From Flaviaesturariibacter aridisoli (GTDB lineage Bacteria > Bacteroidota > Bacteroidia > Chitinophagales > Chitinophagaceae), in the NCBI RefSeq assembly GCF_004343705.1, contig NZ_SKFH01000011.1, positions 1 through 64,000 on the forward strand: a stretch of 64,000 nucleotides of DNA. The letters are read 5' to 3'. The position numbers and the translations under genes were made by a program. Positions 1 to 64,000 of the stretch are shown here, in pieces (the stretch's first letter is position 1; the number at the start of each line of letters is the position of its first letter). A model generated the notes under the pieces. That model saw only the letters and a list, made by a program, of their open reading frames with translations, was not told the DNA's origin and did not search any database.

Positions 1-66
1 CGGGTGGCTTTTTCGTGCTACAGGGGTAGGCAACTACAAACTACAAACCCCAAACTATAAACTGTT
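1..66. repeat. Iterated CAAACTACAAAC words
   Basis: The first 66 bases hold at least three tandem variants of the 9-10 bp word caaactacaaa, downstream of the minus-strand VOC gene. The same word recurs near 4045-4076 and, as an inverted pair, at 27508-27607. No gene is visible. Confidence 0.55.
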
Positions 67-456
67 CTAACCCATCGGCGTACACAACTCCACCAGGAAG
101 CCATTCGGGTCGCGCACGTAGGCTACTACTTGTCCCCAGGGTTTGGTCTTGACCGGTGCGGCCAGCGTAGCGCCGGCCCGGAGGGCGGCGTCGACGGCGG
201 CGGCAACGTCGGTGGTAGCAAAGCCGATCTCGAAACCGAAGGGCCTCCCCGACGCGTCGGGCGCCTGGAAGCCGCCTTCGAGGTTGGACGCGGCGAGCGC
301 CAGCGAGGCAAACGAAAGCGTAGTGCCGCCGGTGTCGAGCTCGCCGTAAGAGCTGTCGGGCGCAATAAAGCGGCGGGTGCATCCGAAGGCCTTTTCATAG
401 AAGGCGAGGGCGGCTTCCACGGCGGGCACATAGAGGATGGTATAGGCAAAGGTCAT
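67..456 (-). CDS. VOC family (glyoxalase/bleomycin-resistance-like) protein
   Basis: A 129-residue single-domain protein of the vicinal oxygen chelate fold. The paired beta-alpha-beta-beta-beta modules can be followed from the N-terminal YTILYVPAVEAALAFYEKAFG to the C-terminal DPNGFLVELCTP, which is the usual end of the second module and supplies a metal-ligand glutamate in many members. Length is typical for a single-chain VOC subunit that dimerises. The family includes glyoxalase I, epimerases and antibiotic-binding proteins; substrate cannot be told from this sequence. It stands alone on the minus strand with an intergenic region of about 470 bp upstream. Family assignment is firm and function is open. 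Confidence 0.85.
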   Translation of the reverse strand: MTFAYTILYVPAVEAALAFYEKAFGCTRRFIAPDSSYGELDTGGTTLSFASLALAASNLEGGFQAPDASGRPFGFEIGFATTDVAAAVDAALRAGATLAAPVKTKPWGQVVAYVRDPNGFLVELCTPMG

Positions 457-929
457 AGCGGGAGTTTAGGTGTGAAGATCGGGATTCCAGAGGCACAGCG
501 CTACGCAATCCTTGTCATGACCAGCCCCCAACTATAGGACTGCCTTCGCGCATGTCCTGCGCAGCAGGACGCTCGAACTACGACGGGCAGGAGCGCCGGT
601 GCCTGTACCATTATAGCCGGCAGAAGAGCCGAACGCCGCGCGCTCTGACCGCGCGGCAATAGCTCTGCGCCCCCATGATTGTCTCCCTTTCTCGGCGTTG
701 CAAACCGCGCCTCCCTGCACCTTCCTGAAACGACAAACGGAAGTCCGGTAACCGGCAACTCCCCTGCGCGCTTCAACGCACGCACCAACGCTTCCACCGC
801 CGACCATTGCGGGTTGTGGTCGGCTTCGGGGATGCGCACGGGCGTTCAGATTAGCACTGCAAGTATACAGTGCGCAATGGAAATGCTGACGGGCCGCCGC
901 GTATCTTAGCCCTACTCAACCCGATCACC
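457..929. other. Intergenic region with hairpins, no convincing gene
   Basis: Between the VOC gene and the next plus-strand gene there is no ORF with a recognisable product. Two strong hairpins are visible: a 7-bp perfect stem at about 555-571 (gtcctgc/gcaggac) and another at about 632-652 (ccgcgcg/cgcgcgg). A minus-strand GTG ORF (501-839) is open across it, but its second half is rich in Ala/Arg/Ser/Leu, as expected of translated palindromic DNA, so it is not called. The region could be a degenerate dispersed repeat. A TATCTTAG box at 902-909 may be the promoter of the gene at 930. Confidence 0.4.
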
Positions 930-1241
930 ATGACCGAAGCCCGCCAAACCCTGCAAGACCTGTTCGACCGCACGCCGCGGCGCCACAATGCCGACAATGT
1001 GAAGGAGATCTACGGCATCCTCGACGCCTACGAAGACCTGCTGCAAACCCTCGAGGCGCAGCCGCAGTACGAGCCGGTGATCGCCCCCTTCTTTGATGCG
1101 CTCGATCCCATCCGCGCCACCGTAAAGAAATCCAACGACCCGAAGGCTTCCAAGAAGGGCAAGGACGACCTCTTCGACGAGGCCTCCGGTGCCCTCAAAG
1201 ACAATATGGAGGAATTGATGCGGCTGCTGGATAGCCAATAG
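930..1241 (+). CDS. Small helical protein of unknown function
   Basis: A 103-residue, charged, mostly alpha-helical protein. I do not recognise a family. The ATG at 930 was chosen over an upstream in-frame ATG at 870 because the upstream 20 residues have no protein-like character and because a TATCTTAG box (902-909) lies between them. No signal peptide or membrane segment is visible, so it is likely cytoplasmic. It is convergent with the reductase at 1257-1814, only 15 bp away, with no obvious hairpin between them. Codon use is like its neighbours. Expression is plausible, function unknown. Confidence 0.65.
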   Translation: MTEARQTLQDLFDRTPRRHNADNVKEIYGILDAYEDLLQTLEAQPQYEPVIAPFFDALDPIRATVKKSNDPKASKKGKDDLFDEASGALKDNMEELMRLLDSQ

Positions 1242-1256
1242 AAAGCCGGTATCACG

Positions 1257-1814
1257 TTACCGCTCCGGCGCATACCGCAGCAGCACAATGCCGCAATCGA
1301 AGGGCGTGGCGCCGAGCAGCTTCAGGCGGGTGCGGCCGCTGAAGATGGACAGCCCGTCTCCGATGGCCGTGGGGTTGACAAAGAGATGCAGTTCGTCGAT
1401 GAGGCCCGCATCGATCAGCGCCGATACGAAGGAGGCGCCGCCGTAAACGATCAGGTCCTTACCCTCCAGCGCCTTGAGCCGCGCTACTTCTCCGGCCAGG
1501 TCGCCGGCGATCGTACTGCGCGGCCAGGGACTTTCCGTCATTGTTTTGCTGAATACCACCTTGGGCAGCTCCGAAAACAACCGGCCCACGCCCTGCTCGG
1601 GGTGGGCGGCATCGTCGGCCACGCCGGCCCAATACGGGATAAAGCCTCCGGCCATCTTGCGACCGAGGAGGATGGTATCGATGGAATCGGTAAGCGCGGT
1701 TACATACTGCTTCAGGGCATCGTCCCAGGCAAAGGTCATCCAGTCCAGTTCCCCGTTGGGGCCCGCTACGAAGCCGTCGGCGGTTACCTGCATTTGCAAA
1801 TGGAGTCGGCGCAT
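1257..1814 (-). CDS. Dihydrofolate reductase / RibD C-terminal domain family protein
   Basis: A 185-residue protein of the RibD_C (DHFR-like) family, which binds NAD(P)H and reduces small heterocycles. The N-terminal strand RRLHLQMQVTADGFVAGPNGELDW is the family's opening signature, followed by ILLGRKM (G-R-x-M, cofactor region) and KDLIVYGGASFVSALIDAGLIDELHLFVNPTAIGDG in pieces of the nucleotide-binding half. An upstream in-frame ATG at 1895 would add 27 basic, low-complexity residues; the start at 1814 gives the family's normal length. These standalone proteins are not the riboflavin enzyme itself and most are of unknown substrate. Confidence 0.85.
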   Translation of the reverse strand: MRRLHLQMQVTADGFVAGPNGELDWMTFAWDDALKQYVTALTDSIDTILLGRKMAGGFIPYWAGVADDAAHPEQGVGRLFSELPKVVFSKTMTESPWPRSTIAGDLAGEVARLKALEGKDLIVYGGASFVSALIDAGLIDELHLFVNPTAIGDGLSIFSGRTRLKLLGATPFDCGIVLLRYAPER

Positions 1815-1940
1815 CGTTTTTTGCTTTGCCACAAACCTAGGCATTCGGGGCGTTCGGAAGCGGGGCGCCTGCGGCAAAGTGGGGGCATTTTGCAACGCCC
1901 CCCCCGGGGCCCGCGCGGCTCAGGGATCAAGGGCGCCTCG

Positions 1941-2897
1941 TTAGCGGCGGCGGCGGCGGGCCAGCAGCCATACAAAAGCGCCGAGAAATACGAATATGCC
2001 GGCCAGCGACCAGTAGAGTGTATTAGAAGGCGCGGGCTTCGTGGCGGCCATTACGGTGGGTGCAGGACGCGCGTCTTTTACCAGTTGCTGCAGTGCGGCG
2101 TCGGTCTTGCCGGCAGCAACCAGCGAGTCGCTGAGCGTTTGCGCGCGGCGCAGCAGGAGCGTGTCGGTGAAGCCGTAGCGGCGGGCAGCGCCATAGAGCG
2201 CGCCCACGCTGGTAGGATCGTGCTGCAGCCAGCGCAGGTTGCCCAGCTCAAACAGCAGGCGCCCGATGACGGGATCGGGCGGCGCGAGGAACGACATCCG
2301 TTCATTAAGCTGGTAAAAGATGGCCTCGTCCAGCGTCCAGGGGCTGCGGCCGGCAGCTGTCCAGCGCGGCTTCGCGTCGCGCCCCAGGTCAGCGTCGAGC
2401 AGATCGGAGGTGGAGGGGTTGGCGTTGCCGGCGGCTTTTGCTTCGAGGATATTCACGTGGATCCACTCCGAGCCCCGATGCGACTTCGGGTCGATGGCCA
2501 CGGCGCGGCGGATCCAGAGGAGGGCGGAATCGTTCTTTCCCAGCAGCTCGTATACCGTACCCAGGTTGGACGCGGTGGAGTAGCGGCCCGGCTTGCGGCG
2601 CTCGAGGTCGAGGTAGAGGTCGCGGGCCTCGGTGTATTTCTTTTGCAGGATGAGCAGCACGCCCATATCGGAGCGGTAGGCGGCATCGCCGGTGCGGCGC
2701 CAGCCCTGCTCGAGGCGTGCGGTGGTGGCGGCGTAGTCGATCTTTTCAAAGTCGTGGCCCCTCGGCACGCGCGACTCGCCACCGCGGTCGGCAAAGAGCA
2801 GGGTACCGTCTTTCGGCTCGCGGGTTTCGCCGTTGATACAGGCGGCGGCCGGCAGGGCGGCGGCCAGGAAGGCAAAGGGAAGCAGCAGTTTCTTCAT
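1941..2897 (-). CDS. Secreted/membrane-anchored TPR protein
   Basis: A 318-residue protein with a signal peptide (residues 1-19, ending near AAAC), tetratricopeptide-like helices over about residues 55-150 (DMGVLLILQKKYTEARDLYL and SNLGTVYELLGKNDSALLWI are TPR-type halves), a middle region of unknown fold, and a C-terminal transmembrane helix (about 293-312) followed by an RRRRR stop-transfer tail. This predicts a periplasmic TPR domain held in the inner membrane by its C-terminus. The cysteine at residue 20 could be a lipobox Cys (AAAC), in which case the mature protein would have two anchors. The job is probably protein-protein contact; no partner is evident. Confidence 0.75.
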   Translation of the reverse strand: MKKLLLPFAFLAAALPAAACINGETREPKDGTLLFADRGGESRVPRGHDFEKIDYAATTARLEQGWRRTGDAAYRSDMGVLLILQKKYTEARDLYLDLERRKPGRYSTASNLGTVYELLGKNDSALLWIRRAVAIDPKSHRGSEWIHVNILEAKAAGNANPSTSDLLDADLGRDAKPRWTAAGRSPWTLDEAIFYQLNERMSFLAPPDPVIGRLLFELGNLRWLQHDPTSVGALYGAARRYGFTDTLLLRRAQTLSDSLVAAGKTDAALQQLVKDARPAPTVMAATKPAPSNTLYWSLAGIFVFLGAFVWLLARRRRR

Positions 2898-2959
2898 TTG
2901 ATGTGCAGGTATGGGGTGCGCGAAAATAATTCAGGGAAAGGGTGCATTTAAAGCGGCGC

Positions 2960-3976
2960 TCAGCGGCCGGCAGGAGCCGCAACCGGGAGAAAGCCGCCGT
3001 TGATATGATCGATCCGCAGGAGGCTTTCTTGCAGCTCGCCATCCGCAACCATGAGTGCCCCGACAAGTCCGAAGGCGACGCCAAAGGCAATGGCTTTCCC
3101 CGTCGGAACCGTTTTGCGCAGCCGCCCGTTGAAAAAGAAGTCGTTGCCCTCCTTGCGGAGCGGGCTGTAGCCGAATTCGGTCGCCACCCAGATGCGCCCG
3201 TCGTGCACCAGCGCGTAGAAATCCTGCGGCGGAATGACCTCCTGCCCCTCGCCCATGTAGATCTTCACTTCTTTCAACGAGCCCTTTTTCGAGAATTGCG
3301 GGAGCGGCTCGGCGATGTCGGGCGTTTGCGCGGCCAGGGCGGCATACGAATAATACAAGCCCTCGCGGTAGTGATCCGTGCCGTACAGCGGGAGGCGCTG
3401 TTTCTCGATCGAGTCGAGGTGCAGCACCTGGTCGTAGGTCAGTAAGGCCGTATCGGCAGCGGCCTGTACCAGGTGCGCCTGCAGGAAGTCGGCCAGCAGG
3501 TCGGACGCGCGCCGGTAAAGGCCGCGGGTAACATCCAGGGCGCTGATGTGGATCATGCTGTCGAGCGTGCCGAGCAATGCATAGCGACCGGCACCGGCTT
3601 CGGCATAGAGGTTGGCACGCAGGTAGCACCAGCCTTGCTCGCGAAAAGAAGTCGTGAGCTCGGCGAAACGGAAATCCCGCAACTGGAACAGCAGTGTGCC
3701 CGGCGCATTGCGGCCACCCTGCGCCTCCACCAGGCCTTGCAGTTGCACTTCCAGCGCCGGTTTGGGCACCACGGAAGCAAGGCGGTTGAAAGCGCCGGTC
3801 TGCACCACCCCCAGGCTGCTGCTGTCATAGCGTGCATCCAGCAAGCGGACACGCCCGTAGCGGGCGCCGGAAACAGGCTGCACTTTTTCGGGAAGACCGA
3901 TCGTGAAATAGTCGGTGTGCTGCGCGCCGGCCACGAATGCAGCGAACAACAGCAGGGTGGAAAGAAACGATTTCAT
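2960..3976 (-). CDS. Secreted protein of unknown function
   Basis: A 338-residue protein with a clear signal peptide (MKSFLSTLLLFAAFVAGAQ, cleavage after about residue 18). The mature part is mixed alpha/beta; a short hydrophobic, Gly-rich stretch near residues 294-312 (GKAIAFGVAFGLVGALMVADG) may be a membrane hairpin or a buried helix. I do not recognise a domain. It lies 62 bp upstream of the TPR gene on the same strand, and the two may be co-transcribed. A TTAATTTG sequence just upstream of the ATG resembles the Bacteroidota -7 box. Likely periplasmic or outer-membrane associated. Confidence 0.65.
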   Translation of the reverse strand: MKSFLSTLLLFAAFVAGAQHTDYFTIGLPEKVQPVSGARYGRVRLLDARYDSSSLGVVQTGAFNRLASVVPKPALEVQLQGLVEAQGGRNAPGTLLFQLRDFRFAELTTSFREQGWCYLRANLYAEAGAGRYALLGTLDSMIHISALDVTRGLYRRASDLLADFLQAHLVQAAADTALLTYDQVLHLDSIEKQRLPLYGTDHYREGLYYSYAALAAQTPDIAEPLPQFSKKGSLKEVKIYMGEGQEVIPPQDFYALVHDGRIWVATEFGYSPLRKEGNDFFFNGRLRKTVPTGKAIAFGVAFGLVGALMVADGELQESLLRIDHINGGFLPVAAPAGR

Positions 3977-4044
3977 GCGGTGGGTTTGGATGGTTCCAAA
4001 TTAATTGAAAAAGGAGAAAGCCGTCGAATAACTGTTAAAGCGAA

Positions 4045-4076
4045 CCACAAACTTCAAACTACAAACGACAAACTTC
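4045..4076. repeat. Iterated CAAACTACAAAC words
   Basis: Four tandem variants of the word (c)aaactacaaac lie immediately upstream of the rlmD promoter box. They belong to the same family as 1-66 and 27508-27607. Confidence 0.55.
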
Positions 4077-4086
4077 CCTTCGCTCG

Positions 4087-4094
4087 TACTTTTG
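4087..4094 (+). promoter_or_regulatory. -7 type promoter box of rlmD
   Basis: TACTTTTG matches the Bacteroidota -7 consensus TAnnTTTG exactly and ends four bases before the GTG start of rlmD. If the usual spacing holds, transcription begins at or within a few bases of the start codon, so the mRNA may be leaderless. Confidence 0.6.
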
Positions 4095-4098
4095 ACGC

Positions 4099-5637
4099 GT
4101 GAGAAGAAAACAAAAACCACGCATCCTCGAAGGCATTACCGTGGAGGCTTATGCCGCCGAGGGCAAGTCGCTGGCGCGCCAGGATGGAAAAGTGATCTTT
4201 ATCGAAGGCGCCGTGCCCGGCGACGTGGTCGACGTGCGGCTTGGCAAGAGTAAGAAGGACTGGGCCGAAGGCCATGCCATTCACTTTCATAAATATGCCG
4301 AAGAGCGCGTGACGCCCTTTTGCCAGCACTTCGGCGTGTGCGGCGGCTGCCAGTGGCAGATGCTGCCCTACGAAAAGCAGCTCCAATACAAGCAGCAGCA
4401 GGTGTTCGACAACCTGACCCGCATCGGCAAGGTGCAGCTACCGCCCTTCGAGCCGATCCTGGGCGCGCCGGAATACCGCTTTTACCGCAATAAGCTGGAA
4501 TACACGTTTTCGACGAAGGAGTTTACGCCGGGCAAACCCGAGCCGCGCGACCCTTCCTCCCGACCTCCTTCCCTGGAAGAAGGAGGAGTTGGCTCCGAAT
4601 CTGTTCCCCTTCCCTTAGGAAAGGGGTCAGGGGATGGGTCCGTAGCGGGGAGTGCCCTCCCTCCTGCCGGCGAATCCTACGACGACCCGCAGCCCGGCGC
4701 GGCCGGCTTCCATGCCCGTGGCTTCTTTGAAAAAGTCGTGGCCATCGAGAAGTGCTGGCTGCAGGAAGACGTGACCAACCGCATCCGCAACGGCGTGCGC
4801 GACTTCGCCCGCGCCAACGGCATTTCGTTTTACGATATCCGCGCCCACGTGGGTGCCCTCCGCACCATGCAGGTGCGCCTCTGTACCACGGGCGAGCTGA
4901 TGGTGAACCTCGTTTTCGGCAACGACAACCCGCGCGAGCGGAAGCCGGTGCTCGAATACATGAAGGCGACTTTTCCCGAAATCAGCACGCTGCTCTATAC
5001 CGTCAACCTGAAGTGGAACGACTCGCTCCACGACCTCGACCCACAGGTGTATACCGGCAAGGGCTTCGCCATCGAGCAGCTGGAAGACTTTCGTTTCAAG
5101 ATCGGGCCGAAAAGCTTTTTCCAGACCAACACGAAGCAGGCCGAGCACCTCTACCGCGTTACGCGCGAGTTTGCCGAGCTGGACGGATCGCAGGTACTGT
5201 ACGACCTCTATTGCGGCACGGGCTCCATCGGTATTTTCTGCAGCCGCGGCGCCAAAAAGATCGTGGGCGTGGAGCTGATCGAAGCCGCCATTGCCGACGC
5301 GAAGGAGAATGCGGCGCTCAACAACATCGGCCACAGCTTCTTCACCGCCGGCGACGTGATCGAGGTGTGCAACGACGCCTTCTTTGCCGAACATGGCCGC
5401 CCCGATGTGCTCATCACCGACCCGCCGCGCGCCGGCATGCACGAAAAACTCGTGCACAAGATCCTCGAGATGGAAGCACCTACGGTGGTGTATGTCAGCT
5501 GCAACCCCGCCACGCAGGCCCGCGACCTGGCCCTGCTCGACGCCAAGTACGCCGTGACGCGCGTGCGCCCCGTCGATATGTTTCCCCACACCCACCACAT
5601 CGAGAACGTGGTGCAACTGAAACGCCGTTCCTCATGA
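4099..5637 (+). CDS. rlmD: 23S rRNA (uracil-5-)-methyltransferase RlmD (RumA)
   Basis: A 512-residue SAM-dependent enzyme that makes m5U in 23S rRNA. An N-terminal TRAM domain (about 9-65) precedes four cysteines that fit the [4Fe-4S] site: C75, C81, C84 and C219. The SAM motif is DLYCGTGSIG, and the catalytic nucleophile is C468 in VSCNP, with a general-base glutamate in HHIENV near the end. The spacing from C84 to C219 is about 55 residues longer than in E. coli RumA because residues ~150-195 are an in-frame palindromic repeat insertion (4549-4680). The GTG at 4099 sits four bases after a perfect -7 box. The stop overlaps the start of the rhomboid gene (ATGA), implying translational coupling. 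Confidence 0.95.
   Translation: MRRKQKPRILEGITVEAYAAEGKSLARQDGKVIFIEGAVPGDVVDVRLGKSKKDWAEGHAIHFHKYAEERVTPFCQHFGVCGGCQWQMLPYEKQLQYKQQQVFDNLTRIGKVQLPPFEPILGAPEYRFYRNKLEYTFSTKEFTPGKPEPRDPSSRPPSLEEGGVGSESVPLPLGKGSGDGSVAGSALPPAGESYDDPQPGAAGFHARGFFEKVVAIEKCWLQEDVTNRIRNGVRDFARANGISFYDIRAHVGALRTMQVRLCTTGELMVNLVFGNDNPRERKPVLEYMKATFPEISTLLYTVNLKWNDSLHDLDPQVYTGKGFAIEQLEDFRFKIGPKSFFQTNTKQAEHLYRVTREFAELDGSQVLYDLYCGTGSIGIFCSRGAKKIVGVELIEAAIADAKENAALNNIGHSFFTAGDVIEVCNDAFFAEHGRPDVLITDPPRAGMHEKLVHKILEMEAPTVVYVSCNPATQARDLALLDAKYAVTRVRPVDMFPHTHHIENVVQLKRRSS
4549..4680 (+). repeat. Palindromic repeat inserted in frame in rlmD
   Basis: About 130 bp inside rlmD carries two adjacent palindromes: ctccttc/gaagaaggag near 4566-4587 and cccctt-cc/gg-aaagggg near 4605-4626, followed by a gtcaggggatgggtc tail. 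The encoded stretch is Pro/Ser/Gly-rich and has no counterpart in the family. The palindrome and tail resemble the intergenic repeats at 18253-18277, 36321-36345 and 36476-36500 and the insertion in paaB. Confidence 0.7.
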
Positions 5638-6278
5638 GCCGATTCGAATATTACCGCCCCAACCAGATGCCGCCGGTGGTGCGCGGACTCCTCATCACCA
5701 ACGCGGTCGTTTTCCTGCTCCAGCAGCTCGGCGACTCGTACGGACGCACCGCCCCGATCCCGTTCTCGCTGACGGGGAAGCTGGCCCTCTTTCCCTTCGG
5801 TGCCGGCTTCGAAGTATACCAGCTGGTGACGCACATGTTCACCCACTGGGATTTCGGACACATCCTTTTCAACATGTTCGCGCTGTGGACCTTTGGCAAG
5901 ATGCTCGAAATGGTGTGGGGACCGAAGCGCTTCCTCAATTTTTACCTGTTGTGCGGATTGGGCGCCGCGATCATACACCTGGTAGTGCAATACGTCCAGG
6001 GCAACGGCGTGCCCGCCATCGGTGCGTCGGGCGCGGTGATGGGTGTTTTCGCCGCCTGCGCGTACCTCTTTCCGAACACGGAAATGCACATCATGTTCAT
6101 CCCCATCCCGGTCAAACTGAAGTGGATCGCCGCCGGCTATATCGCCATCGATCTCTTCGGCGGTTTCAGCCCTTCGGCCGGCGACGGTATCGCCCACTTT
6201 GCGCACCTCGGCGGCGCCCTCACTGGCTTTATAATTGTATTGATTTGGCAGAAGACCAATCGCCGGCGACTGTACTGA
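5634..6278 (+). CDS. Rhomboid family intramembrane serine protease
   Basis: A 214-residue polytopic membrane protein with six predicted helices. Rhomboid landmarks are intact: HWDFGHILFNM (the H-x-x-x-N of TM2, about 71-81), catalytic S132 in GASG on TM4, and catalytic H191 in HFAHLGG on TM6. It should cleave transmembrane substrates within the inner membrane. The ATG at 5634 overlaps the rlmD stop by four bases, so the two are translationally coupled. It is followed at 6473 by a second rhomboid without the serine, and the pair may act together. The start is fixed by the overlap and by a normal family length. Confidence 0.93.
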   Translation: MSRFEYYRPNQMPPVVRGLLITNAVVFLLQQLGDSYGRTAPIPFSLTGKLALFPFGAGFEVYQLVTHMFTHWDFGHILFNMFALWTFGKMLEMVWGPKRFLNFYLLCGLGAAIIHLVVQYVQGNGVPAIGASGAVMGVFAACAYLFPNTEMHIMFIPIPVKLKWIAAGYIAIDLFGGFSPSAGDGIAHFAHLGGALTGFIIVLIWQKTNRRRLY

Positions 6279-6290
6279 CGGCTAAGCCGC

Positions 6291-6422
6291 CATTGCGAGC
6301 GAAGCGAGGCAAACTCCCCCGTTACGCAAGCAGTTTTCACGCTTCAGAAAATTTCAATTGAAATGGTGGCGGAGCGGGAAATGATTTCAGGTTGAGGAGT
6401 TTGCTTCGCTTCGATCGCAATG
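6291..6422. repeat. Inverted repeat pair between the two rhomboid genes
   Basis: A 26-bp arm (6291-6316, beginning cattgcgagcgaagcgagg) recurs as an imperfect inverted copy at 6397-6422 (ending cttcgatcgcaatg). The core gcgagcgaagcgagg is a widely dispersed bacterial intergenic repeat. About 80 bp lie between the arms. It may form a large cruciform or RNA hairpin; it has no T-run and is not a standard terminator. Confidence 0.7.
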
Positions 6423-6457
6423 ACCCGCCCCGGCGGATCAAAGCCTCGTCCCACACC

Positions 6458-6465
6458 TAACTTTG
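6458..6465 (+). promoter_or_regulatory. -7 type promoter box of second rhomboid gene
   Basis: TAACTTTG matches TAnnTTTG and ends seven bases before the ATG at 6473. This suggests the second rhomboid has its own promoter, separate from the rlmD unit, with a very short 5' leader. Confidence 0.5.
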
Positions 6466-6472
6466 TACCGAT

Positions 6473-7399
6473 ATGGCTTACTATCCTCAGCAAAACCGCA
6501 AGAAGCTTTCCATCGGATCGGATGGCAACGCCCTGATGAACCTCATTGCGCTGCTGCTCATCGTGTTCGTGGTATTCGCATTCATCCAGGTCATTTACAC
6601 CTTCAGCTTTTACAAGGAAGGATCGGCGCGCTACCACACCGAGGTGTTTCCCTGGATCAGTATGCCGGCCGACCTGTCGAAGCTGCTCACGCGGCCCTGG
6701 ACGGTGCTCACGCATCCCTTCGTGCACGACGGTGTATTCCCGGTCATCGGCAACCTGCTCTGGCTCTGGGCCTTCGGCTACATCTACCAGGAACTTACGG
6801 GCTACCGCCTGCTGATCCCGCTGTTCCTGTACGGCTCCCTCGCCGGCGCGGTGGCGTTCCTTGCCGCCTATAACCTCATTCCCGGTCTCCGCCCCGATGC
6901 CGCCGTGGCACAGCTCTGGGGCGCCGGCGCCGGCGTGATGGCCATCGCCATTGCCACCACCGTGCTGGCCCCCGACTACCGCATCTTCCCGATGCTCAAC
7001 GGCGGCATCCCGCTGTGGGTCATCACGCTGCTCTATGCCGTGGTCACGCTGGCGATGATCCCCTTCAGCAACCCGGGCGAGCACATCGCCCACCTCGCCG
7101 GCGCCGGCCTCGGCTTCCTGTTCCAGGTGCAGCACAACCGCGGCCGCGACTGGTCCAGCCCGCTGAACCGCCTCTGGGACTGGTGGACGAACCTGTTCAA
7201 CCCCGAACGGCCGGGCAAGAGCCCTTCGCCGAAAGACCAGCTCTTTTACAAGGCCTCCGTGCCGCCCTTTAAGAAGTCTTCCAACCTCACCCAGCAGCGC
7301 GTGGACGAGATCCTCGACAAGATCAACCAGAAAGGCTTCAAAAGCCTCACGGAGGAAGAACGCGAGATCCTCAAAAAAGCGAGCAGCGACAACCAGTAA
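6473..7399 (+). CDS. Rhomboid-like membrane protein lacking the catalytic serine
   Basis: A 308-residue membrane protein with the rhomboid fold (helices from about 21 to 220) plus a cytoplasmic C-terminal tail. The position of the catalytic Ser in the usual G-A-S-A-G/G-x-S-G motif is Gly152 (G150-A-G-A-G154; codon ggc at 6926-6928), one transition away from a Ser codon agc. The TM6 histidine is kept (H206 in HIAHLAG). The tail (about 268-308) ends in VDEILDKINQKGFKSLTEEE, a short helical module common on Bacteroidota rhomboids. It is predicted to be a non-proteolytic pseudo-protease that may bind substrates or regulate the active rhomboid next door. Another reading is a rhomboid using an unusual nucleophile. 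Confidence 0.85.
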   Translation: MAYYPQQNRKKLSIGSDGNALMNLIALLLIVFVVFAFIQVIYTFSFYKEGSARYHTEVFPWISMPADLSKLLTRPWTVLTHPFVHDGVFPVIGNLLWLWAFGYIYQELTGYRLLIPLFLYGSLAGAVAFLAAYNLIPGLRPDAAVAQLWGAGAGVMAIAIATTVLAPDYRIFPMLNGGIPLWVITLLYAVVTLAMIPFSNPGEHIAHLAGAGLGFLFQVQHNRGRDWSSPLNRLWDWWTNLFNPERPGKSPSPKDQLFYKASVPPFKKSSNLTQQRVDEILDKINQKGFKSLTEEEREILKKASSDNQ

Positions 7400-7493
7400 T
7401 TTCAGATCTCAGATCTCGGATCTCAGATTTAGAATTCCGGATCCACATACCGGCCAACTGAATCTGAAATCCGAAATCCGGAATCTGAGATTC
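7400..7493. repeat. Iterated CAGATCTCAGATCTC words, inverted pair
   Basis: Variants of tcagatctcaga on the left (7402-7430) are answered by inverted variants gaatctgaaatccgaaatc on the right (about 7459-7493), filling the whole spacer between the rhomboid-like gene and the next gene. Single arms of the same family lie at 34338-34363. Confidence 0.6.
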
Positions 7494-7510
7494 TCCTGTA
7501 ATTTGCGCTC

Positions 7511-8638
7511 ATGGCAGGCAAGGCGCGTCGATTCGTACGGCGGTTCTATCTCGGGATGAATATCGCCGTGGTAGTTCTGTTCCTGCTGTCTTGCCTGGCC
7601 TCTTACCTGCACCCGGCACGCTGGTGGTTTTTCGCCGTGCTGGGCCTCGGCTTCGCCGCCACACTGGTTACGCTCATCCTCTTCTTTTTCTTTTCGCTGA
7701 TCATCAAGCCGCGCTATTCGCTGATCTCACTCGGCGCGCTGGTGCTGGGCTGTAAAAGCATTTTCGTGTTCTTCGCCCTCAGCGGCGCGGGCAGCACCCG
7801 CGCGGGCTACGCGCCCCCAAAGGGCGCCCACACCCTGCGGGTGGTGCAGTGGAACGTAGCCCGCTTCATCGAGCAGCGGCGCAACAACAACGAGGGCAGC
7901 CAGACGCGCCTCAAGATGCTGGAACAGTTGCGGCGCACCAACGCCGACGTGCTTTGCTTCCAGGAATTCATCCAGGCCAGCGGCGAAGAATTCTACGACA
8001 ACCTGGGCTACCTGCGCAAGGAACTCGGCTACCGCTACAGTTACTTCCCGCGCGGGGCGGGCTTTAAGAACTGGTACGGGCAAGCCATCTTCTCGCGCTA
8101 CCCGCTCATCGACACCGGCTATACTTCCTTCCCGAGCCCCGGCACCCCGGAAAAGCTCATCTGGGGCAACATCGTTCTGGGCCAGCGGATCATCCGTATT
8201 TATACAAGCCACCTGCAGTCGTACAAGCTTCGCCCCGAAGACTACGAGCGCATCGAGAAGATCAAGAACAACGAAGACAGCCTGCTGCCCAATTCGCGCA
8301 GTATCTGGACGAAGTTGCACCGCGCCACCACCATCCGCGGCACGCAGGCCGACCTCGTGCGCGCCGAGCTCGACCGCTGCTCCTACCCCTTCGTCTTCAC
8401 CGCCGACCTCAACGACGTGCCCAACTCCTACGCCTACCATACGGTGCGCGGCCCGCTGCGCGACGCCTTTTTGGAAAAAGGCTTCGGCGTCGGCCGCACC
8501 TTCAACGCCCTCGCGCCCACCCTGCGCATCGACTACATCTTCACCACCCCCGACTTCGAAGTGCTGCAGTTCCAGCGCGTGGCCCGTGACCTCAGCGACC
8601 ATTACATGCTCGTGGCCGACCTGCAGTGGCGGCGATAG
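7511..8638 (+). CDS. Endonuclease/exonuclease/phosphatase family protein, membrane anchored
   Basis: A 375-residue protein with three N-terminal transmembrane helices (about 15-35, 40-65, 75-95) and an EEP domain from about residue 108. EEP landmarks are visible: VVQWNVARF (Asn), CFQEF (metal-binding Glu), HLQSY, TADLNDVPNS (D-x-N) and the final LSDHYML (Ser-Asp-His). The family hydrolyses phosphodiesters in nucleic acids, sphingolipids or phosphoinositides. The membrane anchor plus soluble EEP domain is common in Bacteroidota and its substrate is unknown. It starts at an ATG just after a TAATTTG sequence. Confidence 0.88.
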   Translation: MAGKARRFVRRFYLGMNIAVVVLFLLSCLASYLHPARWWFFAVLGLGFAATLVTLILFFFFSLIIKPRYSLISLGALVLGCKSIFVFFALSGAGSTRAGYAPPKGAHTLRVVQWNVARFIEQRRNNNEGSQTRLKMLEQLRRTNADVLCFQEFIQASGEEFYDNLGYLRKELGYRYSYFPRGAGFKNWYGQAIFSRYPLIDTGYTSFPSPGTPEKLIWGNIVLGQRIIRIYTSHLQSYKLRPEDYERIEKIKNNEDSLLPNSRSIWTKLHRATTIRGTQADLVRAELDRCSYPFVFTADLNDVPNSYAYHTVRGPLRDAFLEKGFGVGRTFNALAPTLRIDYIFTTPDFEVLQFQRVARDLSDHYMLVADLQWRR

Positions 8639-8641
8639 AAT

Positions 8642-8793
8642 CGTGAGGCGTCAGGCGTCAGCCGTGAGCCGTGAGCGAAGAAGAAGAACGCTCTTCTCCT
8701 TGCATTCAAATGCCGCGACAGATGCAATTTCGATGAAGTTGTTACCTTCCTCAGGCCATTTCATCCGCTCTCGGGCGACGGCTCACGCCTGAC
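8642..8793. repeat. Iterated GTGAGCCGTCAGCC words, inverted pair
   Basis: The left arm (8642-8673) has tandem variants of gtgagccgt/gtcaggc; the right arm (about 8771-8793) is the inverse (gacggctcacgcctgacg). The same family is found as inverted pairs at 10403-10510, 26938-27006 and 40198-40312. The right arm ends ten bases before the -7 box of the cysS leader. Confidence 0.65.
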
Positions 8794-8803
8794 GAACTTC
8801 CCC

Positions 8804-8811
8804 TATCTTTG
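8804..8811 (+). promoter_or_regulatory. -7 type promoter box before the cysS leader ORF
   Basis: TATCTTTG is an exact TAnnTTTG match, six bases before the leader ATG at 8818. No TTTG (-33) is visible at the usual distance. The predicted transcript would start only a few bases before, or at, the leader start codon. Confidence 0.6.
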
Positions 8812-8817
8812 ACCCTA

Positions 8818-8859
8818 ATGATCCCGAAGTACCCTTTCTCCGCCTGTTGTTGTTGCTGA
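8818..8859 (+). CDS. Cysteine-rich leader peptide upstream of cysS (MIPKYPFSACCCC)
   Basis: A 13-codon ORF, ATG at 8818 and TGA at 8857, whose last four codons are cysteine (TGT TGT TGT TGC, 8845-8856). It lies 52 bp upstream of the cysteinyl-tRNA synthetase start and directly after a perfect -7 box. A run of the cognate codon at the end of a tiny ORF is the hallmark of ribosome-mediated attenuation, as in the his, leu and trp leaders. I infer that ribosomes stall here when charged Cys-tRNA is low and so raise cysS expression. The ORF is too short to be a working protein and codes for nothing recognisable apart from the Cys run. Confidence 0.75.
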   Translation: MIPKYPFSACCCC

Positions 8860-8888
8860 TCCCGAGCGACCGGTACTTTCTTTTATTT
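8827..8888 (+). promoter_or_regulatory. Candidate attenuator stem of cysS leader
   Basis: The sequence aagtacc (8827-8833, within the leader ORF) is exactly complementary to ggtactt (8872-8878), which is followed by a T-rich stretch (8878-8888). A ribosome stalled on the first Cys codon would cover the left arm and block this stem; a ribosome that reaches the stop codon and leaves would allow it. A further 6-bp match, atgatc at 8818-8823 with gatcat at 8889-8894, could extend the pairing. The stem is short and the loop long (38 nt), so the terminator role is a hypothesis. Confidence 0.4.
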
Positions 8889-8911
8889 GATCATTTTCCC
8901 CTCTTATTATC

Positions 8912-10405
8912 ATGAGCACCCTCAAGGTTTATAATTCGTATACACGCGAAAAGGAAGAATTCAGGTCCATCACACCCGGCCACGTAGGCATGTACGTGTG
9001 CGGACCGACCGTCAGCGGTGAGAGCCACCTCGGCCACGCCCGGCCCTACATCACCTTCGACGTGGTGTATCGCTACCTCACCCACCTGGGCTATAAGGTG
9101 CGCTACGTGCGCAACATCACCGACGCCGGCCACTTTGAAGAGGAAGGCCGCGCCGCCGAAGACAAGATCTCCAAAAAGGCCGTGCTCGAAAAGCTGGAGC
9201 CGATGGAGTTGGTGCAGAAATATACCAACCTGTTTCACTGGGCGATGGCGCAGTTCAACACCATCCCGCCTTCGATCGAACCGACGGCCACCGGCCATAT
9301 CGTGGAGCAGATCGGGATGATCCAGGAGCTCATCCGCCAGGACTATGCCTACGAGGTGAATGGCTCCGTGTATTTCGATGTAAAAAAATACGCCGCCGGC
9401 CACGATTACGGCAAGCTGTCGGGCCGCGTGCTCGACGAGCTGCTCAACACCACGCGCGAACTCGAAGGGCAGGATGAAAAACGCAACAAGGAAGACTTCG
9501 CATTGTGGAAGTCGGCGCCGCCCGAGCATATCATGCGCTGGCAAAGCCCCTGGGGCGAAGGCTTCCCGGGCTGGCACATCGAGTGCTCCGCCATGGCCAC
9601 CAAGTACCTCGGCGCACAGTTCGACATCCACGGCGGCGGCATGGACCTCCAGTTCCCGCACCACGAAAGCGAGATCGCGCAGAGCACCATCTGCAACCAC
9701 ATACCGCCCGTGCGCTACTGGATGCACAACAACATGATCACCATCAACGGGCGCAAGATGGGCAAGAGCTACAACAACGTGATCAAGCTCACCGAGCTGT
9801 TCAGCGGTAACCATCCCGAGCTCGAAAAAGCATACGCGCCGATGACCGTGCGCTTCTTCATCCTGCAAACGCACTACCGCTCCACGCTCGATTTCTCCAA
9901 CGAGGCCCTGCAGGCAGCGGAGAAAGGACTGAAGCGGCTGATGGAACCCTACCAATGGTTTCAGCAGCTGCCGATGCCCGTCATTGGCGAAGGCACCGAT
10001 GCCGAGCTGGACAAGAAAGTACGCCACCTGCTCGTGGAGCTCGACGACTTCATGAACGACGACTTTAACACGGCGCGCGTGCTGGCCAACCTCTTCGAGC
10101 TCGTGCCGGTGCTCAACTCCTTCAAGGATAAGGTGCTGCCGCTGGAGGCGCTCAGCTACGAAACGCTGCAGTGGCTCCAAAAGAAGCTGAAGCTGTTTGT
10201 GGAAGATATCCTGGGCCTGCGGACGGAAGACGAAGCCGGCTCCGGAAAGCTCAAAAGCGTGATCGACATCCTGATCGACCTGCGCAAGGAAGCCCGCGCC
10301 AGCAAAGACTGGAAGACCTCCGACCGCATCCGCAACCAGCTCGCCGAAGCCGGCATCCAGCTGAAGGATGAAAAAGACGGCGGTATGAGCTGGACGCTAT
10401 CGTGA
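8912..10405 (+). CDS. cysS: Cysteinyl-tRNA synthetase
   Basis: A 497-residue class I aminoacyl-tRNA synthetase that charges tRNA-Cys in the cytoplasm. The HIGH motif is HLGH (39-42), the KMSKS motif is KMGKS (282-286), and the zinc ligands that select cysteine are C30, C225, H250 and E254, all in place. The C-terminal helical region (about 365-497) carries the DALR-type anticodon-binding part. Length is normal. Upstream is a tiny ORF ending in four Cys codons with its own promoter box, so the gene is probably controlled by attenuation. A 15-bp hairpin at 10443-10478 ends the transcript. Confidence 0.97.
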
Positions 10406-10510
10406 GCCGTCAGCCGTGAACCGTGAGCGCGCGTTGCGACTTAAGAATAAAGGATGCTCCAGGGCATCCTTTATTCTTTATTGGCATAAGCATTCACGGC
10501 TGACGGCTCA
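10403..10510. repeat. Iterated GTGAGCCGTCAGCC inverted pair around a terminator
   Basis: The arm tgagccgtcagccgtgaa (10403-10420) is inverted as ttcacggctgacggctca (10493-10510). The two arms nest around the perfect terminator hairpin at 10443-10478, so the whole spacer between cysS and mnmD can fold on itself. Confidence 0.7.
10443..10478. terminator. Bidirectional terminator between cysS and mnmD
   Basis: A perfect 15-bp stem (10443-10457 with 10464-10478; arms aagaataaaggatgc/gcatcctttattctt) with a 6-nt loop. The A/T-rich stem ends give T-runs on both strands, so it can serve the convergent cysS and mnmD. Confidence 0.8.
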
Positions 10511-11176
10511 CGGCTGACGTATGGCCCGCACCATCTCCCGTTTTCCCCAGGGGCCGGGCGGCTTCGTTACGGTAAAACCCGCCTCCATCATGGCGCGGCG
10601 CACGACCGTCTTGGAGCAATAGGTCACCAGCGCGCCACCGGGCAGGAGCAGCTCGTACATCTGCCGGAAGCGCGTGGACGTCCACAGCTCGGGCTGCGAG
10701 GAAGGCGCGAACGCATCGTAATATACCAGGTGATATAAGCCGGTCAGTTGCAGTTCCTCCACGGTGCTTTCTTCTTTGCGTATGGTGAAGTAATCGGACA
10801 GCTTTGTCTCCATAGCCCAGGGCGCCGCGTGCAGTTGCAGAAAGAGTTCGCGCGCGCCGAGCAGCGCGCCGTAGTTGAGAGCAAGCGCTTCTTCCGGCGG
10901 TATGGGAAACGCTTCTACTGTTACGTATTGCACGGGCAGCTGCCGCGCCGCTGCTTCGAGGGCCGTCAGCAGGGCATTAAGACCGGTGCCGAAGCCGAGC
11001 TCAAATACCGACAACGGAGCCCCACCGAACCGCTCCAGGGCGTACTGGAACCCGGCTTCAAGAAACACGTGCCGCGACTCTTCCAACGCCCCGTGGCGGG
11101 AATGATACGTGCCGCGCTTGTCGGCGAATTCAAGTGTCTGCGAACCGTCTTTGGTGACGATGATCTTTCGCTCCAT
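10508..11176 (-). CDS. mnmD: tRNA (mnm5s2U34)-methyltransferase, standalone MnmD
   Basis: A 222-residue SAM-dependent methyltransferase corresponding to the N-terminal half of E. coli MnmC; in Bacteroidota this half is usually a separate gene. It methylates nm5(s2)U34 to mnm5(s2)U34 in tRNA wobble positions. Visible are the opening KIIVTKDGSQTLEF, the SAM-binding VFELGFGTGLNALLT, YVTVEAFPI, and the catalytic region VYYDAFAPSSQPELW. GGALVTYCSKTVVRRAMMEAG is a typical family ending. It is divergent from the DNA glycosylase gene with only 25 bp between starts, so the promoters must overlap the coding ends. Confidence 0.93.
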   Translation of the reverse strand: MERKIIVTKDGSQTLEFADKRGTYHSRHGALEESRHVFLEAGFQYALERFGGAPLSVFELGFGTGLNALLTALEAAARQLPVQYVTVEAFPIPPEEALALNYGALLGARELFLQLHAAPWAMETKLSDYFTIRKEESTVEELQLTGLYHLVYYDAFAPSSQPELWTSTRFRQMYELLLPGGALVTYCSKTVVRRAMMEAGFTVTKPPGPWGKREMVRAIRQP

Positions 11177-11201
11177 GCCGCGAAGTTCGCTACTTTCGGA
11201 T

Positions 11202-11801
11202 ATGGACTACATAGACCATCTTTCCAAAGACCGCAAGCTGGCCTCCGTATTGCGCGCACAGGATCCCGTTGCGCTGGAGCCGCGCAAGAACATTTGCCTG
11301 CGCCTCTGCGCCTCCATCATGAGCCAGCAGCTTTCCACCAAGGTGGCCAAAGTGCTCTTTCACCGCTTCCTGGAATTATACGGCGGCAAAGAGCCGAAGC
11401 CCGCGCAGATCGCCGCCACGCCCTTCGAGCAGCTGCGCGGCATCGGCCTCAGCAACGCCAAGGCGCAGTATGTACTCAACGTAGCGCAGTTCTTCATCGA
11501 CCAGAAAATTGATGAAAAGAAGCTGCGCAAAATGAGCGACGAAGAAGTGATCGAACTACTCACTCAGATCAAAGGTGTCGGCCGCTGGACCGTAGAAATG
11601 CTGTTGATGTTCACCCTCGGCCGCGAAGACGTGTTCGCCGTCGACGACTACGGCATCCAGGTGGCCATGAAAAAGCTCTACAAACTGGATGACAGCAACA
11701 AGAAAGAATTCAAATTGAAGATGCAAGGCATTGCAGCCAAATGGGCACCCTACCGCACCTATGCCTGCCGGCATTTGTGGGATTGGAAGGACGGCGGTTA
11801 A
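11202..11801 (+). CDS. DNA-3-methyladenine glycosylase II family (HhH-GPD)
   Basis: A 199-residue base-excision repair glycosylase of the HhH-GPD superfamily. The helix-hairpin-helix is LLTQIKGVGRWTVEMLLMF and the catalytic aspartate lies in VFAVDDYGIQ, both in canonical spacing. The opening CLRLCASIMSQQLSTKVA is also typical for AlkA/MAG-like members. It removes alkylated bases such as 3-methyladenine. I chose ATG 11202 over an upstream in-frame ATG because the extra residues overlap mnmD on the other strand; a TACTTTCG box ends three bases before 11202, suggesting a leaderless mRNA. There are no Cys residues for an Fe-S cluster, unlike MutY/Nth. Confidence 0.92.
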   Translation: MDYIDHLSKDRKLASVLRAQDPVALEPRKNICLRLCASIMSQQLSTKVAKVLFHRFLELYGGKEPKPAQIAATPFEQLRGIGLSNAKAQYVLNVAQFFIDQKIDEKKLRKMSDEEVIELLTQIKGVGRWTVEMLLMFTLGREDVFAVDDYGIQVAMKKLYKLDDSNKKEFKLKMQGIAAKWAPYRTYACRHLWDWKDGG

Positions 11802-11911
11802 TCAGGTGACCGGTTAATCGATTAATAGGTTAATTGGTGGTTTCCCATCAATTCATGCCGACCACAATCCAGGCAATTAATTTATTAAAATATCAACCGG
11901 TTAACCGGTCA
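11802..11911. repeat. Iterated GGTTAATnGATTAAT words, inverted pair
   Basis: The spacer between the convergent glycosylase and epimerase genes holds a left arm with accggttaatcgattaata and a right arm with caattaatttattaaaata then accggttaaccggt. It is a further word family with the same inverted architecture and may serve as a bidirectional transcription end. Confidence 0.5.
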
Positions 11912-13015
11912 TCAATAGACCCAACTTCCGCTCAGCCATTCCTTCTTCGGCTTCGCTCCCAGCCCGGGCGCGTCGTTCACGTCAATGACACCTTTGGCCG
12001 CATAGTGGATCCCCCCTTCGATCGGGTCTTCGGTAAACATCAGCGGCGTGTCGAAATCGCAGTAGCGGATCGCATCGTTGCAAAGTGCGAAATGGGCAGC
12101 GGCCGTCATACCGAGCCGGCTTTCCATGAACCCGCCGACCTGTAGCTTGAGCCCTGCAGCAGCGCCCATGCGGGCCACCTTCAGGGCTTTGTATAATCCG
12201 CCGGCCTTGCCAAGCTTGATGTTGAACTCCGGGCAGGCCTTTATGCGGATGAGCCGCTCCGCATCGTGCTCGTCGCCGCAACTTTCATCCGCCATGATGG
12301 GGATGGGACTGACGAACGAGAGTGCCGGCAGGTCGAGGAATTGCCAGCGCGGGATCGGTTCTTCGCAGTGCTCGATGCCGAAGGGGGCCAGTGCCTGCAA
12401 CACGCCAAGCGCATAGCCGGCGTCGCGCCACCCCTGGTTAGCGTCGGTGCGCAGCGGATGGTCGGGGCCGATCGCTTCCCGGATGGCCCGGATGCGGGCC
12501 ACATCCAGCTCCAGCTCCTGGCCGAGCTTCACCTTAATGGCGGGAAAGCCTTGCGCCACAAACCGTGCGGCGTCGGCGGCCATCTTTTCGGGCGCGCCGA
12601 TCGACACGGTCATATCCGTTTCCAGGACCTTTCCCTTTTTCCCTCCCAGGAAGGCATAGAGCGGCTGCCCGGCTGCCTGCGCCGCGAGGTCGTGCAGGGC
12701 CATATCGAAGGCGCTTTTAACCGAGCTGTTGCCATAGATAAGCCCATCCATCGCCGCTACTGCGCCCGCGATATCGGTATAGTCGCGGCCCTTCAGGATC
12801 CGGGCGAAATACTGTCCTACCACGAAGCAGGTATCGAGGCTTTCGCCGTTGATGGTCATATACGGACTGCATTCGCCCCAGCCCTCCCGGCCGTCGTCGG
12901 CCTGCAGGCACACCGCGAGGTTCTGAACGGCTTCGATGGGACCAAGCGAAATAACAAAGGGCTCGCGAAGCGGCACCAGCATACGGTGCAGGGAGATCGA
13001 TCGGATGGCCGGCAT
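11912..13015 (-). CDS. Dipeptide epimerase (enolase superfamily)
   Basis: A 367-residue enzyme of the muconate lactonising subgroup of the enolase superfamily, most like L-Ala-D/L-Glu epimerases used to recycle murein peptides. Catalytic features are visible: K161-x-K163 (KVK), metal ligands D191 (TDAN), E218/E219 (HCEEP) and D243 (MADES), and the opposite-face lysine K267 in NIKLGKAGG. The capping domain occupies about 1-125. Specificity for Ala-Glu or other dipeptides cannot be decided without structural comparison. It is a single gene; the glycosylase converges on it and the lipoprotein gene diverges from it. Confidence 0.9.
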   Translation of the reverse strand: MPAIRSISLHRMLVPLREPFVISLGPIEAVQNLAVCLQADDGREGWGECSPYMTINGESLDTCFVVGQYFARILKGRDYTDIAGAVAAMDGLIYGNSSVKSAFDMALHDLAAQAAGQPLYAFLGGKKGKVLETDMTVSIGAPEKMAADAARFVAQGFPAIKVKLGQELELDVARIRAIREAIGPDHPLRTDANQGWRDAGYALGVLQALAPFGIEHCEEPIPRWQFLDLPALSFVSPIPIMADESCGDEHDAERLIRIKACPEFNIKLGKAGGLYKALKVARMGAAAGLKLQVGGFMESRLGMTAAAHFALCNDAIRYCDFDTPLMFTEDPIEGGIHYAAKGVIDVNDAPGLGAKPKKEWLSGSWVY

Positions 13016-13098
13016 GGTATAAGGTTTTGTGAAAGAAAGTGTGGAAAGCCGAGTTGCGCATGGTTTTGGCTAACTGGAGCCAAATTATCGATCCGACC

Positions 13099-13635
13099 AT
13101 GAAAAACCTAATCGTTCTGAGCGCGGCCGTCCTCGCCCTGGCCAGTTGCAGCAAAAAAGTGACCGAGCTGCCGGAGGCCACCGATTCGGGTTCTAACACG
13201 TTCGGGGCCCGCGTCAATGGTGAGCTGTGGGCGCCGCAAGGCAAAGGGATTCTGCCGCACGCACCCCTGCTCGAAGCCTCGTTTGCCGGCAACGACAACT
13301 ACGTGATCAACGCACGCAACATCAGCAAGAGCCCTACCGAGACCGAGTTCGAGATCTACCTCCAAGGTGTGACCCGGCCCGGAACCTATGCGCTCAATCA
13401 AACTACGGAGCTTCGCCCTGCCCATACCGCCTCTTATGCCTATTTCGTGGAGCGTACCCTTACGCCCACCCACCAATGGATGACCAATGCACAAACCACC
13501 GGGACGGTGGTCATTACCAAGGTGGACAAGAACGCGCACGTTCTTGCCGGCACTTTCTCCTTCCGCGCAACCGACCGCAACGGAGGTGAGGTGCTCGACG
13601 TGACCGAAGGCCGCTTCGACCTGACCATCCAGTAA
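13099..13635 (+). CDS. Lipoprotein of the DUF6252 type
   Basis: A 178-residue protein with a lipoprotein signal peptide ending in LASC (Cys at residue 17), so it should be lipidated and membrane anchored. The mature part has the pattern seen in Bacteroidota DUF6252-like lipoproteins: FGARVNGELWAP early, a central beta-rich region, and the ending GTFSFRATDRNG...VTEGRFDLTIQ. The role is unknown; the fold is a beta-sandwich by pattern. ATG 13099 was chosen because it begins the signal peptide; an upstream ATG in frame adds 20 non-signal residues. A terminator follows at 13718. Confidence 0.8.
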   Translation: MKNLIVLSAAVLALASCSKKVTELPEATDSGSNTFGARVNGELWAPQGKGILPHAPLLEASFAGNDNYVINARNISKSPTETEFEIYLQGVTRPGTYALNQTTELRPAHTASYAYFVERTLTPTHQWMTNAQTTGTVVITKVDKNAHVLAGTFSFRATDRNGGEVLDVTEGRFDLTIQ

Positions 13636-13717
13636 GGAAGAGGCCGGTTAATGGTTAGTGGTCAACTTTTTCGGGGAGAACGCCTCCCACCCGTACTTCT
13701 ACGGTTTACAGGAAAGA

Positions 13718-13746
13718 AAACCCTCCGATTGGAGGGTTTCTTTTTT
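13718..13746. terminator. Terminator after the DUF6252-like lipoprotein gene
   Basis: A perfect 9-bp stem aaaccctcc/ggagggttt (13718-13726 with 13731-13739) with a 4-nt loop and a T-run on the plus strand. The A-run before it gives a weaker terminator for the convergent gene. Confidence 0.85.
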
Positions 13747-14609
13747 TACGGATTGGTAAAGCGGATGGAAAAGGGCAGCTTGACCCGGTTGCCGGAGGGC
13801 GCCGCTACAACCAGCACGCCTTGCTCGCTCACGGGGCCTTTCTTACGATTGTTGCTGCGCACCCGCACGCTGCGGCCGTCGGTGGAGGTAAACAGGTTCC
13901 GGACGCTCGTGCCGACCTCGGCGCCGACCACGAGGTGGGCCAGCGGCTGCTGCACGGTAACGGTGCCACACCAGGCCGCCTTGCCCATAGGGTCGGCTGC
14001 ACAATCCCTGTCGCGACGGAGCAGCACGGTGTAACGTTTTTGCAAGGCAGTGGCTTCGGCTGCCAGCGCTTCCTCAGAATAGCTTTGAAAGCGACCCAGA
14101 AGCGCAGCCAACACGGCATCATCGGCGGCAACGCCGCGATCGCCTTTCGCCGTGTAATAAACGAGCGTGTAGTCGTCTGCGCCCAGGTGCGCCGCTACGA
14201 GCGCCGTAGCCGTATCGCCATTGTCGCGGTTGAACATTACGAAGCGGAGGCAGGAAAAGCCGGCCAGGTGCCGCGCCGCTGTATCGCGCGCCAGTATCCG
14301 GATCACGGAGTCGTCCTTCATCTCCATGGCCTGTATACCCAGCAGGCTATCGAGCAGCGCCATCGAACCCGGCCGGTCTGGCCGCTTCGACTCGATGTGC
14401 AGTTCCACCCGCCGCGAAGTATCGGCAGAGTACAGCAGGTCGTAGCTCGCTTTGTCGCCCGGGTGGCCATAATAGCGAAGCACCTGGAAGTGCGCCGGGT
14501 TGTAGCGGAGCGAGATGCCGGGCTCCACGAACAGCAGGGTATCATCCTGCGCGGCAGCGGCGACAGGCAGCAACAGAACAGCAAGCAGGATGCGAAGGAA
14601 CGGGCTCAT
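13746..14609 (-). CDS. Secreted protein of unknown function
   Basis: A 287-residue protein with a signal peptide (MSPFLRILLAVLLLPVAAAA, cleavage near residue 20). The mature part looks like a mixed alpha/beta periplasmic protein with one Cys pair (CxLR region and ADPMGKAAWCG). I recognise no domain. It lies 29 bp downstream of the SRPBCC gene on the same strand and may be the last gene of that unit. The stop codon is inside the T-run of the terminator at 13718-13746. Confidence 0.65.
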   Translation of the reverse strand: MSPFLRILLAVLLLPVAAAAQDDTLLFVEPGISLRYNPAHFQVLRYYGHPGDKASYDLLYSADTSRRVELHIESKRPDRPGSMALLDSLLGIQAMEMKDDSVIRILARDTAARHLAGFSCLRFVMFNRDNGDTATALVAAHLGADDYTLVYYTAKGDRGVAADDAVLAALLGRFQSYSEEALAAEATALQKRYTVLLRRDRDCAADPMGKAAWCGTVTVQQPLAHLVVGAEVGTSVRNLFTSTDGRSVRVRSNNRKKGPVSEQGVLVVAAPSGNRVKLPFSIRFTNP

Positions 14610-14638
14610 GCGGATGGTTTGTGCGGCGAAGGTACGTC

Positions 14639-15136
14639 CTACGAACCTGCTACCGCTTGCTTCGCCAGCAGTTCGTCGAGGTTGCCGTGGGCCATCGTGA
14701 AGCCGCCTTTGAAACCCATCTCCACGATCCGCTGCAGCGACTCGGGTGTGGCGAAGTCGATGTCGATGGTCACCAGGGTGCCGTCGCCGTCGGCGCTGAA
14801 GCGGTTCTGCCAGTGCATGTTGGGAAAGGCCTCGGCCGCATGGCCGTGCTCGTCGGTAAAGGCATCGCGCGCGCTGAAGCTTTCACCGGCAACAATGGTC
14901 TCATAATCCACGCGGCAGTAGTGGCGCGCGCCTTCGGGGCTTTCCATATAGTAGCGCCAGGCGCCGCCGGGGCGAAAGTCCATGGCCACGGTCACCGCCT
15001 TCCAGGGGCGCGGCGCCCACCATTGCTCGAGCAGCTCCGATTCGGTCCAGGCCTTCCAGACCGCTTCCGGAGCGGCTGCAAAACGACGCGTGATGTGGAG
15101 GCGGCGGTCGCCGTCCTGGGTGATCTCTGTTTGCAT
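14639..15136 (-). CDS. SRPBCC (AHSA1-type) domain protein
   Basis: A 165-residue START/Bet v1-like protein of the AHSA1 subfamily. Family landmarks are ITRRFAAAPEAVWKAWTESELLEQWWAP at the start (shown here in part), FRPGGAWRYYM, and the ending GFKGGFTMAHGNLDELL, which forms the C-terminal helix over the hydrophobic pocket. It binds an unknown ligand. It starts 5 bp after the ArsR regulator stop; ArsR-SRPBCC gene pairs are a very common arrangement, with the regulator controlling both. Confidence 0.9.
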   Translation of the reverse strand: MQTEITQDGDRRLHITRRFAAAPEAVWKAWTESELLEQWWAPRPWKAVTVAMDFRPGGAWRYYMESPEGARHYCRVDYETIVAGESFSARDAFTDEHGHAAEAFPNMHWQNRFSADGDGTLVTIDIDFATPESLQRIVEMGFKGGFTMAHGNLDELLAKQAVAGS

Positions 15137-15141
15137 ATTGT

Positions 15142-15462
15142 TTATTTTTTGGGTTTCTTCAGGAGTTCGTCCAGCTGGCTGAAGCGCCCTTCCCAGAGCG
15201 CGCGGAAGGGTTGCAGCCAGCGCTCCACTTCTTTCAGCTTTTTCGGGTTGAAATGGTAATATACTTCACGGCCGCTCGGCTTGGTGTGCAGCAGGCCGCA
15301 CTCCGACAGGATCGCCAGGTGCTTCGAAATTGCCTGGCGGCTGCTATCGAAATGGGCCGCCATAGCAGCCGGCGTCAGCGCGCCCGCGGCAAGCAACGCC
15401 AGGATGGCGCGGCGCGTTGGGTCGGCAATGGCCTGGAAAACATCACGTCGGGCTTCGGGCAT
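15142..15462 (-). CDS. ArsR family transcriptional regulator
   Basis: A 106-residue winged-helix repressor. The family opening [19 protein letters not shown] is followed by the recognition helix region [18 protein letters not shown] and the wing [11 protein letters not shown]. Metal-binding cysteines of the ELCVCDL type are absent, as usual for the ArsR proteins paired with SRPBCC genes, so the signal is probably not a metal. I chose the ATG at 15462 because an upstream candidate at 15495 would translate through the operator palindromes. Two palindromes and a -7 box sit directly upstream, which indicates autoregulation of this gene and the SRPBCC gene. Confidence 0.9.
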
Positions 15463-15466
15463 AAGG

Positions 15467-15507
15467 CAACCATTTGGTTGTTCAAATATAGGCAACCTTT
15501 TGGTTGC
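15467..15507 (-). promoter_or_regulatory. Paired operator palindromes flanking a -7 box (ArsR autoregulation)
   Basis: Two palindromes share the half-site CAACC/GGTTG: caaccatttggttg (15467-15480) and gcaaccttttggttgc (15492-15507). Their centres are 26 bp apart. Between them, read on the minus strand, is TATATTTG (15483-15490), a perfect -7 box for the regulator. A dimer on each palindrome would bracket the promoter, which is strong evidence for repression. Confidence 0.8.
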
Positions 15508-15556
15508 GCGACATTATTTTCGGCAGCGCAGGCCCGGGAAAAATGCAACTGAGCGA

Positions 15557-15868
15557 CTACGCGTCAAACTGCAACTCCGCCGGCACGGGGTAGCGCTTCA
15601 GCGGGCTGAAGTCGACCTTCCAGATATCGAGCTCAAAGAGCTCGCCGTGCTCGTTGGCCGTGAGCGTGAGGTACACCGCGCGGCGGTCCTCGTCGACAAA
15701 CTCCGCTTCCACGAGGTCTTCGGCGTGCTCGCCCCGCTCGGACAGCTGCAGGCCGTATTCGCCGAGCGAGCCGGCCGTTTGGGGGATCGTATATTTCTTC
15801 CCGCCGGGAACTTTCGTCAGCAGGTGCTCGATGAGGGACCGTTCTTCAGGACGCAGGGGGCGCGGCAT
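15557..15868 (-). CDS. DUF6984 family small protein
   Basis: A 103-residue acidic cytoplasmic protein. The pattern RPLRPEERSLIEHLL at the start and ANEHGELFELDIWKVDFSPL near the end matches DUF6984, a family found scattered in bacteria and often near toxin/immunity or stress genes; no function is established. It has no signal or membrane segment. It stands 45 bp upstream (transcriptionally) of the frameshifted CPCC gene but lies downstream of it in gene order on the minus strand. The next gene on its 3' side is the ArsR promoter region. Confidence 0.75.
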   Translation of the reverse strand: MPRPLRPEERSLIEHLLTKVPGGKKYTIPQTAGSLGEYGLQLSERGEHAEDLVEAEFVDEDRRAVYLTLTANEHGELFELDIWKVDFSPLKRYPVPAELQFDA

Positions 15869-15913
15869 GGGGCGAAGGATTGATGGAACGCTAAGATAAG
15901 GCCGGTGCCGGCG

Positions 15914-16587
15914 CTAGCGCTTCAGGTACTTTTTCGGATCTACCAGCCGGAACGCTTCATCGTCGCGGAAGATGCCGGTCAGTGAACCGATGTGCGCCCC
16001 GCCGATGATCAGCAGGGCCCGCTTCGCGCCCGTCTGCAATTGTGCCCGAACGATGTTGGAGTAGATCTTGTAATCGCGGTTCTTGAAGATCGACGTGAGC
16101 TCGGCCCCGATGTAGCGCGGGTTCACAAAAGCGGTGTCCGTTCCACCACCAGGTCGGCGAGCCAGGCATCCCGCAGTGCGTTGATGCCTTTCCACACGGG
16201 GTCGTCGCGGTCGGCCTCGCCCGCCTCGCGGTAATGGATCTCGAGGCGCCCGCGGTAATACTCCGCGATCTGCAGAAAGCGGTCCAGGTCGAGGAGCACG
16301 TCGCCGCCTTTTTCGGTGCACCATTCAACAAGCTCGCGTTCCACCCGGCGGCGCCCTTCCTCCAGCGTCATCCCGTTGGGCGCGCTGTAAAAGCCGGCAT
16401 CCGGGTCGTCCTGTCCATCGTCCTGCCAGAAACACAGGTCGCAGATGGGTTGCGGCTCGATGGGCCCCAGGGTCGGAAAGCCGCAGCAGGGGCAGGTGAC
16501 CAGGTCGAGCTGCCGCAGGGCGACTTCGTTGCGGTACCAGTCGCGGCGCGCATGAAAGCGCCGGAGATCAATGAAGCGGTCTTCCAT
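15914..16587 (-). pseudogene. Frameshifted gene: CPCC domain fused to a TraB/GumN-like C-terminal part
   Basis: The first frame (16587 to about 16142) encodes MEDRFIDLRR..., a cysteine-rich CPCC domain with CPCCGFPTL and CDLCFWQDDGQDDPD, then a helical stretch ending DAWLADLVVER. The reading frame then runs into a stop, while the next frame continues with TAFVNPRYIGAELTSIFKN and IIGGAHIGSLTGIF...YLKR, which resembles the end of DUF5694/TraB-type proteins. Restoring one base near 16141-16147 would give VVERNTAFVNPRY, joining both parts; E-R-N is a usual motif of that family. It is therefore either a recent one-base deletion or a sequencing error. The CPCC/TraB-like fusion itself is unusual. 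Confidence 0.65.
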
Positions 16588-16677
16588 AATGGTTTGATTG
16601 AACACCTCTGTACGACCAGCAAGGTCGTACGCGGCTCTCTGAAAATAGGACTTTGAAAGATGTGGCGGGCACCTCAA

Positions 16678-16895
16678 TCGGGGCAAGGTTTCTCGCAGAG
16701 GGCACGGGAGCGTTTTCGCAGAGATCACGGAGGCGGGTTCTCTACCAACGAACACGTAGGCCGTACTACAGGGTGCGATGGACATTTATACCCGAGGGGG
16801 CGAGAGGCGCCTTGCAGGCAGAGGAAAGGCAGCATCCCAGGCCTCCATGGTCAGGGCGTTTGCCTGCGAGTGGAAACTTGCCCACAAAAAAGCCC
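16678..16895. repeat. Long direct repeat, copy A
   Basis: About 218 bp nearly identical to copy B at 17972-18209, same orientation, 1.3 kb apart. Over the 148 bases from ctctaccaacgaacacg to the end I count five differences. Both copies start with ggcaaggtttctcgcagag and end in a run of A that is the T-run of a minus-strand terminator. The two copies flank the 226-residue helical protein gene and the 41-bp tandem array. An in-frame micro-ORF (MDIYTRGGERR...) is open in both copies but shows no sign of selection. Confidence 0.85.
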
Positions 16896-16914
16896 CCGCT
16901 TCAGGCGGGGGGCT
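16885..16914 (-). terminator. Terminator of the 16935-17615 gene
   Basis: Read on the minus strand: a GC-rich stem (gcccccgc arms, 16891-16914) with a short loop, followed by six T (16885-16891). It lies 20 bp after the stop of the helical protein gene. Confidence 0.8.
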
Positions 16915-16934
16915 TCCGTATTTCTACAAGTACA

Positions 16935-17615
16935 TCATTCTGCTTTTTTCTCCGGCTGCCGTGGCTTTAGCTTCGACACGCGGCGGGCTTCGAAATAACC
17001 GTTGTAAAATTCCTCGTATTCCTCCTCGTCGAAGAAGGCATCGATCTCGCCGTCGAGTTCTTTTAATTTAATCCGTGCCCGGCGCATGAGGGTTTCGATC
17101 GAGGCGGTGAGCAGCTTACGGATATCCATCACGCTGTCGCGCTCCGTTTCCAGGGGCGCAAACGCATCGATGGAGGCGCGGAGCTTGTCAATGGAATCGC
17201 GGGTGATCTTGTACGAAGCAAGGGCGGGGAGGTTTGCGTCAGCGCGCTCGGCTACCATACGGCAGCGGGCTGCCTGCTCCTCTTCGGTGCCGTATTCGAA
17301 AGAGGTCTTGCTGAACGACAGCTCCTGCATCAACACCAGCTTGCCCGTTTTACGGGCAAAGATCTTCAGCTTCTTACACTCTTTCCAGCCGAGACCCAAC
17401 ATGATACCCAAGGCGGCGTCTTTGGCATCGGTATAGGCTTCGGGTTGCGTACCCTGCTGCTTGTCGGCACGGCGCAGCAGCTCCTGAACCAGCGGGTTGA
17501 TGAAGTCTACCGATTCCACTACGTGCTCGTTGTCCGACCAGTAGCTGCGGTTGTCGTTCATAAATTTGAGGGTGGTCTTAAAGGCATCCAGCGAATGCCA
17601 ATCGTACGTTTTCAT
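16935..17615 (-). CDS. Helical protein of unknown function
   Basis: A 226-residue, strongly charged, almost entirely alpha-helical cytoplasmic protein with coiled-coil character (about 120-215; DSIDKLRASIDAF, ETLMRRARIKLKELDGEIDAFF) and a basic tail. I recognise no domain. The ATG at 17615 was preferred to one two codons upstream. It is bracketed by the two long direct repeats, with a 41-bp-period tandem array just upstream, so it looks like the cargo of a duplicated or recombining segment. Its own terminator is at 16885-16914. Composition is more AT-rich and charged than its neighbours. Confidence 0.65.
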   Translation of the reverse strand: MKTYDWHSLDAFKTTLKFMNDNRSYWSDNEHVVESVDFINPLVQELLRRADKQQGTQPEAYTDAKDAALGIMLGLGWKECKKLKIFARKTGKLVLMQELSFSKTSFEYGTEEEQAARCRMVAERADANLPALASYKITRDSIDKLRASIDAFAPLETERDSVMDIRKLLTASIETLMRRARIKLKELDGEIDAFFDEEEYEEFYNGYFEARRVSKLKPRQPEKKAE

Positions 17616-17702
17616 ACACAAGCATTTTGGTTATGCTTAAAGCTAAGTGCTTTCCCGTATAAAAAGAAGCGCCGCAGCCTTTTTTTGCCGAGCGGCTAAC
17701 GG

Positions 17703-17910
17703 AAATACGCCGTCGGGAACGAAAAGGCGTGTCTTCAGCGCAAAAAGACGCCGTCGCAGGCGAACCGGCGTCTCACCGGCATAAAAATGCGTCGTCGGAG
17801 ACAGAAATACGTCTAACCAGCTCAAATAGACGCCGTCGACGGCCAGAATGTCTCTCACCAGTACCAAAATGCGTCGTCGACCGCCAGAATGTCTCTCACC
17901 TTGTCGCAAA
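17703..17910. repeat. Tandem array, five units of 41 bp
   Basis: Five degenerate units start at 17706, 17747, 17788, 17829 and 17870, exactly 41 bp apart. Each has the block (g)acgccgtcg or tgcgtcgtcg preceded by an A-run, and about 21-23 bp further on the block gtctcacc. In units 1 and 2 acgcc and ggcgt form inverted arms. The array is intergenic, upstream of the helical protein gene. No ORF explains it. Confidence 0.8.
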
Positions 17911-17971
17911 ACACCCTTTCAGAGCCCTTTGCGACAAAAAAACTGGCTTGAAGAATCTAGCGGCAGTTACC

Positions 17972-18209
17972 TCGGGGCAAGGTTTCTCGCAGAGACACGG
18001 GAGCATTTTCCCCGCCGTTAGCGGGGCAGGCTACGAGATCACGGAGGCAGGTTCTCTACCAACGAACACGTAGGCCGTACTACAGGGTGCGATGGTCATT
18101 TATACCCGAGGGGGCGAGAGGCGCCTTGCAGGCAGAGAAAAGGCAGCATCCCAGGCCTCCATGGTCAGGGCGTTTGCCTGCGAGCGGAAATTAGCCCACA
18201 AAAAAGCCC
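17972..18209. repeat. Long direct repeat, copy B, with a hairpin insertion
   Basis: Partner of copy A (16678-16895). Copy B is longer because about 25-28 bases with the palindrome ccccgc/gcgggg (near 18018-18042) replace eight bases of copy A, as if a small palindromic element had inserted into this copy. It ends at the T-run of the terminator for the S46 peptidase gene. Confidence 0.85.
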
Positions 18210-18230
18210 GCAGCAAAGATTGCTGCGGGC
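18200..18230 (-). terminator. Terminator candidate downstream of the S46 peptidase gene
   Basis: On the minus strand, a perfect 10-bp stem gcccgcagca/tgctgcgggc (18206-18215 with 18221-18230) followed by six T (18200-18205). Confidence 0.85.
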
Positions 18231-18252
18231 TAAAAGGAATGATTCGATCTAA

Positions 18253-18277
18253 GTGCCCCCTTTGGGGGACAGGGGGC
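18253..18277. repeat. Dispersed GTGCCCCCTT(C/T)GGGGGACAGGGGGC repeat
   Basis: One mismatch from the 25-bp copies at 36476-36500 and (inverted) 36321-36345. The similarity extends upstream (gatctaa) and, on the other side, gggatgggtc matches the tail of the insertion in rlmD. Confidence 0.75.
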
Positions 18278-18286
18278 CGGGATGGG

Positions 18287-20461
18287 TCACTTGCGTAAGG
18301 TCAGCTCCTTCACAATGTTGGAGGCACCACCCACTTTGTCTACACACCACAGCACGAAGCGGATGTCGACACAAATAGTGCGGTTCAGGTTCTTGTCGAA
18401 GGCGAGCTTGTGGCTGAGGGCTTCGTAGTTGCCGTCGAAGGCGAGGCCGATGAGCTCACCGTTGCCGTTGATCACGGGCGAGCCCGAGTTGCCGCCGGTG
18501 ATGTCGTCGGTGGTGATGAAGCAGGTCACCAGCGAGCCGGTGCGCGCGTCTTTGTATTGACCGAAGTCTTTGGCGCGGGCTTTCTCGAGCACGTTCTGCG
18601 GCAGGTCGAACTCGTAGTCGCCGGCCTTGTATTTCTCCAGCATGCCTTTCATGGTGGTTACGTAGTCGTACTTCACGGCGTCGCGCGGGGCGTAGGGCGA
18701 CACCTTGCCGTAGGAAACGCGCATCGTGAAGGTGGCGTCGGGGTACATCATTTTCGCCTTGGCGGGGTTCTGCTCCCTGATGCCCTTGAGGTACAGGCGG
18801 CCCCACTCGTTGTTCTGGGTGGTGAACTGCTGGTACTTCGGCAGGTACTTGCCCTGCCAGTTGCGCAGGAAGGCGTTGGCGAGGCTGTAGGCGAGGTCGG
18901 TCTGCAGGGTCTGCGCGTCGGGGCTGCGCTTGAAGGCGGCCCACTTGGCGTCGTCGAGCAGCATCGTGCCGTCAAAAACGGCGTCGGTATACTTCTCCCA
19001 GGTAGCGGGCTTGTCGAGCGATCCGTACTCGTTGCGGATGGCCTCGAACAGGCCCTGGGGCTGCTGCTCTTTCGGCACTTCCTTGTAGTACATCTGCAGC
19101 ACGGAGGCTACGATGTTGCGGTCGGAGGGCGTGTTGTGGGCTTCCAGGAAAGCCGTGCGCGCGCGGTCGGCGGAGGCTACCAGTTTCTGGATGTCGGCCG
19201 TGGAGGAACCGGGCTTCACCATCGTGTTCTCGAGGTTCTGCAGCGAGGCGGCATAGGCCAGCAGCGGCGAGCCCATGATACCTTCGTTGATGTACACGCG
19301 GTGCAGCGCGTAGGGGCGCCAGGCGGCGTAGCTGGCTTCGAGGTTGGTGAAGATGTCCTTGTATTCGGGCTTCGCGGCGGCCCACTTCAGGAAGTCGGCT
19401 TCGGCCTTCTGCTTCTGTCCGTACACGTCGTACTTCAGCAGCTGTTTCGTTTCGCCGTCGTAGAACTTCCAATAGTTGGCGATCGAGGCGTAGTCGGAGG
19501 CGAGCTGCAGCTTGATGGCCGGGTCCTTCTTCATTTCCTCGAACATGTACTTGAGGCGCATGTCGCGCAGCTTCACCAGCGTCGGGTTGTTGATGTCGGT
19601 GGCGAGCTTGATACCGGCCGACGACTCGTAGCGGTTGGTGGAGCCGGGGTAGCCCCAGATCATGGTGAAGTCGTTTTCCTTCACGCCTTTGAGCGATACG
19701 GGCAGGTGCCATTTCGGCTTCATCGGCACGTTGGCGCTGCTGTAGCGGGCGGGTTTGCCGTCGGCCGAGGTGTATACGCGGAAGATGGAGTAGTCGGCGG
19801 TGTGGCGGGGCCACTCCCAGTTGTCGGTGTCGCCGCCGAATTTACCGAGGGCTTCCGGGGGGGCGCCCACGAGGCGCACGTCGTTGTAGCGCTGGTACAC
19901 GAAGGCGAGGAACTGGTTGTTCTTGAACAGCGGCGAGATGCGCGTTTCAACAAAGGCGGCCGTGTCGGTCATCTGGCGGTTGATGGCCGCGAGTACCGCC
20001 GCCTGGCGCGTGAGGCGCTCCTGGCCGCTGAGGCCTTTGAGGGAGTCGAGCACGCGGGCGGTCACGTCCTCGATGCGGAGCAGGAACTGCACCGACAGGT
20101 TTTGCGTGGCGCCGGGAATCTCTTCGCCCATGTTTTTGGCGTAGAAGCCGTCGCGGAGGTAGTTGTGCTCCACCGTAGAGGCGCCGGCGATCACGCTGTA
20201 GCCGCAGTGGTGGTTGGTGAAGACCAGGCCCTGCGTGGACACGATCTCACCGGTGCAGCCGCCGCCGAAGATCACGATGGCATCTTTCAGCGAGGGTTTG
20301 TTGATGTTGTAAAGCTGGTCTTTGGAAAGCTTCAGGCCTTTCTTCACCATGTCGTTGTACACTTGCTGACCAAGCAGCAGCGGCAGCCACATTCCTTCGT
20401 CTGCCGAGGCCTTGAATCCGGCCAGGGCAACGAAGAGGAGGGCGATAAGGGTTCTCTTCAT
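18287..20461 (-). CDS. S46 family dipeptidyl peptidase, DPP7 type
   Basis: A 724-residue secreted serine peptidase that removes dipeptides from the N-terminus of peptides in the periplasm. A signal peptide (1-20, ending KASA) is followed by the family start DEGMWLPLLL. The chymotrypsin-like triad is represented by H85 in TNHHCGY and S659 in GGNSGSPV. The S1-pocket residue 18 positions after the Ser is Gly677 (LAFDGNYE), which in this family distinguishes DPP7-type enzymes (hydrophobic P1) from DPP11-type enzymes with Arg (acidic P1). Length is normal. It is a single gene with its own terminator. A long antisense ORF across it is a composition shadow. Confidence 0.95.
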   Translation of the reverse strand: MKRTLIALLFVALAGFKASADEGMWLPLLLGQQVYNDMVKKGLKLSKDQLYNINKPSLKDAIVIFGGGCTGEIVSTQGLVFTNHHCGYSVIAGASTVEHNYLRDGFYAKNMGEEIPGATQNLSVQFLLRIEDVTARVLDSLKGLSGQERLTRQAAVLAAINRQMTDTAAFVETRISPLFKNNQFLAFVYQRYNDVRLVGAPPEALGKFGGDTDNWEWPRHTADYSIFRVYTSADGKPARYSSANVPMKPKWHLPVSLKGVKENDFTMIWGYPGSTNRYESSAGIKLATDINNPTLVKLRDMRLKYMFEEMKKDPAIKLQLASDYASIANYWKFYDGETKQLLKYDVYGQKQKAEADFLKWAAAKPEYKDIFTNLEASYAAWRPYALHRVYINEGIMGSPLLAYAASLQNLENTMVKPGSSTADIQKLVASADRARTAFLEAHNTPSDRNIVASVLQMYYKEVPKEQQPQGLFEAIRNEYGSLDKPATWEKYTDAVFDGTMLLDDAKWAAFKRSPDAQTLQTDLAYSLANAFLRNWQGKYLPKYQQFTTQNNEWGRLYLKGIREQNPAKAKMMYPDATFTMRVSYGKVSPYAPRDAVKYDYVTTMKGMLEKYKAGDYEFDLPQNVLEKARAKDFGQYKDARTGSLVTCFITTDDITGGNSGSPVINGNGELIGLAFDGNYEALSHKLAFDKNLNRTICVDIRFVLWCVDKVGGASNIVKELTLRK

Positions 20462-20533
20462 ATAAGAAACAATTTAAGGTTGGCAAACCTACTTAAAAGT
20501 TGCTTCCAAAGAGGTGACCCGGAATGGTAAGTC

Positions 20534-20680
20534 TCAGCTAAAAAGGCGCGTCATCCAGATCGCGAAGATGGCCACGAGGTGAAACAGGAACAGAAGGCTG
20601 GTAAAGGTGCGGAAACGGGGGGTACGGTCGCGGAAGGCCGTGTGCTGGTCCATCCAGTGTTGCAATTGCTTGGTGCTCAT
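20534..20680 (-). CDS. Small single-span membrane protein
   Basis: A 48-residue protein, MSTKQLQHWMDQHTAF..., with a charged N-terminal half and one C-terminal transmembrane helix (about 27-45, SLLFLFHLVAIFAIWM). I chose ATG 20680; upstream codons in frame give unrelated sequence. It lies just upstream of the S46 peptidase gene on the same strand, 72 bp from it. The function is unknown; similar tail-anchored micro-proteins are frequent in Bacteroidota. Confidence 0.55.
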   Translation of the reverse strand: MSTKQLQHWMDQHTAFRDRTPRFRTFTSLLFLFHLVAIFAIWMTRLFS

Positions 20681-21051
20681 ATTCGTTGGTCTTGTAAAAA
20701 TAGCAGGCCAGCCCCAAATACGTTGGTCCAGCCGCTTGAAAGTCATTAGAATAGACTTAGAAAAGAGTCCCAAAGGCCGGGCTTACGCGCAAGTGTTCAG
20801 CAAAGCGTGCCCACGAAACGGTTTTGATTAAACGAAGCGTTCCTGCGGCCCTTCGCGCGGGCTGGGGTGCGAATTCCACAGCTTTGCACAATGTGGACGC
20901 TGGGGCGCGGACCCAGTGCCGTCTCACCCGCCGATGGTCCGGGCTGATTCGTCGAAGAAAAAACCGGTTTCAACCCGCATCCGCGGTTTCCCGCGGGAAA
21001 GCCGCGGCCGGGGTACGCCCTTTGCCCTTTCCTTCCCTGAAAATCCGCCAT
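20681..21051. other. Intergenic region, no gene seen
   Basis: About 370 bp between divergent small genes. It contains GC-rich inverted stretches (for example cgcatccgcggtttcccgcggg near 20980-21000) but no ORF with protein character. It probably holds both promoters. I cannot assign an RNA. Confidence 0.4.
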
Positions 21052-21255
21052 ATGAACAGCCGACTGCAACGCCTCGAATTTTTTACCCTTTACGATCTGT
21101 ACCTGAAGAAAAACGAAGAGTTTCGCCAGGCCGTGCAGGAGCACCGCGATCCGCACGAGCTGGAGCGTCTGCGCAGCAACCTGCAGGTGATCTTTAAAAA
21201 AATGACCGAAAAAAGAGGGATCGCCGGCAACGACCCGAGCGGGATGCATGAGTAA
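21052..21255 (+). CDS. Small coiled protein of unknown function
   Basis: A 67-residue, charged, alpha-helical protein (MNSRLQRLEFFTLYDLY...). The ATG at 21052 was selected from a longer open frame because everything upstream is Arg/Pro/Ala-rich shadow. There is no signal or membrane helix. The stop is followed directly by an iterated repeat and a strong terminator (21294-21320), which supports it as a transcribed unit. No family recognised. Confidence 0.6.
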   Translation: MNSRLQRLEFFTLYDLYLKKNEEFRQAVQEHRDPHELERLRSNLQVIFKKMTEKRGIAGNDPSGMHE

Positions 21256-21360
21256 TCAGTAATGAATAATGAGTGGATAATCCCGGAATAAATAAAAGGC
21301 CCCACGGTGTGGGGCCTTTTCGTATTCATTACTCATTACTGATTACTCATTGCTCATTAC
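21249..21360. repeat. Iterated ATTACTCATTACTG words, inverted pair around a terminator
   Basis: The left arm (21249-21277) has gagtaatcagtaatgaata; the right arm (21325-21360) has several inverted copies (cattactcattactgatta). The arms nest around the terminator hairpin at 21294-21320 and overlap the ends of both flanking genes. Confidence 0.65.
21294..21320. terminator. Bidirectional terminator
   Basis: A perfect 11-bp stem aaaaggcccca/tggggcctttt (21294-21304 with 21310-21320), loop of 5 nt, T-runs on both strands. It can end both the 21052 gene and obg. Confidence 0.9.
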
Positions 21361-22355
21361 TCCTTCCTGTTCAGCTCCAGCCACAGCGTGTCTTTCAGCT
21401 CCTGCAGCCCGGTTTGCGTTACCGAGGAGAAGAAGAGGTGCGGGACGTCGGCGGGCAGCTCTTCGGCAATGGCAGCCTTCAGTTCGTCGTCGAGCATATC
21501 GCTTTTGCTGATGGCGATGATGAACCGCTTGTGGAGCAGCTCGGGGTTATAATCTTCCAGTTCCTTTTTCAGGATCTCGAATTCCTGGCGATGGTCTTTG
21601 CTGTCGGCGGGGATCAGAAACAGCAGGATGGAGTTGCGTTCGATGTGGCGCAGGAAGCGGTGGCCGAGGCCCTTGCCTTCCGCGGCGCCTTCGATGATAC
21701 CGGGCAGGTCGGCGATGCAGAAGCTCTTGCCCTCGCGGTATTCCACCATGCCCAGGTTGGGTGTGATGGTGGTAAAGGCGTAGTCGGCCACTTTGGGCTT
21801 CGCCGCGGTCACTACCGACAGGAGCGTGCTCTTGCCGGCGTTGGGAAAGCCCACGAGGCCTACGTCGGCCAGCACTTTGAGCTCGAGCACCTTCCAGCCT
21901 TCCTGTCCCGGCATGCCGGGTTGCGCGTGCTCGGGCGCCTGGTTGGTGGGGCTGCGAAACTGCCAGTTGCCGAGGCCGCCTTTGCCGCCGGGCAGCCAGA
22001 TGATCTCCTGGCCGTCTTCCAGTATTTCTACTTCCTTTTCGCCGGTTTCCTCGTCGCGGGCGATGGTGCCCAGGGGCACTTCGATGATGATGTCTTCGCC
22101 GTTGCGACCGGTGCAGTTGGCTTCGCCGCCGCGCTCGCCGTTTTCGGCATGCACGTTCTTGAAGTAGCGCAGGTGCAGCAGGGTCCAGAGGTTGCTGTTG
22201 CCGCGCAGGATGATATGGCCGCCGCGGCCGCCGTCGCCGCCGTCGGGGCCGCCCATGGCGGTCAGCTTGTCGCGGCGAAAGTGCTTATAGCCAGCGCCGC
22301 CGTGGCCGCTGCGCGCGAAAATGCGGATCTGGTCTACGAAGTTGCTTTTCTCCAA
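21357..22355 (-). CDS. obg: GTPase Obg (CgtA), ribosome assembly
   Basis: A 332-residue essential GTPase acting in 50S subunit maturation. The glycine-rich Obg fold occupies about 1-158 ([29 protein letters not shown]). The G domain follows: G1 GFPNAGKST (169-177), G2 threonines in [10 protein letters not shown]3 DLPG, and the G4 element ISKSD. It ends after the G domain and lacks the C-terminal OCT domain, as is common in Bacteroidota. Some members drift from NKxD to SKSD-like G4, so that is noted rather than treated as a defect. Confidence 0.96.
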
Positions 22356-22411
22356 GTGAGGGATTTAAGCCGCAAAGATAAGCCCGCGGGCGGGCCGGGC
22401 CCACCTCCACG

Positions 22412-22439
22412 AAAAAGGCCGCCCCGGAAGGAGCGGCCT
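22412..22439 (-). terminator. Terminator of the T9SS cargo gene
   Basis: Minus-strand stem aggccgctcc/ggggcggcct with a short loop, followed by five T. It separates the cargo gene from obg. Confidence 0.8.
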
Positions 22440-22464
22440 GACGAATATATATGGCTTGTGTTGC

Positions 22465-23700
22465 TTACTGAACGAGGATCTTCTGCTCGTATACACCCTG
22501 GCCGGCATTGTCTACGAGGCGCACGAGGTAGAAACCCTTGCCGCTGAGGCGGCTCAGCGATACGGGCTGCACCTGGCTGTCCATCGTAATGGAAATGCGG
22601 CGCGACTGAACCGTTTTGCCGTTGGCGTCGGTCACCTGGAGGGTGTAGTCACCGGCCGGCACCTTGGTAAACTGCATGTTGAACACATTGTTGGTAACCG
22701 GGTTGGGGTACACCTGGATGCGGTCGTTGTAGTTCGAGGCCTTGGGGCTGATCAGGTCGATCGTATTGGGATTCTTGCGGGTAGCGAGGTAGTTGCTGTT
22801 GGCGAGGTCGGAGCTGTGGAAAGCGCCGCCTTTGAGGATCTGGGCGCTCCAGTCTTTCGGATTCACCACGTAAGAACCCGAGCCGTCTACTGCGCTGCAT
22901 ACCACGAGGTTGCCGTCGGCATTCACGACGGCGCCGTTGGTGGTAAAGGCGGCGGGCAGGCCCTGGATGGAGCCGAGCAGGGTAGCCACGCGGTTTTCCG
23001 CCGACACCTTGAAGATGTGGTTGCGGGCGGAGATCACGTAGAGGTTGCCTTCATTGTCGGCGATCATGTCGCCGCCGAACGAAGAGCAGCGGTTGTGCAC
23101 CGATACCGTGCCGTTGGCGGGATCATCCACCAGCGCACCGAGTACCGTCACCTTGCTGTTCTTTCCGGTGCTGAACTGGATAAAGGTATTGCCGTCGTTG
23201 GAGATGGCGTAGCCCGTGCCGTCGGGTGTGATCACCATGCGGGTGATGCACTTGCCTTCGTCGTTGTGCATGTTGCCGAGGCCGGTGAAGGCTTTGTCGG
23301 CCACGTAGTACACCTTCATCGTCTTCAGGTCGATATAACGGAGCTGGTCGATGAACATCGGAGTGAAGTAGATGCGGTCGTGCGTGGGGTCGTACGCAGC
23401 GGCGGCCACACCGGTACTGAAGGGAATGTTCAGCGCATTGCCGTAGCGGGCATCGGTGCTGAGCGACAGTTGCTTTTTGCTAACGGCGTCGAACACGGGC
23501 GCATTGGCATCCACACCGTTGAACAGCACGGGGCTGTACTCACCGGTAGTCAGGTCGATCTTGCGCAGCACGCTCCAGTTGAAGCCTTCCTTGGTTGCGT
23601 CGGTGATGGCGTAGGCGAAGCGCTCGTTCTGGGCGCTGGCCGAAAAAATGCTGCCGGCGAGGATGGCAGCAAAGACGCCGGTGCGTAAATTTTTGTTCAT
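22465..23700 (-). CDS. Secreted protein with type IX secretion (Por) C-terminal domain
   Basis: A 411-residue protein with a signal peptide (1-23, SASA), a beta-propeller-like body with recurring DPTHDRIYFT / DNEGNLYVIS / ADGNLVVCS blades (about 60-320), and a type A T9SS sorting domain (about 333-411). The sorting domain shows IQVYPNPVTNN at its start, GDYTLQVTDANGKTV in the middle and GFYLVRLVD...YEQKILVQ at the end. It should be exported across the outer membrane by the T9SS and then attached or released. The cargo role is unknown; the propeller suggests binding rather than catalysis. Confidence 0.88.
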   Translation of the reverse strand: MNKNLRTGVFAAILAGSIFSASAQNERFAYAITDATKEGFNWSVLRKIDLTTGEYSPVLFNGVDANAPVFDAVSKKQLSLSTDARYGNALNIPFSTGVAAAAYDPTHDRIYFTPMFIDQLRYIDLKTMKVYYVADKAFTGLGNMHNDEGKCITRMVITPDGTGYAISNDGNTFIQFSTGKNSKVTVLGALVDDPANGTVSVHNRCSSFGGDMIADNEGNLYVISARNHIFKVSAENRVATLLGSIQGLPAAFTTNGAVVNADGNLVVCSAVDGSGSYVVNPKDWSAQILKGGAFHSSDLANSNYLATRKNPNTIDLISPKASNYNDRIQVYPNPVTNNVFNMQFTKVPAGDYTLQVTDANGKTVQSRRISITMDSQVQPVSLSRLSGKGFYLVRLVDNAGQGVYEQKILVQ

Positions 23701-23790
23701 GTTCAGCGGGTTTTAGGTAAGTTGATTGATCGGTGTTTCGATCCCTCTAAATTATAAAGAAATATTTCGTAGTTCTCTACCTACTTCTGG

Positions 23791-24375
23791 TTATTTTTTG
23801 AACGGTCGGTAGTCCTTGCGGATGAGCGGCTCCTGCGCGATCGCCTCGCGGAGCGGCTCGCAGGGCCTGAGCGTATCGGCGCACCACGCGGGCAGCTGCT
23901 GGTAAAGCCGCGTCCCATCTGTCTTCCAGGCCATCTGCTCGTCGGTCACTGTGCGGATGATGCGGGCGGGGTTACCGGCTATCAATGAGCGCGGCGGGAC
24001 CTTTTCACCCTGCCGGATAAACGCGAGGGCGCCCACGATGCATTCGTCGCCCAGCTCCACCTCATCCATCAGAACGGCGTTCATCCCTACCAGGCAGTTG
24101 CGGCCGATGGTGGCGCCGTGGATGATCGCACCGTGACCGATATGCGCACTTTCTTTCAGCAGCACCGTTACGCCGGGAAACATATGCACGGTGCAGTTCT
24201 CCTGCACGTTGCAGCCGTCTTCGATCACGATGCGGCCCCAGTCGCCACGCAGCGCCGCGCCTGGCCCGATGTATACGTCGCGGCCGATGATCACCTCGCC
24301 GGTCACCACGGCTTGCGGGTGAACGAACGCGCTTTCGTGGACGACGGGTTTTATTCCGTTGAATTCATAGATCAT
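23791..24375 (-). CDS. paaY: Phenylacetate degradation thioesterase PaaY (gamma-carbonic-anhydrase fold)
   Basis: A 194-residue left-handed beta-helix protein. Hexapeptide repeats run from about 10 to 140 and the gamma-CA histidines are visible (VHMFPG, HIGHGAIIHG). The C-terminal segment MAWKTDGTRLYQQL...CEPL matches PaaY more than generic gamma-class proteins (in PaaY: LAWKKQGTHEYQ). PaaY hydrolyses a dead-end CoA ester formed from the ring-epoxide route, so it frees CoA. It is the last gene of the minus-strand paa unit, separated from paaI by two membrane genes. The assignment as PaaY rests on the C-terminal match and the neighbourhood. Confidence 0.82.
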   Translation of the reverse strand: MIYEFNGIKPVVHESAFVHPQAVVTGEVIIGRDVYIGPGAALRGDWGRIVIEDGCNVQENCTVHMFPGVTVLLKESAHIGHGAIIHGATIGRNCLVGMNAVLMDEVELGDECIVGALAFIRQGEKVPPRSLIAGNPARIIRTVTDEQMAWKTDGTRLYQQLPAWCADTLRPCEPLREAIAQEPLIRKDYRPFKK

Positions 24376-24399
24376 ACAACAAAGATGCGGAGCGGCAGC

Positions 24400-25056
24400 T
24401 TAGCCTCCTGCCGGCTCCTGCGTTGCCGCCGGCTTTTTCCGGGGGCCGTTCACGATGCGCTTGATGATGGCGATAACGCCCAGCACGATGCCGGCCAGGC
24501 CCAGCGCGCCCACAATGATGGCCAGCACTTCGGCACCCGAACAGGCAATGCTGCAGGAAAGCACGAGCACCAGCCCCGCCAGCAGGAGGCCTGCGACGAT
24601 GGTGAGTACGATGAGTGCCGCCTGGCCGCCGCCACCGGCCCCGCGGTAGTGCGCACGCAGGCGGCGTGCCAGCCGGCGCAGCAGCTTCTTGTTCTTGGGA
24701 GGCGCCTGTGCGTCGGCAGAAACCGCGGCCGCCTGTGCAGCATTGGCCTGGAAGGGCACCGGGCCTTCTTCGGGGCCGGCGCTCAGCAGCATCACCAGTA
24801 AAAAGGTGCAGGCCGTAAGCGCGCCGTCGAAGCTTTTCCGGAGGCGGTACGAGGCCCGCCCCGGCGGGTAGGCCAGCAGCAGCGCCGAGGCAGCGAAAGC
24901 CAGGGTGGTAATCCAGCCCGGGCCACCGTCGCAGCCCGCGGCGGCCAGGCAATTGCCGGCGACCCAGGCGCTAGCATTCAACAACAGGATCGAAAGGAGG
25001 AGCAGGAGGCGTGCCGACCAACGGTGGTCGCGCGCCCAGGAAGAAAGCTGACGCAT
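24400..25056 (-). CDS. Membrane protein of unknown function
   Basis: A 218-residue protein with about five hydrophobic segments (18-38, 48-65, 82-100, 148-170, 176-198) and an Ala/Lys/Arg-rich cytoplasmic loop between the third and fourth. I recognise no family. It lies between the VTT-domain gene and paaY on the same strand, with 24 bp to paaY, so it is probably co-transcribed with the paa genes, although nothing links it to phenylacetate. High Ala/Gly/Leu content gives long shadow ORFs on the other strand. Confidence 0.6.
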   Translation of the reverse strand: MRQLSSWARDHRWSARLLLLLSILLLNASAWVAGNCLAAAGCDGGPGWITTLAFAASALLLAYPPGRASYRLRKSFDGALTACTFLLVMLLSAGPEEGPVPFQANAAQAAAVSADAQAPPKNKKLLRRLARRLRAHYRGAGGGGQAALIVLTIVAGLLLAGLVLVLSCSIACSGAEVLAIIVGALGLAGIVLGVIAIIKRIVNGPRKKPAATQEPAGG

Positions 25057-25101
25057 AAGCTCTGATTTGGTGATCGGTTGTATTTCTACAAGATACTTCC
25101 T

Positions 25102-25653
25102 TTACCGCCCAATCCGAAGGCGGCGCAGGATCCAAAACAGTAAGGCCAGCGCCACAACGGCGAGGATGATCTTCCCGGCCATTCCGAAGCGCGTCACTTC
25201 GTATACCGACCAAGCTTCAAGCAGCAGCGCAGGCGCTTTGCCCAGGGTGCTCGCTGCGAAGAAGGTGCCGATGCCCACGCGGCCCACGGCCGCCGCAAAC
25301 GTGACGAGACCCGACGGAACAAAGGGCAGCAGGCGCAGCGAAAACACAAGCCCGAAGGCTTCGGCGCCTTCGGCGGCCAGCAGCCGCTGCAGCCTGGGGA
25401 AGCGATCGAGGCCGGGCGCCACGCGCCGGCGGAAACCTTTCCGGTATAGCACAAACGAAACAAGCGCGCCCAGCGCCTCGCCGGCAAAAGACAGCGCCGT
25501 GCCGGGCCAGAAGCCGAAGAACAGCAGGTTGGCGGCCGTCACGAAAAAGCTGGGCACGAGGCCGAGCACGGCCACGCCCACGCTGATGACCAGCGACAGG
25601 AACACGGCCAGGCCGGGGTGTTGTTGAAAAAGGTGCAGCAGCTGTTCCTGCAC
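25102..25653 (-). CDS. VTT (DedA/TVP38-like) domain membrane protein
   Basis: A 183-residue membrane protein of the VTT family, whose members are lipid scramblase/transport-like proteins. The central signature is SFAGEALGALVSFVLYRKGFRR and RLLPFVPSGLVTFAAAVGRV, with re-entrant hydrophobic hairpins around them. It starts 1 bp from the end of paaI (25655), so the two are surely co-transcribed. A direct role in phenylacetate use is not known; it may simply share the transcript. Confidence 0.8.
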   Translation of the reverse strand: MQEQLLHLFQQHPGLAVFLSLVISVGVAVLGLVPSFFVTAANLLFFGFWPGTALSFAGEALGALVSFVLYRKGFRRRVAPGLDRFPRLQRLLAAEGAEAFGLVFSLRLLPFVPSGLVTFAAAVGRVGIGTFFAASTLGKAPALLLEAWSVYEVTRFGMAGKIILAVVALALLFWILRRLRIGR

Positions 25654-25654
25654 G

Positions 25655-26089
25655 TCAGAGCGAATTGGCCGGCGTGACGAGCGGCTTACCGGTGCGGAAG
25701 CAGGTGCCTTTGAAAATAGCCACCGTGTCGCCGGCGGCGTTGGTCACCATGATGTGGTAGAGGCCGGTGCTGCGGCCGTTGTGCAGCTCGCGGGCTTCGG
25801 CGGTAATGGTATCGCCGGGGAGCAGCTGCCGGGTGAAGTTGATACCGGTATCGAGCGCCACCGACAGGTTGTTGCGGTTGTTGCAGGCAAAGGCAAAGGC
25901 GCTGTCGGCCAGCGAAAAGGCGATACCGCCGTGGATGATGCCGAAGCCGTTGAGCATTTCCTCCCGCAGCGTCATGCGGATGCGGCTGTAGCCTTCGCGC
26001 ACCTCCAGTATTTCTACACCCAGCCAGCGGCTGAACTGGTCGTGTTCGATCATATGGTCTACTACTTGCCGGGCCAGAGCGTCAGTCAT
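25655..26089 (-). CDS. paaI: PaaI hotdog-fold acyl-CoA thioesterase
   Basis: A 144-residue hotdog thioesterase. The family signature is GFGIIHGGIAFSLADSAFAFACN, including the HGG and the catalytic Asp region, and the N-terminal HDQFSRWLGVEILEVREGYSRI is close to PaaI. It hydrolyses ring-hydroxylated phenylacetyl-CoAs to release trapped CoA. Its place directly after paaG, and the presence of PaaY, give two rescue thioesterases in one operon. The VTT gene follows at 1 bp. Confidence 0.92.
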   Translation of the reverse strand: MTDALARQVVDHMIEHDQFSRWLGVEILEVREGYSRIRMTLREEMLNGFGIIHGGIAFSLADSAFAFACNNRNNLSVALDTGINFTRQLLPGDTITAEARELHNGRSTGLYHIMVTNAAGDTVAIFKGTCFRTGKPLVTPANSL

Positions 26090-26127
26090 GGGATGCAGGA
26101 TGTTTAAGGGGTGATGCGTTCTTTCTC

Positions 26128-26904
26128 TTACTCGCCGCGGAATACGGGTTTGCGTTTTTCCAGGAAAGCCTGCACGCCTTCTTTGTAGTCGTGGGTGCTG
26201 CCGGCTTTTTCCTGCAACAGCTCTTCGTCGTGCAGCTGGTCTTCGTAATGATTGCCCATTGAATTGTTGAGGGCCATTTTCGTCAGCGCGAGGCCGCGGG
26301 TAGGCATTGCGGCAAGCGTGGCGGCTACCCCCATCGACTCTTCGTGAAAACTTTCATCGGCCATCACTTTGTATACCATGCCGAGGCGTTCGGCTTCTTC
26401 GGCACCGACTTTATCGCCCAGCATAAATAGCGCGGATGCTTTTTGAAAACCGATGAGGCGCGGCAGGAAGAAGGTGCCGCCGCTGTCGGGGATGAGGCCG
26501 ATCTTCGAAAAGGCCTGTATAAAGGAAGCGCTCTTCGCCGCCAGCACCACGTCGCAGCACAGGGCGATGTTGGCGCCCGCGCCGGCGGCTACACCGTTCA
26601 CAGCGGCCACCACGGGCTTCTCGAGGCGACGGAGGCGCTTCACGATCGGGTTGTAATGTTCGCTGAGGATCGCCGCTACATCGGGGCCGGCGGGATCCAC
26701 CACTTCGTCGAGGTCCTGCCCGGCGCTGAAGGCTTTGCCGGCGCCCGTCAGGTACACGCAGCGAATGCCGCTGTTGGCCGCGCATTCATCGAGGTGGTTC
26801 TGCAGCAGCAGGGCCATCTCCCGGTTGAAGGCATTGTATTTCTCCGGGCGGTTGAAGGTGATGTGGGCGATGCTGTCGCGGACTTCGAAGAGGATCGAGG
26901 ACAT
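26128..26904 (-). CDS. paaG: Enoyl-CoA hydratase/isomerase family, PaaG-like epoxide isomerase
   Basis: A 258-residue crotonase-fold enzyme. It should convert ring-1,2-epoxyphenylacetyl-CoA to the oxepin-CoA, the step after the epoxidase. Evidence is the oxyanion-hole segments AFSAGQDLDEVV and NGVAAGAGANIALCCD and the PaaG-type stretch FSKIGLIPDSGGTFFLPRL with the catalytic Asp (IPDSGG). PaaG and PaaF (the hydratase) are similar; the Asp-containing IPDSGG and the operon place favour PaaG. A GTGAGCC-type repeat pair separates it from paaD. Confidence 0.88.
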   Translation of the reverse strand: MSSILFEVRDSIAHITFNRPEKYNAFNREMALLLQNHLDECAANSGIRCVYLTGAGKAFSAGQDLDEVVDPAGPDVAAILSEHYNPIVKRLRRLEKPVVAAVNGVAAGAGANIALCCDVVLAAKSASFIQAFSKIGLIPDSGGTFFLPRLIGFQKASALFMLGDKVGAEEAERLGMVYKVMADESFHEESMGVAATLAAMPTRGLALTKMALNNSMGNHYEDQLHDEELLQEKAGSTHDYKEGVQAFLEKRKPVFRGE

Positions 26905-26937
26905 GGGCTATGGTTTGCGGGTCAAAGCTAGGGAATC

Positions 26938-27006
26938 GTCAGCCGTGAGCATTGAAGCGAATTATTACCAATGATTCCGCTCACGGCTCACGGCTCACGG
27001 CTCACG
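26938..27006. repeat. Iterated GTGAGCCGTCAGCC inverted pair between paaG and paaD
   Basis: Left arm cgtcagccgtgagc (26938-26951), right arm with three inverted copies ctcacggctcacggctcacg (26982-27006), central AT-rich loop. Same family as 8642, 10403 and 40198. Confidence 0.7.
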
Positions 27007-27009
27007 TTC

Positions 27010-27495
27010 TCAATGGCACTTAAAATGATCGAACGCCTCTTTGCAGTCGAGGCAGCGGTACATGCTCTTGCAAGCCGTGGAGGCGAACTGGGATATGAGC
27101 TCCGTGTGCCAGGAGCCGCAGCGCGGGCATTGCACGGCTTCTTCCTGGAAAAGGTCGGTGCTGCAGAACTGTTGCCTGGGATTGGGCGGCGCGATGCCGA
27201 AGGCCCGCAGCTTCTCCTTCCCTTCGGCGCTCATCCACTCGGTGGTCCAGGCGGGCGACAGCTGCTGGCGGATGCGCACCTTGCGGATGCCGTGCTCGAT
27301 GAGCTTGAGGCGAATGTCCATTGAAATAACGTCCATGGCCGGGCAGCCACTGTAGGTGGGAGTAAGTACGATCTCCACCTCCTCTCCCACGACCGAAACG
27401 GCGCGGATGATGCCCATATCGAGCACCGACAACACCGGGATCTCCGGGTCTTTCACGTCGTTTAAAATTGACCAGATGGTTTCTTCTTGGATCAT
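27010..27495 (-). CDS. paaD: PaaD (PaaJ) maturation factor of phenylacetyl-CoA epoxidase
   Basis: A 161-residue protein. The N-terminal two thirds are a DUF59/MIP18 domain (DPEIPVLSVLDMGIIRAV, TYSGCPAMDVI with the conserved Cys), and the C-terminus has a zinc-ribbon-like pair QCPRCGSW...YRCLDCKEAF. PaaD helps assemble metal centres of the epoxidase complex and is required for its activity in vivo. Gene order paaC-paaD is the standard one. The start at 27495 gives MIQEETIWSIL, a normal N-terminus. In the PaaB-C spacer and here there is no translational coupling. Confidence 0.93.
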   Translation of the reverse strand: MIQEETIWSILNDVKDPEIPVLSVLDMGIIRAVSVVGEEVEIVLTPTYSGCPAMDVISMDIRLKLIEHGIRKVRIRQQLSPAWTTEWMSAEGKEKLRAFGIAPPNPRQQFCSTDLFQEEAVQCPRCGSWHTELISQFASTACKSMYRCLDCKEAFDHFKCH

Positions 27496-27507
27496 CCTTA
27501 AAAACGG

Positions 27508-27607
27508 GTTTGTAGTTTGTAGTCTGTGGTTTGTAGTTCCGCGATGCGACGCCTTGGCGTCATGGCTCCTCCCTCAACTACAAACGACCAACCACAAACT
27601 ACCAACT
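27508..27607. repeat. Iterated CAAACTACAAAC inverted pair between paaD and paaC
   Basis: The left arm has gtttgtagtttgtagtctgtgg (27509-27530, shown in part as gtttgtagtttgtag) and the right arm the inverse ctacaaacgacca...caaactacca (27578-27607). It fills almost the whole spacer. Same family as 1-66 and 4045-4076. Confidence 0.7.
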
Positions 27608-27611
27608 TGCC

Positions 27612-28430
27612 CTACCACGTCATATTCGGATGCGCGCGTTGGAGGTATTGCAGCTCGGAGAGAAGGTAGCCGAGGTGTTCGGTGTGCACGCCGCGCTTGC
27701 CGCCGCTCTGGTGCCAGGTGCCGGTGGGCGGCACGGGCAGGTCGCCTTCGGCAAAGACGGATTCGACCTTTTCCTGCCAGGCGTCCCGGAAGCTGGAAGG
27801 ATCGACTGCGCCCTCCACGGTTTCAAAAATGGCCGCTTCGAACAGCTCGCCGGTAAAGGGCCACAGCGACTCCAGCGCCGCTTCGATGCGGCGGCGGCTT
27901 TCGCCGGTGCCGTCGGCGAGGCGGATCACCCACTCGCTGCTCCAGCGCTGGTGGTAGGCCACTTCCTTGAGCGATTTTTCGGCGATCGCGGCCAGCGTCG
28001 CATCGCGGCTCTGCTGCAGCGCCTCGTATTGCAGGTACTGGAAGGCGGAGAAGAAAAACTGGCGCAACACCGTCACTGCCCAGTCGCCGCGGGGCCGCTC
28101 GGCGAGCAGCACGTTGCGGTACTGGCGCTCGTCGCGCAGGAAAGCGAGGTCGTCTTCCTGCAGTGCGCGGCCCCAGGCCGTCCAGGGCTTCGGGAGCAGC
28201 GCGGTTACCGAGACTTTGGAAGCATCGTCGAATGCGTTGTATTGCTCGGCCGCGTAGGCGTACAGGTTGCGCGCCGCACCCACGAGGTCGAGGGAGATGT
28301 TGGTGATGGCGATGTCTTGCTCCAGCACGGGGCCGTGGCCGCACCATTCGGCGTTGCGCTGGCCGAGGATGAGGGCGTTGTCGGCAAGGTGGAGGGTGTA
28401 TTCGAAGAGCATTTGCGTAAGAATGGGCAT
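27612..28430 (-). CDS. paaC: PaaC, structural subunit of phenylacetyl-CoA epoxidase
   Basis: A 272-residue ferritin-like helical protein that pairs with PaaA in the epoxidase core; PaaC is the non-catalytic partner. Visible motifs are LADNALILGQRNAEWCGHGPVLEQDIA near the start, DDLAFLRDERQYRN, and KSLKEVAYHQRWSSEWVIRLADGT, all typical. Length is slightly longer than the E. coli 248 residues owing to the C-terminal tail, which ends GGKRGVHTEHLGYLLSELQ, again typical. Repeat-filled spacers lie on both sides (27508 and 28440). Confidence 0.94.
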   Translation of the reverse strand: MPILTQMLFEYTLHLADNALILGQRNAEWCGHGPVLEQDIAITNISLDLVGAARNLYAYAAEQYNAFDDASKVSVTALLPKPWTAWGRALQEDDLAFLRDERQYRNVLLAERPRGDWAVTVLRQFFFSAFQYLQYEALQQSRDATLAAIAEKSLKEVAYHQRWSSEWVIRLADGTGESRRRIEAALESLWPFTGELFEAAIFETVEGAVDPSSFRDAWQEKVESVFAEGDLPVPPTGTWHQSGGKRGVHTEHLGYLLSELQYLQRAHPNMTW

Positions 28431-28439
28431 TCCCGGGAG

Positions 28440-28604
28440 AGAAGGAACGCAGATTTTTTATGATTAATACGATTAACGCAGATCTATTACTATTTGCTCG
28501 TCAATTCCAATCCTACAATGAAATCGATTTACACGTACGATAAAAGCAACGATAAAAAATCATTTATCATCATAGCAATCGTATAAGATCCGCGTTCTTT
28601 CTCT
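28440..28604. repeat. Iterated AACGCAGAT words, inverted pair between paaC and paaB
   Basis: Left: gaaggaacgcagatttttta and gattaacgcagatc (28441-28485). Right: gatccgcgttctttctc (28587-28604), inverse of the left end. The interior is AT-rich with gattaatacgatta-type words. The same family flanks 58890-59046. AT content is strikingly higher than in the genes. Confidence 0.65.
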
Positions 28605-29009
28605 TTACATGTGCGTGAGCTCATCCGGCAGGTCATAGAACGTCGGGTGCCGATACACCTTGTCGTTGGCGGGCTCGTAGAACGATTCGGCGTCGTCGGG
28701 GTTGGAGGCGTGAATGTGGCTGCTTTTCACCACCCAGATGGAAACGCCTTCCTGCCGGCGGGTGTAGACGTCGCGGGCGTTCTCGATGGCCATGGCCGCG
28801 TCGGCGGCGTGGAGGGAGCCGACGTGCTTGTGGTCGAGGCCTTGCTTGGAACGGATGAAGATCTCCCAGAGGGGCCACTCAGCCCCACCCGACCTCCCCG
28901 AAGGGGAGGGGTCTACCGCGCTACCCTCACTTTTCGGCGCGTCTGCATTGGGTTTGCCGCCTTTTATGGCATCATAATCACCGTAGAAATATTTTCGAAA
29001 CAATTGCAT
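28605..29009 (-). CDS. paaB: PaaB, connector subunit of phenylacetyl-CoA epoxidase
   Basis: A 134-residue subunit that links PaaAC units in the complex. The conserved core starts at EWPLWEIFIRSKQGLDHKHVG and continues SLHAADAAMAIENARDVYTRR, SIWVVKSSHI and KVYRHPTFYDLP to the end, matching the family closely. The first ~43 residues are extra compared with E. coli PaaB (95 residues): a lead MQLFRKYFYGDYDAIK followed by a Ser/Pro/Gly stretch encoded by a palindromic repeat (28877-28925). Either translation starts at 29009 and the repeat is translated, or an internal start is used. Confidence 0.9.
   Translation of the reverse strand: MQLFRKYFYGDYDAIKGGKPNADAPKSEGSAVDPSPSGRSGGAEWPLWEIFIRSKQGLDHKHVGSLHAADAAMAIENARDVYTRRQEGVSIWVVKSSHIHASNPDDAESFYEPANDKVYRHPTFYDLPDELTHM
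28877..28925 (-). repeat. Palindromic repeat inserted in frame in paaB
   Basis: About 50 bp containing cctcccc-ttc-ggggagg, with the flank ccgacctcc that is also present at the edge of the rlmD insertion. It encodes roughly 17 residues (GSAVDPSPSGRSGGAE) between the N-terminal lead and the conserved PaaB core. Confidence 0.65.
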
Positions 29010-29061
29010 AGTTGAATACTTTAAAAAACTTCCGACTTCACACTTCCGACTTCCGACTTTC

Positions 29062-30009
29062 CTATGCGGCCTTCATCTCCTTTTTACTCTTTCTCTTCTC
29101 CGCATGCGCCACGGCGGCTTCGCGTACCCAGGCGCCTTCGTCCCAGGCCTTGCGGCGGGCTTCGAGGCGCTGCGTGTTGCAGGGCCCGTTGCCGCTCACC
29201 ACGTTCCAGAACTCTTCCCAGTTGATGGCGCCGAAGTCGTAGTGACCGCGCTCTTCGTTCCACCGGAGGTCCGCATCGGGAAGCGTCATGCCGAGAAGCT
29301 TAACCTGCTCGGCGATCATATCCACGAAGCGCTGGCGCAGTTCGTCGTTGGAGAAGCGCTTGATCTTCCACTTCATGGAAAGCTGCGAGTTGGGCGAGGC
29401 GTCGTCAGTAGGACCGAACATCATCAGCGAGGGCCACCACCAGCGGTCGATGGCGTCCTGCACCATGGCGCGCTGCTCGTCGGTGCCCTTGCTCAGCACG
29501 AGCAGGGCCTCGAAGCCCTGGCGCTGGTGGAAGCTCTCTTCCTTGCACACGCGGATCATGGCGCGGCTGTAGGGACCGTACGACGTGCGGCACAGCGGCA
29601 CCTGGTTCATGATGGCGGCGCCGTCGACGAGCCAGCCGATGGCACCCATGTCGGCCCAGGTGAGCGTGGGGTAGTTGAAGATGGAGGAATACTTGGCCTT
29701 ACCCGAAAGAAGTTGCTCCGTCATCTCGTCGCGGGAGATGCCGAGGGTTTCGGCGGCACTGTATAAATACAACCCGTGGCCGGCTTCGTCCTGCACCTTG
29801 GCGAGGAGAATGAGCTTGCGCTTCAGCGAAGGGGCGCGCGAGATCCAGTTGCCCTCGGGCAGCATGCCCACGATCTCGCTGTGCGCGTGCTGCGAGATCT
29901 GGCGGATCAGGTTCTGGCGGTATTTCTCCGGCATCCAGTCTTTCGGCTCGATCCGCACATCGGCGTCAATCTTGTCCTGGAAAATCTGCTCCAATTCGGC
30001 TACACTCAT
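29062..30009 (-). CDS. paaA: PaaA, catalytic subunit of phenylacetyl-CoA epoxidase
   Basis: A 315-residue ferritin-like diiron enzyme. It inserts one oxygen atom of O2 into phenylacetyl-CoA to form the 1,2-epoxide. Metal-ligand motifs are visible: the first helix pair around [25 protein letters not shown] (E-x-x-H) and the second [15 protein letters not shown] (E-x-x-H). Length and ends fit the family (E. coli PaaA 309). The basic tail [12 protein letters not shown] is lineage specific. An AAGAACCTT repeat pair fills the 138-bp spacer to paaE. Confidence 0.96.
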
Positions 30010-30037
30010 ATCGAAGGGGTTAGGTACAAATTTACGT

Positions 30038-30150
30038 TTTCGGGAAGGGTTCTCAGGGTTTTTAAGGTTTTCAGGGTTCTTAAGGTTGGGTTAAACGAGT
30101 AACGCTTCTTTGCGAACCTTAAGAACCTTCAGAACTTTAAAAACCTTCTA
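30038..30150. repeat. Iterated AAGAACCTT words, inverted pair between paaA and paaE
   Basis: Left arm: ggttctcagggtttttaagg and gggttcttaaggttggg (30047-30093). Right arm: cgaaccttaagaaccttcag and actttaaaaacctt (30113-30148). The arms can pair along most of their length. Related words occur at 61862-61892. Confidence 0.7.
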
Positions 30151-31224
30151 CTTGGCATCAAAATCCACCACGATCCGTTCCGACCGCGGGTGGCTCTGGC
30201 AGGTGAGGATGAAGCCCGCGGCCACCTCGTCGGGCTCGAGGCCCCAGTTTTCGTCCATCACCACTTCGCCTTCGAGGAGCTTCGCCTTGCAGGTGCAGCA
30301 TACGCCGCCCTTGCAGGCATAGGGCAGGTCGGCGCCCTGTTTGAGCGCTGCGTCGAGCACGGAGTGGCCGTCGTAGGCGAGGTCGAAATCGAAGGCGATG
30401 CCGTCGAGCTTTACCTGCACCTGGGCGCGCGGGCCGCTTTCGGACACGATTTCCTTTTCGGTTTCCACGTTCGACTTCTTCTGGCCCGGTACGGTGAACA
30501 GCTCGTAGTGGATCTTCTTCGGCGCCACGCCGGCCTCCCGGAGGTAGTCGCGCACGGTGAAGATCATCTCTTCGGGGCCGCACACGAAAAAGGCGTCGCA
30601 GCGGTCGCGGTCGATCACCTTGTCGAACAGCAGTTCGCACTTGGCGCGGTCGATGCGGCCGGAGTTGAGGGCGACGTCGGTCTTTTCGCGGCTCAGCACG
30701 TGGTAGAGGCGGAAGCGGTCGATGTATTTATCCTTGAGGGCTTCGAGCTCCTCCTTGAAGATGATGGAATTCTTGCTGCGGTTGCCGAACACGAGCGTGC
30801 AGCGGCTGCCGGGCTCGGCGGCGAGGATCGTTTGTAGCAGCGACAGCACGGGCGTAATGCCCGATCCTGCGGCGAAGAACAGGTAGTGCTTTTTGTTGGC
30901 CGCATCGAGGTCGACGCAGAAATTGCCGGTGGGCGGCAGCACCTCCAGCACGTCGCCGGGCTTCAGCGATTCGTTGGCCCAGGAGGAGAACAGGCCGCCC
31001 TCGACGCGCTTAATGGCTACGCGGAGGGGCCCGCCGGCGCCGCTGCAAAGCGAGTAGCTGCGGCGCTGCTCTTCGCCGTTGAAGGTTTTGCGGATGGTAA
31101 GGTTCTGGCCGGCGCGGAAGCGGAACGCCTCCTGCAGCTCCGGCGGCACCTGGAAGGTGATGGAAACGCAATCGTCGGTTTCCCGTTGCACCTTCTTCAC
31201 GGTCAATGGATGGAAGTGGATCAT
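30148..31224 (-). CDS. paaE: PaaE, reductase subunit of phenylacetyl-CoA epoxidase
   Basis: A 358-residue ferredoxin-NADP reductase-type protein that passes electrons from NADPH through FAD and a [2Fe-2S] cluster to PaaA. The FAD motif is RRSYSLCSG (R-x-Y-S), the NAD(P) part includes FFAAGSGITPVLSLLQ and FVCGPEEMI, and the C-terminal plant-type ferredoxin has CKGGVCCTCKAKLL with a final TCQS cysteine. It is first on the minus-strand paa transcript (E-A-B-C-D-G-I order), where E. coli has it last of the epoxidase genes. A perfect -7 box is ten bases upstream. Confidence 0.95.
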   Translation of the reverse strand: MIHFHPLTVKKVQRETDDCVSITFQVPPELQEAFRFRAGQNLTIRKTFNGEEQRRSYSLCSGAGGPLRVAIKRVEGGLFSSWANESLKPGDVLEVLPPTGNFCVDLDAANKKHYLFFAAGSGITPVLSLLQTILAAEPGSRCTLVFGNRSKNSIIFKEELEALKDKYIDRFRLYHVLSREKTDVALNSGRIDRAKCELLFDKVIDRDRCDAFFVCGPEEMIFTVRDYLREAGVAPKKIHYELFTVPGQKKSNVETEKEIVSESGPRAQVQVKLDGIAFDFDLAYDGHSVLDAALKQGADLPYACKGGVCCTCKAKLLEGEVVMDENWGLEPDEVAAGFILTCQSHPRSERIVVDFDAK

Positions 31225-31234
31225 AGCAAGGGCG

Positions 31235-31242
31235 CAAAGATA
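31235..31242 (-). promoter_or_regulatory. -7 type promoter box of the paa unit
   Basis: On the minus strand TATCTTTG, an exact TAnnTTTG match, ends ten bases before the paaE ATG. The 21-bp tandem array (31393-31665) begins about 150 bp further upstream. Confidence 0.6.
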
Positions 31243-31392
31243 GCCGCCTTCGCTGAAGCTACGGCGGCCGGGGACCGGGGGTGAGCAGGTGAGCGGGTAG
31301 GCCTACGAGCGGTTTTTACGCGAATTTTGGCATCCAACTGCCTGGCAATCAACTAGCTGGAAAATCATTTTTCTCATTCATTGCAAAGCCGC

Positions 31393-31665
31393 CGTATGCC
31401 ATTGAGGCAGGCGCGTATGCCATTGAAGCAGGCACGCATGCCATTGAAGGCATGACGCATACCGGTGCAGGAACGCCGGATGCCATTGCGACGGATGCGT
31501 ATGCCATTGCGGCAGTGACGAATGCCGTTGCGAAGATGACGCGGGCGATTGCAGAACGATCGTCCGCCATTGCAGCGGTGACGAATGCAATTGCAGGTGT
31601 GTCGGATGCCGTTGCAAGCGTATCGGATTCAATCCGGGCGAGGGCGAATGCCGTTGCGTCCGGCG
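31393..31665. repeat. Tandem array, thirteen units of 21 bp
   Basis: Thirteen degenerate units start every 21 bp from 31393 (31393, 31414, 31435 ... 31645), consensus near CGnATGCCATTGCnGCnGTGA. The atgcc(a/g)ttg block is the best kept part. The period is exact, with no indels I can see. The array lies between the divergent paaE and 31733 genes. Because 21 is a multiple of 3, all frames stay open and give heptad-like shadow ORFs; no start or folded domain supports translation. Confidence 0.9.
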
Positions 31666-31732
31666 CCCGTCCTGCCGGGAGGGAAACCGAACCGTCCGTA
31701 CCTTGGCGCAGCCCACCCTCCAATCAACCATT

Positions 31733-32059
31733 ATGAGCCCGGATGAATACGCATCACAAATCGCCCAACCCAACGTGCTCAACGGCACGACGCTCAACGT
31801 GACCCTGAAAGAGCTGGCGTTTGTAAAAGAAACGGAGCTCGTATCGGCGCTGCAACGGATCCTGGCCGAAAACCGGATCGAAAAGCCGGAAGCCGTTTCC
31901 GGAAAGCCGGACGCGACACCGTACTATTACCGGGTAGACCTCAGCACCGCGCAACTCGAACGCATCATCGATTTCTTCAACGACCTCGAAGAGCAGCAGA
32001 CCGGGCCGATGGCAGCATTTTACGGACGCCTCGGCGACCAGTGGAGCGCACTGGGCTAA
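31733..32059 (+). CDS. Small protein of unknown function
   Basis: A 108-residue soluble, acidic protein (MSPDEYASQIAQPN...), helical at its C-terminus (LERIIDFFNDLEEQQ). I recognise no family. The ATG at 31733 is preceded by TACCTTGG, a near match to the -7 box, about 28 bases upstream. It is divergent from paaE across the 21-bp array, and followed by three unrelated small genes in the same direction. No signal peptide. Confidence 0.6.
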   Translation: MSPDEYASQIAQPNVLNGTTLNVTLKELAFVKETELVSALQRILAENRIEKPEAVSGKPDATPYYYRVDLSTAQLERIIDFFNDLEEQQTGPMAAFYGRLGDQWSALG

Positions 32060-32132
32060 GGACGCCTTGGTCATCTCCGCTGAATGAACGAACATCGCAG
32101 GCCAGACAAAAAGGCGGCCCGGCCCCATGGCG

Positions 32133-32140
32133 TACCTTTG
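32133..32140 (+). promoter_or_regulatory. -7 type promoter box
   Basis: TACCTTTG, an exact TAnnTTTG match, 18 bases before the ATG at 32159. Confidence 0.5.
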
Positions 32141-32158
32141 GCCGCCACCTATTCCCAG

Positions 32159-32887
32159 ATGAAAATAGTACTCGCTTTTCTCGCGTTCGTTTCGGCACTT
32201 TCCTGTGCTGCACAAGGCTTCAACCAATCGGTGAACAAGGATTCGCTGCTGCAGGTGGTCCTCAAAGACCTGCCGGAAAGCCGCAGGAGCGAAATGCTCC
32301 GCCTGTACAACCAGGGCAACGAAAAGGAGAAGGAATTCATTCTCGTCATGCTGTCGATGCCCCGGAGCAGCAAGAAAGAACTGATCGCCAATATCGAGCA
32401 GCGCTTCGACAAGATCCTGTTGCTGAAGGATACGTATCGCCAACTGGTTCCCAAAAACTATTTTGTTTCCATTGAATTCAACCCGGCCGACAATATCACG
32501 ATGACGGACGAAAGCATCGACCTCAAGATCGAACACCGCGTCAACGGGAGCAGCACCTACGACCAGCAATGGAACCTCCGCTTCGGCTCCGATACGCTGG
32601 CGCGCATGATAGGGCAGCTCGGATGGACGGCGCAAACGCTGAACCGATTAAAAAAATTGCTGGCGGAAGCCCATTGCGTGTCGATCGAAAACGGGCCGGT
32701 TACCACCATCGGCTACGCCCGGAGTGGAATGGGCAAATATTCGTACCTGCTGTTTGCGCAAAACCTGACGCCGGCACAGATCGAAAAGTACAACGATGGC
32801 TGCACCACTCTTTTTTACAAGAAAAACATGGTACTGAAATACGGCGGTGGAGCTGTGGGGCCGCAGTGCTTTCCCGACAGGGACTAA
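32159..32887 (+). CDS. Secreted protein of unknown function
   Basis: A 242-residue protein with a signal peptide (MKIVLAFLAFVSALSCAAQ). The Cys near the signal end (LSCAAQ) could also be read as a lipobox. The mature part has a helical N-terminal half with ESRRSEMLRLYNQGNEKEKE and a beta-rich C-terminal half. I recognise no domain. ATG 32159 was taken in place of an upstream one because it opens the signal peptide and follows a perfect -7 box by 18 bases. Confidence 0.65.
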   Translation: MKIVLAFLAFVSALSCAAQGFNQSVNKDSLLQVVLKDLPESRRSEMLRLYNQGNEKEKEFILVMLSMPRSSKKELIANIEQRFDKILLLKDTYRQLVPKNYFVSIEFNPADNITMTDESIDLKIEHRVNGSSTYDQQWNLRFGSDTLARMIGQLGWTAQTLNRLKKLLAEAHCVSIENGPVTTIGYARSGMGKYSYLLFAQNLTPAQIEKYNDGCTTLFYKKNMVLKYGGGAVGPQCFPDRD

Positions 32888-33077
32888 CCGGGGCGGGGGC
32901 CGTTGCCCTAAGTCCGGATGAAAAACTTGCCCGGACTGCGAACAGCCCTGCCTTCGATCATTTTTTTCGCCTGCTGAGCGGGCGACGCCGCGCAACGCGC
33001 CCGTTTCCGCCGTACCTTACGGGTAGGCCTATCCCCCAGCCCCTAGCCTTTCCTTTCCTAACCTAAAAACACCGGCT

Positions 33078-33563
33078 ATGCTGAAGTGGATCTGTTGCCT
33101 CCTGTGGCTGCCCGCCTTCCTGCAAGCATCTGGGCAGACCGAAAGTCCTTCCTTTCTCGACTATTGGGGCAACACGCGCTCCGAAGCGAAACAAAAGCTC
33201 GAAGCCTACCTGCTCTATTATGGCTACCACGGGCAGTTCGACGAAACCGATTCCACCATCGACCTGCTGCTCCGGCGGCCGGGAACGACCTGGACGGGTT
33301 CCTGCACGTTTTATTTCGGCCGGAACGACAGCTGCCGGTCCATCACCCAGCGCCGCTGCGACGAAGGCGCCGGGACCGTTTTGAGCGACTACCTGGCCAA
33401 CAAAAAGGCGGGCTGGGTGCAGGTGGGCGAGCGGAGCTATGTAAGCCGCCATGCCTTCCGGACGCAACTCGACGTGCTGCAGCGCGACTCCTGCCTCGTA
33501 TACCGGATGCGGAAGCTGGACCTGCCGAAGGCTGGCTACCGCGCGCTGCTGCGCCATCGCTGA
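33078..33563 (+). CDS. Secreted protein of unknown function
   Basis: A 161-residue protein with a signal peptide (MLKWICCLLWLPAFLQASGQ) and a compact alpha/beta mature part with one likely disulfide pair (GSCTFYF...DSCRSI). No family recognised. It sits 25 bp before the first of two beta-barrel genes in the same direction, with no terminator between them, so it may be co-transcribed with them. Probably periplasmic. Confidence 0.6.
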   Translation: MLKWICCLLWLPAFLQASGQTESPSFLDYWGNTRSEAKQKLEAYLLYYGYHGQFDETDSTIDLLLRRPGTTWTGSCTFYFGRNDSCRSITQRRCDEGAGTVLSDYLANKKAGWVQVGERSYVSRHAFRTQLDVLQRDSCLVYRMRKLDLPKAGYRALLRHR

Positions 33564-33588
33564 TTAACGATTTCTAAAAAAACAGTTC

Positions 33589-34338
33589 ATGAAATACACC
33601 CTTTCCTTGCTGGCGCTCCTGCTTCTGGGCGGGTATGCCGCGGCCCAAAACGATGGCCCCAAATCGCATTCCTGCCAGCCGGTGCGCCCCTGGGCCGTGA
33701 AGTGGAACCCGCTGGCGCTCTGCTTCGGCAAGATCGGCCTGAGCGGAGAGCGAAACATCGGCGCCCGAAAGAGCGTCACCTTCGGCATCGGCATCCCGGT
33801 GCAGACGCACCTCTCCCTCAACCCGTCCGCATACCGCCTGGACCTCGATCCCAGGTCTTTTTCGATAATGGGCGGCTACCGCATGTACCTGGGTTCGGAT
33901 GGTGCGCGGGGCTTTTACTTCGAGCCTTACCTGAAATACGTGCATGCGCAGGCCAGCGGCTACTACGACAACAAGAGCCTTTCCGATCACGATATCTACC
34001 GCACCGAACTCCGGTATTCCGGCGTGGGCGCCGGCGCCCAGCTCGGGCTGCAGTTGCCCCTGTTCCGGATTTTCGTAGTGGACCTGTTCCTGCTGGGTCC
34101 GGAAGCGAACCTGGGCCATTTCGAGGGCGACTTCACCGAGATACTTTCTACCGGGCCCTGGTCGGAAAAGCAGGTGGCGGATGGCCGCCGCGAGATCGAC
34201 GACATTCTGAACGACATTCCCATCGTGGGCAACAATACCGAGATCAGCATTTACGCCGGTGAGCGCCGCGTGCATGCCCGGTACAACGGCTTCCTGCCGG
34301 GACTGCGGGCCGGGGTGTCGGTGGGGATCCGATTTTAG
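33589..34338 (+). CDS. Outer-membrane beta-barrel-like protein, tandem paralogue 1
   Basis: A 249-residue protein with a signal peptide (to about residue 19, YAAAQ) and alternating amphipathic strands ending in an aromatic residue (VSVGIRF), the usual signature of an outer-membrane beta-barrel. It is similar to the next gene over most of its length: both share PWAVKWNPL, FGKIGLSGER, KSVTFG-GIP, VDLFLLGPEANL and NGFLPG-RAGVSVGIRF. The fold resembles DUF3575-type proteins of Bacteroidota. The function is unknown. Confidence 0.75.
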   Translation: MKYTLSLLALLLLGGYAAAQNDGPKSHSCQPVRPWAVKWNPLALCFGKIGLSGERNIGARKSVTFGIGIPVQTHLSLNPSAYRLDLDPRSFSIMGGYRMYLGSDGARGFYFEPYLKYVHAQASGYYDNKSLSDHDIYRTELRYSGVGAGAQLGLQLPLFRIFVVDLFLLGPEANLGHFEGDFTEILSTGPWSEKQVADGRREIDDILNDIPIVGNNTEISIYAGERRVHARYNGFLPGLRAGVSVGIRF

Positions 34339-34363
34339 GTCGCGGATCTCAGATTTCAGATTT
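34338..34363. repeat. Iterated CAGATTTCAGAT words
   Basis: A short single arm, cggatctcagatttcagattt, immediately after the stop of the first barrel gene. Same word family as 7400-7493. Confidence 0.5.
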
Positions 34364-34420
34364 GTGGAGGCAGGAGCGGCGCGCCCGTATTTTTACCGGC
34401 GAACCCCAACCCTCATAACC

Positions 34421-35203
34421 ATGAAGTACCTGCCCCTGCTACTTTCTGCTACCCTGATGGCCGGCGCTGCCCAAGCGCAAAGCACCCTGGGCAGCAGCAG
34501 TGCGGAAACGCAAACGAAAACAAAAGTCAAGACCCAAACCGGCACGGACCACCCCTGGGCCGTGAAGTGGAATCCTTTAAGCCTCGGCTTCGGCAAGATC
34601 GGCCTCAGTGGCGAGCGGAGCCTGGGGGGTAAGAAGAGCGTTACTTTCGGCGTCGGCATCCCGCTGACCACCAGCTTCGAGCGCAATCCCACGGAATACC
34701 GCCTCGAACTGAGCCCGAAGACCTTTTCGGTGATGGGCGGCTACCGCATCTACCTGGGCAAGCGCCCGATGAAAGGCTTTTATATTGAACCTTACCTGAA
34801 ATACGTGCACCTGGAAGGCAGCGGGCTGTACGACAACAAGAACCTCGCGAACCGCGATATCTACCAGGCCACGATCAACTATTCGGGGGCCGGTCTCGGC
34901 GCGCAGCTGGGCGCGCAGTTCCAGATCGCCAACCTCGTGGTGATCGACCTCTTCCTGCTGGGCCCGGAGGCGAACCTTTCCAAATTCGAGGGCGATTTCC
35001 GCGATGTGCAGTCGAACATTCCCTGGACGCAGATCCAGGAGGACGATGCCCGCCGCGAGATCGAGAACGTCCTGAACGACATTCCCATCGTGGGCGACAA
35101 GACCGAGATCAGCGTGTACCGCAACGAGCGCCGGGTGCATGCGAAGTACAACGGCTTCCTGCCGGGCTTCCGCGCCGGGGTGTCGGTGGGGATACGGTTC
35201 TGA
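34421..35203 (+). CDS. Outer-membrane beta-barrel-like protein, tandem paralogue 2
   Basis: A 260-residue paralogue of 33589-34338, with its own signal peptide (MKYLPLLLSATLMAGAAQAQ) and a short Thr/Lys/Gln-rich insert after it. It has the same strand pattern and the same final strand VSVGIRF, which is a typical barrel-insertion end. ATG 34421 begins the signal peptide; upstream in-frame residues are shadow. The tandem copies are clearly diverged rather than a fresh duplication. A repeat/terminator element follows. Confidence 0.78.
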   Translation: MKYLPLLLSATLMAGAAQAQSTLGSSSAETQTKTKVKTQTGTDHPWAVKWNPLSLGFGKIGLSGERSLGGKKSVTFGVGIPLTTSFERNPTEYRLELSPKTFSVMGGYRIYLGKRPMKGFYIEPYLKYVHLEGSGLYDNKNLANRDIYQATINYSGAGLGAQLGAQFQIANLVVIDLFLLGPEANLSKFEGDFRDVQSNIPWTQIQEDDARREIENVLNDIPIVGDKTEISVYRNERRVHAKYNGFLPGFRAGVSVGIRF

Positions 35204-35315
35204 GATGCCGGATGTCTGATGTCGGATCGCTGATATCGGGATGAACTTGTTAAAAAACGATTGCCTTGCGATCGTTTTCTGCTTTATATCCGACATCAGA
35301 CGTCCGACATCAGCG
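35204..35315. repeat. Iterated GATGTCGGATGTCTGAT composite element 1
   Basis: Left arm gatgccggatgtctgatgtc (35204-35236), central hairpin 35254-35278, right arm tccgacatcagacgtccgac (35288-35315). The same three-part design recurs at 43911-44013 and 56920-57043. Confidence 0.75.
35254..35278. terminator. Terminator hairpin inside composite element 1
   Basis: An 11-bp stem with one G-T pair (aaaacgattgc/gcgatcgtttt) and a 3-nt loop, T-run on each strand. It resembles the hairpin of elements at 36398, 43952 and 56959. Confidence 0.8.
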
Positions 35316-35324
35316 ATAAAAACG

Positions 35325-35332
35325 TAGTTTTG
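35325..35332 (+). promoter_or_regulatory. -7 type promoter box of the PfkB gene
   Basis: TAGTTTTG, an exact TAnnTTTG match, about 64 bases before the ATG at 35397. Confidence 0.5.
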
Positions 35333-35396
35333 CCCGCCCTTCTTTTCGTCGGGCGATGGCCCCATTCCTGCCATCTTCATCAAACAGATTCCTCTT

Positions 35397-36320
35397 ATGT
35401 CGTTAATGGTAGTCGGCTCCATGGCCTTCGATGCTATTGAAACTCCTTTTGGCAAAAGCGACCGCATTATTGGTGGCGCAGCCACGTACATCGCCTGGAG
35501 TGCCTCCAACTTTTGCAAGCCGATCAAGCAGCTCTCGGTCGTCGGTTATGATTTCCCCCAGGAAGAGCTGAAGTCGCTGGAAGACCGCGGTGTGCTGCTG
35601 GAAGGCGTGCAGGTGAAGAAAGACGAAAAGACCTTCTTCTGGAGCGGCCGCTACCACATGGACATGAACACGCGCGACACGCTCGACACCCAGCTCAACG
35701 TGCTGGCCAACTTCGAGCCCACGGTGCCCGATTCGTACCAGGGCAGCGAGTTCCTGATGCTCGGCAACCTCGTGCCCGCGGTGCAGCATGCCGTGATCAA
35801 GCAAATGAAGGAGCGTCCGCGCCTCGTTGTGATGGACACGATGAACTTCTGGATGGAAACGGCCCTCGCCGACCTGCTGGAAGTGCTGAAAGAGGTGGAC
35901 GTGCTGCTGGTAAACGACTCCGAAGCCCGCGAGCTGAGCCACGAGTATTCGCTGGTGAAGGCCGCCAAGAAGATCATGACGATGGGCCCCAAATACCTCA
36001 TCATCAAGAAGGGCGAGCACGGCGCGCTGCTCTTCCACGGCGACAACGTGTTCTTCGCCCCGGCCCTGCCGCTCGAAGACGTGTTTGACCCCACCGGTGC
36101 CGGCGACACCTTTGCCGGCGGCTTTATCGGCCACATCGCCCGCACCAAGGATATCTCCTACGAGAACATGAAGACCGCCATCATCGTCGGCTCGGCCATG
36201 GCCTCCTTCTGCGTGGAAAAGTTCGGCACCGAGCGCCTCCGCGAGCTGAAGAAAGAAGACATCGACGCCCGCATCCGCCAGTTCCAGGAGCTGGTGAACT
36301 TCGATATCGAGCTGGTGTAA
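35397..36320 (+). CDS. PfkB family carbohydrate/nucleoside kinase
   Basis: A 307-residue ribokinase-fold sugar kinase. The N-terminal substrate region is GGAATYIAWSASNF with the G-G motif, and the C-terminal PfkB signature is DPTGAGDTFAGGFIG with catalytic D237. LLVNDSEARELS is typical of this fold. The nearest Bacteroidota relatives are annotated only as PfkB kinases; the sugar or nucleoside substrate cannot be read from the sequence. The stop codon abuts a 25-bp palindromic repeat, and a strong terminator follows at 36398. Confidence 0.92.
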   Translation: MSLMVVGSMAFDAIETPFGKSDRIIGGAATYIAWSASNFCKPIKQLSVVGYDFPQEELKSLEDRGVLLEGVQVKKDEKTFFWSGRYHMDMNTRDTLDTQLNVLANFEPTVPDSYQGSEFLMLGNLVPAVQHAVIKQMKERPRLVVMDTMNFWMETALADLLEVLKEVDVLLVNDSEARELSHEYSLVKAAKKIMTMGPKYLIIKKGEHGALLFHGDNVFFAPALPLEDVFDPTGAGDTFAGGFIGHIARTKDISYENMKTAIIVGSAMASFCVEKFGTERLRELKKEDIDARIRQFQELVNFDIELV

Positions 36321-36345
36321 GCCCCCTGTCCCCCGAAGGGGGCAC
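36321..36345. repeat. GCCCCCTGTCCCCCGAAGGGGGCAC, left copy
   Basis: A 25-bp copy starting directly after the pfkB-family stop codon. It is the exact reverse complement of 36476-36500, with the terminator at 36398-36426 between them. Confidence 0.85.
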
Positions 36346-36397
36346 CCAGGTGGAACATACTTACGGTTGCGGCCTTGCGTTAGGCCCAGCTCTCTTG

Positions 36398-36426
36398 AAA
36401 AACGGATCGCTTTGCGATCCGTTTTT
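36398..36426. terminator. Bidirectional terminator
   Basis: A perfect 13-bp stem aaaaacggatcgc/gcgatccgttttt (36398-36410 with 36414-36426), 3-nt loop, T-runs on both strands. Nearly identical stems are at 43952-43980 and 56959-56989. Confidence 0.92.
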
Positions 36427-36475
36427 CATGTACACCTTTCGTGCAGATTGTTAACGAGATGTTAGATTGATCTAA

Positions 36476-36500
36476 GTGCCCCCTTCGGGGGACAGGGGGC
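36476..36500. repeat. GTGCCCCCTTCGGGGGACAGGGGGC, right copy
   Basis: Exact reverse complement of 36321-36345. The flank (gattgatctaa) is shared with the copy at 18253. Confidence 0.85.
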
Positions 36501-36714
36501 CGCAATAACCGAAATGGAGCGTCGTTTTTGATTTCCTGTACCGGTTTTTGTTTTCAGGAACGCCTGCGCAGGCAACCGGTGCTCTTCTCACAGACATTTT
36601 CCGACGGCCTGCTGCCGTTGCTGCACCTATGCCACCACCACTCCCGTAGTTCTACGGCCCGCCGAAATGGGGGGACTTTATTGTCGTTACCATAAACCAA
36701 CAAAACCTTCTACC
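36501..36714. other. Intergenic region upstream of the TonB-like gene
   Basis: No gene is seen. There is a short hairpin cgcctgcgcaggc (about 36565) and a cccgtagttctacgg palindrome at about 36644-36658; the same 12-14 bp palindrome also occurs near 13691 and inside cdsA near 61270. The promoter of the next gene is not evident. Confidence 0.4.
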
Positions 36715-38316
36715 ATGAAACGCTTCCTGTTTGTGGCGCTGCCGCTCCTGCTGGCTGCCGGGATCTTTGTGTACCTGCGGCCAACCGCCGGACCCGCCGC
36801 TGCCGGTGCGCCGTCTTCGGCCACGGGTGCCCCGGAACTCGTTACGTTCGACAGCGCCGTCCTGGCCCCGCCGCGCGACACGGCCGCCGGCACGCCGGCC
36901 GCAGCTTCCAGCCTGCGCGGCCCCAGCCCCGCGGACGCTTCCCGAGCGGCACCCACCCTGCCCGGTACGGTTACGGGAGATCCCGATAAGCCGCTGGCGC
37001 TTCGCGCCGGCCGGGGCACGATTGTATGGATGCCCGCCAACAGCCTCGTGCTCGAAAGCACCGGCCAGCCGCCGCAAACGCCGGTGACGCTCCGGGTGCA
37101 CGAGTACTTTTCCGCCTCCGACATCCTGCAGGCCGGCCTGGGCACCACGGCCCAGGGGCGACTGCTGGAAACCGGCGGCATGCTCTTCGTCAGCGCCGCC
37201 AGCGCCGAAGGAACGTGCCGCCTGCGCAAAGGAGCCGGCTACGAAATCAGCTTCCCTGGCCGCCGCCCCGACGACGGGATGCAGCTCTTTACCGGGCAGG
37301 TGCAGAACGGCCGCGTGGACTGGGTGCTGCAGCCCGTGGTCAGCGACCTGCGCTTCGAATATGCCCAAGCCAGGCAAAGCAACCGGTACCACCTTCCCCG
37401 CTTTATGCAGGCGCAGGACCTCCGTGAATACCTCGCCCGGCAGCTCCGCTGGCCCGACAGCGTAGATGCCCCGATCACGATGTGGGATCTGCAGCTGCAC
37501 TACACCATCAACGAAAACGGGCAGGTGGTAAAAGCGCGCGTGGACAACAGCATGGCATCGGGTTTCGACAGCCTGTTTCAAAAGGTTGCGTTGAACATGC
37601 CCCGCTGGACACCGGCCGGCCTCGACGAATACCGCGCCTGCGCCGAGCTGACCCAGCAGGTAACGTATTGGTGGGAAAGCAACACCTGGCGCGACACGGC
37701 AGTGCGCCTCCGCGTGAGCACGGCGCGGATCGATTCGATCTATTTTGCACCGGGGCAACGCCCGCCGGCCTCCCTCACGTTCACAGCCCGCAGCCTCGGC
37801 TGGATCAACTGCGACCGCTTTTACAACGACCCGGGGGAGAAAGCGAACCTGTACGTGGAAACCGGCGACAAGCCCGCCGATGTAAAGCTGCTTTTTCACG
37901 ACATCCGCTCCATCATGAATGGCGACCGCGGGACCAACGGCGGACCGGTGTTTCAAAACATTCCGGCAGAAAAGACGGTAACGATCATCGCCGTGCGCAA
38001 GGAGGCGGAAAACCAATACGCGGTAGCCCTGCAGGAAGCCAGCACCAGTGCGGGCACCGTAAAAATTCTTTCCTATGCAAAGACCGACCGGGAGGGGCTG
38101 CTACGGAAGCTGCAAGAGCTCGATCGCCGTTTCGCGGCAGCGCCACAGGCGGTCCGGCCGGCGCAGCTTCCGGCTCCCACCCGTGATACGGGCCTTAGCG
38201 CGACTTGTTATGGTATAGCAGGTAGCGGTTCGTTTCCCACCAGCCCAGCACGTAATCGTCCATATGATTTTTTAGCCCATTGTTGCCCTTGGGCACCGGC
38301 GCGCCCGAGAGGGTAA
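36715..38316 (+). CDS. Membrane-anchored protein with TonB-C-like domain, overlapping the next gene
   Basis: A 533-residue protein with an N-terminal signal anchor (MKRFLFVALPLLLAAGIFVYL) and a Pro/Ala-rich linker, then a beta-rich region and a TonB C-terminal-like domain (about 245-325: LREYLARQLRWPDSV, LQLHYTINENGQVVKARV, MPRWTPAG), as in energy-transducer-like proteins of Bacteroidota. It has no stop before the next gene: the last 40 codons (38195-38316) are antisense to the 3' end of the LTA-synthase-like gene and read as an unstructured tail (SATCYGIAGSGSFP...). The original stop was probably lost near codon 493. The start at 36715 opens the signal anchor. Confidence 0.7.
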   Translation: MKRFLFVALPLLLAAGIFVYLRPTAGPAAAGAPSSATGAPELVTFDSAVLAPPRDTAAGTPAAASSLRGPSPADASRAAPTLPGTVTGDPDKPLALRAGRGTIVWMPANSLVLESTGQPPQTPVTLRVHEYFSASDILQAGLGTTAQGRLLETGGMLFVSAASAEGTCRLRKGAGYEISFPGRRPDDGMQLFTGQVQNGRVDWVLQPVVSDLRFEYAQARQSNRYHLPRFMQAQDLREYLARQLRWPDSVDAPITMWDLQLHYTINENGQVVKARVDNSMASGFDSLFQKVALNMPRWTPAGLDEYRACAELTQQVTYWWESNTWRDTAVRLRVSTARIDSIYFAPGQRPPASLTFTARSLGWINCDRFYNDPGEKANLYVETGDKPADVKLLFHDIRSIMNGDRGTNGGPVFQNIPAEKTVTIIAVRKEAENQYAVALQEASTSAGTVKILSYAKTDREGLLRKLQELDRRFAAAPQAVRPAQLPAPTRDTGLSATCYGIAGSGSFPTSPARNRPYDFLAHCCPWAPARPRG

Positions 38317-40168
38317 GCAGGCGGCGCATTTTTCCGTCGATCTCGCGGCGGTACAGCAGGTCGCCCTCGAAGTAGCCGATGGTTCCGTCGTTGGGCGAAA
38401 ACACGAAGGTGCTGTTCCAGCGTTGCGGCTGTGTGCCGCTGCTGTCGAACAGGTTCTTTCCGAGCGCCGAGTAGCGTGCCGGCACCGAAGCCAGCGAAGC
38501 GATGCTGGGAAGAATGTCGATCTGAGAGCTGAGCGTCGTACGGGCTTCGGGACGTAAATGTTTCGGGCTGTAAAAGAGCAGCGGCACGTGGAAGTTCTCG
38601 AGCTGCTCGGTGGTCCAGGCCTTCGGCATCAAGCGGCCCACTTCGCCGCTCACGCCGTGGTCGCCCACGAACACGAAGAGCGTGTTGTCGAACCAGGGCT
38701 GGCGGCGCGCTTCTTCCATGAATTTCTGAAAGCAGAAGTCGGTGTAGCGGAAGGCGTTGTATTCGCCGTTAGAGCTGAAGCCGTTTCGCTTCAGCTCGTC
38801 GTCGGAGAGCTGCAGCACCTTAAAATCGTTGCGGTCCTCGTCGGGGATGGTGTAGGGCTTGTGGTTGTCGGCGGTCTGGATGACGGCGAAGAAAGGCTTC
38901 GGCTCCTTCGTCAGGCGGCGTGTGGCCTGCAGCAGCAGGTTCTTGTCGGAAATGCCCCACACGTCTACCTGCTGACCTTCGAGGCCGTCCTGCTCCACGA
39001 GGTTCAGGTCGCGGATGTTGTTGTTGAGGAGCCCGCGGATGTTGGCCCAGGAGGCGCTGCCGCCGATGAAATAGTATTTGCTGTAGCCGGCGAAGTCGCT
39101 GATGAGGATGTGTTGATCCACGGTGGCGATGTTGCGGCTGGAGGAGCCGTTGCGCTCCACGTCGGGGAGGCCCGTCAGCACGGCCCACACGCCGCGCGCG
39201 GTGCTGTACGAGTTGGTGAAGCAGTTGCGGAAGAACACGCCGCTGTCGCACAGGCTTTTAAAGTAGGGCGTCGCGTTGAGCGGGTTGCCCCACATGCTGC
39301 TTTTGTAGGCGCTGAAGCTTTCGCAGATCACCAGCACCACATTGACGCCCTTCGGCACGCTGTAACCGGGTGCCGGCGCGATGCTGCGCTCGAAGGTGAG
39401 CGAATCCCTGTTGGGCCGCTGCACGCCGAGGTAGGGAGCCATGCGGTCGTAGTGTGCGGCGACGGCCCTGGCATCGTAGGAAGACTTGCGGAACTTGAGC
39501 GTGCTCACGAGACTTTGAAAGGGGTTGAGGGCCAGCTGTCCTTCGAAGGCATTGGAAAAGCCGAACACGTCGCTCCAGCGCAGGGCAAACTGGCTCAGGC
39601 TGCCCCAGGCGCCGGCGAGGAGCAGCACGATGTAGAGAGTATACGGAATCCAGCGATGGCGAACGGCGGGCTTTGGCTCCGCGGCGGCGGCACGAAAAAG
39701 GCGCTTGTAGAAATACGTAAAGAGCAGCACCAGCAGCACGAGCGCGATCAGCACCCGGATGACGGGATAAGTTTCCCACACCATCTGCGCCGAGGTCGTC
39801 GTTTCTTTCAGGAGGCTCAGCGAGGCGCCGTTGAGGCGTTGCTGCAGGTAGTCGTAGTGATAGTAGTCGACCACGTAGAGAAAGAGGGCCGCGAAGGTGA
39901 GCGTTACCAGGAAGGGCACCCAGAAGCGGCGCGACGCGGGCCGGCGCCAGGGCCGCAGGGCGGGCACGGCAGCGAGCAGCAGGGTGAGGCCGGCGGCCAC
40001 CACCGCCACGCGGGCGTCGAACTTGAAGCCCATCCAGAAGGCACCGCCGGGAAAGCCTTCATCGGCGGGCTTGAAGCGGAAATAAAAGAGAAAGCGGAAC
40101 AGCGTGAACAGCGTCAGGAAAAGAACGCCGATGTAGAAGGACCATTTTATCGAACGGGGAAATTTCAT
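38195..40168 (-). CDS. LTA synthase-like sulfatase family membrane protein
   Basis: A 657-residue alkaline-phosphatase-superfamily enzyme with five N-terminal membrane helices (about 10-210) and a large periplasmic sulfatase-type domain (about 275-600). Metal-site motifs are VVLVICESFSAY (Glu), NSYSTARGVWAVL (nucleophile Thr/Ser), and FVFVGDHGVSGEVG (D-H). The family transfers phosphoglycerol or phosphoethanolamine groups; in a Gram-negative host it more likely modifies lipids, glycans or proteins than makes lipoteichoic acid. The 3' end overlaps the convergent TonB-like gene by 122 bp. Confidence 0.9.
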   Translation of the reverse strand: MKFPRSIKWSFYIGVLFLTLFTLFRFLFYFRFKPADEGFPGGAFWMGFKFDARVAVVAAGLTLLLAAVPALRPWRRPASRRFWVPFLVTLTFAALFLYVVDYYHYDYLQQRLNGASLSLLKETTTSAQMVWETYPVIRVLIALVLLVLLFTYFYKRLFRAAAAEPKPAVRHRWIPYTLYIVLLLAGAWGSLSQFALRWSDVFGFSNAFEGQLALNPFQSLVSTLKFRKSSYDARAVAAHYDRMAPYLGVQRPNRDSLTFERSIAPAPGYSVPKGVNVVLVICESFSAYKSSMWGNPLNATPYFKSLCDSGVFFRNCFTNSYSTARGVWAVLTGLPDVERNGSSSRNIATVDQHILISDFAGYSKYYFIGGSASWANIRGLLNNNIRDLNLVEQDGLEGQQVDVWGISDKNLLLQATRRLTKEPKPFFAVIQTADNHKPYTIPDEDRNDFKVLQLSDDELKRNGFSSNGEYNAFRYTDFCFQKFMEEARRQPWFDNTLFVFVGDHGVSGEVGRLMPKAWTTEQLENFHVPLLFYSPKHLRPEARTTLSSQIDILPSIASLASVPARYSALGKNLFDSSGTQPQRWNSTFVFSPNDGTIGYFEGDLLYRREIDGKMRRLLTLSGAPVPKGNNGLKNHMDDYVLGWWETNRYLLYHNKSR

Positions 40169-40197
40169 GGAATTCGGGTTTCAAGAAGCAGCAGGTT

Positions 40198-40312
40198 CGT
40201 GATGCGTCAACCGTCAGGCGTGAGCCCTTGCTGTACGCCGCCTCCTGCCACTTCGCATCTTACTGAGTTTTAAACTTTTTTCGCCTCACGCCTCACGCTT
40301 CACGCCTGACGA
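40198..40312. repeat. Iterated GTGAGCCGTCAGCC family, inverted pair
   Basis: Left arm gtgatgcgtcaaccgtcaggc (40199-40225, shown in part) and right arm cctcacgcctcacgcttcacg (40285-40312). Same family as 8642, 10403 and 26938. Confidence 0.6.
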
Positions 40313-40335
40313 TATCTCCCTACCTTTCGGCCCGG

Positions 40336-40944
40336 ATGAATGCCCTGCTGAACCTGGACAAATCGCTCTTTCGCCTGCTCAACGGCCGCTGGCACAACAG
40401 CCTGTTCGACGCCGTGCTGCCCTTTGTACGCAACTCGGTCACCTGGTTGCCGCTGTACGTATTTCTACTGCTCTTCATCATGGCCAACTTCCGGCGCAGC
40501 GGCTGGATCGTGCTGTACACGGCGTGCACCGCCGCCCTTACAGACACTTTCAGCAGCACCATCATCAAAAACCTCGTCTACCGGCAGCGCCCCTGCAGCG
40601 CCCCCGACATGATCGGCCAGGTGCGCTTCATCGTCAACTACTGCCCCATCTCCTCTTCGTTCACCTCTTCGCACGCCGCCAACCACTTCGGCATCGCCAC
40701 ATTTCTCTATTTCATCCTGCGCCCGGTGATCGGCCGCTGGGCCGCCGCCGGCTTCGTGTGGGCGGGCGTCATCGCCTACGCGCAAATATATGTGGGCGTG
40801 CACTATCCGATCGATGTTTCGGCCGGCGCGCTGCTGGGCATCGGCACCGGCTGGGGCCTGTACCGGCTCTTTGTGCGGCACACCGGCCCCGCCGACCGCG
40901 AAAGCCTGCTGCGCGTGCCTTCCGGCGCGCAAAGTTCCCGTTAA
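40336..40944 (+). CDS. PAP2 family phosphatase
   Basis: A 202-residue membrane phosphatase with about six helices. The three PAP2 motifs are KNLVYRQRPC (K-x6-R-P), SSFTSSHAAN (the P-S-G-H position reads T-S-S-H) and YVGVHYPIDV (x-H-x-x-x-D). Substrates of this group are undecaprenyl diphosphate, phosphatidylglycerolphosphate or lipid A phosphates at the periplasmic face. Its divergent neighbour is a lipid-modifying sulfatase-fold enzyme, so envelope work is likely. A TACCTTTC box lies seven bases before the ATG. Confidence 0.88.
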   Translation: MNALLNLDKSLFRLLNGRWHNSLFDAVLPFVRNSVTWLPLYVFLLLFIMANFRRSGWIVLYTACTAALTDTFSSTIIKNLVYRQRPCSAPDMIGQVRFIVNYCPISSSFTSSHAANHFGIATFLYFILRPVIGRWAAAGFVWAGVIAYAQIYVGVHYPIDVSAGALLGIGTGWGLYRLFVRHTGPADRESLLRVPSGAQSSR

Positions 40945-41025
40945 AGAAGCATACGGAACACCTCCTCCGCGCTTTTTAACAAGAGGGCAGCGGCCGATTT
41001 GGACTAATTTGTGTCTTTCTTTTGT

Positions 41026-43908
41026 ATGATGAAGCGGATCTTGTTCCTTTCCGGATGGCTTCTGCTGGCCGGAAGCACCTTTGCCCAGAAACCCGATAAA
41101 GCCGCCCGCAAATGGGTGGACGAAACCTACAAGCACCTAAGCCCGCGCGAGCGGATCGCGCAGCTACTGGTGGTGCGCGCCCACAGCAACCTTGGCCCCG
41201 AGCACGTGGCGCATGTAGACAGCCTGATCAACCTATACAACGTGGGCGGTCTTTGCTTTTTCCAGGGCGGCCCCGTGCGGCAGGCCCTGCTCACCAACCA
41301 CTACCAGGCCATCGCCCGCACCCCGCTGCTGGTGACGATGGACGCGGAATTCGGCCTCGGCATGCGCCTCGACAGCATCACCCGCTACCCCTATCAGAGC
41401 ACGATGGGCGCCCTGCAGAACGAAGCGCTTGTATACGAAGTGGGCGCTTCTATGGCGCGGCAGCTGAAGCGCATCGGTGTGCAGGTGAACTTCGCGCCGG
41501 TAGTGGACGTGAACAATAATCCCAATAACCCCGTGATCGGCTACCGCTCGTTCGGGGAGAATAAAGAAAAGGTGGCCCGCTACGGCGTGGCGCTGATGAA
41601 AGGCCTGCAAGACCACGGCGTGCTGGCTTCTGCCAAGCACTTCCCCGGCCACGGCGACGTGGAGGTGGACTCGCACCTCGACCTCCCCGTCATCCGCAAG
41701 TCGATGGGTAGCCTCGACTCGCTGGAGCTCTATCCCTTCAAGCAACTTTTTAAAGCCGGCGTCGGCTCGGTGATGATCGCGCACCTGGCGATTCCCGCCA
41801 TCGATACCACGGCCAACCTGCCCACTTCGCTTTCCGCCAGCAACGTCAACGGGCTGCTGCGCCACGACCTGGGCTACAAGGGTATCGCCTTTACCGATGG
41901 CCTCGAGATGAAGGGCGTCACGAAATACTACAGCGCCGGCGAGATCGCCGTGCGGGCCCTTGAAGCGGGCAACGACATGCTGCTGCTCCCCGAGGATGTA
42001 CCTGCCGCCATCAGCGCCATCGAAACCGCTATCGACGAGAAGCGCCTGCGGAAGAAAGACATCGAGGCATCCGTGAAAAAAGTGCTGCTTACAAAATACA
42101 CGCTGGGGCTTTCGCAATGGAAACCGGTGGATACGACGCACCTGCTTGCCGACCTCAACGCCGAGACCGATTCGCTGCGCGAAGAAGTGGCCCGCAATAC
42201 GGTTACGATCCTCCGCAACGACGCAGGCCTGCTGCCCCTGGGTCCGAAGCGCATCGCCTACGTGGCCATCGGCAAGAGCCCCGAGCCGCTGCTTGCGCGG
42301 CGCCTCCGCGAAGGCGGCACCGACGTCTTCTTTTTCCGTTATGAGCAAGACAGCACCGCGGCCGACAGCCTCGTGCGCCTGGTGCTCGACGGCCGCTACG
42401 ATGCCGTGCTCGTGGGCCTGCACGACTACAGCCTGCGTACCGCCAACAACTTCGGCATCACGGCCAGCGCCGTGCAACTCTGGAACGGGCTCAACCACCG
42501 GCCGACTACGGCCACCCTGCTCTTTGGCAACGTGTATGCGGCAAAGAACTTTTGCGATGCCCGCACGCTGGTGGCCTTTTACCAGGACGACTCGCTGACG
42601 GAGGCCACGGCGTACCAGTTTTTACGCGCCGGCCTGCCGGCGAAGGGACGCCTGCCGGTTACCGTGTGCAACATCCCGTTTGGAACCGCAGCCGTAACGG
42701 GCCGCTTTGTGCCCGAAGGCTTCTCCGCCCCCTGGCTGGCGGTGGACTCGATCGTGCGCGATGGCATCGCCCGCAAGGCCTACCCCGGCGCACAGGTACT
42801 GGCCGTGCAGAACGGCGTCGTGCGCTACCACAAGGCATTCGGCCGCTACGACGGCGATTCGCTGTCGCTGCCCGTGCACCTCGAAAGCGTATACGACCTG
42901 GCTTCCATCACCAAAACGGCGGCCACTACCGTGGCCCTGATGAAACTATACGAAGAGGGCAAGCTGAACCTCGATGGCACCCTCGGCGACTACCTGCCGG
43001 CGGCGCGCGGCACCGACAAGGCGGGCCTGAAGGTGCGCGACATCCTGCTGCACCAGGCCGGCCTCGCTGCGGGCATCCCCCTGTATCCCGAAACGATGGA
43101 TCCCGCCACGAAGCTGCCTTCGGCACGCTACTACCGCAGCGAGCCCAGCGACTCCTTCCGGGTGCCCGTGGCCCGCGACCTGTGGCTGCGCAGCGATTGG
43201 CCCGACAGCATGCTGCAACGCATCCTGGCCAGCCGCCTCGGGGTCGCCGGCCGCTACGTGTACAGCGACCTCGACTTCATCCTGCTGGGCAAGATCGTGG
43301 AAGCCGTCAGCGGGCAACCGCTCGATGTGTATATGCGCCAGCATTTCTACGCACCGCTCGGCATGACGAGCGCCACGTTTGTGCCGTCCCTCCATCCCGG
43401 CACCGGCCGCGTGGTGCCCACCGAAAGCGACGGCTACTTCCGGCGCCAGTTGCTCCAGGGTTATGTGCACGACGAGGCGGCAGCGCTGTTCGGCGGCGTG
43501 TCGGGCCACGCGGGCCTTTTCTCCAATGCCTGGGACCTGTCGGTGCTGTACCAGATGCTGGTAAACGGCGGCGAATACAACGGCCGGCGCTACCTGAAAG
43601 CATCCACGGTGCAGCTCTTCACCGCCTACGGCAGCCCCGCCAGCCGGCGGGGCCTCGGCTTCGACAAGCCCGAGCGCGACAACGACAGCCGCAAGGAACC
43701 CTACCCGGGCACCTTCGTATCGCCCGAAACCTTTGGCCACACCGGCTTTACGGGCACCGCCGTCTGGGCCGATCCCAAAACGAAGCTGGTCTACGTATTC
43801 CTTTCCAACCGCGTCAACGCCGGCCGCAGCAACCTCCTCGCCTCCCTCGACATCCGCGAGAAAGTGCTGGATGCGATCTATAAAGCCATTGCGAAAGAAC
43901 CACAATAA
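41026..43908 (+). CDS. Glycoside hydrolase family 3 / beta-lactamase-like serine hydrolase fusion
   Basis: A 960-residue secreted two-domain enzyme. After a signal peptide (to about residue 20, GSTFA) a GH3 N-acetylglucosaminidase-like domain (about 25-400) shows KHFPGHGD (204-211) and the nucleophile region FTDGLEMKGV (D291); a GH3 C-terminal-like domain follows. From about 580 to 960 there is a class C beta-lactamase/DD-peptidase fold with SITK (S627-K630), YVYSDLDF (Y-x-N position) and GHTGFTG. The fusion is common in Bacteroidota and fits muropeptide breakdown in the periplasm, GlcNAc release plus peptide hydrolysis. Start chosen at the first of two adjacent ATGs. Confidence 0.93.
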   Translation: MMKRILFLSGWLLLAGSTFAQKPDKAARKWVDETYKHLSPRERIAQLLVVRAHSNLGPEHVAHVDSLINLYNVGGLCFFQGGPVRQALLTNHYQAIARTPLLVTMDAEFGLGMRLDSITRYPYQSTMGALQNEALVYEVGASMARQLKRIGVQVNFAPVVDVNNNPNNPVIGYRSFGENKEKVARYGVALMKGLQDHGVLASAKHFPGHGDVEVDSHLDLPVIRKSMGSLDSLELYPFKQLFKAGVGSVMIAHLAIPAIDTTANLPTSLSASNVNGLLRHDLGYKGIAFTDGLEMKGVTKYYSAGEIAVRALEAGNDMLLLPEDVPAAISAIETAIDEKRLRKKDIEASVKKVLLTKYTLGLSQWKPVDTTHLLADLNAETDSLREEVARNTVTILRNDAGLLPLGPKRIAYVAIGKSPEPLLARRLREGGTDVFFFRYEQDSTAADSLVRLVLDGRYDAVLVGLHDYSLRTANNFGITASAVQLWNGLNHRPTTATLLFGNVYAAKNFCDARTLVAFYQDDSLTEATAYQFLRAGLPAKGRLPVTVCNIPFGTAAVTGRFVPEGFSAPWLAVDSIVRDGIARKAYPGAQVLAVQNGVVRYHKAFGRYDGDSLSLPVHLESVYDLASITKTAATTVALMKLYEEGKLNLDGTLGDYLPAARGTDKAGLKVRDILLHQAGLAAGIPLYPETMDPATKLPSARYYRSEPSDSFRVPVARDLWLRSDWPDSMLQRILASRLGVAGRYVYSDLDFILLGKIVEAVSGQPLDVYMRQHFYAPLGMTSATFVPSLHPGTGRVVPTESDGYFRRQLLQGYVHDEAAALFGGVSGHAGLFSNAWDLSVLYQMLVNGGEYNGRRYLKASTVQLFTAYGSPASRRGLGFDKPERDNDSRKEPYPGTFVSPETFGHTGFTGTAVWADPKTKLVYVFLSNRVNAGRSNLLASLDIREKVLDAIYKAIAKEPQ

Positions 43909-43910
43909 AA

Positions 43911-44013
43911 GATCGCTGATGTCGGATGCCTCACGTCTGATTTGAGCAAAGAAAAACGGATCGCAATGTGATCCGTTTTTCATATCAGAAATCCGACATC
44001 AGACATCAGCGAT
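43911..44013. repeat. Iterated GATGTCGGATGTCTGAT composite element 2
   Basis: Left arm gatcgctgatgtcggatg (43911-43942), hairpin 43952-43980, right arm atccgacatcagacatcagc (43989-44010). Same design as 35204-35315 and 56920-57043. Confidence 0.8.
43952..43980. terminator. Bidirectional terminator between GH3 gene and ABC permease gene
   Basis: An 11-bp stem aaaaacggatc/gatccgttttt with a 7-nt loop; T-runs on both strands. Confidence 0.9.
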
Positions 44014-45512
44014 TACTCCTGCGGTAGTGCCTGCCAGCGGCGGGCGAGGGCGTTGAGCACAAAGCCGGTGTAGAGCACCGACACGATCCACCAGGCCAGC
44101 GAAATGAGTCCGCCATGGTCGTCTACCCAGCTTGCGACGGGGTAATGGAGTTCCCGCCAGTCGGGCGGCGCGGGGCTGGGCGCTTCGCGGGAATAGTGGT
44201 AGGACAGGTACCGTTCTACCATTCCGAGAAAGAGGAAGCCGATATAGGGAAAGGTCCAGGCGTGCCAGGCGAGCAGCGCCCCCGAAAAGGTGCGGCCGGG
44301 GCTGCGCATACGGAGGAGCGCCCCGCCCAGGAACAGCCCGATAAGCAGCAGGAAAAGGTAAAAGCCCGACTCCTCGAAATCCCAGGCAAAGCCAAACAAG
44401 CCGATCACGATGGGCCACACGAGCGCCCCCACCACGGCTACCAGGAATACCTTGCGGCTGAAGCGCCGCCAGGTGAACAGCAGCAGGGCGCAGCCGAGGC
44501 TGACGTATGCGATTGCCAGGAAGCGCCCGGGCTCGGCGTCGCTGAGGCAGTCATTGACAAAAGACATGGCGTTGCGCAAGGAGCCGGTCTCGAGGTAATA
44601 CGGATTGGGCGGGGTGCCGTTTTCCGTCTCGGCATACCGCTCCTCACTGTCGGGCACCCAGGCCGGCACGGCGTTGTAGGGCTTTACAAACGGCGCTTCC
44701 ACAAGGGCCGCTTCGTTGAGCCGGAAGCGCACGCCGTACTTGCGGCAAATGGCCTCCACGGCTTCGATGTTGCGGCGGATGCCGTCGCGGCGCCCTCCTT
44801 GAATGAGCGCCTGCACGCGCTGCGCCACCGTCAAGGAAGAATCGAGGCCGCCGTACTGCGTATACAGGTAGGCAAGCGTGCAATAGTGATTGTAGGAAAA
44901 AGCGTCGGGGCGGCGCACCGCGTCGGCAATCATGCGGTAGTTGCTGTCGCTGGCGTATTCATCGGAACCGGGCAGGTAGGTCGTGTTCTCGTAATACGTG
45001 GGCAGCTGCTCCTTTTGCGCCGAGCAGCTGTTGAACAGGAAGTAGGGCGCCCGCTCCGTAGGCACGAAGGCGAGTCCTTCGTTAAGCTGGTTGAGCTCCT
45101 TTACGAAGGTGGCTTCGGAGGTGATGGTCCGCACGCGGGCCTGCACTCCCAGCATATAAAATTCGTAGTAGATACCGCTGCTGAAGAAGATCAAAAGGAT
45201 AAGCGCGAATTCGCGCAGCAGGTGAAAGCGGCCAATACGGTAAAAGTTTTTGAACGCGTTGTTGCGCAGGTAATACAGCAGCCACAGCACGACCACCAGC
45301 ACGGTGCACAGCGTAGAGAAGGCAGGGAGGCCGAAGCCGCCCACGAACCACACCGAGTAATAGGTGGCAATGGACCGCGCCTGCACGGTCAGGAAGCCGG
45401 CAAGGAAGAAAATAAGGTAGAGGCACAGGTTGGCAAGCAGCACCCACAGCACCCGGGTGTTCCAAAGTAGTGGGTGGTGAATGCGCAGGTATTGATTGAT
45501 GCGTCGGATCAT
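44013..45512 (-). CDS. ABC transporter permease-like membrane protein
   Basis: A 499-residue membrane protein with about eight or nine helices: three at the N-terminus (20-125), a soluble loop of about 190 residues (130-310) and five at the C-terminus (335-495). It starts 12 bp after the ABC ATPase gene stop on the same strand, so it is the likely membrane partner of that ATPase. The large middle loop would face the periplasm. I do not recognise a named family. Substrate unknown. The final base overlaps the repeat element. Confidence 0.7.
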   Translation of the reverse strand: MIRRINQYLRIHHPLLWNTRVLWVLLANLCLYLIFFLAGFLTVQARSIATYYSVWFVGGFGLPAFSTLCTVLVVVLWLLYYLRNNAFKNFYRIGRFHLLREFALILLIFFSSGIYYEFYMLGVQARVRTITSEATFVKELNQLNEGLAFVPTERAPYFLFNSCSAQKEQLPTYYENTTYLPGSDEYASDSNYRMIADAVRRPDAFSYNHYCTLAYLYTQYGGLDSSLTVAQRVQALIQGGRRDGIRRNIEAVEAICRKYGVRFRLNEAALVEAPFVKPYNAVPAWVPDSEERYAETENGTPPNPYYLETGSLRNAMSFVNDCLSDAEPGRFLAIAYVSLGCALLLFTWRRFSRKVFLVAVVGALVWPIVIGLFGFAWDFEESGFYLFLLLIGLFLGGALLRMRSPGRTFSGALLAWHAWTFPYIGFLFLGMVERYLSYHYSREAPSPAPPDWRELHYPVASWVDDHGGLISLAWWIVSVLYTGFVLNALARRWQALPQE

Positions 45513-45524
45513 GGAGCAGGAGGC

Positions 45525-46676
45525 TTAGGCCACAAAAAAGCGGCGTGAGGAATGGGTGATGTCGCGCAGGTACTGCAGCGGGAGCCCGGCTTCGCCGATG
45601 CTTGCCAGGATGGGGCCGAGGGCGGTGCCGGGTGCGAAGTAGAGGATGTGCACGCCGCCGTTGAACGACTGCCGCTGCAGTCCGACCGGCGTCAGAAGGG
45701 TCTGCAGGGCCTCGCGGTCGGCGCTTGTTTCGAGCTCCAGCACCAGCGGCAACTCCTGCGGGTGCAGGGGGCGGTAGTGCGGGCGCCCCTGTTGCAGAAA
45801 GAGCACATCGTCGGACACCTTCTCCACTTCGTACAATTGCTGCGAGCTCAGTACGATGCCCAGCGGCATGCTTTCGGAGGCGGCCAGGTAGCGAAGGTCT
45901 TCGAGGATGACCTGCTGCGCCAGGATGTCGAGGTTGGCCAGCGGCTCGTCGAGCAGCAGCACGCGCGGGCGCCGCAGCAGGGTGCGGGCGAGCTCGAAGC
46001 GCATTTTATAACCCGACGAAATACGGCTCCAGTCGTAGCTGCGAAAGGGCCGCAGGCCCATGCGGGCCACGATCATTTCGGTCCAGAGCAGGTTTTCCTC
46101 GCCGGTATAGCCGGCGTAGGTACTGGCGTATTGCAGGTTTTCCATCAGTGAGCCGTACCAGGATTGCGGGCGCTGCGGGATAAAGGCCAGCGCCGTTTTG
46201 ATGGCATAGACGTCGTCGCCGGGCGCTGCGAAGCCGTAGTGCAGGCGGCCCGCATCGGGGCGCAGCTCGCCGTAGAGCAGGCGGAGGAAGGTGGTCTTGC
46301 CGTTGCCGTTCTCACCCACGATGCCCGTCACCTGGCCGGGATGCAGCTCGAGGTCTACGGGGCTGAGGCCGAAACGGCCGCGGCGGTAGCGCTTGGCCAC
46401 GCCTTCGGCGCGCAGCAGGAATGGAGGCTGCGGCGTTGTGTGCGGCGCGGAGCGGGCGAGGCGCGTCAACAGGTCGGCGGCGAGGCGGGCGCGCTCGCCG
46501 TCGGCGCTCTCGGCGGGCAGGGCATCGTAGGCGTCGCAAAAGCGCAGGGTGTCGCGGTATACGGCGAAGTCGGCGGTTTCGATGGCCGCATCGAGGAGGC
46601 GCCGGTAGCCGAGGTGAAAATCGTGGTTGCTGAAACAGGCCTGCACTTCGGCAAGGCGGCCTTCAAAAGGCGTCAT
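45525..46676 (-). CDS. ABC transporter ATP-binding protein with N-terminal extension
   Basis: A 383-residue ATPase. Walker A is GENGNGKTT (121-129), Walker B is RVLLLDEPLANLD, and the signature loop reads ISSGYKMRFELAR instead of LSGGQ, as in several ABC-2 exporter ATPases. Residues 1-84 are an extra helical domain of unknown role, and about 80 residues after the ATPase core form a C-terminal domain. It starts a two-gene unit with the 44013 membrane protein. Substrate is unknown. Confidence 0.88.
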   Translation of the reverse strand: MTPFEGRLAEVQACFSNHDFHLGYRRLLDAAIETADFAVYRDTLRFCDAYDALPAESADGERARLAADLLTRLARSAPHTTPQPPFLLRAEGVAKRYRRGRFGLSPVDLELHPGQVTGIVGENGNGKTTFLRLLYGELRPDAGRLHYGFAAPGDDVYAIKTALAFIPQRPQSWYGSLMENLQYASTYAGYTGEENLLWTEMIVARMGLRPFRSYDWSRISSGYKMRFELARTLLRRPRVLLLDEPLANLDILAQQVILEDLRYLAASESMPLGIVLSSQQLYEVEKVSDDVLFLQQGRPHYRPLHPQELPLVLELETSADREALQTLLTPVGLQRQSFNGGVHILYFAPGTALGPILASIGEAGLPLQYLRDITHSSRRFFVA

Positions 46677-46714
46677 AAGCGGTAGTTGGGGGAAGTAAGA
46701 TAAGGGGATCGGGC

Positions 46715-46843
46715 TTAACGGCCGCGGTTGCGGCGGATCAGGTGGCCGGCGAGCCAGATGCCCCCGAACAGCAGGAAGGCAACGATGAAAACGTTCAGCA
46801 GGGTCCAGAAGAACAATCCGGCTTCGGGGGTGCGCAGCTCCAT
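46715..46843 (-). CDS. 42-residue single-span membrane protein
   Basis: A short ORF read on the minus strand: MELRTPEAGLFFWTLLNVFI, then a continuing hydrophobic helix and a basic end RRNRGR. The M-E-L-x-T-P-E-x-G-L-x-F-W-T opening resembles the N-terminus of F0 subunit b in Bacteroidota, but there is no b-subunit body. It lies between RicT and the ABC ATPase on the same strand, 38 bp upstream of the ATPase gene, and could share its transcript. Membrane topology N-out/C-in is expected. Function unknown. Confidence 0.6.
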   Translation of the reverse strand: MELRTPEAGLFFWTLLNVFIVAFLLFGGIWLAGHLIRRNRGR

Positions 46844-46869
46844 AGCAGTTGGGTTTGCCTAAAAATACA

Positions 46870-46897
46870 AAAGCCCCGACACAATCGTCGGGGCTTT
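46870..46897 (-). terminator. Terminator of ricT
   Basis: A perfect 11-bp stem aaagccccgac/gtcggggcttt (46870-46880 with 46887-46897), minus-strand T-run after it. It begins 4 bp from the ricT stop. Confidence 0.88.
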
Positions 46898-46900
46898 CTT

Positions 46901-48565
46901 TTATCCTTCTGCTTTGGGCGTATTATCGGATTTTCCTTCACCACCGCCTCCGCCTCTGCGGCGACGGCTGCCCTGCGAGCGGGGCAACCCGCCCTCGCCG
47001 CCTTCGCTGCCCTTTTCACGGGGCGGGCGCGGGGGCTGGCCTTCCCTCTTTTCCTGCTGACCACCGCCACCGCGGCGTCCCTGCGGCGGCTGCTGGGGCT
47101 TCGGCTGCTGTTGCTGTCCGCCTTCGGCACTACCGCCTTCGTTGGTCCCACCACCACCACCACGACGTCCGTCGCGACGGGGCTGTTGCGGTTGCTGACC
47201 ACCTTCGCGGCGGCCATCACGCTTCGGCTGCTGTTGCTGTCCTTCGGGCTTCGGCTGCTGGCCCTCTCCTTTCGGAGCCTGGCCTTCACCACGGCGTGGG
47301 CGCTGGCCACCGCCTTGCTGGGCGCCGCCCTGCTGACCGCCACCGGGACGTGCCGGCACGGGCAGGTTCGATTTGGCGCCGCCGCCACCGCCCCGCTGCT
47401 GGGGACGGCCGCCTTTGGCCTCGCCGCCGGGGCCTTTGCCCTGCTCGCGGCGCCGGTCGCGGCGCTTCTTATCGGCCTTTTCGAGGCTGCGCAGGCTGAT
47501 ATGGCCTACCACATCCACGAACTCGGGCTCCACTTCTTTTTGTTTGGAAGAAACCACTTCCACCACGCCGAGCTCGTCGGGAATGACACCCTGCGTGTTG
47601 AGGGCTTTGATCTCCTTCACGCGCTCGATGCTGAGCGGGTACTGCTTCGACGAATCGGGGAGCACGTACCACATGAGGTTTTTGAAGATATCTTTCTTGA
47701 TGAGCGTAGCCGTACCGCGCTGCACACGCAGCAGGTCGGCATGCTCGGGGAAGCCCTGGAGGGCGTCGAGGTAGGTATCCAGCTCGTAGTTGAGGCAGCA
47801 CTTGAGGCGGCCGCACTGTCCACTGAGCTTGGTCTGGTTGATCGACAGGTTCTGGTAGCGGGCGGCGGCGGTGTTGACGCTTTTGAACTCGGTGAGCCAG
47901 GTGGCGCAGCAAAGCTCGCGGCCACAGGAGCCGATACCGCCGACCTTGCCGGCTTCCTGGCGGGCGCCGATCTGGCGCATCTCCACTTTTACCTTGAACT
48001 CGCCGGCGAGGATCTTGATGAGCTCACGGAAATCCACGCGGTCGTCGGCAATGTAAAAGAAGGTCGCCTTTTTGCCGTCAGCCTGGATCTCGATCTCGCT
48101 CATTTTCATGTTGAGCTTCAGCTGGCGCACAATGGCGCGGGTGCGGATGAGGGCATCGCGCTCGCGGGCCTTGTTCTGCCGGGCCTGGTCGATGTCGCGC
48201 TCCGTGGCTCGGCGCAGGATGCGCTTCATGTCGGAAGCGTTTTCCTTGACACCCTTTTTCTTCAGCTGGAGCCGAACCGTTTCGCCGGTCAGCGAGATCT
48301 CGCCCACGTCGAAGCCGGAAACGCCTTCGACGGCCACGACCTCGCCGCTTTCAAAGTATTGCAGGGTGCTGTTGCGGTAAAATTCCTTGCGCGCGCCCTG
48401 GCTGAAGCTCACTTCCACCACGCGGCAGTAGGTTTCGGTATCCACGATCGGCAGGTTCACCAGCCAATCGAATGTATTGAGGCGGTTGCAGCTGTTGGTG
48501 CCGCAGCTGCCGTTGCTCTTGCAGCCGTTGGGGCTGCTTTTGGAGCCACAGTTTCCACATCCCAT
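46901..48565 (-). CDS. ricT: PSP1 domain protein (RicT family) with long disordered tail
   Basis: A 554-residue protein. Residues 1-30 are Cys-rich (MGCGNCGSKS...NGSCGTNSCN), the PSP1 domain spans about 40-290 with the conserved cysteine cluster GSCGRELCCATWL and GQCGRLKCCLNYEL, and residues ~365-554 are a Gly/Gln/Pro/Arg-rich disordered tail with RGG/QQP runs. RicT acts with RicA/RicF in mRNA processing in Firmicutes; the cysteines can hold Fe-S clusters. In Bacteroidota the role is less clear. The tail could bind RNA. A promoter box lies 274 bp upstream, leaving a long leader. Confidence 0.88.
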   Translation of the reverse strand: MGCGNCGSKSSPNGCKSNGSCGTNSCNRLNTFDWLVNLPIVDTETYCRVVEVSFSQGARKEFYRNSTLQYFESGEVVAVEGVSGFDVGEISLTGETVRLQLKKKGVKENASDMKRILRRATERDIDQARQNKARERDALIRTRAIVRQLKLNMKMSEIEIQADGKKATFFYIADDRVDFRELIKILAGEFKVKVEMRQIGARQEAGKVGGIGSCGRELCCATWLTEFKSVNTAAARYQNLSINQTKLSGQCGRLKCCLNYELDTYLDALQGFPEHADLLRVQRGTATLIKKDIFKNLMWYVLPDSSKQYPLSIERVKEIKALNTQGVIPDELGVVEVVSSKQKEVEPEFVDVVGHISLRSLEKADKKRRDRRREQGKGPGGEAKGGRPQQRGGGGGAKSNLPVPARPGGGQQGGAQQGGGQRPRRGEGQAPKGEGQQPKPEGQQQQPKRDGRREGGQQPQQPRRDGRRGGGGGTNEGGSAEGGQQQQPKPQQPPQGRRGGGGQQEKREGQPPRPPREKGSEGGEGGLPRSQGSRRRRGGGGGEGKSDNTPKAEG

Positions 48566-48971
48566 ATGTTGAATTCTGCTCTTTAGGGGTTAAGTAAAGA
48601 CCGGGAAGGGACTGCGCGCGGAATGGCTAGGAAGCTCGGACGCCTGGGGTTAGGGAAAATCCTGGCCCCGATGTCTCGGGAGGAAAAGCCCGGCCTTTAA
48701 GGGGCAGAGTCAGGCGGGATAAAGGGTTGCGCCCGCAGGGGCACCCCCTTTTATAGTGAGAATTCGATAGCGTTGTCATTCAGTCGGCACAGATCCGGAA
48801 CCACGGGTATATATGTCGGGGCCCTTGCGGGCTTGGGACAAATATAGGCTATTTGCAGAGGGAAAGGAGGCGGAGGGAAAAGGGAGATTACTCGATTACT
48901 TGAATACATGAGTACAGGAGGGGAAGAATGCGGTCTTCCAGATCCGACATCCGACATCCGGCATCAGCCAT
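48566..48971. other. Long ricT leader / intergenic region
   Basis: About 400 bp without a gene. On the minus strand a TATATTTG box (48839-48846) would start a ricT transcript with a leader of about 265 nt. The leader has GC hairpins (for example gcccgcaaggg near 48820 and cctgcgggcgcaa near 48740). I compared it by eye with SRP, RNase P, tmRNA and 6S RNA and found no match. Near 48940-48968 is a single arm of the gacatccgacatc word family next to holB. Confidence 0.5.
48839..48846 (-). promoter_or_regulatory. -7 type promoter box of ricT
   Basis: TATATTTG on the minus strand, exact TAnnTTTG. It is the only perfect box in the spacer. Confidence 0.5.
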
Positions 48972-50186
48972 CTAAACCGACACCACCACCCGGTGCTTGA
49001 TAATGTGAAACAGCTTGATCGTCAGCGCGTGAAACAGGATCTTGGCGTTGGCGTTGCGCTCGATGTGGTAGGCCGCGGCGTCGAGCTCGGCGGCGGCGGC
49101 CTCCTTCTGGGCAGCGTCCATCACCTTGTTGAGGCGCTGGGCAAAGTCGGCCTCGGTGGCGGAGAAACTTTGGAGCAGGACATCCCCGGCAGGCGAACCC
49201 TGCAGCACCTCGAGGCGCAGGGCCTGCTCGATGAGGTGGGTGAAATAGCGGAGCAGCTGCTTTTGCTTTTCGCGGCCGAGGCGCGCGAGCTCCTCGATCA
49301 CCTTCAGCTGGGCCGCGGGCAGGTAGCGGATCGTAGCGCCCAGCCATTCCTTCAGCAGCGACCCGAAGTCCTCATCGGCATGCTGCAGCAGGTGCAGCGC
49401 TTCTCGGTATGAGCCGTCGGCGGTGTTGGCGAGCTGCCGCGCCTGCTCGGGCGCCACGGAGGCACGCGTGCGGAGCGCCTCTTCGATCGCCGCCGCTTCC
49501 AGCGCCGGCACTTTCACCAGCTGGCAGCGCGACAGGATCGTATTGAGAATGGCGCCCTCGTTTTCGGCTACCAGGATAAACAGCGTGTCGGCCGGCGGCT
49601 CCTCGATCAGCTTCAGCAGCTTGTTGCCTTCCTTGCCCAGGTACTCGGGCATCCACAGCACGAGGATCTTATAACCGCTTTCAAAACTCTTGAGATTCAG
49701 TTTGCGAATGATCTCGTTGCATTCATGGGCGGTGATGTTGCCCTGCTTGTTTTCTGCGCCGATGAACTGCAGCCAGTCGTACACGCTCCCGTAGGGCAGC
49801 TGGCCGGTAAACTCGCGCCATTCGGTGATATAGTCCGTAGACAGGGGCTTGTCGCCCGACTTTCGGGGGATGACCGGGTAGGAATAGTGGATGTCGGGGT
49901 GCACCATGCCCTGTGCCTTGGCAAAGGAGGGCTGTGCTTCCATCCAGGCATCGGCGGCCGCTGCTGTGGCCGGGAGCCTTACTTCCAGGGGCTCGCCGAA
50001 CAACCCGGAGGGGGCGGCGTCTTTCGTAGGCAGCAGCGACACGTATTGGGCAAAGGCCAGGGCCAGCGGCAGGGCGCCGCCGCCTTCTTTTCCCAGGAAA
50101 AGGAGGGCGTGGCTGAGGCGGTTCTGGGCCACCATCTCCACTAAATGCTGCTTCACTTCACTCTGGCCGATTACGTCGCGGAACAT
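48972..50186 (-). CDS. holB: DNA polymerase III delta' subunit (HolB-like)
   Basis: A 404-residue clamp-loader AAA+ subunit. The opening MFRDVIGQSEVKQHL and RLSHALLFLGKEGGGALPLALAF are delta'-type; KILVLWMPEYLGKEGNKLLKLIEEPPADTLFILVAENEGAILNTILSRCQLV carries the central conserved region (E-E-P-P, S-R-C). The expected zinc-binding Cys4 between residues ~55 and 90 is missing: the segment AADAWMEAQPSFAKAQGMVHPDIHYSYP keeps the family context but has no Cys. As is usual for delta', the P-loop lacks its Lys. It sits near ricT as in many genomes. Confidence 0.92.
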   Translation of the reverse strand: MFRDVIGQSEVKQHLVEMVAQNRLSHALLFLGKEGGGALPLALAFAQYVSLLPTKDAAPSGLFGEPLEVRLPATAAAADAWMEAQPSFAKAQGMVHPDIHYSYPVIPRKSGDKPLSTDYITEWREFTGQLPYGSVYDWLQFIGAENKQGNITAHECNEIIRKLNLKSFESGYKILVLWMPEYLGKEGNKLLKLIEEPPADTLFILVAENEGAILNTILSRCQLVKVPALEAAAIEEALRTRASVAPEQARQLANTADGSYREALHLLQHADEDFGSLLKEWLGATIRYLPAAQLKVIEELARLGREKQKQLLRYFTHLIEQALRLEVLQGSPAGDVLLQSFSATEADFAQRLNKVMDAAQKEAAAAELDAAAYHIERNANAKILFHALTIKLFHIIKHRVVVSV

Positions 50187-50251
50187 GGGTGCAAATTAAC
50201 GGGATAATGGGACAATGGCGCTTCGACGGCGCTCAGCGCGACAGGGCCCTG

Positions 50252-50277
50252 GTCATCCGGAGCGCAGCCGAAGGATG
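50252..50277. repeat. GTCATCCGGAGCGCAGCCGAAGGATG dispersed repeat
   Basis: A single copy of a 26-bp sequence type (GTCATCCnGAGCGnAGCCGAAGGAT) that is widespread between genes of many bacteria. It lies between holB and the 50338 gene and has weak dyad symmetry. Confidence 0.6.
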
Positions 50278-50325
50278 GGGCGATGGAATCGTGTTGGCCG
50301 GGCAAGGAGACTTCGCCGGAATAAT

Positions 50326-50333
50326 TACTTTTG
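50326..50333 (+). promoter_or_regulatory. -7 type promoter box
   Basis: TACTTTTG ends four bases before the ATG at 50338, the same spacing as rlmD and the exonuclease gene at 55414. Confidence 0.55.
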
Positions 50334-50337
50334 CGGG

Positions 50338-50949
50338 ATGTACAAAAACCAACTGCTCACCCTGCTCTTTGCGCTCATCGGCCTTTCTGCCGGCGCGCAG
50401 GAAGCCAATGACCTGTTCGTTCCCGAATTCAACTGGAAGATCCGCATCCCCGCCGGCTACACCCGCGTATCGCAGGCGGGTGCCGACAGCCTGTCGGAAG
50501 GCGGCGAGGAAATGATTGAAAAACATACCGGCATTACGATCAACACCCGGCCCAAAGACCTGTTCACCTTCCGCAACGGCCCCTTGCATTACATCGAGGC
50601 CAATTACCTCCCCCGGACCACCAACAGTGTGAAAGAATACGAAGCCGCCTTCCGCAAAATGACCGAAGTGGTGTATACCACGTTCGAGAAACAGTTCAGC
50701 GCAGCAGCGGTAGACACGGCCACCGGCACCGAAGTCATAGCCGGGATGCGCTTCTACGCGCTGCGGGTGCAAATAAAGGCGGCCAACGGCTTCGTGCTGC
50801 GTATGCACCTTTATACGCGTCTCGTGGGCGAGCGCGACCTGACGGTGACCTTTCTTTCGATCGACAAAGACCGCCTCGAAGAACTGCTCAACGCTTTCCG
50901 CACGTCTACCTTCGGCGCCACAGCTGCCCAGGGGAAGGCGAAACCGTAG
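50338..50949 (+). CDS. Secreted protein of unknown function
   Basis: A 203-residue protein with a signal peptide (MYKNQLLTLLFALIGLSAGAQ). The mature part is a single alpha/beta domain; the pattern WKIRIPAGYTRVSQ near the start and FRTSTFG near the end resembles small PsbP/DUF-type periplasmic domains, but I cannot name the family. The ATG at 50338 is preceded by a perfect -7 box. It converges on the glutathione peroxidase gene across the third tandem array. Confidence 0.65.
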   Translation: MYKNQLLTLLFALIGLSAGAQEANDLFVPEFNWKIRIPAGYTRVSQAGADSLSEGGEEMIEKHTGITINTRPKDLFTFRNGPLHYIEANYLPRTTNSVKEYEAAFRKMTEVVYTTFEKQFSAAAVDTATGTEVIAGMRFYALRVQIKAANGFVLRMHLYTRLVGERDLTVTFLSIDKDRLEELLNAFRTSTFGATAAQGKAKP

Positions 50950-51038
50950 CTGTTCGCTTTCGCGATGCGCACAAACGTCTTGGCGGGCGCCTTTGACGTT
51001 CGCAAGGAACGCTGCGACACCGATGCTTTGACAAAATA

Positions 51039-51206
51039 CAGTCACGCGAAGCCAGCGGCCTTAACGCGGAGGCTTCTGACGTTCACGCGGAAGCCGCTGA
51101 CGGTCACACATTCGCCGCTGACGTTCACGCAGAGGCTACCAACACCCATGCGGAAGCCGCTGACGTTGGCGCGGAAGTCATGTTCATTCACGCGGAGCGC
51201 AGCAAC
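51039..51206. repeat. Tandem array, eight units of 21 bp
   Basis: Eight units at 51039, 51060, 51081, 51102, 51123, 51144, 51165 and 51186, each 21 bp, consensus GTTCACGCGGAAGCCGCTGAC. No indels. The sequence is unrelated to the 21-bp array at 31393, yet the period is the same. It is intergenic between convergent genes; translation gives a VHAEAAD heptad in one frame with no start codon. Confidence 0.9.
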
Positions 51207-51254
51207 ACGGCAACAATATCTGGCGCCAACGTCCGTTGTGCGCCATTGTAAACG

Positions 51255-51285
51255 CGAACGCCCCCGCCGATGGCGGGGGCGTTCG
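51255..51285. terminator. Strong hairpin between convergent genes
   Basis: A perfect 14-bp stem (cgaacgcccccgcc/ggcgggggcgttcg, 51255-51268 with 51272-51285), 3-nt loop. No long T-run, so it is a barrier or processing hairpin as much as a terminator. Confidence 0.75.
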
Positions 51286-51360
51286 TCTGGAGTGGGGTTT
51301 GGAAACACGACCAGGATCATCACTTACGTATCATCCCATTACCCCATTTACCCAATGGTA

Positions 51361-51879
51361 TTATTTCAGGTACCCGGTCAGCTCGTCGCTCATCGGCTCT
51401 ACCTTACTGGGAAACACGTGCACAAGGTTGCCGTTCTCATCGACCAGGAACTTGGTGAAGTTCCATTTGATCGGGTCGGCCACGCCCTGCTTTTTGGCTT
51501 CGGCCACGAGGTATTGAAACAGGGGCGCAATGTCTTCGCCTTTCACCGACACCTTGGCGGCCATCGGGAACGTAACGCCGTAGTTCTTCCTGCAGAAAGC
51601 GCCGATCTGTTCGTTGGAGCCGGGCTCCTGGGCACCGAAGTTGTTGGCGGGGAAGCCTACGATCACGAGCTTGTCCTTATACGTTTCGTACAGCTTCTCG
51701 AGGCCGTCATACTGGGGCGTATAACCGCATTCAGAGGCCGTGTTTACAATGAGGATCTTCTTGCCTTTGAATTGCGCAAAGTCGATGGTGCCGCCGCTGA
51801 GGCCGTCCACCTTGAAATCGTAGATGCTGTTGGCAGTGAGGAGCATGGTAAAAAGGGTTGCGAGGATTGCGAGTTTCAT
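51361..51879 (-). CDS. Glutathione peroxidase family protein, secreted
   Basis: A 172-residue thioredoxin-fold peroxidase with a signal peptide-like N-terminus (MKLAILATLFTMLLTANS). The peroxidatic Cys is in NTASECGYTPQY, the partner Gln is replaced in context FPANNFGAQEPGSNEQI, and KWNFTKFLVDENG supplies the Trp. Non-selenium Bacteroidota members usually use thioredoxin. ATG 51879 starts the signal; the upstream open frame is shadow. Likely periplasmic defence against peroxides. Confidence 0.93.
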   Translation of the reverse strand: MKLAILATLFTMLLTANSIYDFKVDGLSGGTIDFAQFKGKKILIVNTASECGYTPQYDGLEKLYETYKDKLVIVGFPANNFGAQEPGSNEQIGAFCRKNYGVTFPMAAKVSVKGEDIAPLFQYLVAEAKKQGVADPIKWNFTKFLVDENGNLVHVFPSKVEPMSDELTGYLK

Positions 51880-52036
51880 GAATGGATGGTTTTGAACCGA
51901 TAACAAAGATAACCCGGGAAAGTTTGGCTCCACCCGCCAAAGCTTCAGCGGCGGGGGGAACGTTAAGACTGTCCTAAAAGCCACCAGCGCCCTGTGCTTT
52001 TTTCCCGGCAAAACAGTCTATCGGGAAAGCCTGCTT

Positions 52037-53185
52037 ATGCAACCGAAACACAACCTCCTCCGCGGCGTCCTGCTGCTCCTGGCCCTGCCGATCGTTTTTT
52101 CCTTCACCCGCCCGCGCCCCCAGCAGCGCCCGCCGGTCCCGAAGATCCAGGTGGCGCTCCTGCTCGATGTGAGCAACAGTATGGACGGTCTCATCGACCA
52201 GGCCAAGGCCCAACTCTGGAACCTCGTGAGCATCCTGGGCCGCGCCGAATGTGCCGCCGGCACCCCGCAGATCGAGATCGCCCTGTATGAATACGGCCGC
52301 AGCGCCAACGACGCCGCCAAGGGCTATGTGCGCCAGATCCAGCCCTTCACCTCCAACCTCGACGCCCTCTCCAAAAGCCTGTTTGCGCTCAACACCAACG
52401 GCGGCGAGGAATACTGCGCCCAGGTGATCTATACCTCGGTGCAGGACCTGGCCTGGGACAGCAGCGCCCAAACCTACAAGGCCGTCTTCATCGCCGGCAA
52501 CGAAAGCTTCCGCCAGGGCTCGCTTTCCTGGAATACCGCCTGCGCCGCCGCCCGTGGTCGGGGCATCGTGGTCAACACGATCTATTGCGGCCCGCGCGAC
52601 CAGGGCATCCGTGAATTCTGGAACCTCAGCGACTGCGCCAACGGCTCCTTCACCAACATCAACAGCGATGCAAAGGCCGAAGACATCCCGACGCCGTACG
52701 ACAGCATGCTGTACACCCTCAACGAACGCTTCAACAGCACGCTGATGGCCTATGGGCCGCGCGGTTCGGCGGCCATGAGCGAAGTGGCCGAAGTAGACGC
52801 GCTGAACCAGCGGCACAACAAATCTTCCGGCGCCGCCCGCACTGCCGTGAAAGGTAAGAGAAGCCTGTACAACAATTCCGACTGGGACCTGGTGGATGCG
52901 TATGAATCCGACAGCAGCAGCTACCGCCGCGTAGACCGCGCGATGCTGCCCGACAGCCTGCGCGGCAAGAGCGACGCCGGGCTGCGTGCCGCCATCAAGC
53001 AAAAGCGCGCCGAGCGCGACGCCGTGCGCGCCGAGATCGCCGAAACGAGCCGCCTGCGCGAAGCATGGCTGACCGAAGAACGCAAGCGCCGCGCCGGCAA
53101 TGCCGCCGCCGAAGCCACGCTCGAAAGCGAAATGGAGAAAACGCTGAAAGCGCAGGTACAGCGCAACGGCTACATCATCCGCTAA
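52037..53185 (+). CDS. Secreted von Willebrand factor A domain protein
   Basis: A 382-residue protein with a signal peptide (about 1-23, VFSFT) and a vWA domain (about 38-215). The MIDAS motif is LLLDVSNSMDG (D-x-S-x-S), followed by a conserved EYCAQVIYTSVQDL and FIAGNESFRQG. After it is a long charged helical region (about 290-382; AAIKQKRAERDAVRAEIAE). It is presumably periplasmic and binds a protein or polymer through the metal site. The next segment is a truncated second copy. Confidence 0.85.
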   Translation: MQPKHNLLRGVLLLLALPIVFSFTRPRPQQRPPVPKIQVALLLDVSNSMDGLIDQAKAQLWNLVSILGRAECAAGTPQIEIALYEYGRSANDAAKGYVRQIQPFTSNLDALSKSLFALNTNGGEEYCAQVIYTSVQDLAWDSSAQTYKAVFIAGNESFRQGSLSWNTACAAARGRGIVVNTIYCGPRDQGIREFWNLSDCANGSFTNINSDAKAEDIPTPYDSMLYTLNERFNSTLMAYGPRGSAAMSEVAEVDALNQRHNKSSGAARTAVKGKRSLYNNSDWDLVDAYESDSSSYRRVDRAMLPDSLRGKSDAGLRAAIKQKRAERDAVRAEIAETSRLREAWLTEERKRRAGNAAAEATLESEMEKTLKAQVQRNGYIIR

Positions 53186-53240
53186 CGGTTCACAATAACC
53201 GACGGGATGCGGTCGTTTCGGAAAGGTCACCTAAGCATGC

Positions 53241-53999
53241 GGCGACCAGCACCTGCGACAGGTGTTGCCGTTTACCGGCAGCCTCGACAGCCTTTCCGGA
53301 GCCCTGTTCGCGCTGCGCACCAGCGGGTCGCTGGAATATTGCGGCCGCGTGCTGACGTCGGCGCTCGACGAACTTCACTGGGACAGCAGCCCCGGCAGCT
53401 ACCGCACGATTTTTATTGCGGGCAACGAAAGCTTCGGCCAGGGCGACGTGGCACCGGTGAACGCGTGCGTATCCGCACAGCGGAAAGACGTCGTGGCCCT
53501 GCTGGTCTGGAACGACCGCCTCAATCAAACCTACCTCTCCTATCTTCAGCCAACCTACGATACGGTGCCGGTTTCCGACCTGAACGATCCAAACAAGGTG
53601 ATACAATACCGCGTCGTCATCGACTCGATGAATTTCTCCGCCGGCTCGGGATTGAACCGCATCGCCATCAAAGGGAACGCGCGCCTCGACCGCAACGAAA
53701 GCTGGGATCTGGTAGACGCCGAACGCGCCCATCCCGGTTTTGCCGGCGCGCTCGAGCGCCGGCGCCTGCCCCAGCCGCTGCGTCACCTTTCCCCCGAAGA
53801 ACTGACCGCGTTGATCCGCAGCAAAGGCGCCGCCCGCGACAGCATTCGTGCGGAGATCACCACGCTTTCCGATGCACGGAGCGCCTGGCTGGAGCGCGAG
53901 CGAACGCTGCGCGCCCACACAGCAGGCTTTTCGCTGGACACGGCCCTCGAAAAAATACTGAAGGCACAGCTCCAAGCCCGGGCGTTCCTGGTAGATTAA
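53241..53999 (+). pseudogene. Truncated vWA paralogue
   Basis: An open frame similar to the preceding vWA gene from its residue ~105 on: RQVLPFTGSLDSLSGALFAL aligns with VRQIQPFTSNLDALSKSLFAL, and FIAGNESFGQG with FIAGNESFRQG. It lacks the signal peptide and the MIDAS half. The frame is opened by a TAA at 53232-53234; a GTG at 53262 is the first possible start. It is probably a decayed tandem duplicate, still open to the end (AFLVD). Confidence 0.75.
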
Positions 54000-54006
54000 G
54001 GCAGCG

Positions 54007-54189
54007 CTAATCCTGCAGGCGCATCATCTCGTCCGTGTCGGTGCGGTCGCCTTCGCCGGAGTGCCCGGCGCGCGCCCGCTCGTCGGCGCTGGAATCGAGC
54101 GCCGGCTGCCATTCGTTGACCGGCACGCCCGAAACCGCCTGCTGCGGCGCCGCCTGCTCAGGGGCGTCCTGTTGCTTTTTTTCTTCCAT
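54007..54189 (-). CDS. Small acidic disordered protein
   Basis: A 60-residue, Gln/Asp/Glu/Ala-rich hydrophilic protein (MEEKKQQDAPEQAAPQQ...). No domain, signal or membrane segment. It diverges from the DinB gene, 78 bp apart, and converges with the truncated vWA gene 8 bp away. Low-complexity proteins of this sort are often annotated in Bacteroidota. It may be real. Confidence 0.45.
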   Translation of the reverse strand: MEEKKQQDAPEQAAPQQAVSGVPVNEWQPALDSSADERARAGHSGEGDRTDTDEMMRLQD

Positions 54190-54267
54190 GTTCCTGCTTT
54201 GCGGAAGAAGCGCAAATGGGGTGCCGGGGCTGGGACCGCTTTGCTATCTTTAGCAAAAGAAAGCACC

Positions 54268-54777
54268 ATGGACCAGTCTGCCTACCTCGCCCTGCTCGAC
54301 CGTACGGAACAGGAAACCCTGTCGGTTACCGCCCGCTTTGACGATGCCGCGCTGCAACAGCGCGCCGACGGGAAATGGAGCCCGCTGGAGGTGCTGGAGC
54401 ATTGTTGCCTCACCGAGGCGCTGGTGGCGGGCCTGCTGCAGCGCCCTTCGGCCGAGCACCACGATGGCGAAACGGTGCACGGCTCCGACAAGCTGTATCA
54501 CCTGATGGTAAACAAACGCGCCGTCAGGATTGCCGCGCCGGAGCGGCTGCACCCCAAGGGCGCCTTTACCGGCCGCGCCGCCTTCGAAGAACGCTTCCGC
54601 AGCCAGCGCGCGGCGCTCCGCGACGCCATCGAAGGCAGTATGCTGACTCTCGACAACCGCCTGTTTCCCCACCCCGTGCTTGGCAATATGACCGTGGCCG
54701 ACTGGCTCTACTTCCTGGTGCACCACACGCAACGCCATCTGGAAGACCTGAAAGAACGCATACCCGCTACCGTATAA
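54268..54777 (+). CDS. DinB superfamily protein
   Basis: A 169-residue four-helix metal-binding protein of the DinB/DfsB fold. Metal histidines are expected in VLEHCCLTE and VHHTQRHLEDL, and the pattern GKWSPLEVLEH is typical of the family's helix 2. Members are thiol-dependent S-transferases (bacillithiol or mycothiol) or of unknown role. ATG 54268 is preceded by a TATCTTTA box. It starts a run of genes in the same direction (GNAT next, 9 bp away). Confidence 0.85.
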   Translation: MDQSAYLALLDRTEQETLSVTARFDDAALQQRADGKWSPLEVLEHCCLTEALVAGLLQRPSAEHHDGETVHGSDKLYHLMVNKRAVRIAAPERLHPKGAFTGRAAFEERFRSQRAALRDAIEGSMLTLDNRLFPHPVLGNMTVADWLYFLVHHTQRHLEDLKERIPATV

Positions 54778-54786
54778 CTACAACCG

Positions 54787-55365
54787 ATGCAATTCGAATA
54801 CCTGGAGACCAGCCGCCTCCGGCTCCGTCTGCTGACGCAGGAGATCTACCGGGAAGTGTGCCTTACCTGGACCGCGGCGCAACAGAAAGCCTTCTTCGGC
54901 GCCGCTACGGATAAAGAGCTGGCGCAGGAGCAGGCACGTGGCCTCGGCGGCATGAGCACCTACCGCTCCACCATCCGCTATTTTCACCTGCTCGACAAGG
55001 AAAGCGGACAGACGCTGGGGTCCTGCGGCTTTCACAACTGGTACCCCGACCACCGGCGCGCCGAGATCGGCTACGTCCTCAACGACAGCGCCCGCCGTGG
55101 GCAGGGCCTCATGCGCGAAGCCCTCGCCCGCATCCTCGATTACGGTTTTGCCGAAATGGACCTTAACCGCGTGGAAGCCTTCATCGGCCGCGACAATGAA
55201 CCCTCCCTCCGCCTAGTGCGCGGCTTCGGCTTTACCGAGGAAGGCATGCTGCGCGAACACTGGAACGTAGACGGCGTGCTGCACGACTCGGTGCTGTTCG
55301 GACTGCTCCGGAAGGAGTACCGGCCCCTGCTCGCAGGGAGGGCTACCCGCTCCGCGCAGGGCTGA
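54787..55365 (+). CDS. GNAT family N-acetyltransferase (RimJ/RimL type)
   Basis: A 192-residue acetyltransferase. The opening LETSRLRLRLL, GWYPDHRRAEIGYVL-type core (FHNWYPDHRRAEIGYVLND), the acetyl-CoA loop RRGQGLMREALARI and the ending FGFTEEGMLREHW are characteristic of the RimJ/RimL group. Ribosomal protein, amino acid and antibiotic acceptors all occur in this group and the substrate is unknown. It is 9 bp after the DinB gene. Confidence 0.92.
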   Translation: MQFEYLETSRLRLRLLTQEIYREVCLTWTAAQQKAFFGAATDKELAQEQARGLGGMSTYRSTIRYFHLLDKESGQTLGSCGFHNWYPDHRRAEIGYVLNDSARRGQGLMREALARILDYGFAEMDLNRVEAFIGRDNEPSLRLVRGFGFTEEGMLREHWNVDGVLHDSVLFGLLRKEYRPLLAGRATRSAQG

Positions 55366-55401
55366 AATCATCCGACCTCAACAGATAAGCAATAATTTGA
55401 A

Positions 55402-55409
55402 TAGCTTTG
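55402..55409 (+). promoter_or_regulatory. -7 type promoter box
   Basis: TAGCTTTG, exact TAnnTTTG, four bases before the GTG at 55414. Confidence 0.55.
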
Positions 55410-55413
55410 ACCT

Positions 55414-56466
55414 GTGGAGCAGCATCCGTATTTCCTGCCTAAAGCAACTGAAGGCTTCCTCGAGCTGGAGCGCCCCCTGGTGTTCTTTGACCTCGAAACC
55501 ACCGGCACCAACGTGGCCGTGGACCGTATCGTGGAGCTCTGCGCCATCAAGTTGCACCCCGACGGACGGCAGGAAGAACTCCACGAGCTGATCAACCCGA
55601 CCATTCCCATTCCGCCCGGGGCCACAGCCGTGCACCAGATCACCGATGAAATGGTAGCCGGCAAGCCCACGTTTGCGGAGCTGGCCCCCACGCTGGCCGA
55701 CTTCTTCTGCAATTGCGACCTCGGCGGCTACAACATCAAGCGCTTCGATGTGCCGATGCTGATGGAAGAATTCGCGCGCCTGGGCAAGTACCCCGTGAAG
55801 GTGAGCGACACCCATATGGTGGACGTGATGGGCATTTACCACCAGCGCGAAAAGCGCGACCTCGCCGCAGCCGTGCGCTTCTACTGCGACCGCGATCACG
55901 ACGGGGCCCACAGTGCCAAGGCCGACGTGCTGGCCACCATCGACGTACTGAAGCAGCAGCTGCTCCGCTACAACGACCTCCAGCCCAACACGAGCTTCCT
56001 GCACAACCTCCTCGACGATGGCCTGGTGGACCTGAGCCGCCGCTTTGTGCGCGACGCTACGGGCAACATCATCTTCAACTTCGGAAAGAATAAAGGCAAG
56101 CCCGTGGAAAGCGACCCGGGCTACCTCGAATGGATGCTCAACGGCGACTTCACCGCCGACACCAAGATCGCCATCAAGCGCATCCAGATGAACATCGTGT
56201 GGAAGCGGCAGCTGAAAGAATGGCTGGCCTCCCACCGGATTCTCGATAACAGTGCGGTGGCTTCGGCGCTTTACGCCACGCTCAAGTTCGGGCAGGACAT
56301 TTTCCCTTTCAGCACCTATCCCGAAAAAGGCCGCCTGACCGTAACCTACCTCGACGAGCCGCCGGCCTCTTATACCTTCCTGCACAAAGACGCGCAGGCC
56401 ATCCTGCTGCAACTGCTCGACGAACAACTCGTGCCGCAACAGCAAACCAACCAACCCGCCTTATGA
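55414..56466 (+). CDS. DEDDh 3'-5' exonuclease (DnaQ-like) with C-terminal extension
   Basis: A 350-residue protein. The N-terminal exonuclease (about 20-190) has the DEDDh residues in FFDLETTG, GYNIKRFDVPML and HSAKADVLAT. The C-terminal half is a lineage-specific region containing NFGKNKGKPVESDPGYLEWML. The GTG start at 55414 is four bases after a perfect -7 box. The stop overlaps the DUF1801 gene start by four bases. A repair or proofreading role is likely; it is not the polymerase III epsilon subunit by context. Confidence 0.88.
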   Translation: MEQHPYFLPKATEGFLELERPLVFFDLETTGTNVAVDRIVELCAIKLHPDGRQEELHELINPTIPIPPGATAVHQITDEMVAGKPTFAELAPTLADFFCNCDLGGYNIKRFDVPMLMEEFARLGKYPVKVSDTHMVDVMGIYHQREKRDLAAAVRFYCDRDHDGAHSAKADVLATIDVLKQQLLRYNDLQPNTSFLHNLLDDGLVDLSRRFVRDATGNIIFNFGKNKGKPVESDPGYLEWMLNGDFTADTKIAIKRIQMNIVWKRQLKEWLASHRILDNSAVASALYATLKFGQDIFPFSTYPEKGRLTVTYLDEPPASYTFLHKDAQAILLQLLDEQLVPQQQTNQPAL

Positions 56467-56924
56467 CCTCCTCCGCACCTACGGTAAACGAATACCTCGC
56501 CCACCTGCCTGAAGACCGCCAGCCGGCGATGGAGCGCCTGTTTGAAACGCTCCAGAAACACCTGCACAAAGGCTTCGAGCCGCGCATGGCCTACGGCATG
56601 ATCACCTGGGTGGTGCCGCACAGCACGTACCCGGCCGGCTACCACTGCGATCCCAAGCTCGCATTGCCCTTTATCAGCATCGCCAGCCAGAAGAATTTCA
56701 TCGCCCTGTACCACATGGGAATTTACGCCGACAAAAAGCTGCACGACTGGTTCGTGGCCGAATACCCGAAGCACAGCAAAACGAAACTTGATATGGGCAA
56801 GAGCTGCATCCGCTTTAAGAAGCCGGAGCAGATTCCCTTCGACCTCGTTCAGCAGCTGGTGGAAAAAATGTCGCCGCAGCAGTGGATCGAAGCCTACGAG
56901 CGAGGACTGAAGAGAGATCGCTGA
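56463..56924 (+). CDS. DUF1801 family protein
   Basis: A 153-residue soluble protein with the DUF1801 (YdhG-like) fold. The opening VNEYLAHLPEDRQPAMERLFETL is characteristic, as is ITWVVPHSTYPAGYHC and the end PFDLVQQLVEKMSPQQWIEAYE. The function of the family is not established. ATG overlaps the exonuclease stop (ATGA), so the two are translationally coupled. Confidence 0.85.
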   Translation: MTSSAPTVNEYLAHLPEDRQPAMERLFETLQKHLHKGFEPRMAYGMITWVVPHSTYPAGYHCDPKLALPFISIASQKNFIALYHMGIYADKKLHDWFVAEYPKHSKTKLDMGKSCIRFKKPEQIPFDLVQQLVEKMSPQQWIEAYERGLKRDR

Positions 56925-57043
56925 TGTCGGATGGAGGATGTCTGATAGGAATAAAAAAGAAAAACGGATCGCTACGCGATCCGTTTTTCCTATCAGACAT
57001 CCGACATCAGACATCCGACATCAGACATCCGACATCAGACATC
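56920..57043. repeat. Iterated GATGTCGGATGTCTGAT composite element 3
   Basis: Left arm gctgatgtcggatggagga (56921-56946), hairpin 56959-56989, right arm with five tandem copies of the catcagacatccga word (56991-57041). The hairpin and both arms match elements 1 and 2. Confidence 0.8.
56959..56989. terminator. Bidirectional terminator
   Basis: A perfect 14-bp stem gaaaaacggatcgc/gcgatccgtttttc with a 3-nt loop. T-runs on both strands serve the convergent DUF1801 and beta-barrel genes. Confidence 0.92.
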
Positions 57044-57712
57044 TTAAAATCTGAAACCCACGCCCACCTTGAACGCCTGGTTGTAGGCGTCCATGTTCTG
57101 GTTGGCGTCAACCTTGGTAAGGCCGCGGTCGTAGGCCGCGCGGATGTTGAAGCCGTTGGCGAACTGGTAGCCCACACCGCCGGTAAGTCCGAAGTCGATC
57201 TTGTTGAACTGGTCGGCGGTGTTGAAGCGATCGTTGTAGGCGTTGAAGCCGAGGGCGCCTGCGGTTACGTGGAGGTCCGACTTGGCGAGGTACGAAACCT
57301 GCGGTCCGCCGAAAATCTCGAAGCCGTTAAAGGAGCCTTTGATGACTACGGGGAGTGAAAGGTAATGCTGGGTGAGCTGCGCCTTGGCCGAAGGGCTCAG
57401 TACCGAGGCGATGCCCTTGAATTGATAGGAGCCTTTGAGCTGGTAGCCCTTCTGGTCGTAAAAAAGACCAGGCTCCACCGATACAGCTCCGCCGAGCGGG
57501 ATGTTGACCGAGGCGCCGCCGTAGAAGCCCATTTTGCTTTGCGTATGGAAGATGCCGTCGGTATAATCCACCAGGCTGTTGAGGCTTTGGCTGGCATCGC
57601 CCACGATGGAGGCGGAGGTCACGCCGGCGCGTACGCTGACGGCGGGTTTTGTTTGGGCGAAAGTGGCAGCCGAAGCAACGAGGCCGGCGAGGAGGAGTAC
57701 ATACTGTTTCAT
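57044..57712 (-). CDS. Outer-membrane beta-barrel (PorT/porin-like) protein
   Basis: A 222-residue protein with a signal peptide (1-19, ATFAQ) and eight or more alternating amphipathic strands. GFYGGASVNIPLGGAVSVEPGLFYDQKGYQL and the last strand FKVGVGFRF are typical of Bacteroidota outer-membrane protein beta-barrel domains (PorT-like). Role unknown. It ends on the repeat element 3. Confidence 0.85.
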   Translation of the reverse strand: MKQYVLLLAGLVASAATFAQTKPAVSVRAGVTSASIVGDASQSLNSLVDYTDGIFHTQSKMGFYGGASVNIPLGGAVSVEPGLFYDQKGYQLKGSYQFKGIASVLSPSAKAQLTQHYLSLPVVIKGSFNGFEIFGGPQVSYLAKSDLHVTAGALGFNAYNDRFNTADQFNKIDFGLTGGVGYQFANGFNIRAAYDRGLTKVDANQNMDAYNQAFKVGVGFRF

Positions 57713-57850
57713 AAGTTAGGTTGTTGGGGGGTAAAGGCCCATGTATCCCTTAGAAGGCCGGAGAGTGCCCGGGGTTTGCTCGCCCCGCGTAAGATTTCGT
57801 TAAAGCCCCCGGGCCGCCATCTGGCCCGTTCCGAAATTCGTAGCTACAAC

Positions 57851-58888
57851 ATGGCGACTATGAATTGGAACGACGTCCTCGATCATACCAAAGCCACGGC
57901 GACGCCCCCGCGCCGCGTGGAAAAGACCAAAGAAGAATGGAAGGCGCTGCTGACGCCCGATCAGTTCCGCGTTACCCGCGAACACGGCACCGAACGGGCC
58001 TTCACCGGCGAATACTGCGAAGCCCACGCGCCCGGCATCTACGCCTGCGTGTGCTGCGGCACCGAGCTGTTCGACTCCACTACCAAATTTGATTCGGGCA
58101 CCGGCTGGCCCTCGTTTACCGAACCAGTGGAAGACAACGTGATCCGCTACAAGCTCGACAAAAGCTGGGGCATGGAGCGCGTGGAAGTGTTGTGCAATGT
58201 ATGCGACGCCCACCTGGGCCACGTGTTCCCCGACGGGCCGCGCCCCTCCGGCCTCCGCTTCTGCATCAATTCCGCCTCGCTGCAAAAGATCCATAAGGCT
58301 GCCGGTGAGCCCGCCGCCGGCGACCATACGGCAACCGGCGAGCCCGCAAGCGGGCAACTCGAAACGGCCACCGTCGGCGGCGGCTGCTTCTGGTGCATCG
58401 AGGCCTACCTGGATCAATTAAAAGGCGTCCACCGTGTGACGTCGGGCTATGCCGGCGGCCACACCGAGAAGCCCGACTACCGATCCGTTTGCGACGGCAA
58501 TACGGGCCACGCCGAAGTAGTGCAGGTGGAATTCGATCCCAAAATCATTTCCTACAGCGACCTGCTGAAGGTCTTTATGATCATGCACAACCCCACCACG
58601 AAGAACCGCCAGGGCGCCGACGTAGGCACCCAGTACCGCTCGATCATTTTAACGAACGGCGAAAAGCAGGCGAGTACCGCGAAAAAGGTGCTGGAAGAAA
58701 TGCAGTCCTACTACGAACAGCCGATCGTGACGGAAGTGGTGCCGCTGGAAAAGTTTCATTCCGCCGAACTGTACCACCAGGATTATTACAAGAACGATCC
58801 GTCGAAAGCCTATTGCCAGAGCGTCATCTCGCCGAAGCTGGCGAAGATGCGGGAGTACTTTAAAGGGTTTTTGAAGCAACCTGCGTAG
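57851..58888 (+). CDS. msrBA: Bifunctional methionine sulfoxide reductase MsrB-MsrA
   Basis: A 345-residue fusion with MsrB first. MsrB (about 5-155) has two zinc CxxC pairs (CVCCGTELF and CNVCDAHLGH), GWPSF and the catalytic Cys in RFCINSASL. A linker with repeats of GEPA follows (about 155-175). MsrA (about 178-345) has the catalytic Cys in GGGCFWCIEA, and EVVQVEFDP, RQGADVGTQYRSII. It repairs both Met-S-O and Met-R-O. No signal peptide, so it acts in the cytoplasm. ATG 57851 is the first of two close starts. Confidence 0.95.
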   Translation: MATMNWNDVLDHTKATATPPRRVEKTKEEWKALLTPDQFRVTREHGTERAFTGEYCEAHAPGIYACVCCGTELFDSTTKFDSGTGWPSFTEPVEDNVIRYKLDKSWGMERVEVLCNVCDAHLGHVFPDGPRPSGLRFCINSASLQKIHKAAGEPAAGDHTATGEPASGQLETATVGGGCFWCIEAYLDQLKGVHRVTSGYAGGHTEKPDYRSVCDGNTGHAEVVQVEFDPKIISYSDLLKVFMIMHNPTTKNRQGADVGTQYRSIILTNGEKQASTAKKVLEEMQSYYEQPIVTEVVPLEKFHSAELYHQDYYKNDPSKAYCQSVISPKLAKMREYFKGFLKQPA

Positions 58889-58889
58889 A

Positions 58890-59046
58890 GAGAAAGAACG
58901 CTGATCCCGCAAGCGGGATACGCAAATTTGTCAGGATTCGTTATGATTTTCCAGAAAAAACAAAAGGCGCCGCTCGCGGTGCCTTACTATTAAAACAGAT
59001 CTGCGTTAATCTTAAGAACCATATGAAATCTGCGTTCTTTCTCTTA
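58890..59046. repeat. Iterated AACGCAGAT family, inverted pair
   Basis: Left arm agaaagaacgctgatcccgc (58890-58909) with a small hairpin tcccgcaagcggga, right arm atctgcgttctttctct (59028-59044) and a further cagatctgcgttaatct. Same family as the paaC-paaB spacer (28440-28604). Confidence 0.65.
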
Positions 59047-60075
59047 CCCCCGGCAGGTACCTGCGTAGAAGTATTCTTCCGGACGCGGCAGCTCGAGACC
59101 GCCGTAATATTTCACCACTTCGTCCAGCACTTCGTCGATGGGGGCCACTTCGGGGAGCGTTACGAGCTTGGAGCGGAACTCCTTGATGTTGGGCAGCCCC
59201 TTGAGGTAATTGGTGTAATGGCGGCGCATTTCGTTGATGCCCACGATGGGGCCCTTCCATTCCACCGAGCGGTGGAGGTGCTGGCGGATCACATCCACGC
59301 GCTCCTGCACGGTGGGTGGCGGCAGCATTTCGCCGGTGGCCACGAAGTGCTTGATCTCGCGGAAGATCCAGGGATAGCCGATGGCCGCGCGGCCGATCAT
59401 GATGCCGTCCACACCGTAGCGGTTCTTGTATGCGAGGGCCTTCTGCGGCGAATCGATATCGCCGTTACCGAAGATGGGAATATGAATGCGGGGGTTGTTC
59501 TTCACGCGGGCGATGGGATCCCAGTTGGCCACGCCTTTATACATCTGGCAGCGGGTGCGGCCGTGGATGGCGAGGGCCTTGATGCCCACATCCTGCAGGC
59601 GCTCGGCCACCTCGTCGATGTTGATGGTATCGTCGTCCCAACCGAGACGCGTCTTGACCGTCACCGGCAGGTTCGTGGAGTTCACCACGGCTTTGGTGAG
59701 GCGCACCATCAGGTCCACATCTTTCAGCACACCGGCGCCGGCGCCTTTGCTCACCACCTTTTTTACGGGGCAGCCGAAGTTGATGTCGAGCAGGTCGGGG
59801 TTGACGGTGTCGACGATCTTCGCCGACAGGGCCATGGCCTCTTCATCGCCGCCGAAGATCTGGATGCCTACGGGCCGCTCCTCCTCGAAGATGTCGAGCT
59901 TGCGGCGGCTTTTGATGGCGTCGCGGATAAGGCCTTCCGAGGAGATGAACTCGGTGTACATCAGGTCGGCGCCATTCACCTTGCACACGGCACGGAACGG
60001 CGGATCGCTCACGTCCTCCATAGGAGCGAGGAGCAGCGGGAAGTCGGGAAGCTGGATTGTATCGATGGTCACCAC
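59044..60075 (-). CDS. dusB: tRNA-dihydrouridine synthase DusB-like
   Basis: A 343-residue FMN enzyme that reduces uridine in tRNA. The family pattern is complete: LLLAPMEDVSDPPFRAVCK at the start, catalytic Cys in NFGCPVKKVV, NLPVTVKTRLGW, ALAIHGRTRCQMYKG, and IFGNGDIDSPQKAL with MIGRAAIGYPW. It acts in the cytoplasm. The start at 60075 follows a TACCTTTG box about 30 bases upstream. It diverges from the CPBP gene. Confidence 0.95.
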   Translation of the reverse strand: MVTIDTIQLPDFPLLLAPMEDVSDPPFRAVCKVNGADLMYTEFISSEGLIRDAIKSRRKLDIFEEERPVGIQIFGGDEEAMALSAKIVDTVNPDLLDINFGCPVKKVVSKGAGAGVLKDVDLMVRLTKAVVNSTNLPVTVKTRLGWDDDTINIDEVAERLQDVGIKALAIHGRTRCQMYKGVANWDPIARVKNNPRIHIPIFGNGDIDSPQKALAYKNRYGVDGIMIGRAAIGYPWIFREIKHFVATGEMLPPPTVQERVDVIRQHLHRSVEWKGPIVGINEMRRHYTNYLKGLPNIKEFRSKLVTLPEVAPIDEVLDEVVKYYGGLELPRPEEYFYAGTCRG

Positions 60076-60105
60076 GGCAAAAGCGGCTTATCTTGCGGCC
60101 GGGCG

Positions 60106-60113
60106 CAAAGGTA
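60106..60113 (-). promoter_or_regulatory. -7 type promoter box of dusB
   Basis: TACCTTTG on the minus strand, exact TAnnTTTG. It lies in the 58-bp divergent spacer. Confidence 0.5.
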
Positions 60114-60133
60114 CAATACCCCGCCGGGAACGC

Positions 60134-61099
60134 ATGCAAACATATCTTAAATCGAGGCCTGTAATCGTCCAACTGCTGCTTTTCGTCGGCATGGCCATGG
60201 GGATCCTCATGATCTTTCTCGTCATCGGCGGCTCGCTGCTATCGGCCGTCAGCGGCATCTCGCTCCTGGAAATGGGCAACTACCGAAGCTGGGTTCCCGG
60301 CGACCCGAACCTGCTGCTGCAACTGCGGGGGATGATGTTGCTCCAGTTTGCCGGCTTTTTCCTGATCCCCTCGCTTCTTTATGCGCGCTTTTGCGACAAG
60401 CGGCCGGGGGAATACCTCGGCTTGCGCGCGCCTTTCAGCCCGCTATTCTGGGTCATCGGGATCGTCACGCTGCTTGCGGCGTGGCCTTTTGTAGACCTCA
60501 CCGGCGTGCTCAACCGCTGGATGATCGCGCACAGCCCCTTTCAGCAGGGCGTCAGCGCCATGGAGGAGCAGGCCAACCGCACGATCCTCATGATGCTCCA
60601 GGGCCATACGATCAAAAACCTGCTGCTCAACATCCTCTGCATCGCCGTCACGGCCGGTGTGGGCGAAGAGCTGCTGTTCCGGGGCATCATCCAGCGCCTG
60701 CTGATCCGCGGCACCCGCAGTCCCTGGTCGGGGATCCTGATCACGGCCTTCCTGTTTTCGTTCTTCCACATGCAGTTCATGGGCTTCCTGCCGCGCTTTT
60801 TCCTGGGCGTCATCCTGGGCGCGCTGTACTGGTACAGCGGCTCGCTTTGGGCCGCCATGCTCGCGCATTTCCTTTACGATGCGCTGCTCATCACCATCGC
60901 CTATTTTTTCCCCGCAACGGCTTCGAGCGACGCATCGGTGTTCGGCGGGCTCAATGTGCTGCTGCCCGCAGGCATTGCGGGCCTCGCGCTGGTGGTCTTC
61001 CTCATCAAAATAATGGAGCGCCGCAGCCGCACCGATTTCAACGCCATCTACGCGGAAGAACTCCACGGCCCGCGTCCCGATAACGATTTAAGCTTCTGA
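60134..61099 (+). CDS. CPBP family intramembrane metalloprotease
   Basis: A 321-residue membrane protein with about eight helices. The Abi/CPBP motifs are GVGEELLFRGIIQRLL (E-E-x-x-x-R), FSFFHMQFMG (H) and AMLAHFLYDALL (H-x-x-x-D/N). Such proteases are related to Rce1 and cut membrane-bound or prenylated substrates; in bacteria some act in bacteriocin immunity. ATG 60134 begins the first basic residues before helix 1. It is followed 2 bp later by cdsA, so the two are co-transcribed. Confidence 0.88.
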   Translation: MQTYLKSRPVIVQLLLFVGMAMGILMIFLVIGGSLLSAVSGISLLEMGNYRSWVPGDPNLLLQLRGMMLLQFAGFFLIPSLLYARFCDKRPGEYLGLRAPFSPLFWVIGIVTLLAAWPFVDLTGVLNRWMIAHSPFQQGVSAMEEQANRTILMMLQGHTIKNLLLNILCIAVTAGVGEELLFRGIIQRLLIRGTRSPWSGILITAFLFSFFHMQFMGFLPRFFLGVILGALYWYSGSLWAAMLAHFLYDALLITIAYFFPATASSDASVFGGLNVLLPAGIAGLALVVFLIKIMERRSRTDFNAIYAEELHGPRPDNDLSF

Positions 61100-61101
61100 C
61101 C

Positions 61102-61812
61102 ATGGCCTTTCACTGGCAAACCTTCCGTACCCGCGCCCTTACGGCGATCCTCTTTGTGGCCGTCATGGCAGCTGGCCTCCTGATCAGCAAGTGGGGCTTC
61201 CTGCTGCTGTTCACAGTCGTGCACTTCGGCGGCTGGGCCGAGTTCCTGCGGCTGCGCCGCCAATTCCCCGACCGTAGTTCTACGGGCATCAGCGTCGGCG
61301 ACCTACTGGGTGGGGGGCTCTACCTGACGCTGCCGCTCTTCCTGCTCTGCGACCTGCGCTTCGACTGGCTGCATACGCAAACAGCCACCGGCGACGCGGG
61401 GCTGGACGACGTCACGCGCCTCTCGCTGGTGTTGCTGCTCATCTTCTCCATCTGGATCAACGACACGATGGCCTATATCGTGGGCTCGTTGATCGGCAAA
61501 ACGCCGCTGTCGCCCATTTCGCCCAAAAAGACCTGGGAAGGCACCGCCGGCGGCGCCCTGCTGGCCGTAGGCGTCATGAGCGCCCTGGCCTGGGCCGTGG
61601 ATCCCGCCCTCACGCGCCACGCCGCCGCGATTTCTGCCATTGCCGCCATCACCGGCACTATCGGCGACCTGTTTGAAAGCAAGCTCAAGCGTACCGCAGG
61701 CGTTAAAGACAGCGGCTCCTTCATGCCCGGCCACGGCGGCTTCCTCGACCGCTTCGATTCGCTGCTCTTCGCCGCGCCCTGCGTATGGCTGTACGTAGCC
61801 CTCGCGCTGTAG
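61102..61812 (+). CDS. cdsA: Phosphatidate cytidylyltransferase
   Basis: A 236-residue inner-membrane enzyme that makes CDP-diacylglycerol from phosphatidic acid and CTP. The signature SPKKTWEGTAGGALLAVG and the C-terminal GDLFESKLKRTAGVKDSG...PGHGGFLDRFDSLLFAAP (metal-binding Asp residues) are complete. Length is at the short end of the family. It is translated 2 bp after the CPBP gene and lies before psd, so two steps of phosphatidylethanolamine synthesis are side by side. Confidence 0.95.
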   Translation: MAFHWQTFRTRALTAILFVAVMAAGLLISKWGFLLLFTVVHFGGWAEFLRLRRQFPDRSSTGISVGDLLGGGLYLTLPLFLLCDLRFDWLHTQTATGDAGLDDVTRLSLVLLLIFSIWINDTMAYIVGSLIGKTPLSPISPKKTWEGTAGGALLAVGVMSALAWAVDPALTRHAAAISAIAAITGTIGDLFESKLKRTAGVKDSGSFMPGHGGFLDRFDSLLFAAPCVWLYVALAL

Positions 61813-61861
61813 GGGATTGCTCAAGTGGTCTATTAGTTGATCGGTAACCGGGACATACCGA

Positions 61862-61892
61862 CCTCAAGAACCCGAAGAACCGTAAGAACCGG
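61862..61892. repeat. Iterated AAGAACC words
   Basis: Tandem variants aagaacccgaagaaccgtaag just before the psd promoter region (TACTTTCG near 61903). Related to 30038-30150. Confidence 0.5.
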
Positions 61893-61929
61893 GTTGAAGT
61901 CGTACTTTCGCCGCCATAATCCTTTACTG

Positions 61930-62586
61930 ATGCGTATTCACAAAGAAGGCTTCGTCACCATCCTGCTCTCCGTGATCGTGGTGGCGGCGGTCAACCTGCT
62001 CACGCTGTTTTTCGTAACGCCCTCCTACCCCACCCTGGGCTGGATCATCATGCTGGGCACCATCGGCCTGCTGGTGTTCATCCTTTCCTTTTTCCGTATC
62101 CCTACACGCACGCATGCGGTGGGTGAAGACCTCATCGTAGCGCCCTGCGACGGCACGGTGGTGGTGATCGAGGAAGTGGAGGCCGACGAATATTTTTCGG
62201 GCAAGCGCCTGCAGCTTTCCATCTTCATGAGCCCGCTCAACGTGCACGTAAACCGCAACCCTGTTGACGGCGAAGTGAAATACAGCCAGTACCACCCCGG
62301 CAAGTTTCTTGTGGCCTGGCACCCGAAATCCTCTACGGAAAACGAGCGCCACAGCGTGGTGTATGACCTCGACGGAAAGGAAGTGCTGGTGAAGCAGATT
62401 GCCGGCGCCCTCGCCAAGCGCATCGTCAACTACCTGAAGCCGGGCATGAACGTGAAGCAGGGCGATGAGATGGGCTTTATCAAGTTCGGCTCGCGCGTGG
62501 ACCTGCTGCTGCCCCTAGGCACACAGATCGACGTGAAGATCAACCAGAAAGTAAAGGGTGGCGTGACCATCCTGGGCAAATGGTAA
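61930..62586 (+). CDS. psd: Phosphatidylserine decarboxylase, short (type II-like)
   Basis: A 218-residue pro-enzyme that decarboxylates phosphatidylserine to phosphatidylethanolamine. Two membrane helices (about 8-30 and 36-58) precede the catalytic part. Motifs: VAPCDGTVV, SIFMSPLNVHVNRNP, and the self-cleavage site in IKFGSR (pyruvoyl Ser). ATG 61930 was chosen as it gives a normal N-terminus. The short form is common in Bacteroidota. Confidence 0.94.
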   Translation: MRIHKEGFVTILLSVIVVAAVNLLTLFFVTPSYPTLGWIIMLGTIGLLVFILSFFRIPTRTHAVGEDLIVAPCDGTVVVIEEVEADEYFSGKRLQLSIFMSPLNVHVNRNPVDGEVKYSQYHPGKFLVAWHPKSSTENERHSVVYDLDGKEVLVKQIAGALAKRIVNYLKPGMNVKQGDEMGFIKFGSRVDLLLPLGTQIDVKINQKVKGGVTILGKW

Positions 62587-62618
62587 ATGAATTATCTTTA
62601 AGGACTAATCATTCCGAT

Positions 62619-62786
62619 ATGAAAAAATCAGCACTCGTCATTCTCGCCGGCCTCTTCGCCGTGGGCACCGTAACCGCCACGGCACTGAACACCGACAAGG
62701 GTAAGAAAAAGAAGGCGCAGCACAGCTGCTGCCAGAAGATGAGCCCTGGCTGCCAGAAGTCGATGAAGACCTGCGCGAAGCCCTGA
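62619..62786 (+). CDS. Small secreted Cys/Lys-rich protein
   Basis: A 55-residue protein with a signal peptide (MKKSALVILAGLFAVGTVTATA) and a short mature peptide with four Cys in SCCQ, GCQK and TCAK, and many Lys. It could bind metal or form disulfides in the periplasm. No family known to me. It is followed by a strong terminator. A TATCTTTA box lies near 62590. Confidence 0.65.
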   Translation: MKKSALVILAGLFAVGTVTATALNTDKGKKKKAQHSCCQKMSPGCQKSMKTCAKP

Positions 62787-62804
62787 GCCCTTCCAAAAGC
62801 TTGA

Positions 62805-62831
62805 AGCCCCGGCGATGCCGGGGCTTTTTTT
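62805..62831. terminator. Terminator of the small Cys-rich gene
   Basis: A perfect 9-bp stem agccccggc/gccggggct (62805-62813 with 62817-62825), 3-nt loop, six or more T. The stop codon of the next minus-strand gene abuts it. Confidence 0.92.
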
Positions 62832-63531
62832 ATGATTTCACTTCCGCGTCCGGCCTGCGGTTCCACGCAGGGCTGGGCAGGTTGTAGAGCATCGCCAGGT
62901 CCTTTAGCTGAAACAGCGTTTTGATCCGGAGCTTTTCGAATATGCGGGACTTGTAGGTGCCCACGGTCGAGGGCTTGACGTTCAGTTTCTGGGCGATCCC
63001 GCTGACCGTTTCTCCCGAAAGCACGAGCGTTGCGATCTCGAACTCGCGGCGCGACAGCGCATCGAACGGACTGCCCGTCTCCGGCTGCCCGAGCTGACCG
63101 GCCATCGTTTCGATCATTTCCTGGCTCATGTAGGTTTTGCGCCCGAGCACCAGCTCAAAAGCACGCCGGATCTCCAGCAGGGAGGAAGACTTGGGCAGGT
63201 AGCTGCGCGCGCCGGCCTGCAGAAAGCGCCGGCCATATACCTTTTCAGGAAGCATCGAAAAGATCAGGATATAGGCCTGCGGGTAGCGGATGGACAGCAA
63301 CTCCACCAGCGCCACGCTGTCGGTCTCGCCGAGATGAATATCGAGGATGACCACATCGATGGGCTGGCGGCGCAGGATCTCCAGCGCAGCGTCGCCGTCG
63401 GCAGCTTCAAAAAACTGCAGCGATACGTCGAGCTCTTCCAGCAGTAACCGCAGGCCGTTGCGCATCACTGCGTGATCGTCAACAAGCAGAATGTTCTTTT
63501 GCACGGCGCGAATAAATGGGTTTTGAAGCAC
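62830..63531 (-). CDS. LuxR/NarL-type response regulator
   Basis: A 233-residue two-domain regulator. The receiver (about 10-130) has the acidic pair and phospho-acceptor in ILLVDDHAVM and VVILDIHLGE, and a Lys in YLPKSSS. The HTH LuxR domain (about 160-222) has LSRREFEIATLVLSGETVSGIAQKLNVKPSTVGTYKSRIFEKL in pieces, typical of NarL/FixJ regulators. A GTG at 63504 is an alternative start just before the receiver. It diverges from a PAS-domain gene, so it is likely one half of a two-component system. Confidence 0.9.
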   Translation of the reverse strand: MLQNPFIRAVQKNILLVDDHAVMRNGLRLLLEELDVSLQFFEAADGDAALEILRRQPIDVVILDIHLGETDSVALVELLSIRYPQAYILIFSMLPEKVYGRRFLQAGARSYLPKSSSLLEIRRAFELVLGRKTYMSQEMIETMAGQLGQPETGSPFDALSRREFEIATLVLSGETVSGIAQKLNVKPSTVGTYKSRIFEKLRIKTLFQLKDLAMLYNLPSPAWNRRPDAEVKS

Positions 63532-63558
63532 TTTATCTGTCTGTTTTTTTCCAAACGA

Positions 63559-63580
63559 TTTGTAGCGCCCGGACTACAAA
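63559..63580. promoter_or_regulatory. Inverted repeat TTTGTAG-N8-CTACAAA
   Basis: A perfect 7-bp dyad with an 8-bp spacer, in the divergent spacer of the regulator and the PAS gene. It is a reasonable binding site for a NarL-type dimer. Confidence 0.45.
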
Positions 63581-63717
63581 TAATGATCCGCGATTTCCAA
63601 AAATTTGCCCAAAAACGTTGCGGCCGAGCTGGCGGTGCCGGACCATGGCGCAATCGGAAAAGCAGCCTAACTTTAGGAGAGCCAGCGGCCTTTTCTGCCT
63701 GACGTCCCGATCCAGCC

Positions 63718-64000
63718 ATGACTTTTTTCCCGGAAATATTCGCTGCTCTTCCCAACCCCTATCTCTTCATCGAAGCGGGACCAGACTTCCGCATCCTGGC
63801 CGCCAACGATGCCTACCTCGCGGTGTCGGGCCAGACCGACCGCATCATCGGGCAACCTCTCTTTTCCGTTTTTCCAGGAAACAGCGATGAAGGCGTTACC
63901 GGCGCCCGCAGCCTGCAGGCCTCCCTGGAGGCAGTGTTGCGGGAGCGGTCGCGCCAGGACCTGCCCCTGATCCGCTACGACACCCGGAGCGCCGGCGACA
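63718..64000 (+). CDS. PAS-domain protein, probable sensor histidine kinase (5' part)
   Basis: An open frame from ATG 63718 to the end of the window, without a stop. It begins MTFFPEIFAALPNPYLFIEA and continues with the PAS pattern FRILAANDAYLAVSGQTDRIIGQPLFSVFP...SLEAVL. This is the N-terminal PAS module of many Bacteroidota hybrid or LuxR-linked kinases. The kinase part would lie beyond the window. A TAACTTTA box lies about 40 bases upstream. It diverges from the response regulator. Confidence 0.7.
   Translation, partial: MTFFPEIFAALPNPYLFIEAGPDFRILAANDAYLAVSGQTDRIIGQPLFSVFPGNSDEGVTGARSLQASLEAVLRERSRQDLPLIRYDTRSAGD

Follow-up and report, generated by a model that had tools for sequence, protein, structure and literature searches.

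A very short open reading frame (ORF) that ends in a run of cysteine codons lies directly upstream of cysS, the cysteine--tRNA ligase gene, in Flaviaesturariibacter aridisoli, which raises the question of whether it senses cysteine for that gene. A first-pass annotation of the window, the whole 64,000-nt stretch of contig NZ_SKFH01000011.1 analysed here, had read it as a Cys-codon attenuator. From the comparisons below, a conserved cysteine leader of cysS is real, and it is likely that the leader region (8804-8911) acts as a cysteine sensor for cysS by ribosome-mediated attenuation. The features of the locus are as follows.

8804-8811, + strand: TAnnTTTG promoter -7 box (TATCTTTG), from reading of the sequence
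8816, + strand: predicted transcript start, from placing the box at -12 to -5, as passages of PMC9723704 give it for Flavobacterium psychrophilum
8817-8823, + strand: 5' arm (AAUGAUC) of the putative long-range stem P1, covering the leader start codon, from folding
8818-8859, + strand: leader ORF of 13 codons, peptide MIPKYPFSACCCC*, the last four being Cys
8826-8833, + strand: 5' arm of the outer stem (GAAGUACC), 8 bp including a G-U pair (8826/8879)
8845-8856, + strand: Cys run TGT TGT TGT TGC, four consecutive codons; a Cys run is found in 27 of 69 genera
8852-8857, + strand: 5' arm of hairpin P2 (GUUGCU), formed by Cys codons plus the initial T of the TGA stop, from folding
8865-8870, + strand: 3' arm of P2 (AGCGAC), from folding
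8872-8879, + strand: 3' arm of the outer stem (GGUACUUU), a stem common to the leader L003
8877-8888, + strand: U-rich tract, 10 of 12 positions T, a candidate terminator tail
8889-8895, + strand: 3' arm of P1 (GAUCAUU), 23 to 17 nt before the cysS start, from folding
8912-10405, + strand: cysS, cysteine--tRNA ligase (TIGR00435), the most likely regulated gene

The first-pass coordinates of the box, the ORF and the cysS start all held up. The ORF reads ATG ATC CCG AAG TAC CCT TTC TCC GCC TGT TGT TGT TGC TGA codon by codon, and the gene beginning with the ATG at 8912 matches TIGR00435 with 444.7 bits (cut-off 340). The gene upstream of cysS ends at 8638, and between 8641 and 8912 the + strand has no TAnnTT[TC]G other than the box; elsewhere in the window only one other short ORF, of 7 codons at 19290, is boxed. 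When 8600-9000 was compared with the Rfam models by cmscan (E up to 1), no T-box was matched, and the one hit was a sub-threshold L20_leader (17 bits vs 58.7). By eye, an imperfect inverted repeat at 8649-8664 and 8779-8794 (CGTCAGGCGTCAGCCG, CGGCTCACGCCTGACG) follows the upstream gene and precedes the leader promoter, and TGAG-rich stretches are likewise seen upstream of cysS in L003, L006 and L054. Three upstreams with no leader (L014, L033, L056) carry inverted sequences containing TGCGACGC, possibly a dispersed repeat, as judged by eye.

Upstream DNA of cysS was collected from the family, Chitinophagaceae, and its order in three sets: 90 of 95 relatives with a cysS match, the best 80 of 593 loci in a scan with record titles, and 100 further family genomes picked among the matches listed. 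Upstreams identical over their last 150 bases were reduced to one copy, and L078, which has an N run, was left out; 256 then remained, 223 from the family and 33 from other families of the order. A leader was defined as a short ATG ORF with at least three Cys in six codons, and a boxed one as having TAnnTTnG 2-9 nt before the ATG; a strict rule required at least four in six plus the box. Relatives were treated as independent rows except in counts labelled non-redundant (n = 45).

In the family, 75 of the 223 distinct upstreams contain a Cys-rich short ORF, followed by Leu with 40, Asp with 15 and Ile with 14. The box sharpens this ranking to 58 for Cys, 4 for Ser, 3 for Leu, one each for four others and none for the rest, and under the strict rule Cys is found 51 times and all other amino acids not once. 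Only 63 of the 223 upstreams have any boxed short ORF at all. The antisense strand of the same upstreams gave two Cys-rich ORFs, neither boxed, and the other families of the order gave one in 33, again unboxed. As the first-pass annotation had proposed to check, the ORF and its Cys run are retained in relatives while the remainder drifts, and the leader peptides are divergent apart from the run.

This retention is patchy. Among the genomes with a known genus code, 51 of 157 have the leader (46 boxed) and 106 do not, and by genus it is present in 27 of 69 (23 boxed). It occurs in 7 of 17 cysS upstreams of the window's own genus, being absent from the other 10, and in 8 of 9 of genus g115. Named strains with the leader are Deminuibacter soli (L134), Niastella soli (L149) and Sediminibacterium roseum (L172), and Segetibacter aerophilus (L138) has an unboxed one. 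It was not picked up upstream of cysS in Cnuella takakiae (L121, CysS identity 81%), the best-ranked locus of the scan with record titles, from which the window's own genome and very close ones were possibly omitted, or in L005 of the window's genus, which seems to be the same record as L121. A quick CysS tree was built from 108 rows, of which 37 were labelled as having a leader by the permissive rule, including the doubtful L140, L151, L178 and L181. On it, leader presence needs 24 gains or losses, at least 14 of them on well-supported branches; shuffled labels needed 30.9 changes, and one of 500 shuffles was as low as 24. Together with the spread over genera, this indicates an element distributed through the family that is in part inherited and has frequently been lost or regained.

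The leader was not seen at other cysteine genes. In 317,646 bases of cysK, cysD and TGY4-stop loci (both strands), 34 short ORFs are boxed and none has four or more Cys in six codons, and the 60 cysK and cysD loci contain no Cys-rich boxed ORF. These loci have flanks of ~1.5 kb, taken without reference to operon starts, and some belong to other families of the order, so that a wider Cys regulon may exist. In the window genome, cysD is represented by two weak partial matches only (G000:C6:27865-28197), one with an internal stop, not far from cysK (C6:30350), and the nearest relatives, G010 and G016, have no cysD match (genomes 85-96% complete). Sulfate assimilation may thus be reduced in these three genomes, all of which carry the leader.

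Of the 74 distinct leaders, 57 are boxed. In all 57 the box lies 4-7 nt before the ATG (gaps of 4, 5, 6 and 7 nt in 11, 23, 15 and 8 leaders), even though 2-9 nt were allowed. In 46 of the 57 the run begins at codon 8-10, in 39 a Cys codon directly precedes the stop, and the distance from the stop to cysS is 38-140 nt (median 67); across the leaders, TGT is used 173 times and TGC 101 times. According to passages of PMC9723704, the promoter box of F. psychrophilum sits at -12 to -5, and this spacing, combined with the gap of 4-7 nt, places the predicted starts 0-3 nt before the AUG in all 57 leaders. The window message is accordingly predicted to be leaderless as well, and its predicted start falls upstream of 8860, the position beyond which, in the first-pass annotation, a transcript start would speak against the reading. 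The gap is a specific feature because leaderless mRNAs make up only 5.5% in F. psychrophilum, as stated in the same passages; in Bacteroides thetaiotaomicron, a passage of PMC7366714 gives about 3.7% of 5' UTRs as shorter than 10 nt.

A second promoter-like box is present between the leader and cysS in 23 of the 57 boxed leaders, 3 of the 24 with a spacer of up to 62 nt, which is the window's kind, and 20 of the 33 with a longer one. Among upstreams outside the leader list, 105 of 149 have such a box within the last 70 nt. In long spacers, for example those of L019 and L149, the second TAnnTTTG box may be a further promoter, from which transcription would bypass the leader. No second box is present in the window, where the leader promoter is therefore the only box of that kind seen.

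These data bear on two readings in which the Cys run has no sensing role. TGY4-stop sites are widespread, occurring in at least 140 of 147 genomes and mostly not as leaders, as might be expected if the run were a product of chance or a TGY-triplet repeat artefact. Among the matches listed in the 147 genomes, TGYTGYTGYTGYTRA shows an apparent enrichment over its backward control, but this count is not evidence by itself, because of 31 sites in 30 loci only one has a boxed ATG, a bare MCCCC; three of the sites listed (G155, G107, G110) do precede a cysS match, starting 84-97 nt from it. A chance origin fails on the 51 to 0 outcome of the strict rule and on the recurrence of box, gap, frame and position before cysS in the 23 genera with boxed leaders, which makes it barely conceivable. 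The leader ORF might instead merely deliver ribosomes to cysS by re-initiation, with no cysteine sensing; in passages of PMC4833913, the distance between leader genes of Bacteroidetes and the gene that follows them has its peak at 11-14 bp. Here the stop is much farther from cysS, at the median of 67 nt given above, and Cys alone stands out among the boxed ORFs; we regard re-initiation as very improbable.

For the RNA structure tests, five of the 74 leaders were dropped to leave 69, since by eye they were doubtful, being far off, lacking the box or ending in something other than the run; in the first tests of P1 and P2, 7 of 45 leaders had been dropped on the same grounds, leaving 38. The leader RNA of the window (8816-8911) folds with -16.7 kcal/mol (z -2.65), which 2 of 200 shuffles equalled. 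Over the 69 leaders, the mean energy of P2 is -8.62 vs -6.52 with shuffled downstream DNA, and 18 are individually at p<0.05. In the 45 non-redundant leaders, 38 fall under the shuffle median (binomial 3e-6; Wilcoxon 1.6e-7), 9 reach p<0.05, and in 35 the Cys run and the downstream segment are joined by four or more pairs. A control segment taken further along falls short of its own shuffles in stability (-2.16 vs -2.65). The contrast is weaker when the downstream DNA of other leaders is used as the reference (5 of 69 at p<0.05 and 43 below 0.5), and P2 is not significant in the window taken alone (p 0.245). By eye, the arms of P2 covary: GUUGCUG pairs with CAGCAAC in L123, UUGUUGC with GCAACAA in L221, UGUCCUG with CAGGAUA in L257 and GUUGCU with AGCGAC in the window. 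A longer hairpin around P2, with a U-rich stretch behind it, is seen in L123, L124, L201, L202, L203, L209 and L212, where a UACAACA or AACAACAAU segment ~30 nt past the stop pairs as well with the first codons of the Cys run.

In the window, P2 is enclosed by the outer stem (8826-8833 with 8872-8879), the core of which the first-pass annotation had already noticed as a 7-bp stem (8827-8833 with 8872-8878) before T-rich DNA. The two sides, AAGTACC and GGTACTT, are indeed perfect complements, and the T-rich DNA after them is the U-rich tract listed above. The same outer stem and T tail are found in L003 (G016), and L002 (G010) has a different T-tailed hairpin together with a partial stem counterpart by eye (UACCG with CGGUA). 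For P1, 18 of the 69 leaders are at p<0.05, with p 0.065 for the window, compared with 0.21 in an earlier gapped test of the 38 leaders. In 13 of the 23 leaders with p<0.1, the 3' arm of P1 ends 17-20 nt before cysS; these include many close relatives and several sequences. As a general feature P1 is not supported: 7 of the 45 non-redundant leaders are at p<0.05 with an overall Wilcoxon p of 0.11, and P1 is therefore a clade feature at most.

In the attenuator model, for which we infer translation, stalling, the direction of control and termination, a single promoter would yield a message starting at the leader AUG or 1-3 nt before it, ribosomes would load on this 5' end, and they would reach the Cys run after nine codons. 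When Cys-tRNA is plentiful, the ribosome would complete the leader and depart, and the Cys codons would pair with the segment after the stop to form P2; in the window species, the outer stem with its U-tract would then close and transcription would end before cysS. When Cys-tRNA is short, the ribosome would stall on the Cys codons and cover the 5' arms, no structure would form and cysS would be made. P2 would be covered by a ribosome stalled on the run and equally by one terminating at the stop, and discrimination between the two states must therefore rest on dwell time. Counted against the model are the Leu-rich short ORFs, which are also common when no box is required, the second box, which would bypass the leader in other species, and the lack of the leader at most cysS genes.

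How the sensor would act on cysS is less certain than the sensor itself. Terminator-like hairpins were found in 12 of the 69 leaders with a 45-nt limit, which missed the 54-nt hairpin of the window, and in 19 with a 75-nt limit; a scan of the + strand of 8600-9000 for terminators with loops of 3-8 only found none. With the longer limit, 10 of the 45 non-redundant leaders are terminator-like, compared with 13.1% of 450 shuffled controls, an excess that is slight at best, and an intrinsic terminator as the output of the whole family was rejected on this count. The first-pass proposal thus stands in that the leader belongs to cysS, and falls short in that a stem followed by T-rich termination is not family-wide; for the window and L003, it is plausible that a stalled ribosome blocks the stem. 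For the window species, intrinsic termination as the output step is a tentative reading that may or may not hold. The mean gain in accessibility of the cysS start when a ribosome stalls was 0.91 vs 0.55 kcal/mol for the null over the 69 leaders (p 0.21), and masking of the start is not supported as the general output. Gains above 2 kcal/mol occur in 17 real leaders and 5 of the null, where the null is a mean of five shuffles and the comparison is not like for like. By these two tests, the sensor is conserved and the output is not.

Two further proposals concern the output step only. In one, completion of the leader would expose a G-poor, pyrimidine-rich spacer to Rho, and a held ribosome would cover the site. 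The spacer has C 0.225 and G 0.12, compared with C 0.201 and G 0.154 in the last 67 nt of cysS upstreams with no leader, the run mostly adjoins the stop (39 of 57), and Rho would suit leaders that share no general intrinsic terminator; the same idea was put forward for mycobacterial Cys leaders (PMC1262725). However, the difference in composition is small and most of the spacer would still be bare with a stalled ribosome, so that a role for Rho seems doubtful. In the other, P1 of the finished leader would tie the leader start to the sequence ahead of cysS, or to the cysS start itself, and a stalled ribosome would open this pairing, making the control translational. The 18 leaders with significant P1, the recurrent position of its 3' arm, the covering of the cysS AUG by P1 in L147, L162 and L166 and the 17 of 69 leaders with large opening gains point in this direction, whereas neither the non-redundant P1 test nor the overall accessibility gain rises above its null, and we consider translational control unlikely. 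A more specific form is quite improbable in our view: a leaderless attenuator in a phylum with no Shine-Dalgarno initiation, arising independently of mycobacteria, in which the 5'-end start codon is also one arm of P1, a stem reaching to just ahead of the cysS start or onto it, and ribosomes that load, stall and leave within the first 45 nt would switch the whole leader with no separate antiterminator.

A cysteine sensor of this kind has precedents outside the phylum. Leaderless short ORFs with polycysteine were reported in mycobacteria (Canestrari et al. 2020, as cited in passages of PMC9031893, PMC13236596 and PMC9094748). From these passages, they resemble the present leader in being leaderless, as is predicted here, in placing a row of adjacent Cys codons before a gene linked to cysteine and in responding to cysteine supply, as the leader would here, and they differ in belonging to another phylum and preceding cysteine biosynthetic genes rather than cysS; a passage of PMC13236596 terms their mechanism translation attenuation. 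Cys leader peptides were also described in Mycobacterium, P. acnes and B. longum, with Rho suggested (PMC1262725); as here, the Cys run is near the stop and there is no conserved terminator hairpin, but these are Actinobacteria and the genes are cys operons and cbs. The closest match in target is the uORFC-8-2 motif of Rhodobacterales, which are alpha-proteobacteria, a cysS uORF with Cys codons for which attenuation was proposed and whose first stem, as in P2, contains the Cys codons (PMC8632094). That motif has two tandem Cys codons, usually at positions 14-15, and a terminator-type U run in all cases, whereas the present leaders have a run of 3-6 and are terminator-like in 19 of 69, the window included.

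Within the phylum, the main text of PMC9723704 suggests leader-peptide attenuation before amino-acid operons and describes structured 5' UTRs before aminoacyl-tRNA synthetases in F. psychrophilum. Its section on leaders names no cysteine leader, and the only match to 'cysteine' in its main text is a protease; leader peptides in Bacteroidota are also mentioned in passages of PMC7366714, again with no cysteine leader there. The titles and passages of the literature, supplements aside, gave no description of a Cys leader in Bacteroidota, in agreement with the first-pass statement that no such cysS leader was known in the phylum. What is new here is therefore the cysS Cys leader in Bacteroidota, while the Cys leader attenuators of mycobacteria and the Rhodobacterales cysS motif were already known.

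A different cysS leader was seen in f24, another family of the class. It is an ORF of 19-27 codons with conserved amino acids (M[IT][KR]F[KR]K...IF..TIICC), present in 11 of 32 loci (L323, L324, L398, L399, L400, L401, L404, L405, L406, L410, L415), ends 46-68 nt before cysS and has no TAnnTTTG box right upstream by eye. Outside Chitinophagaceae, leaders were found in 1 of 27 loci, three of which are family members, and in 2 of 50, all three of the f24 type. As part of the improbable reading given above, this second type suggests that Cys leaders evolved repeatedly in Bacteroidota.

If the attenuator reading is true, Bacteroidota would gain a compact amino-acid sensor for an aminoacyl-tRNA synthetase, based on a leaderless mode of translation that is rare in the phylum. 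If two distant phyla had converged on leaderless polycysteine ORFs, this would be a hint that loading at a bare 5' end suits cysteine sensing, and the dozens of natural leader variants would make the output mechanism directly testable in a phylum with no Shine-Dalgarno sites.
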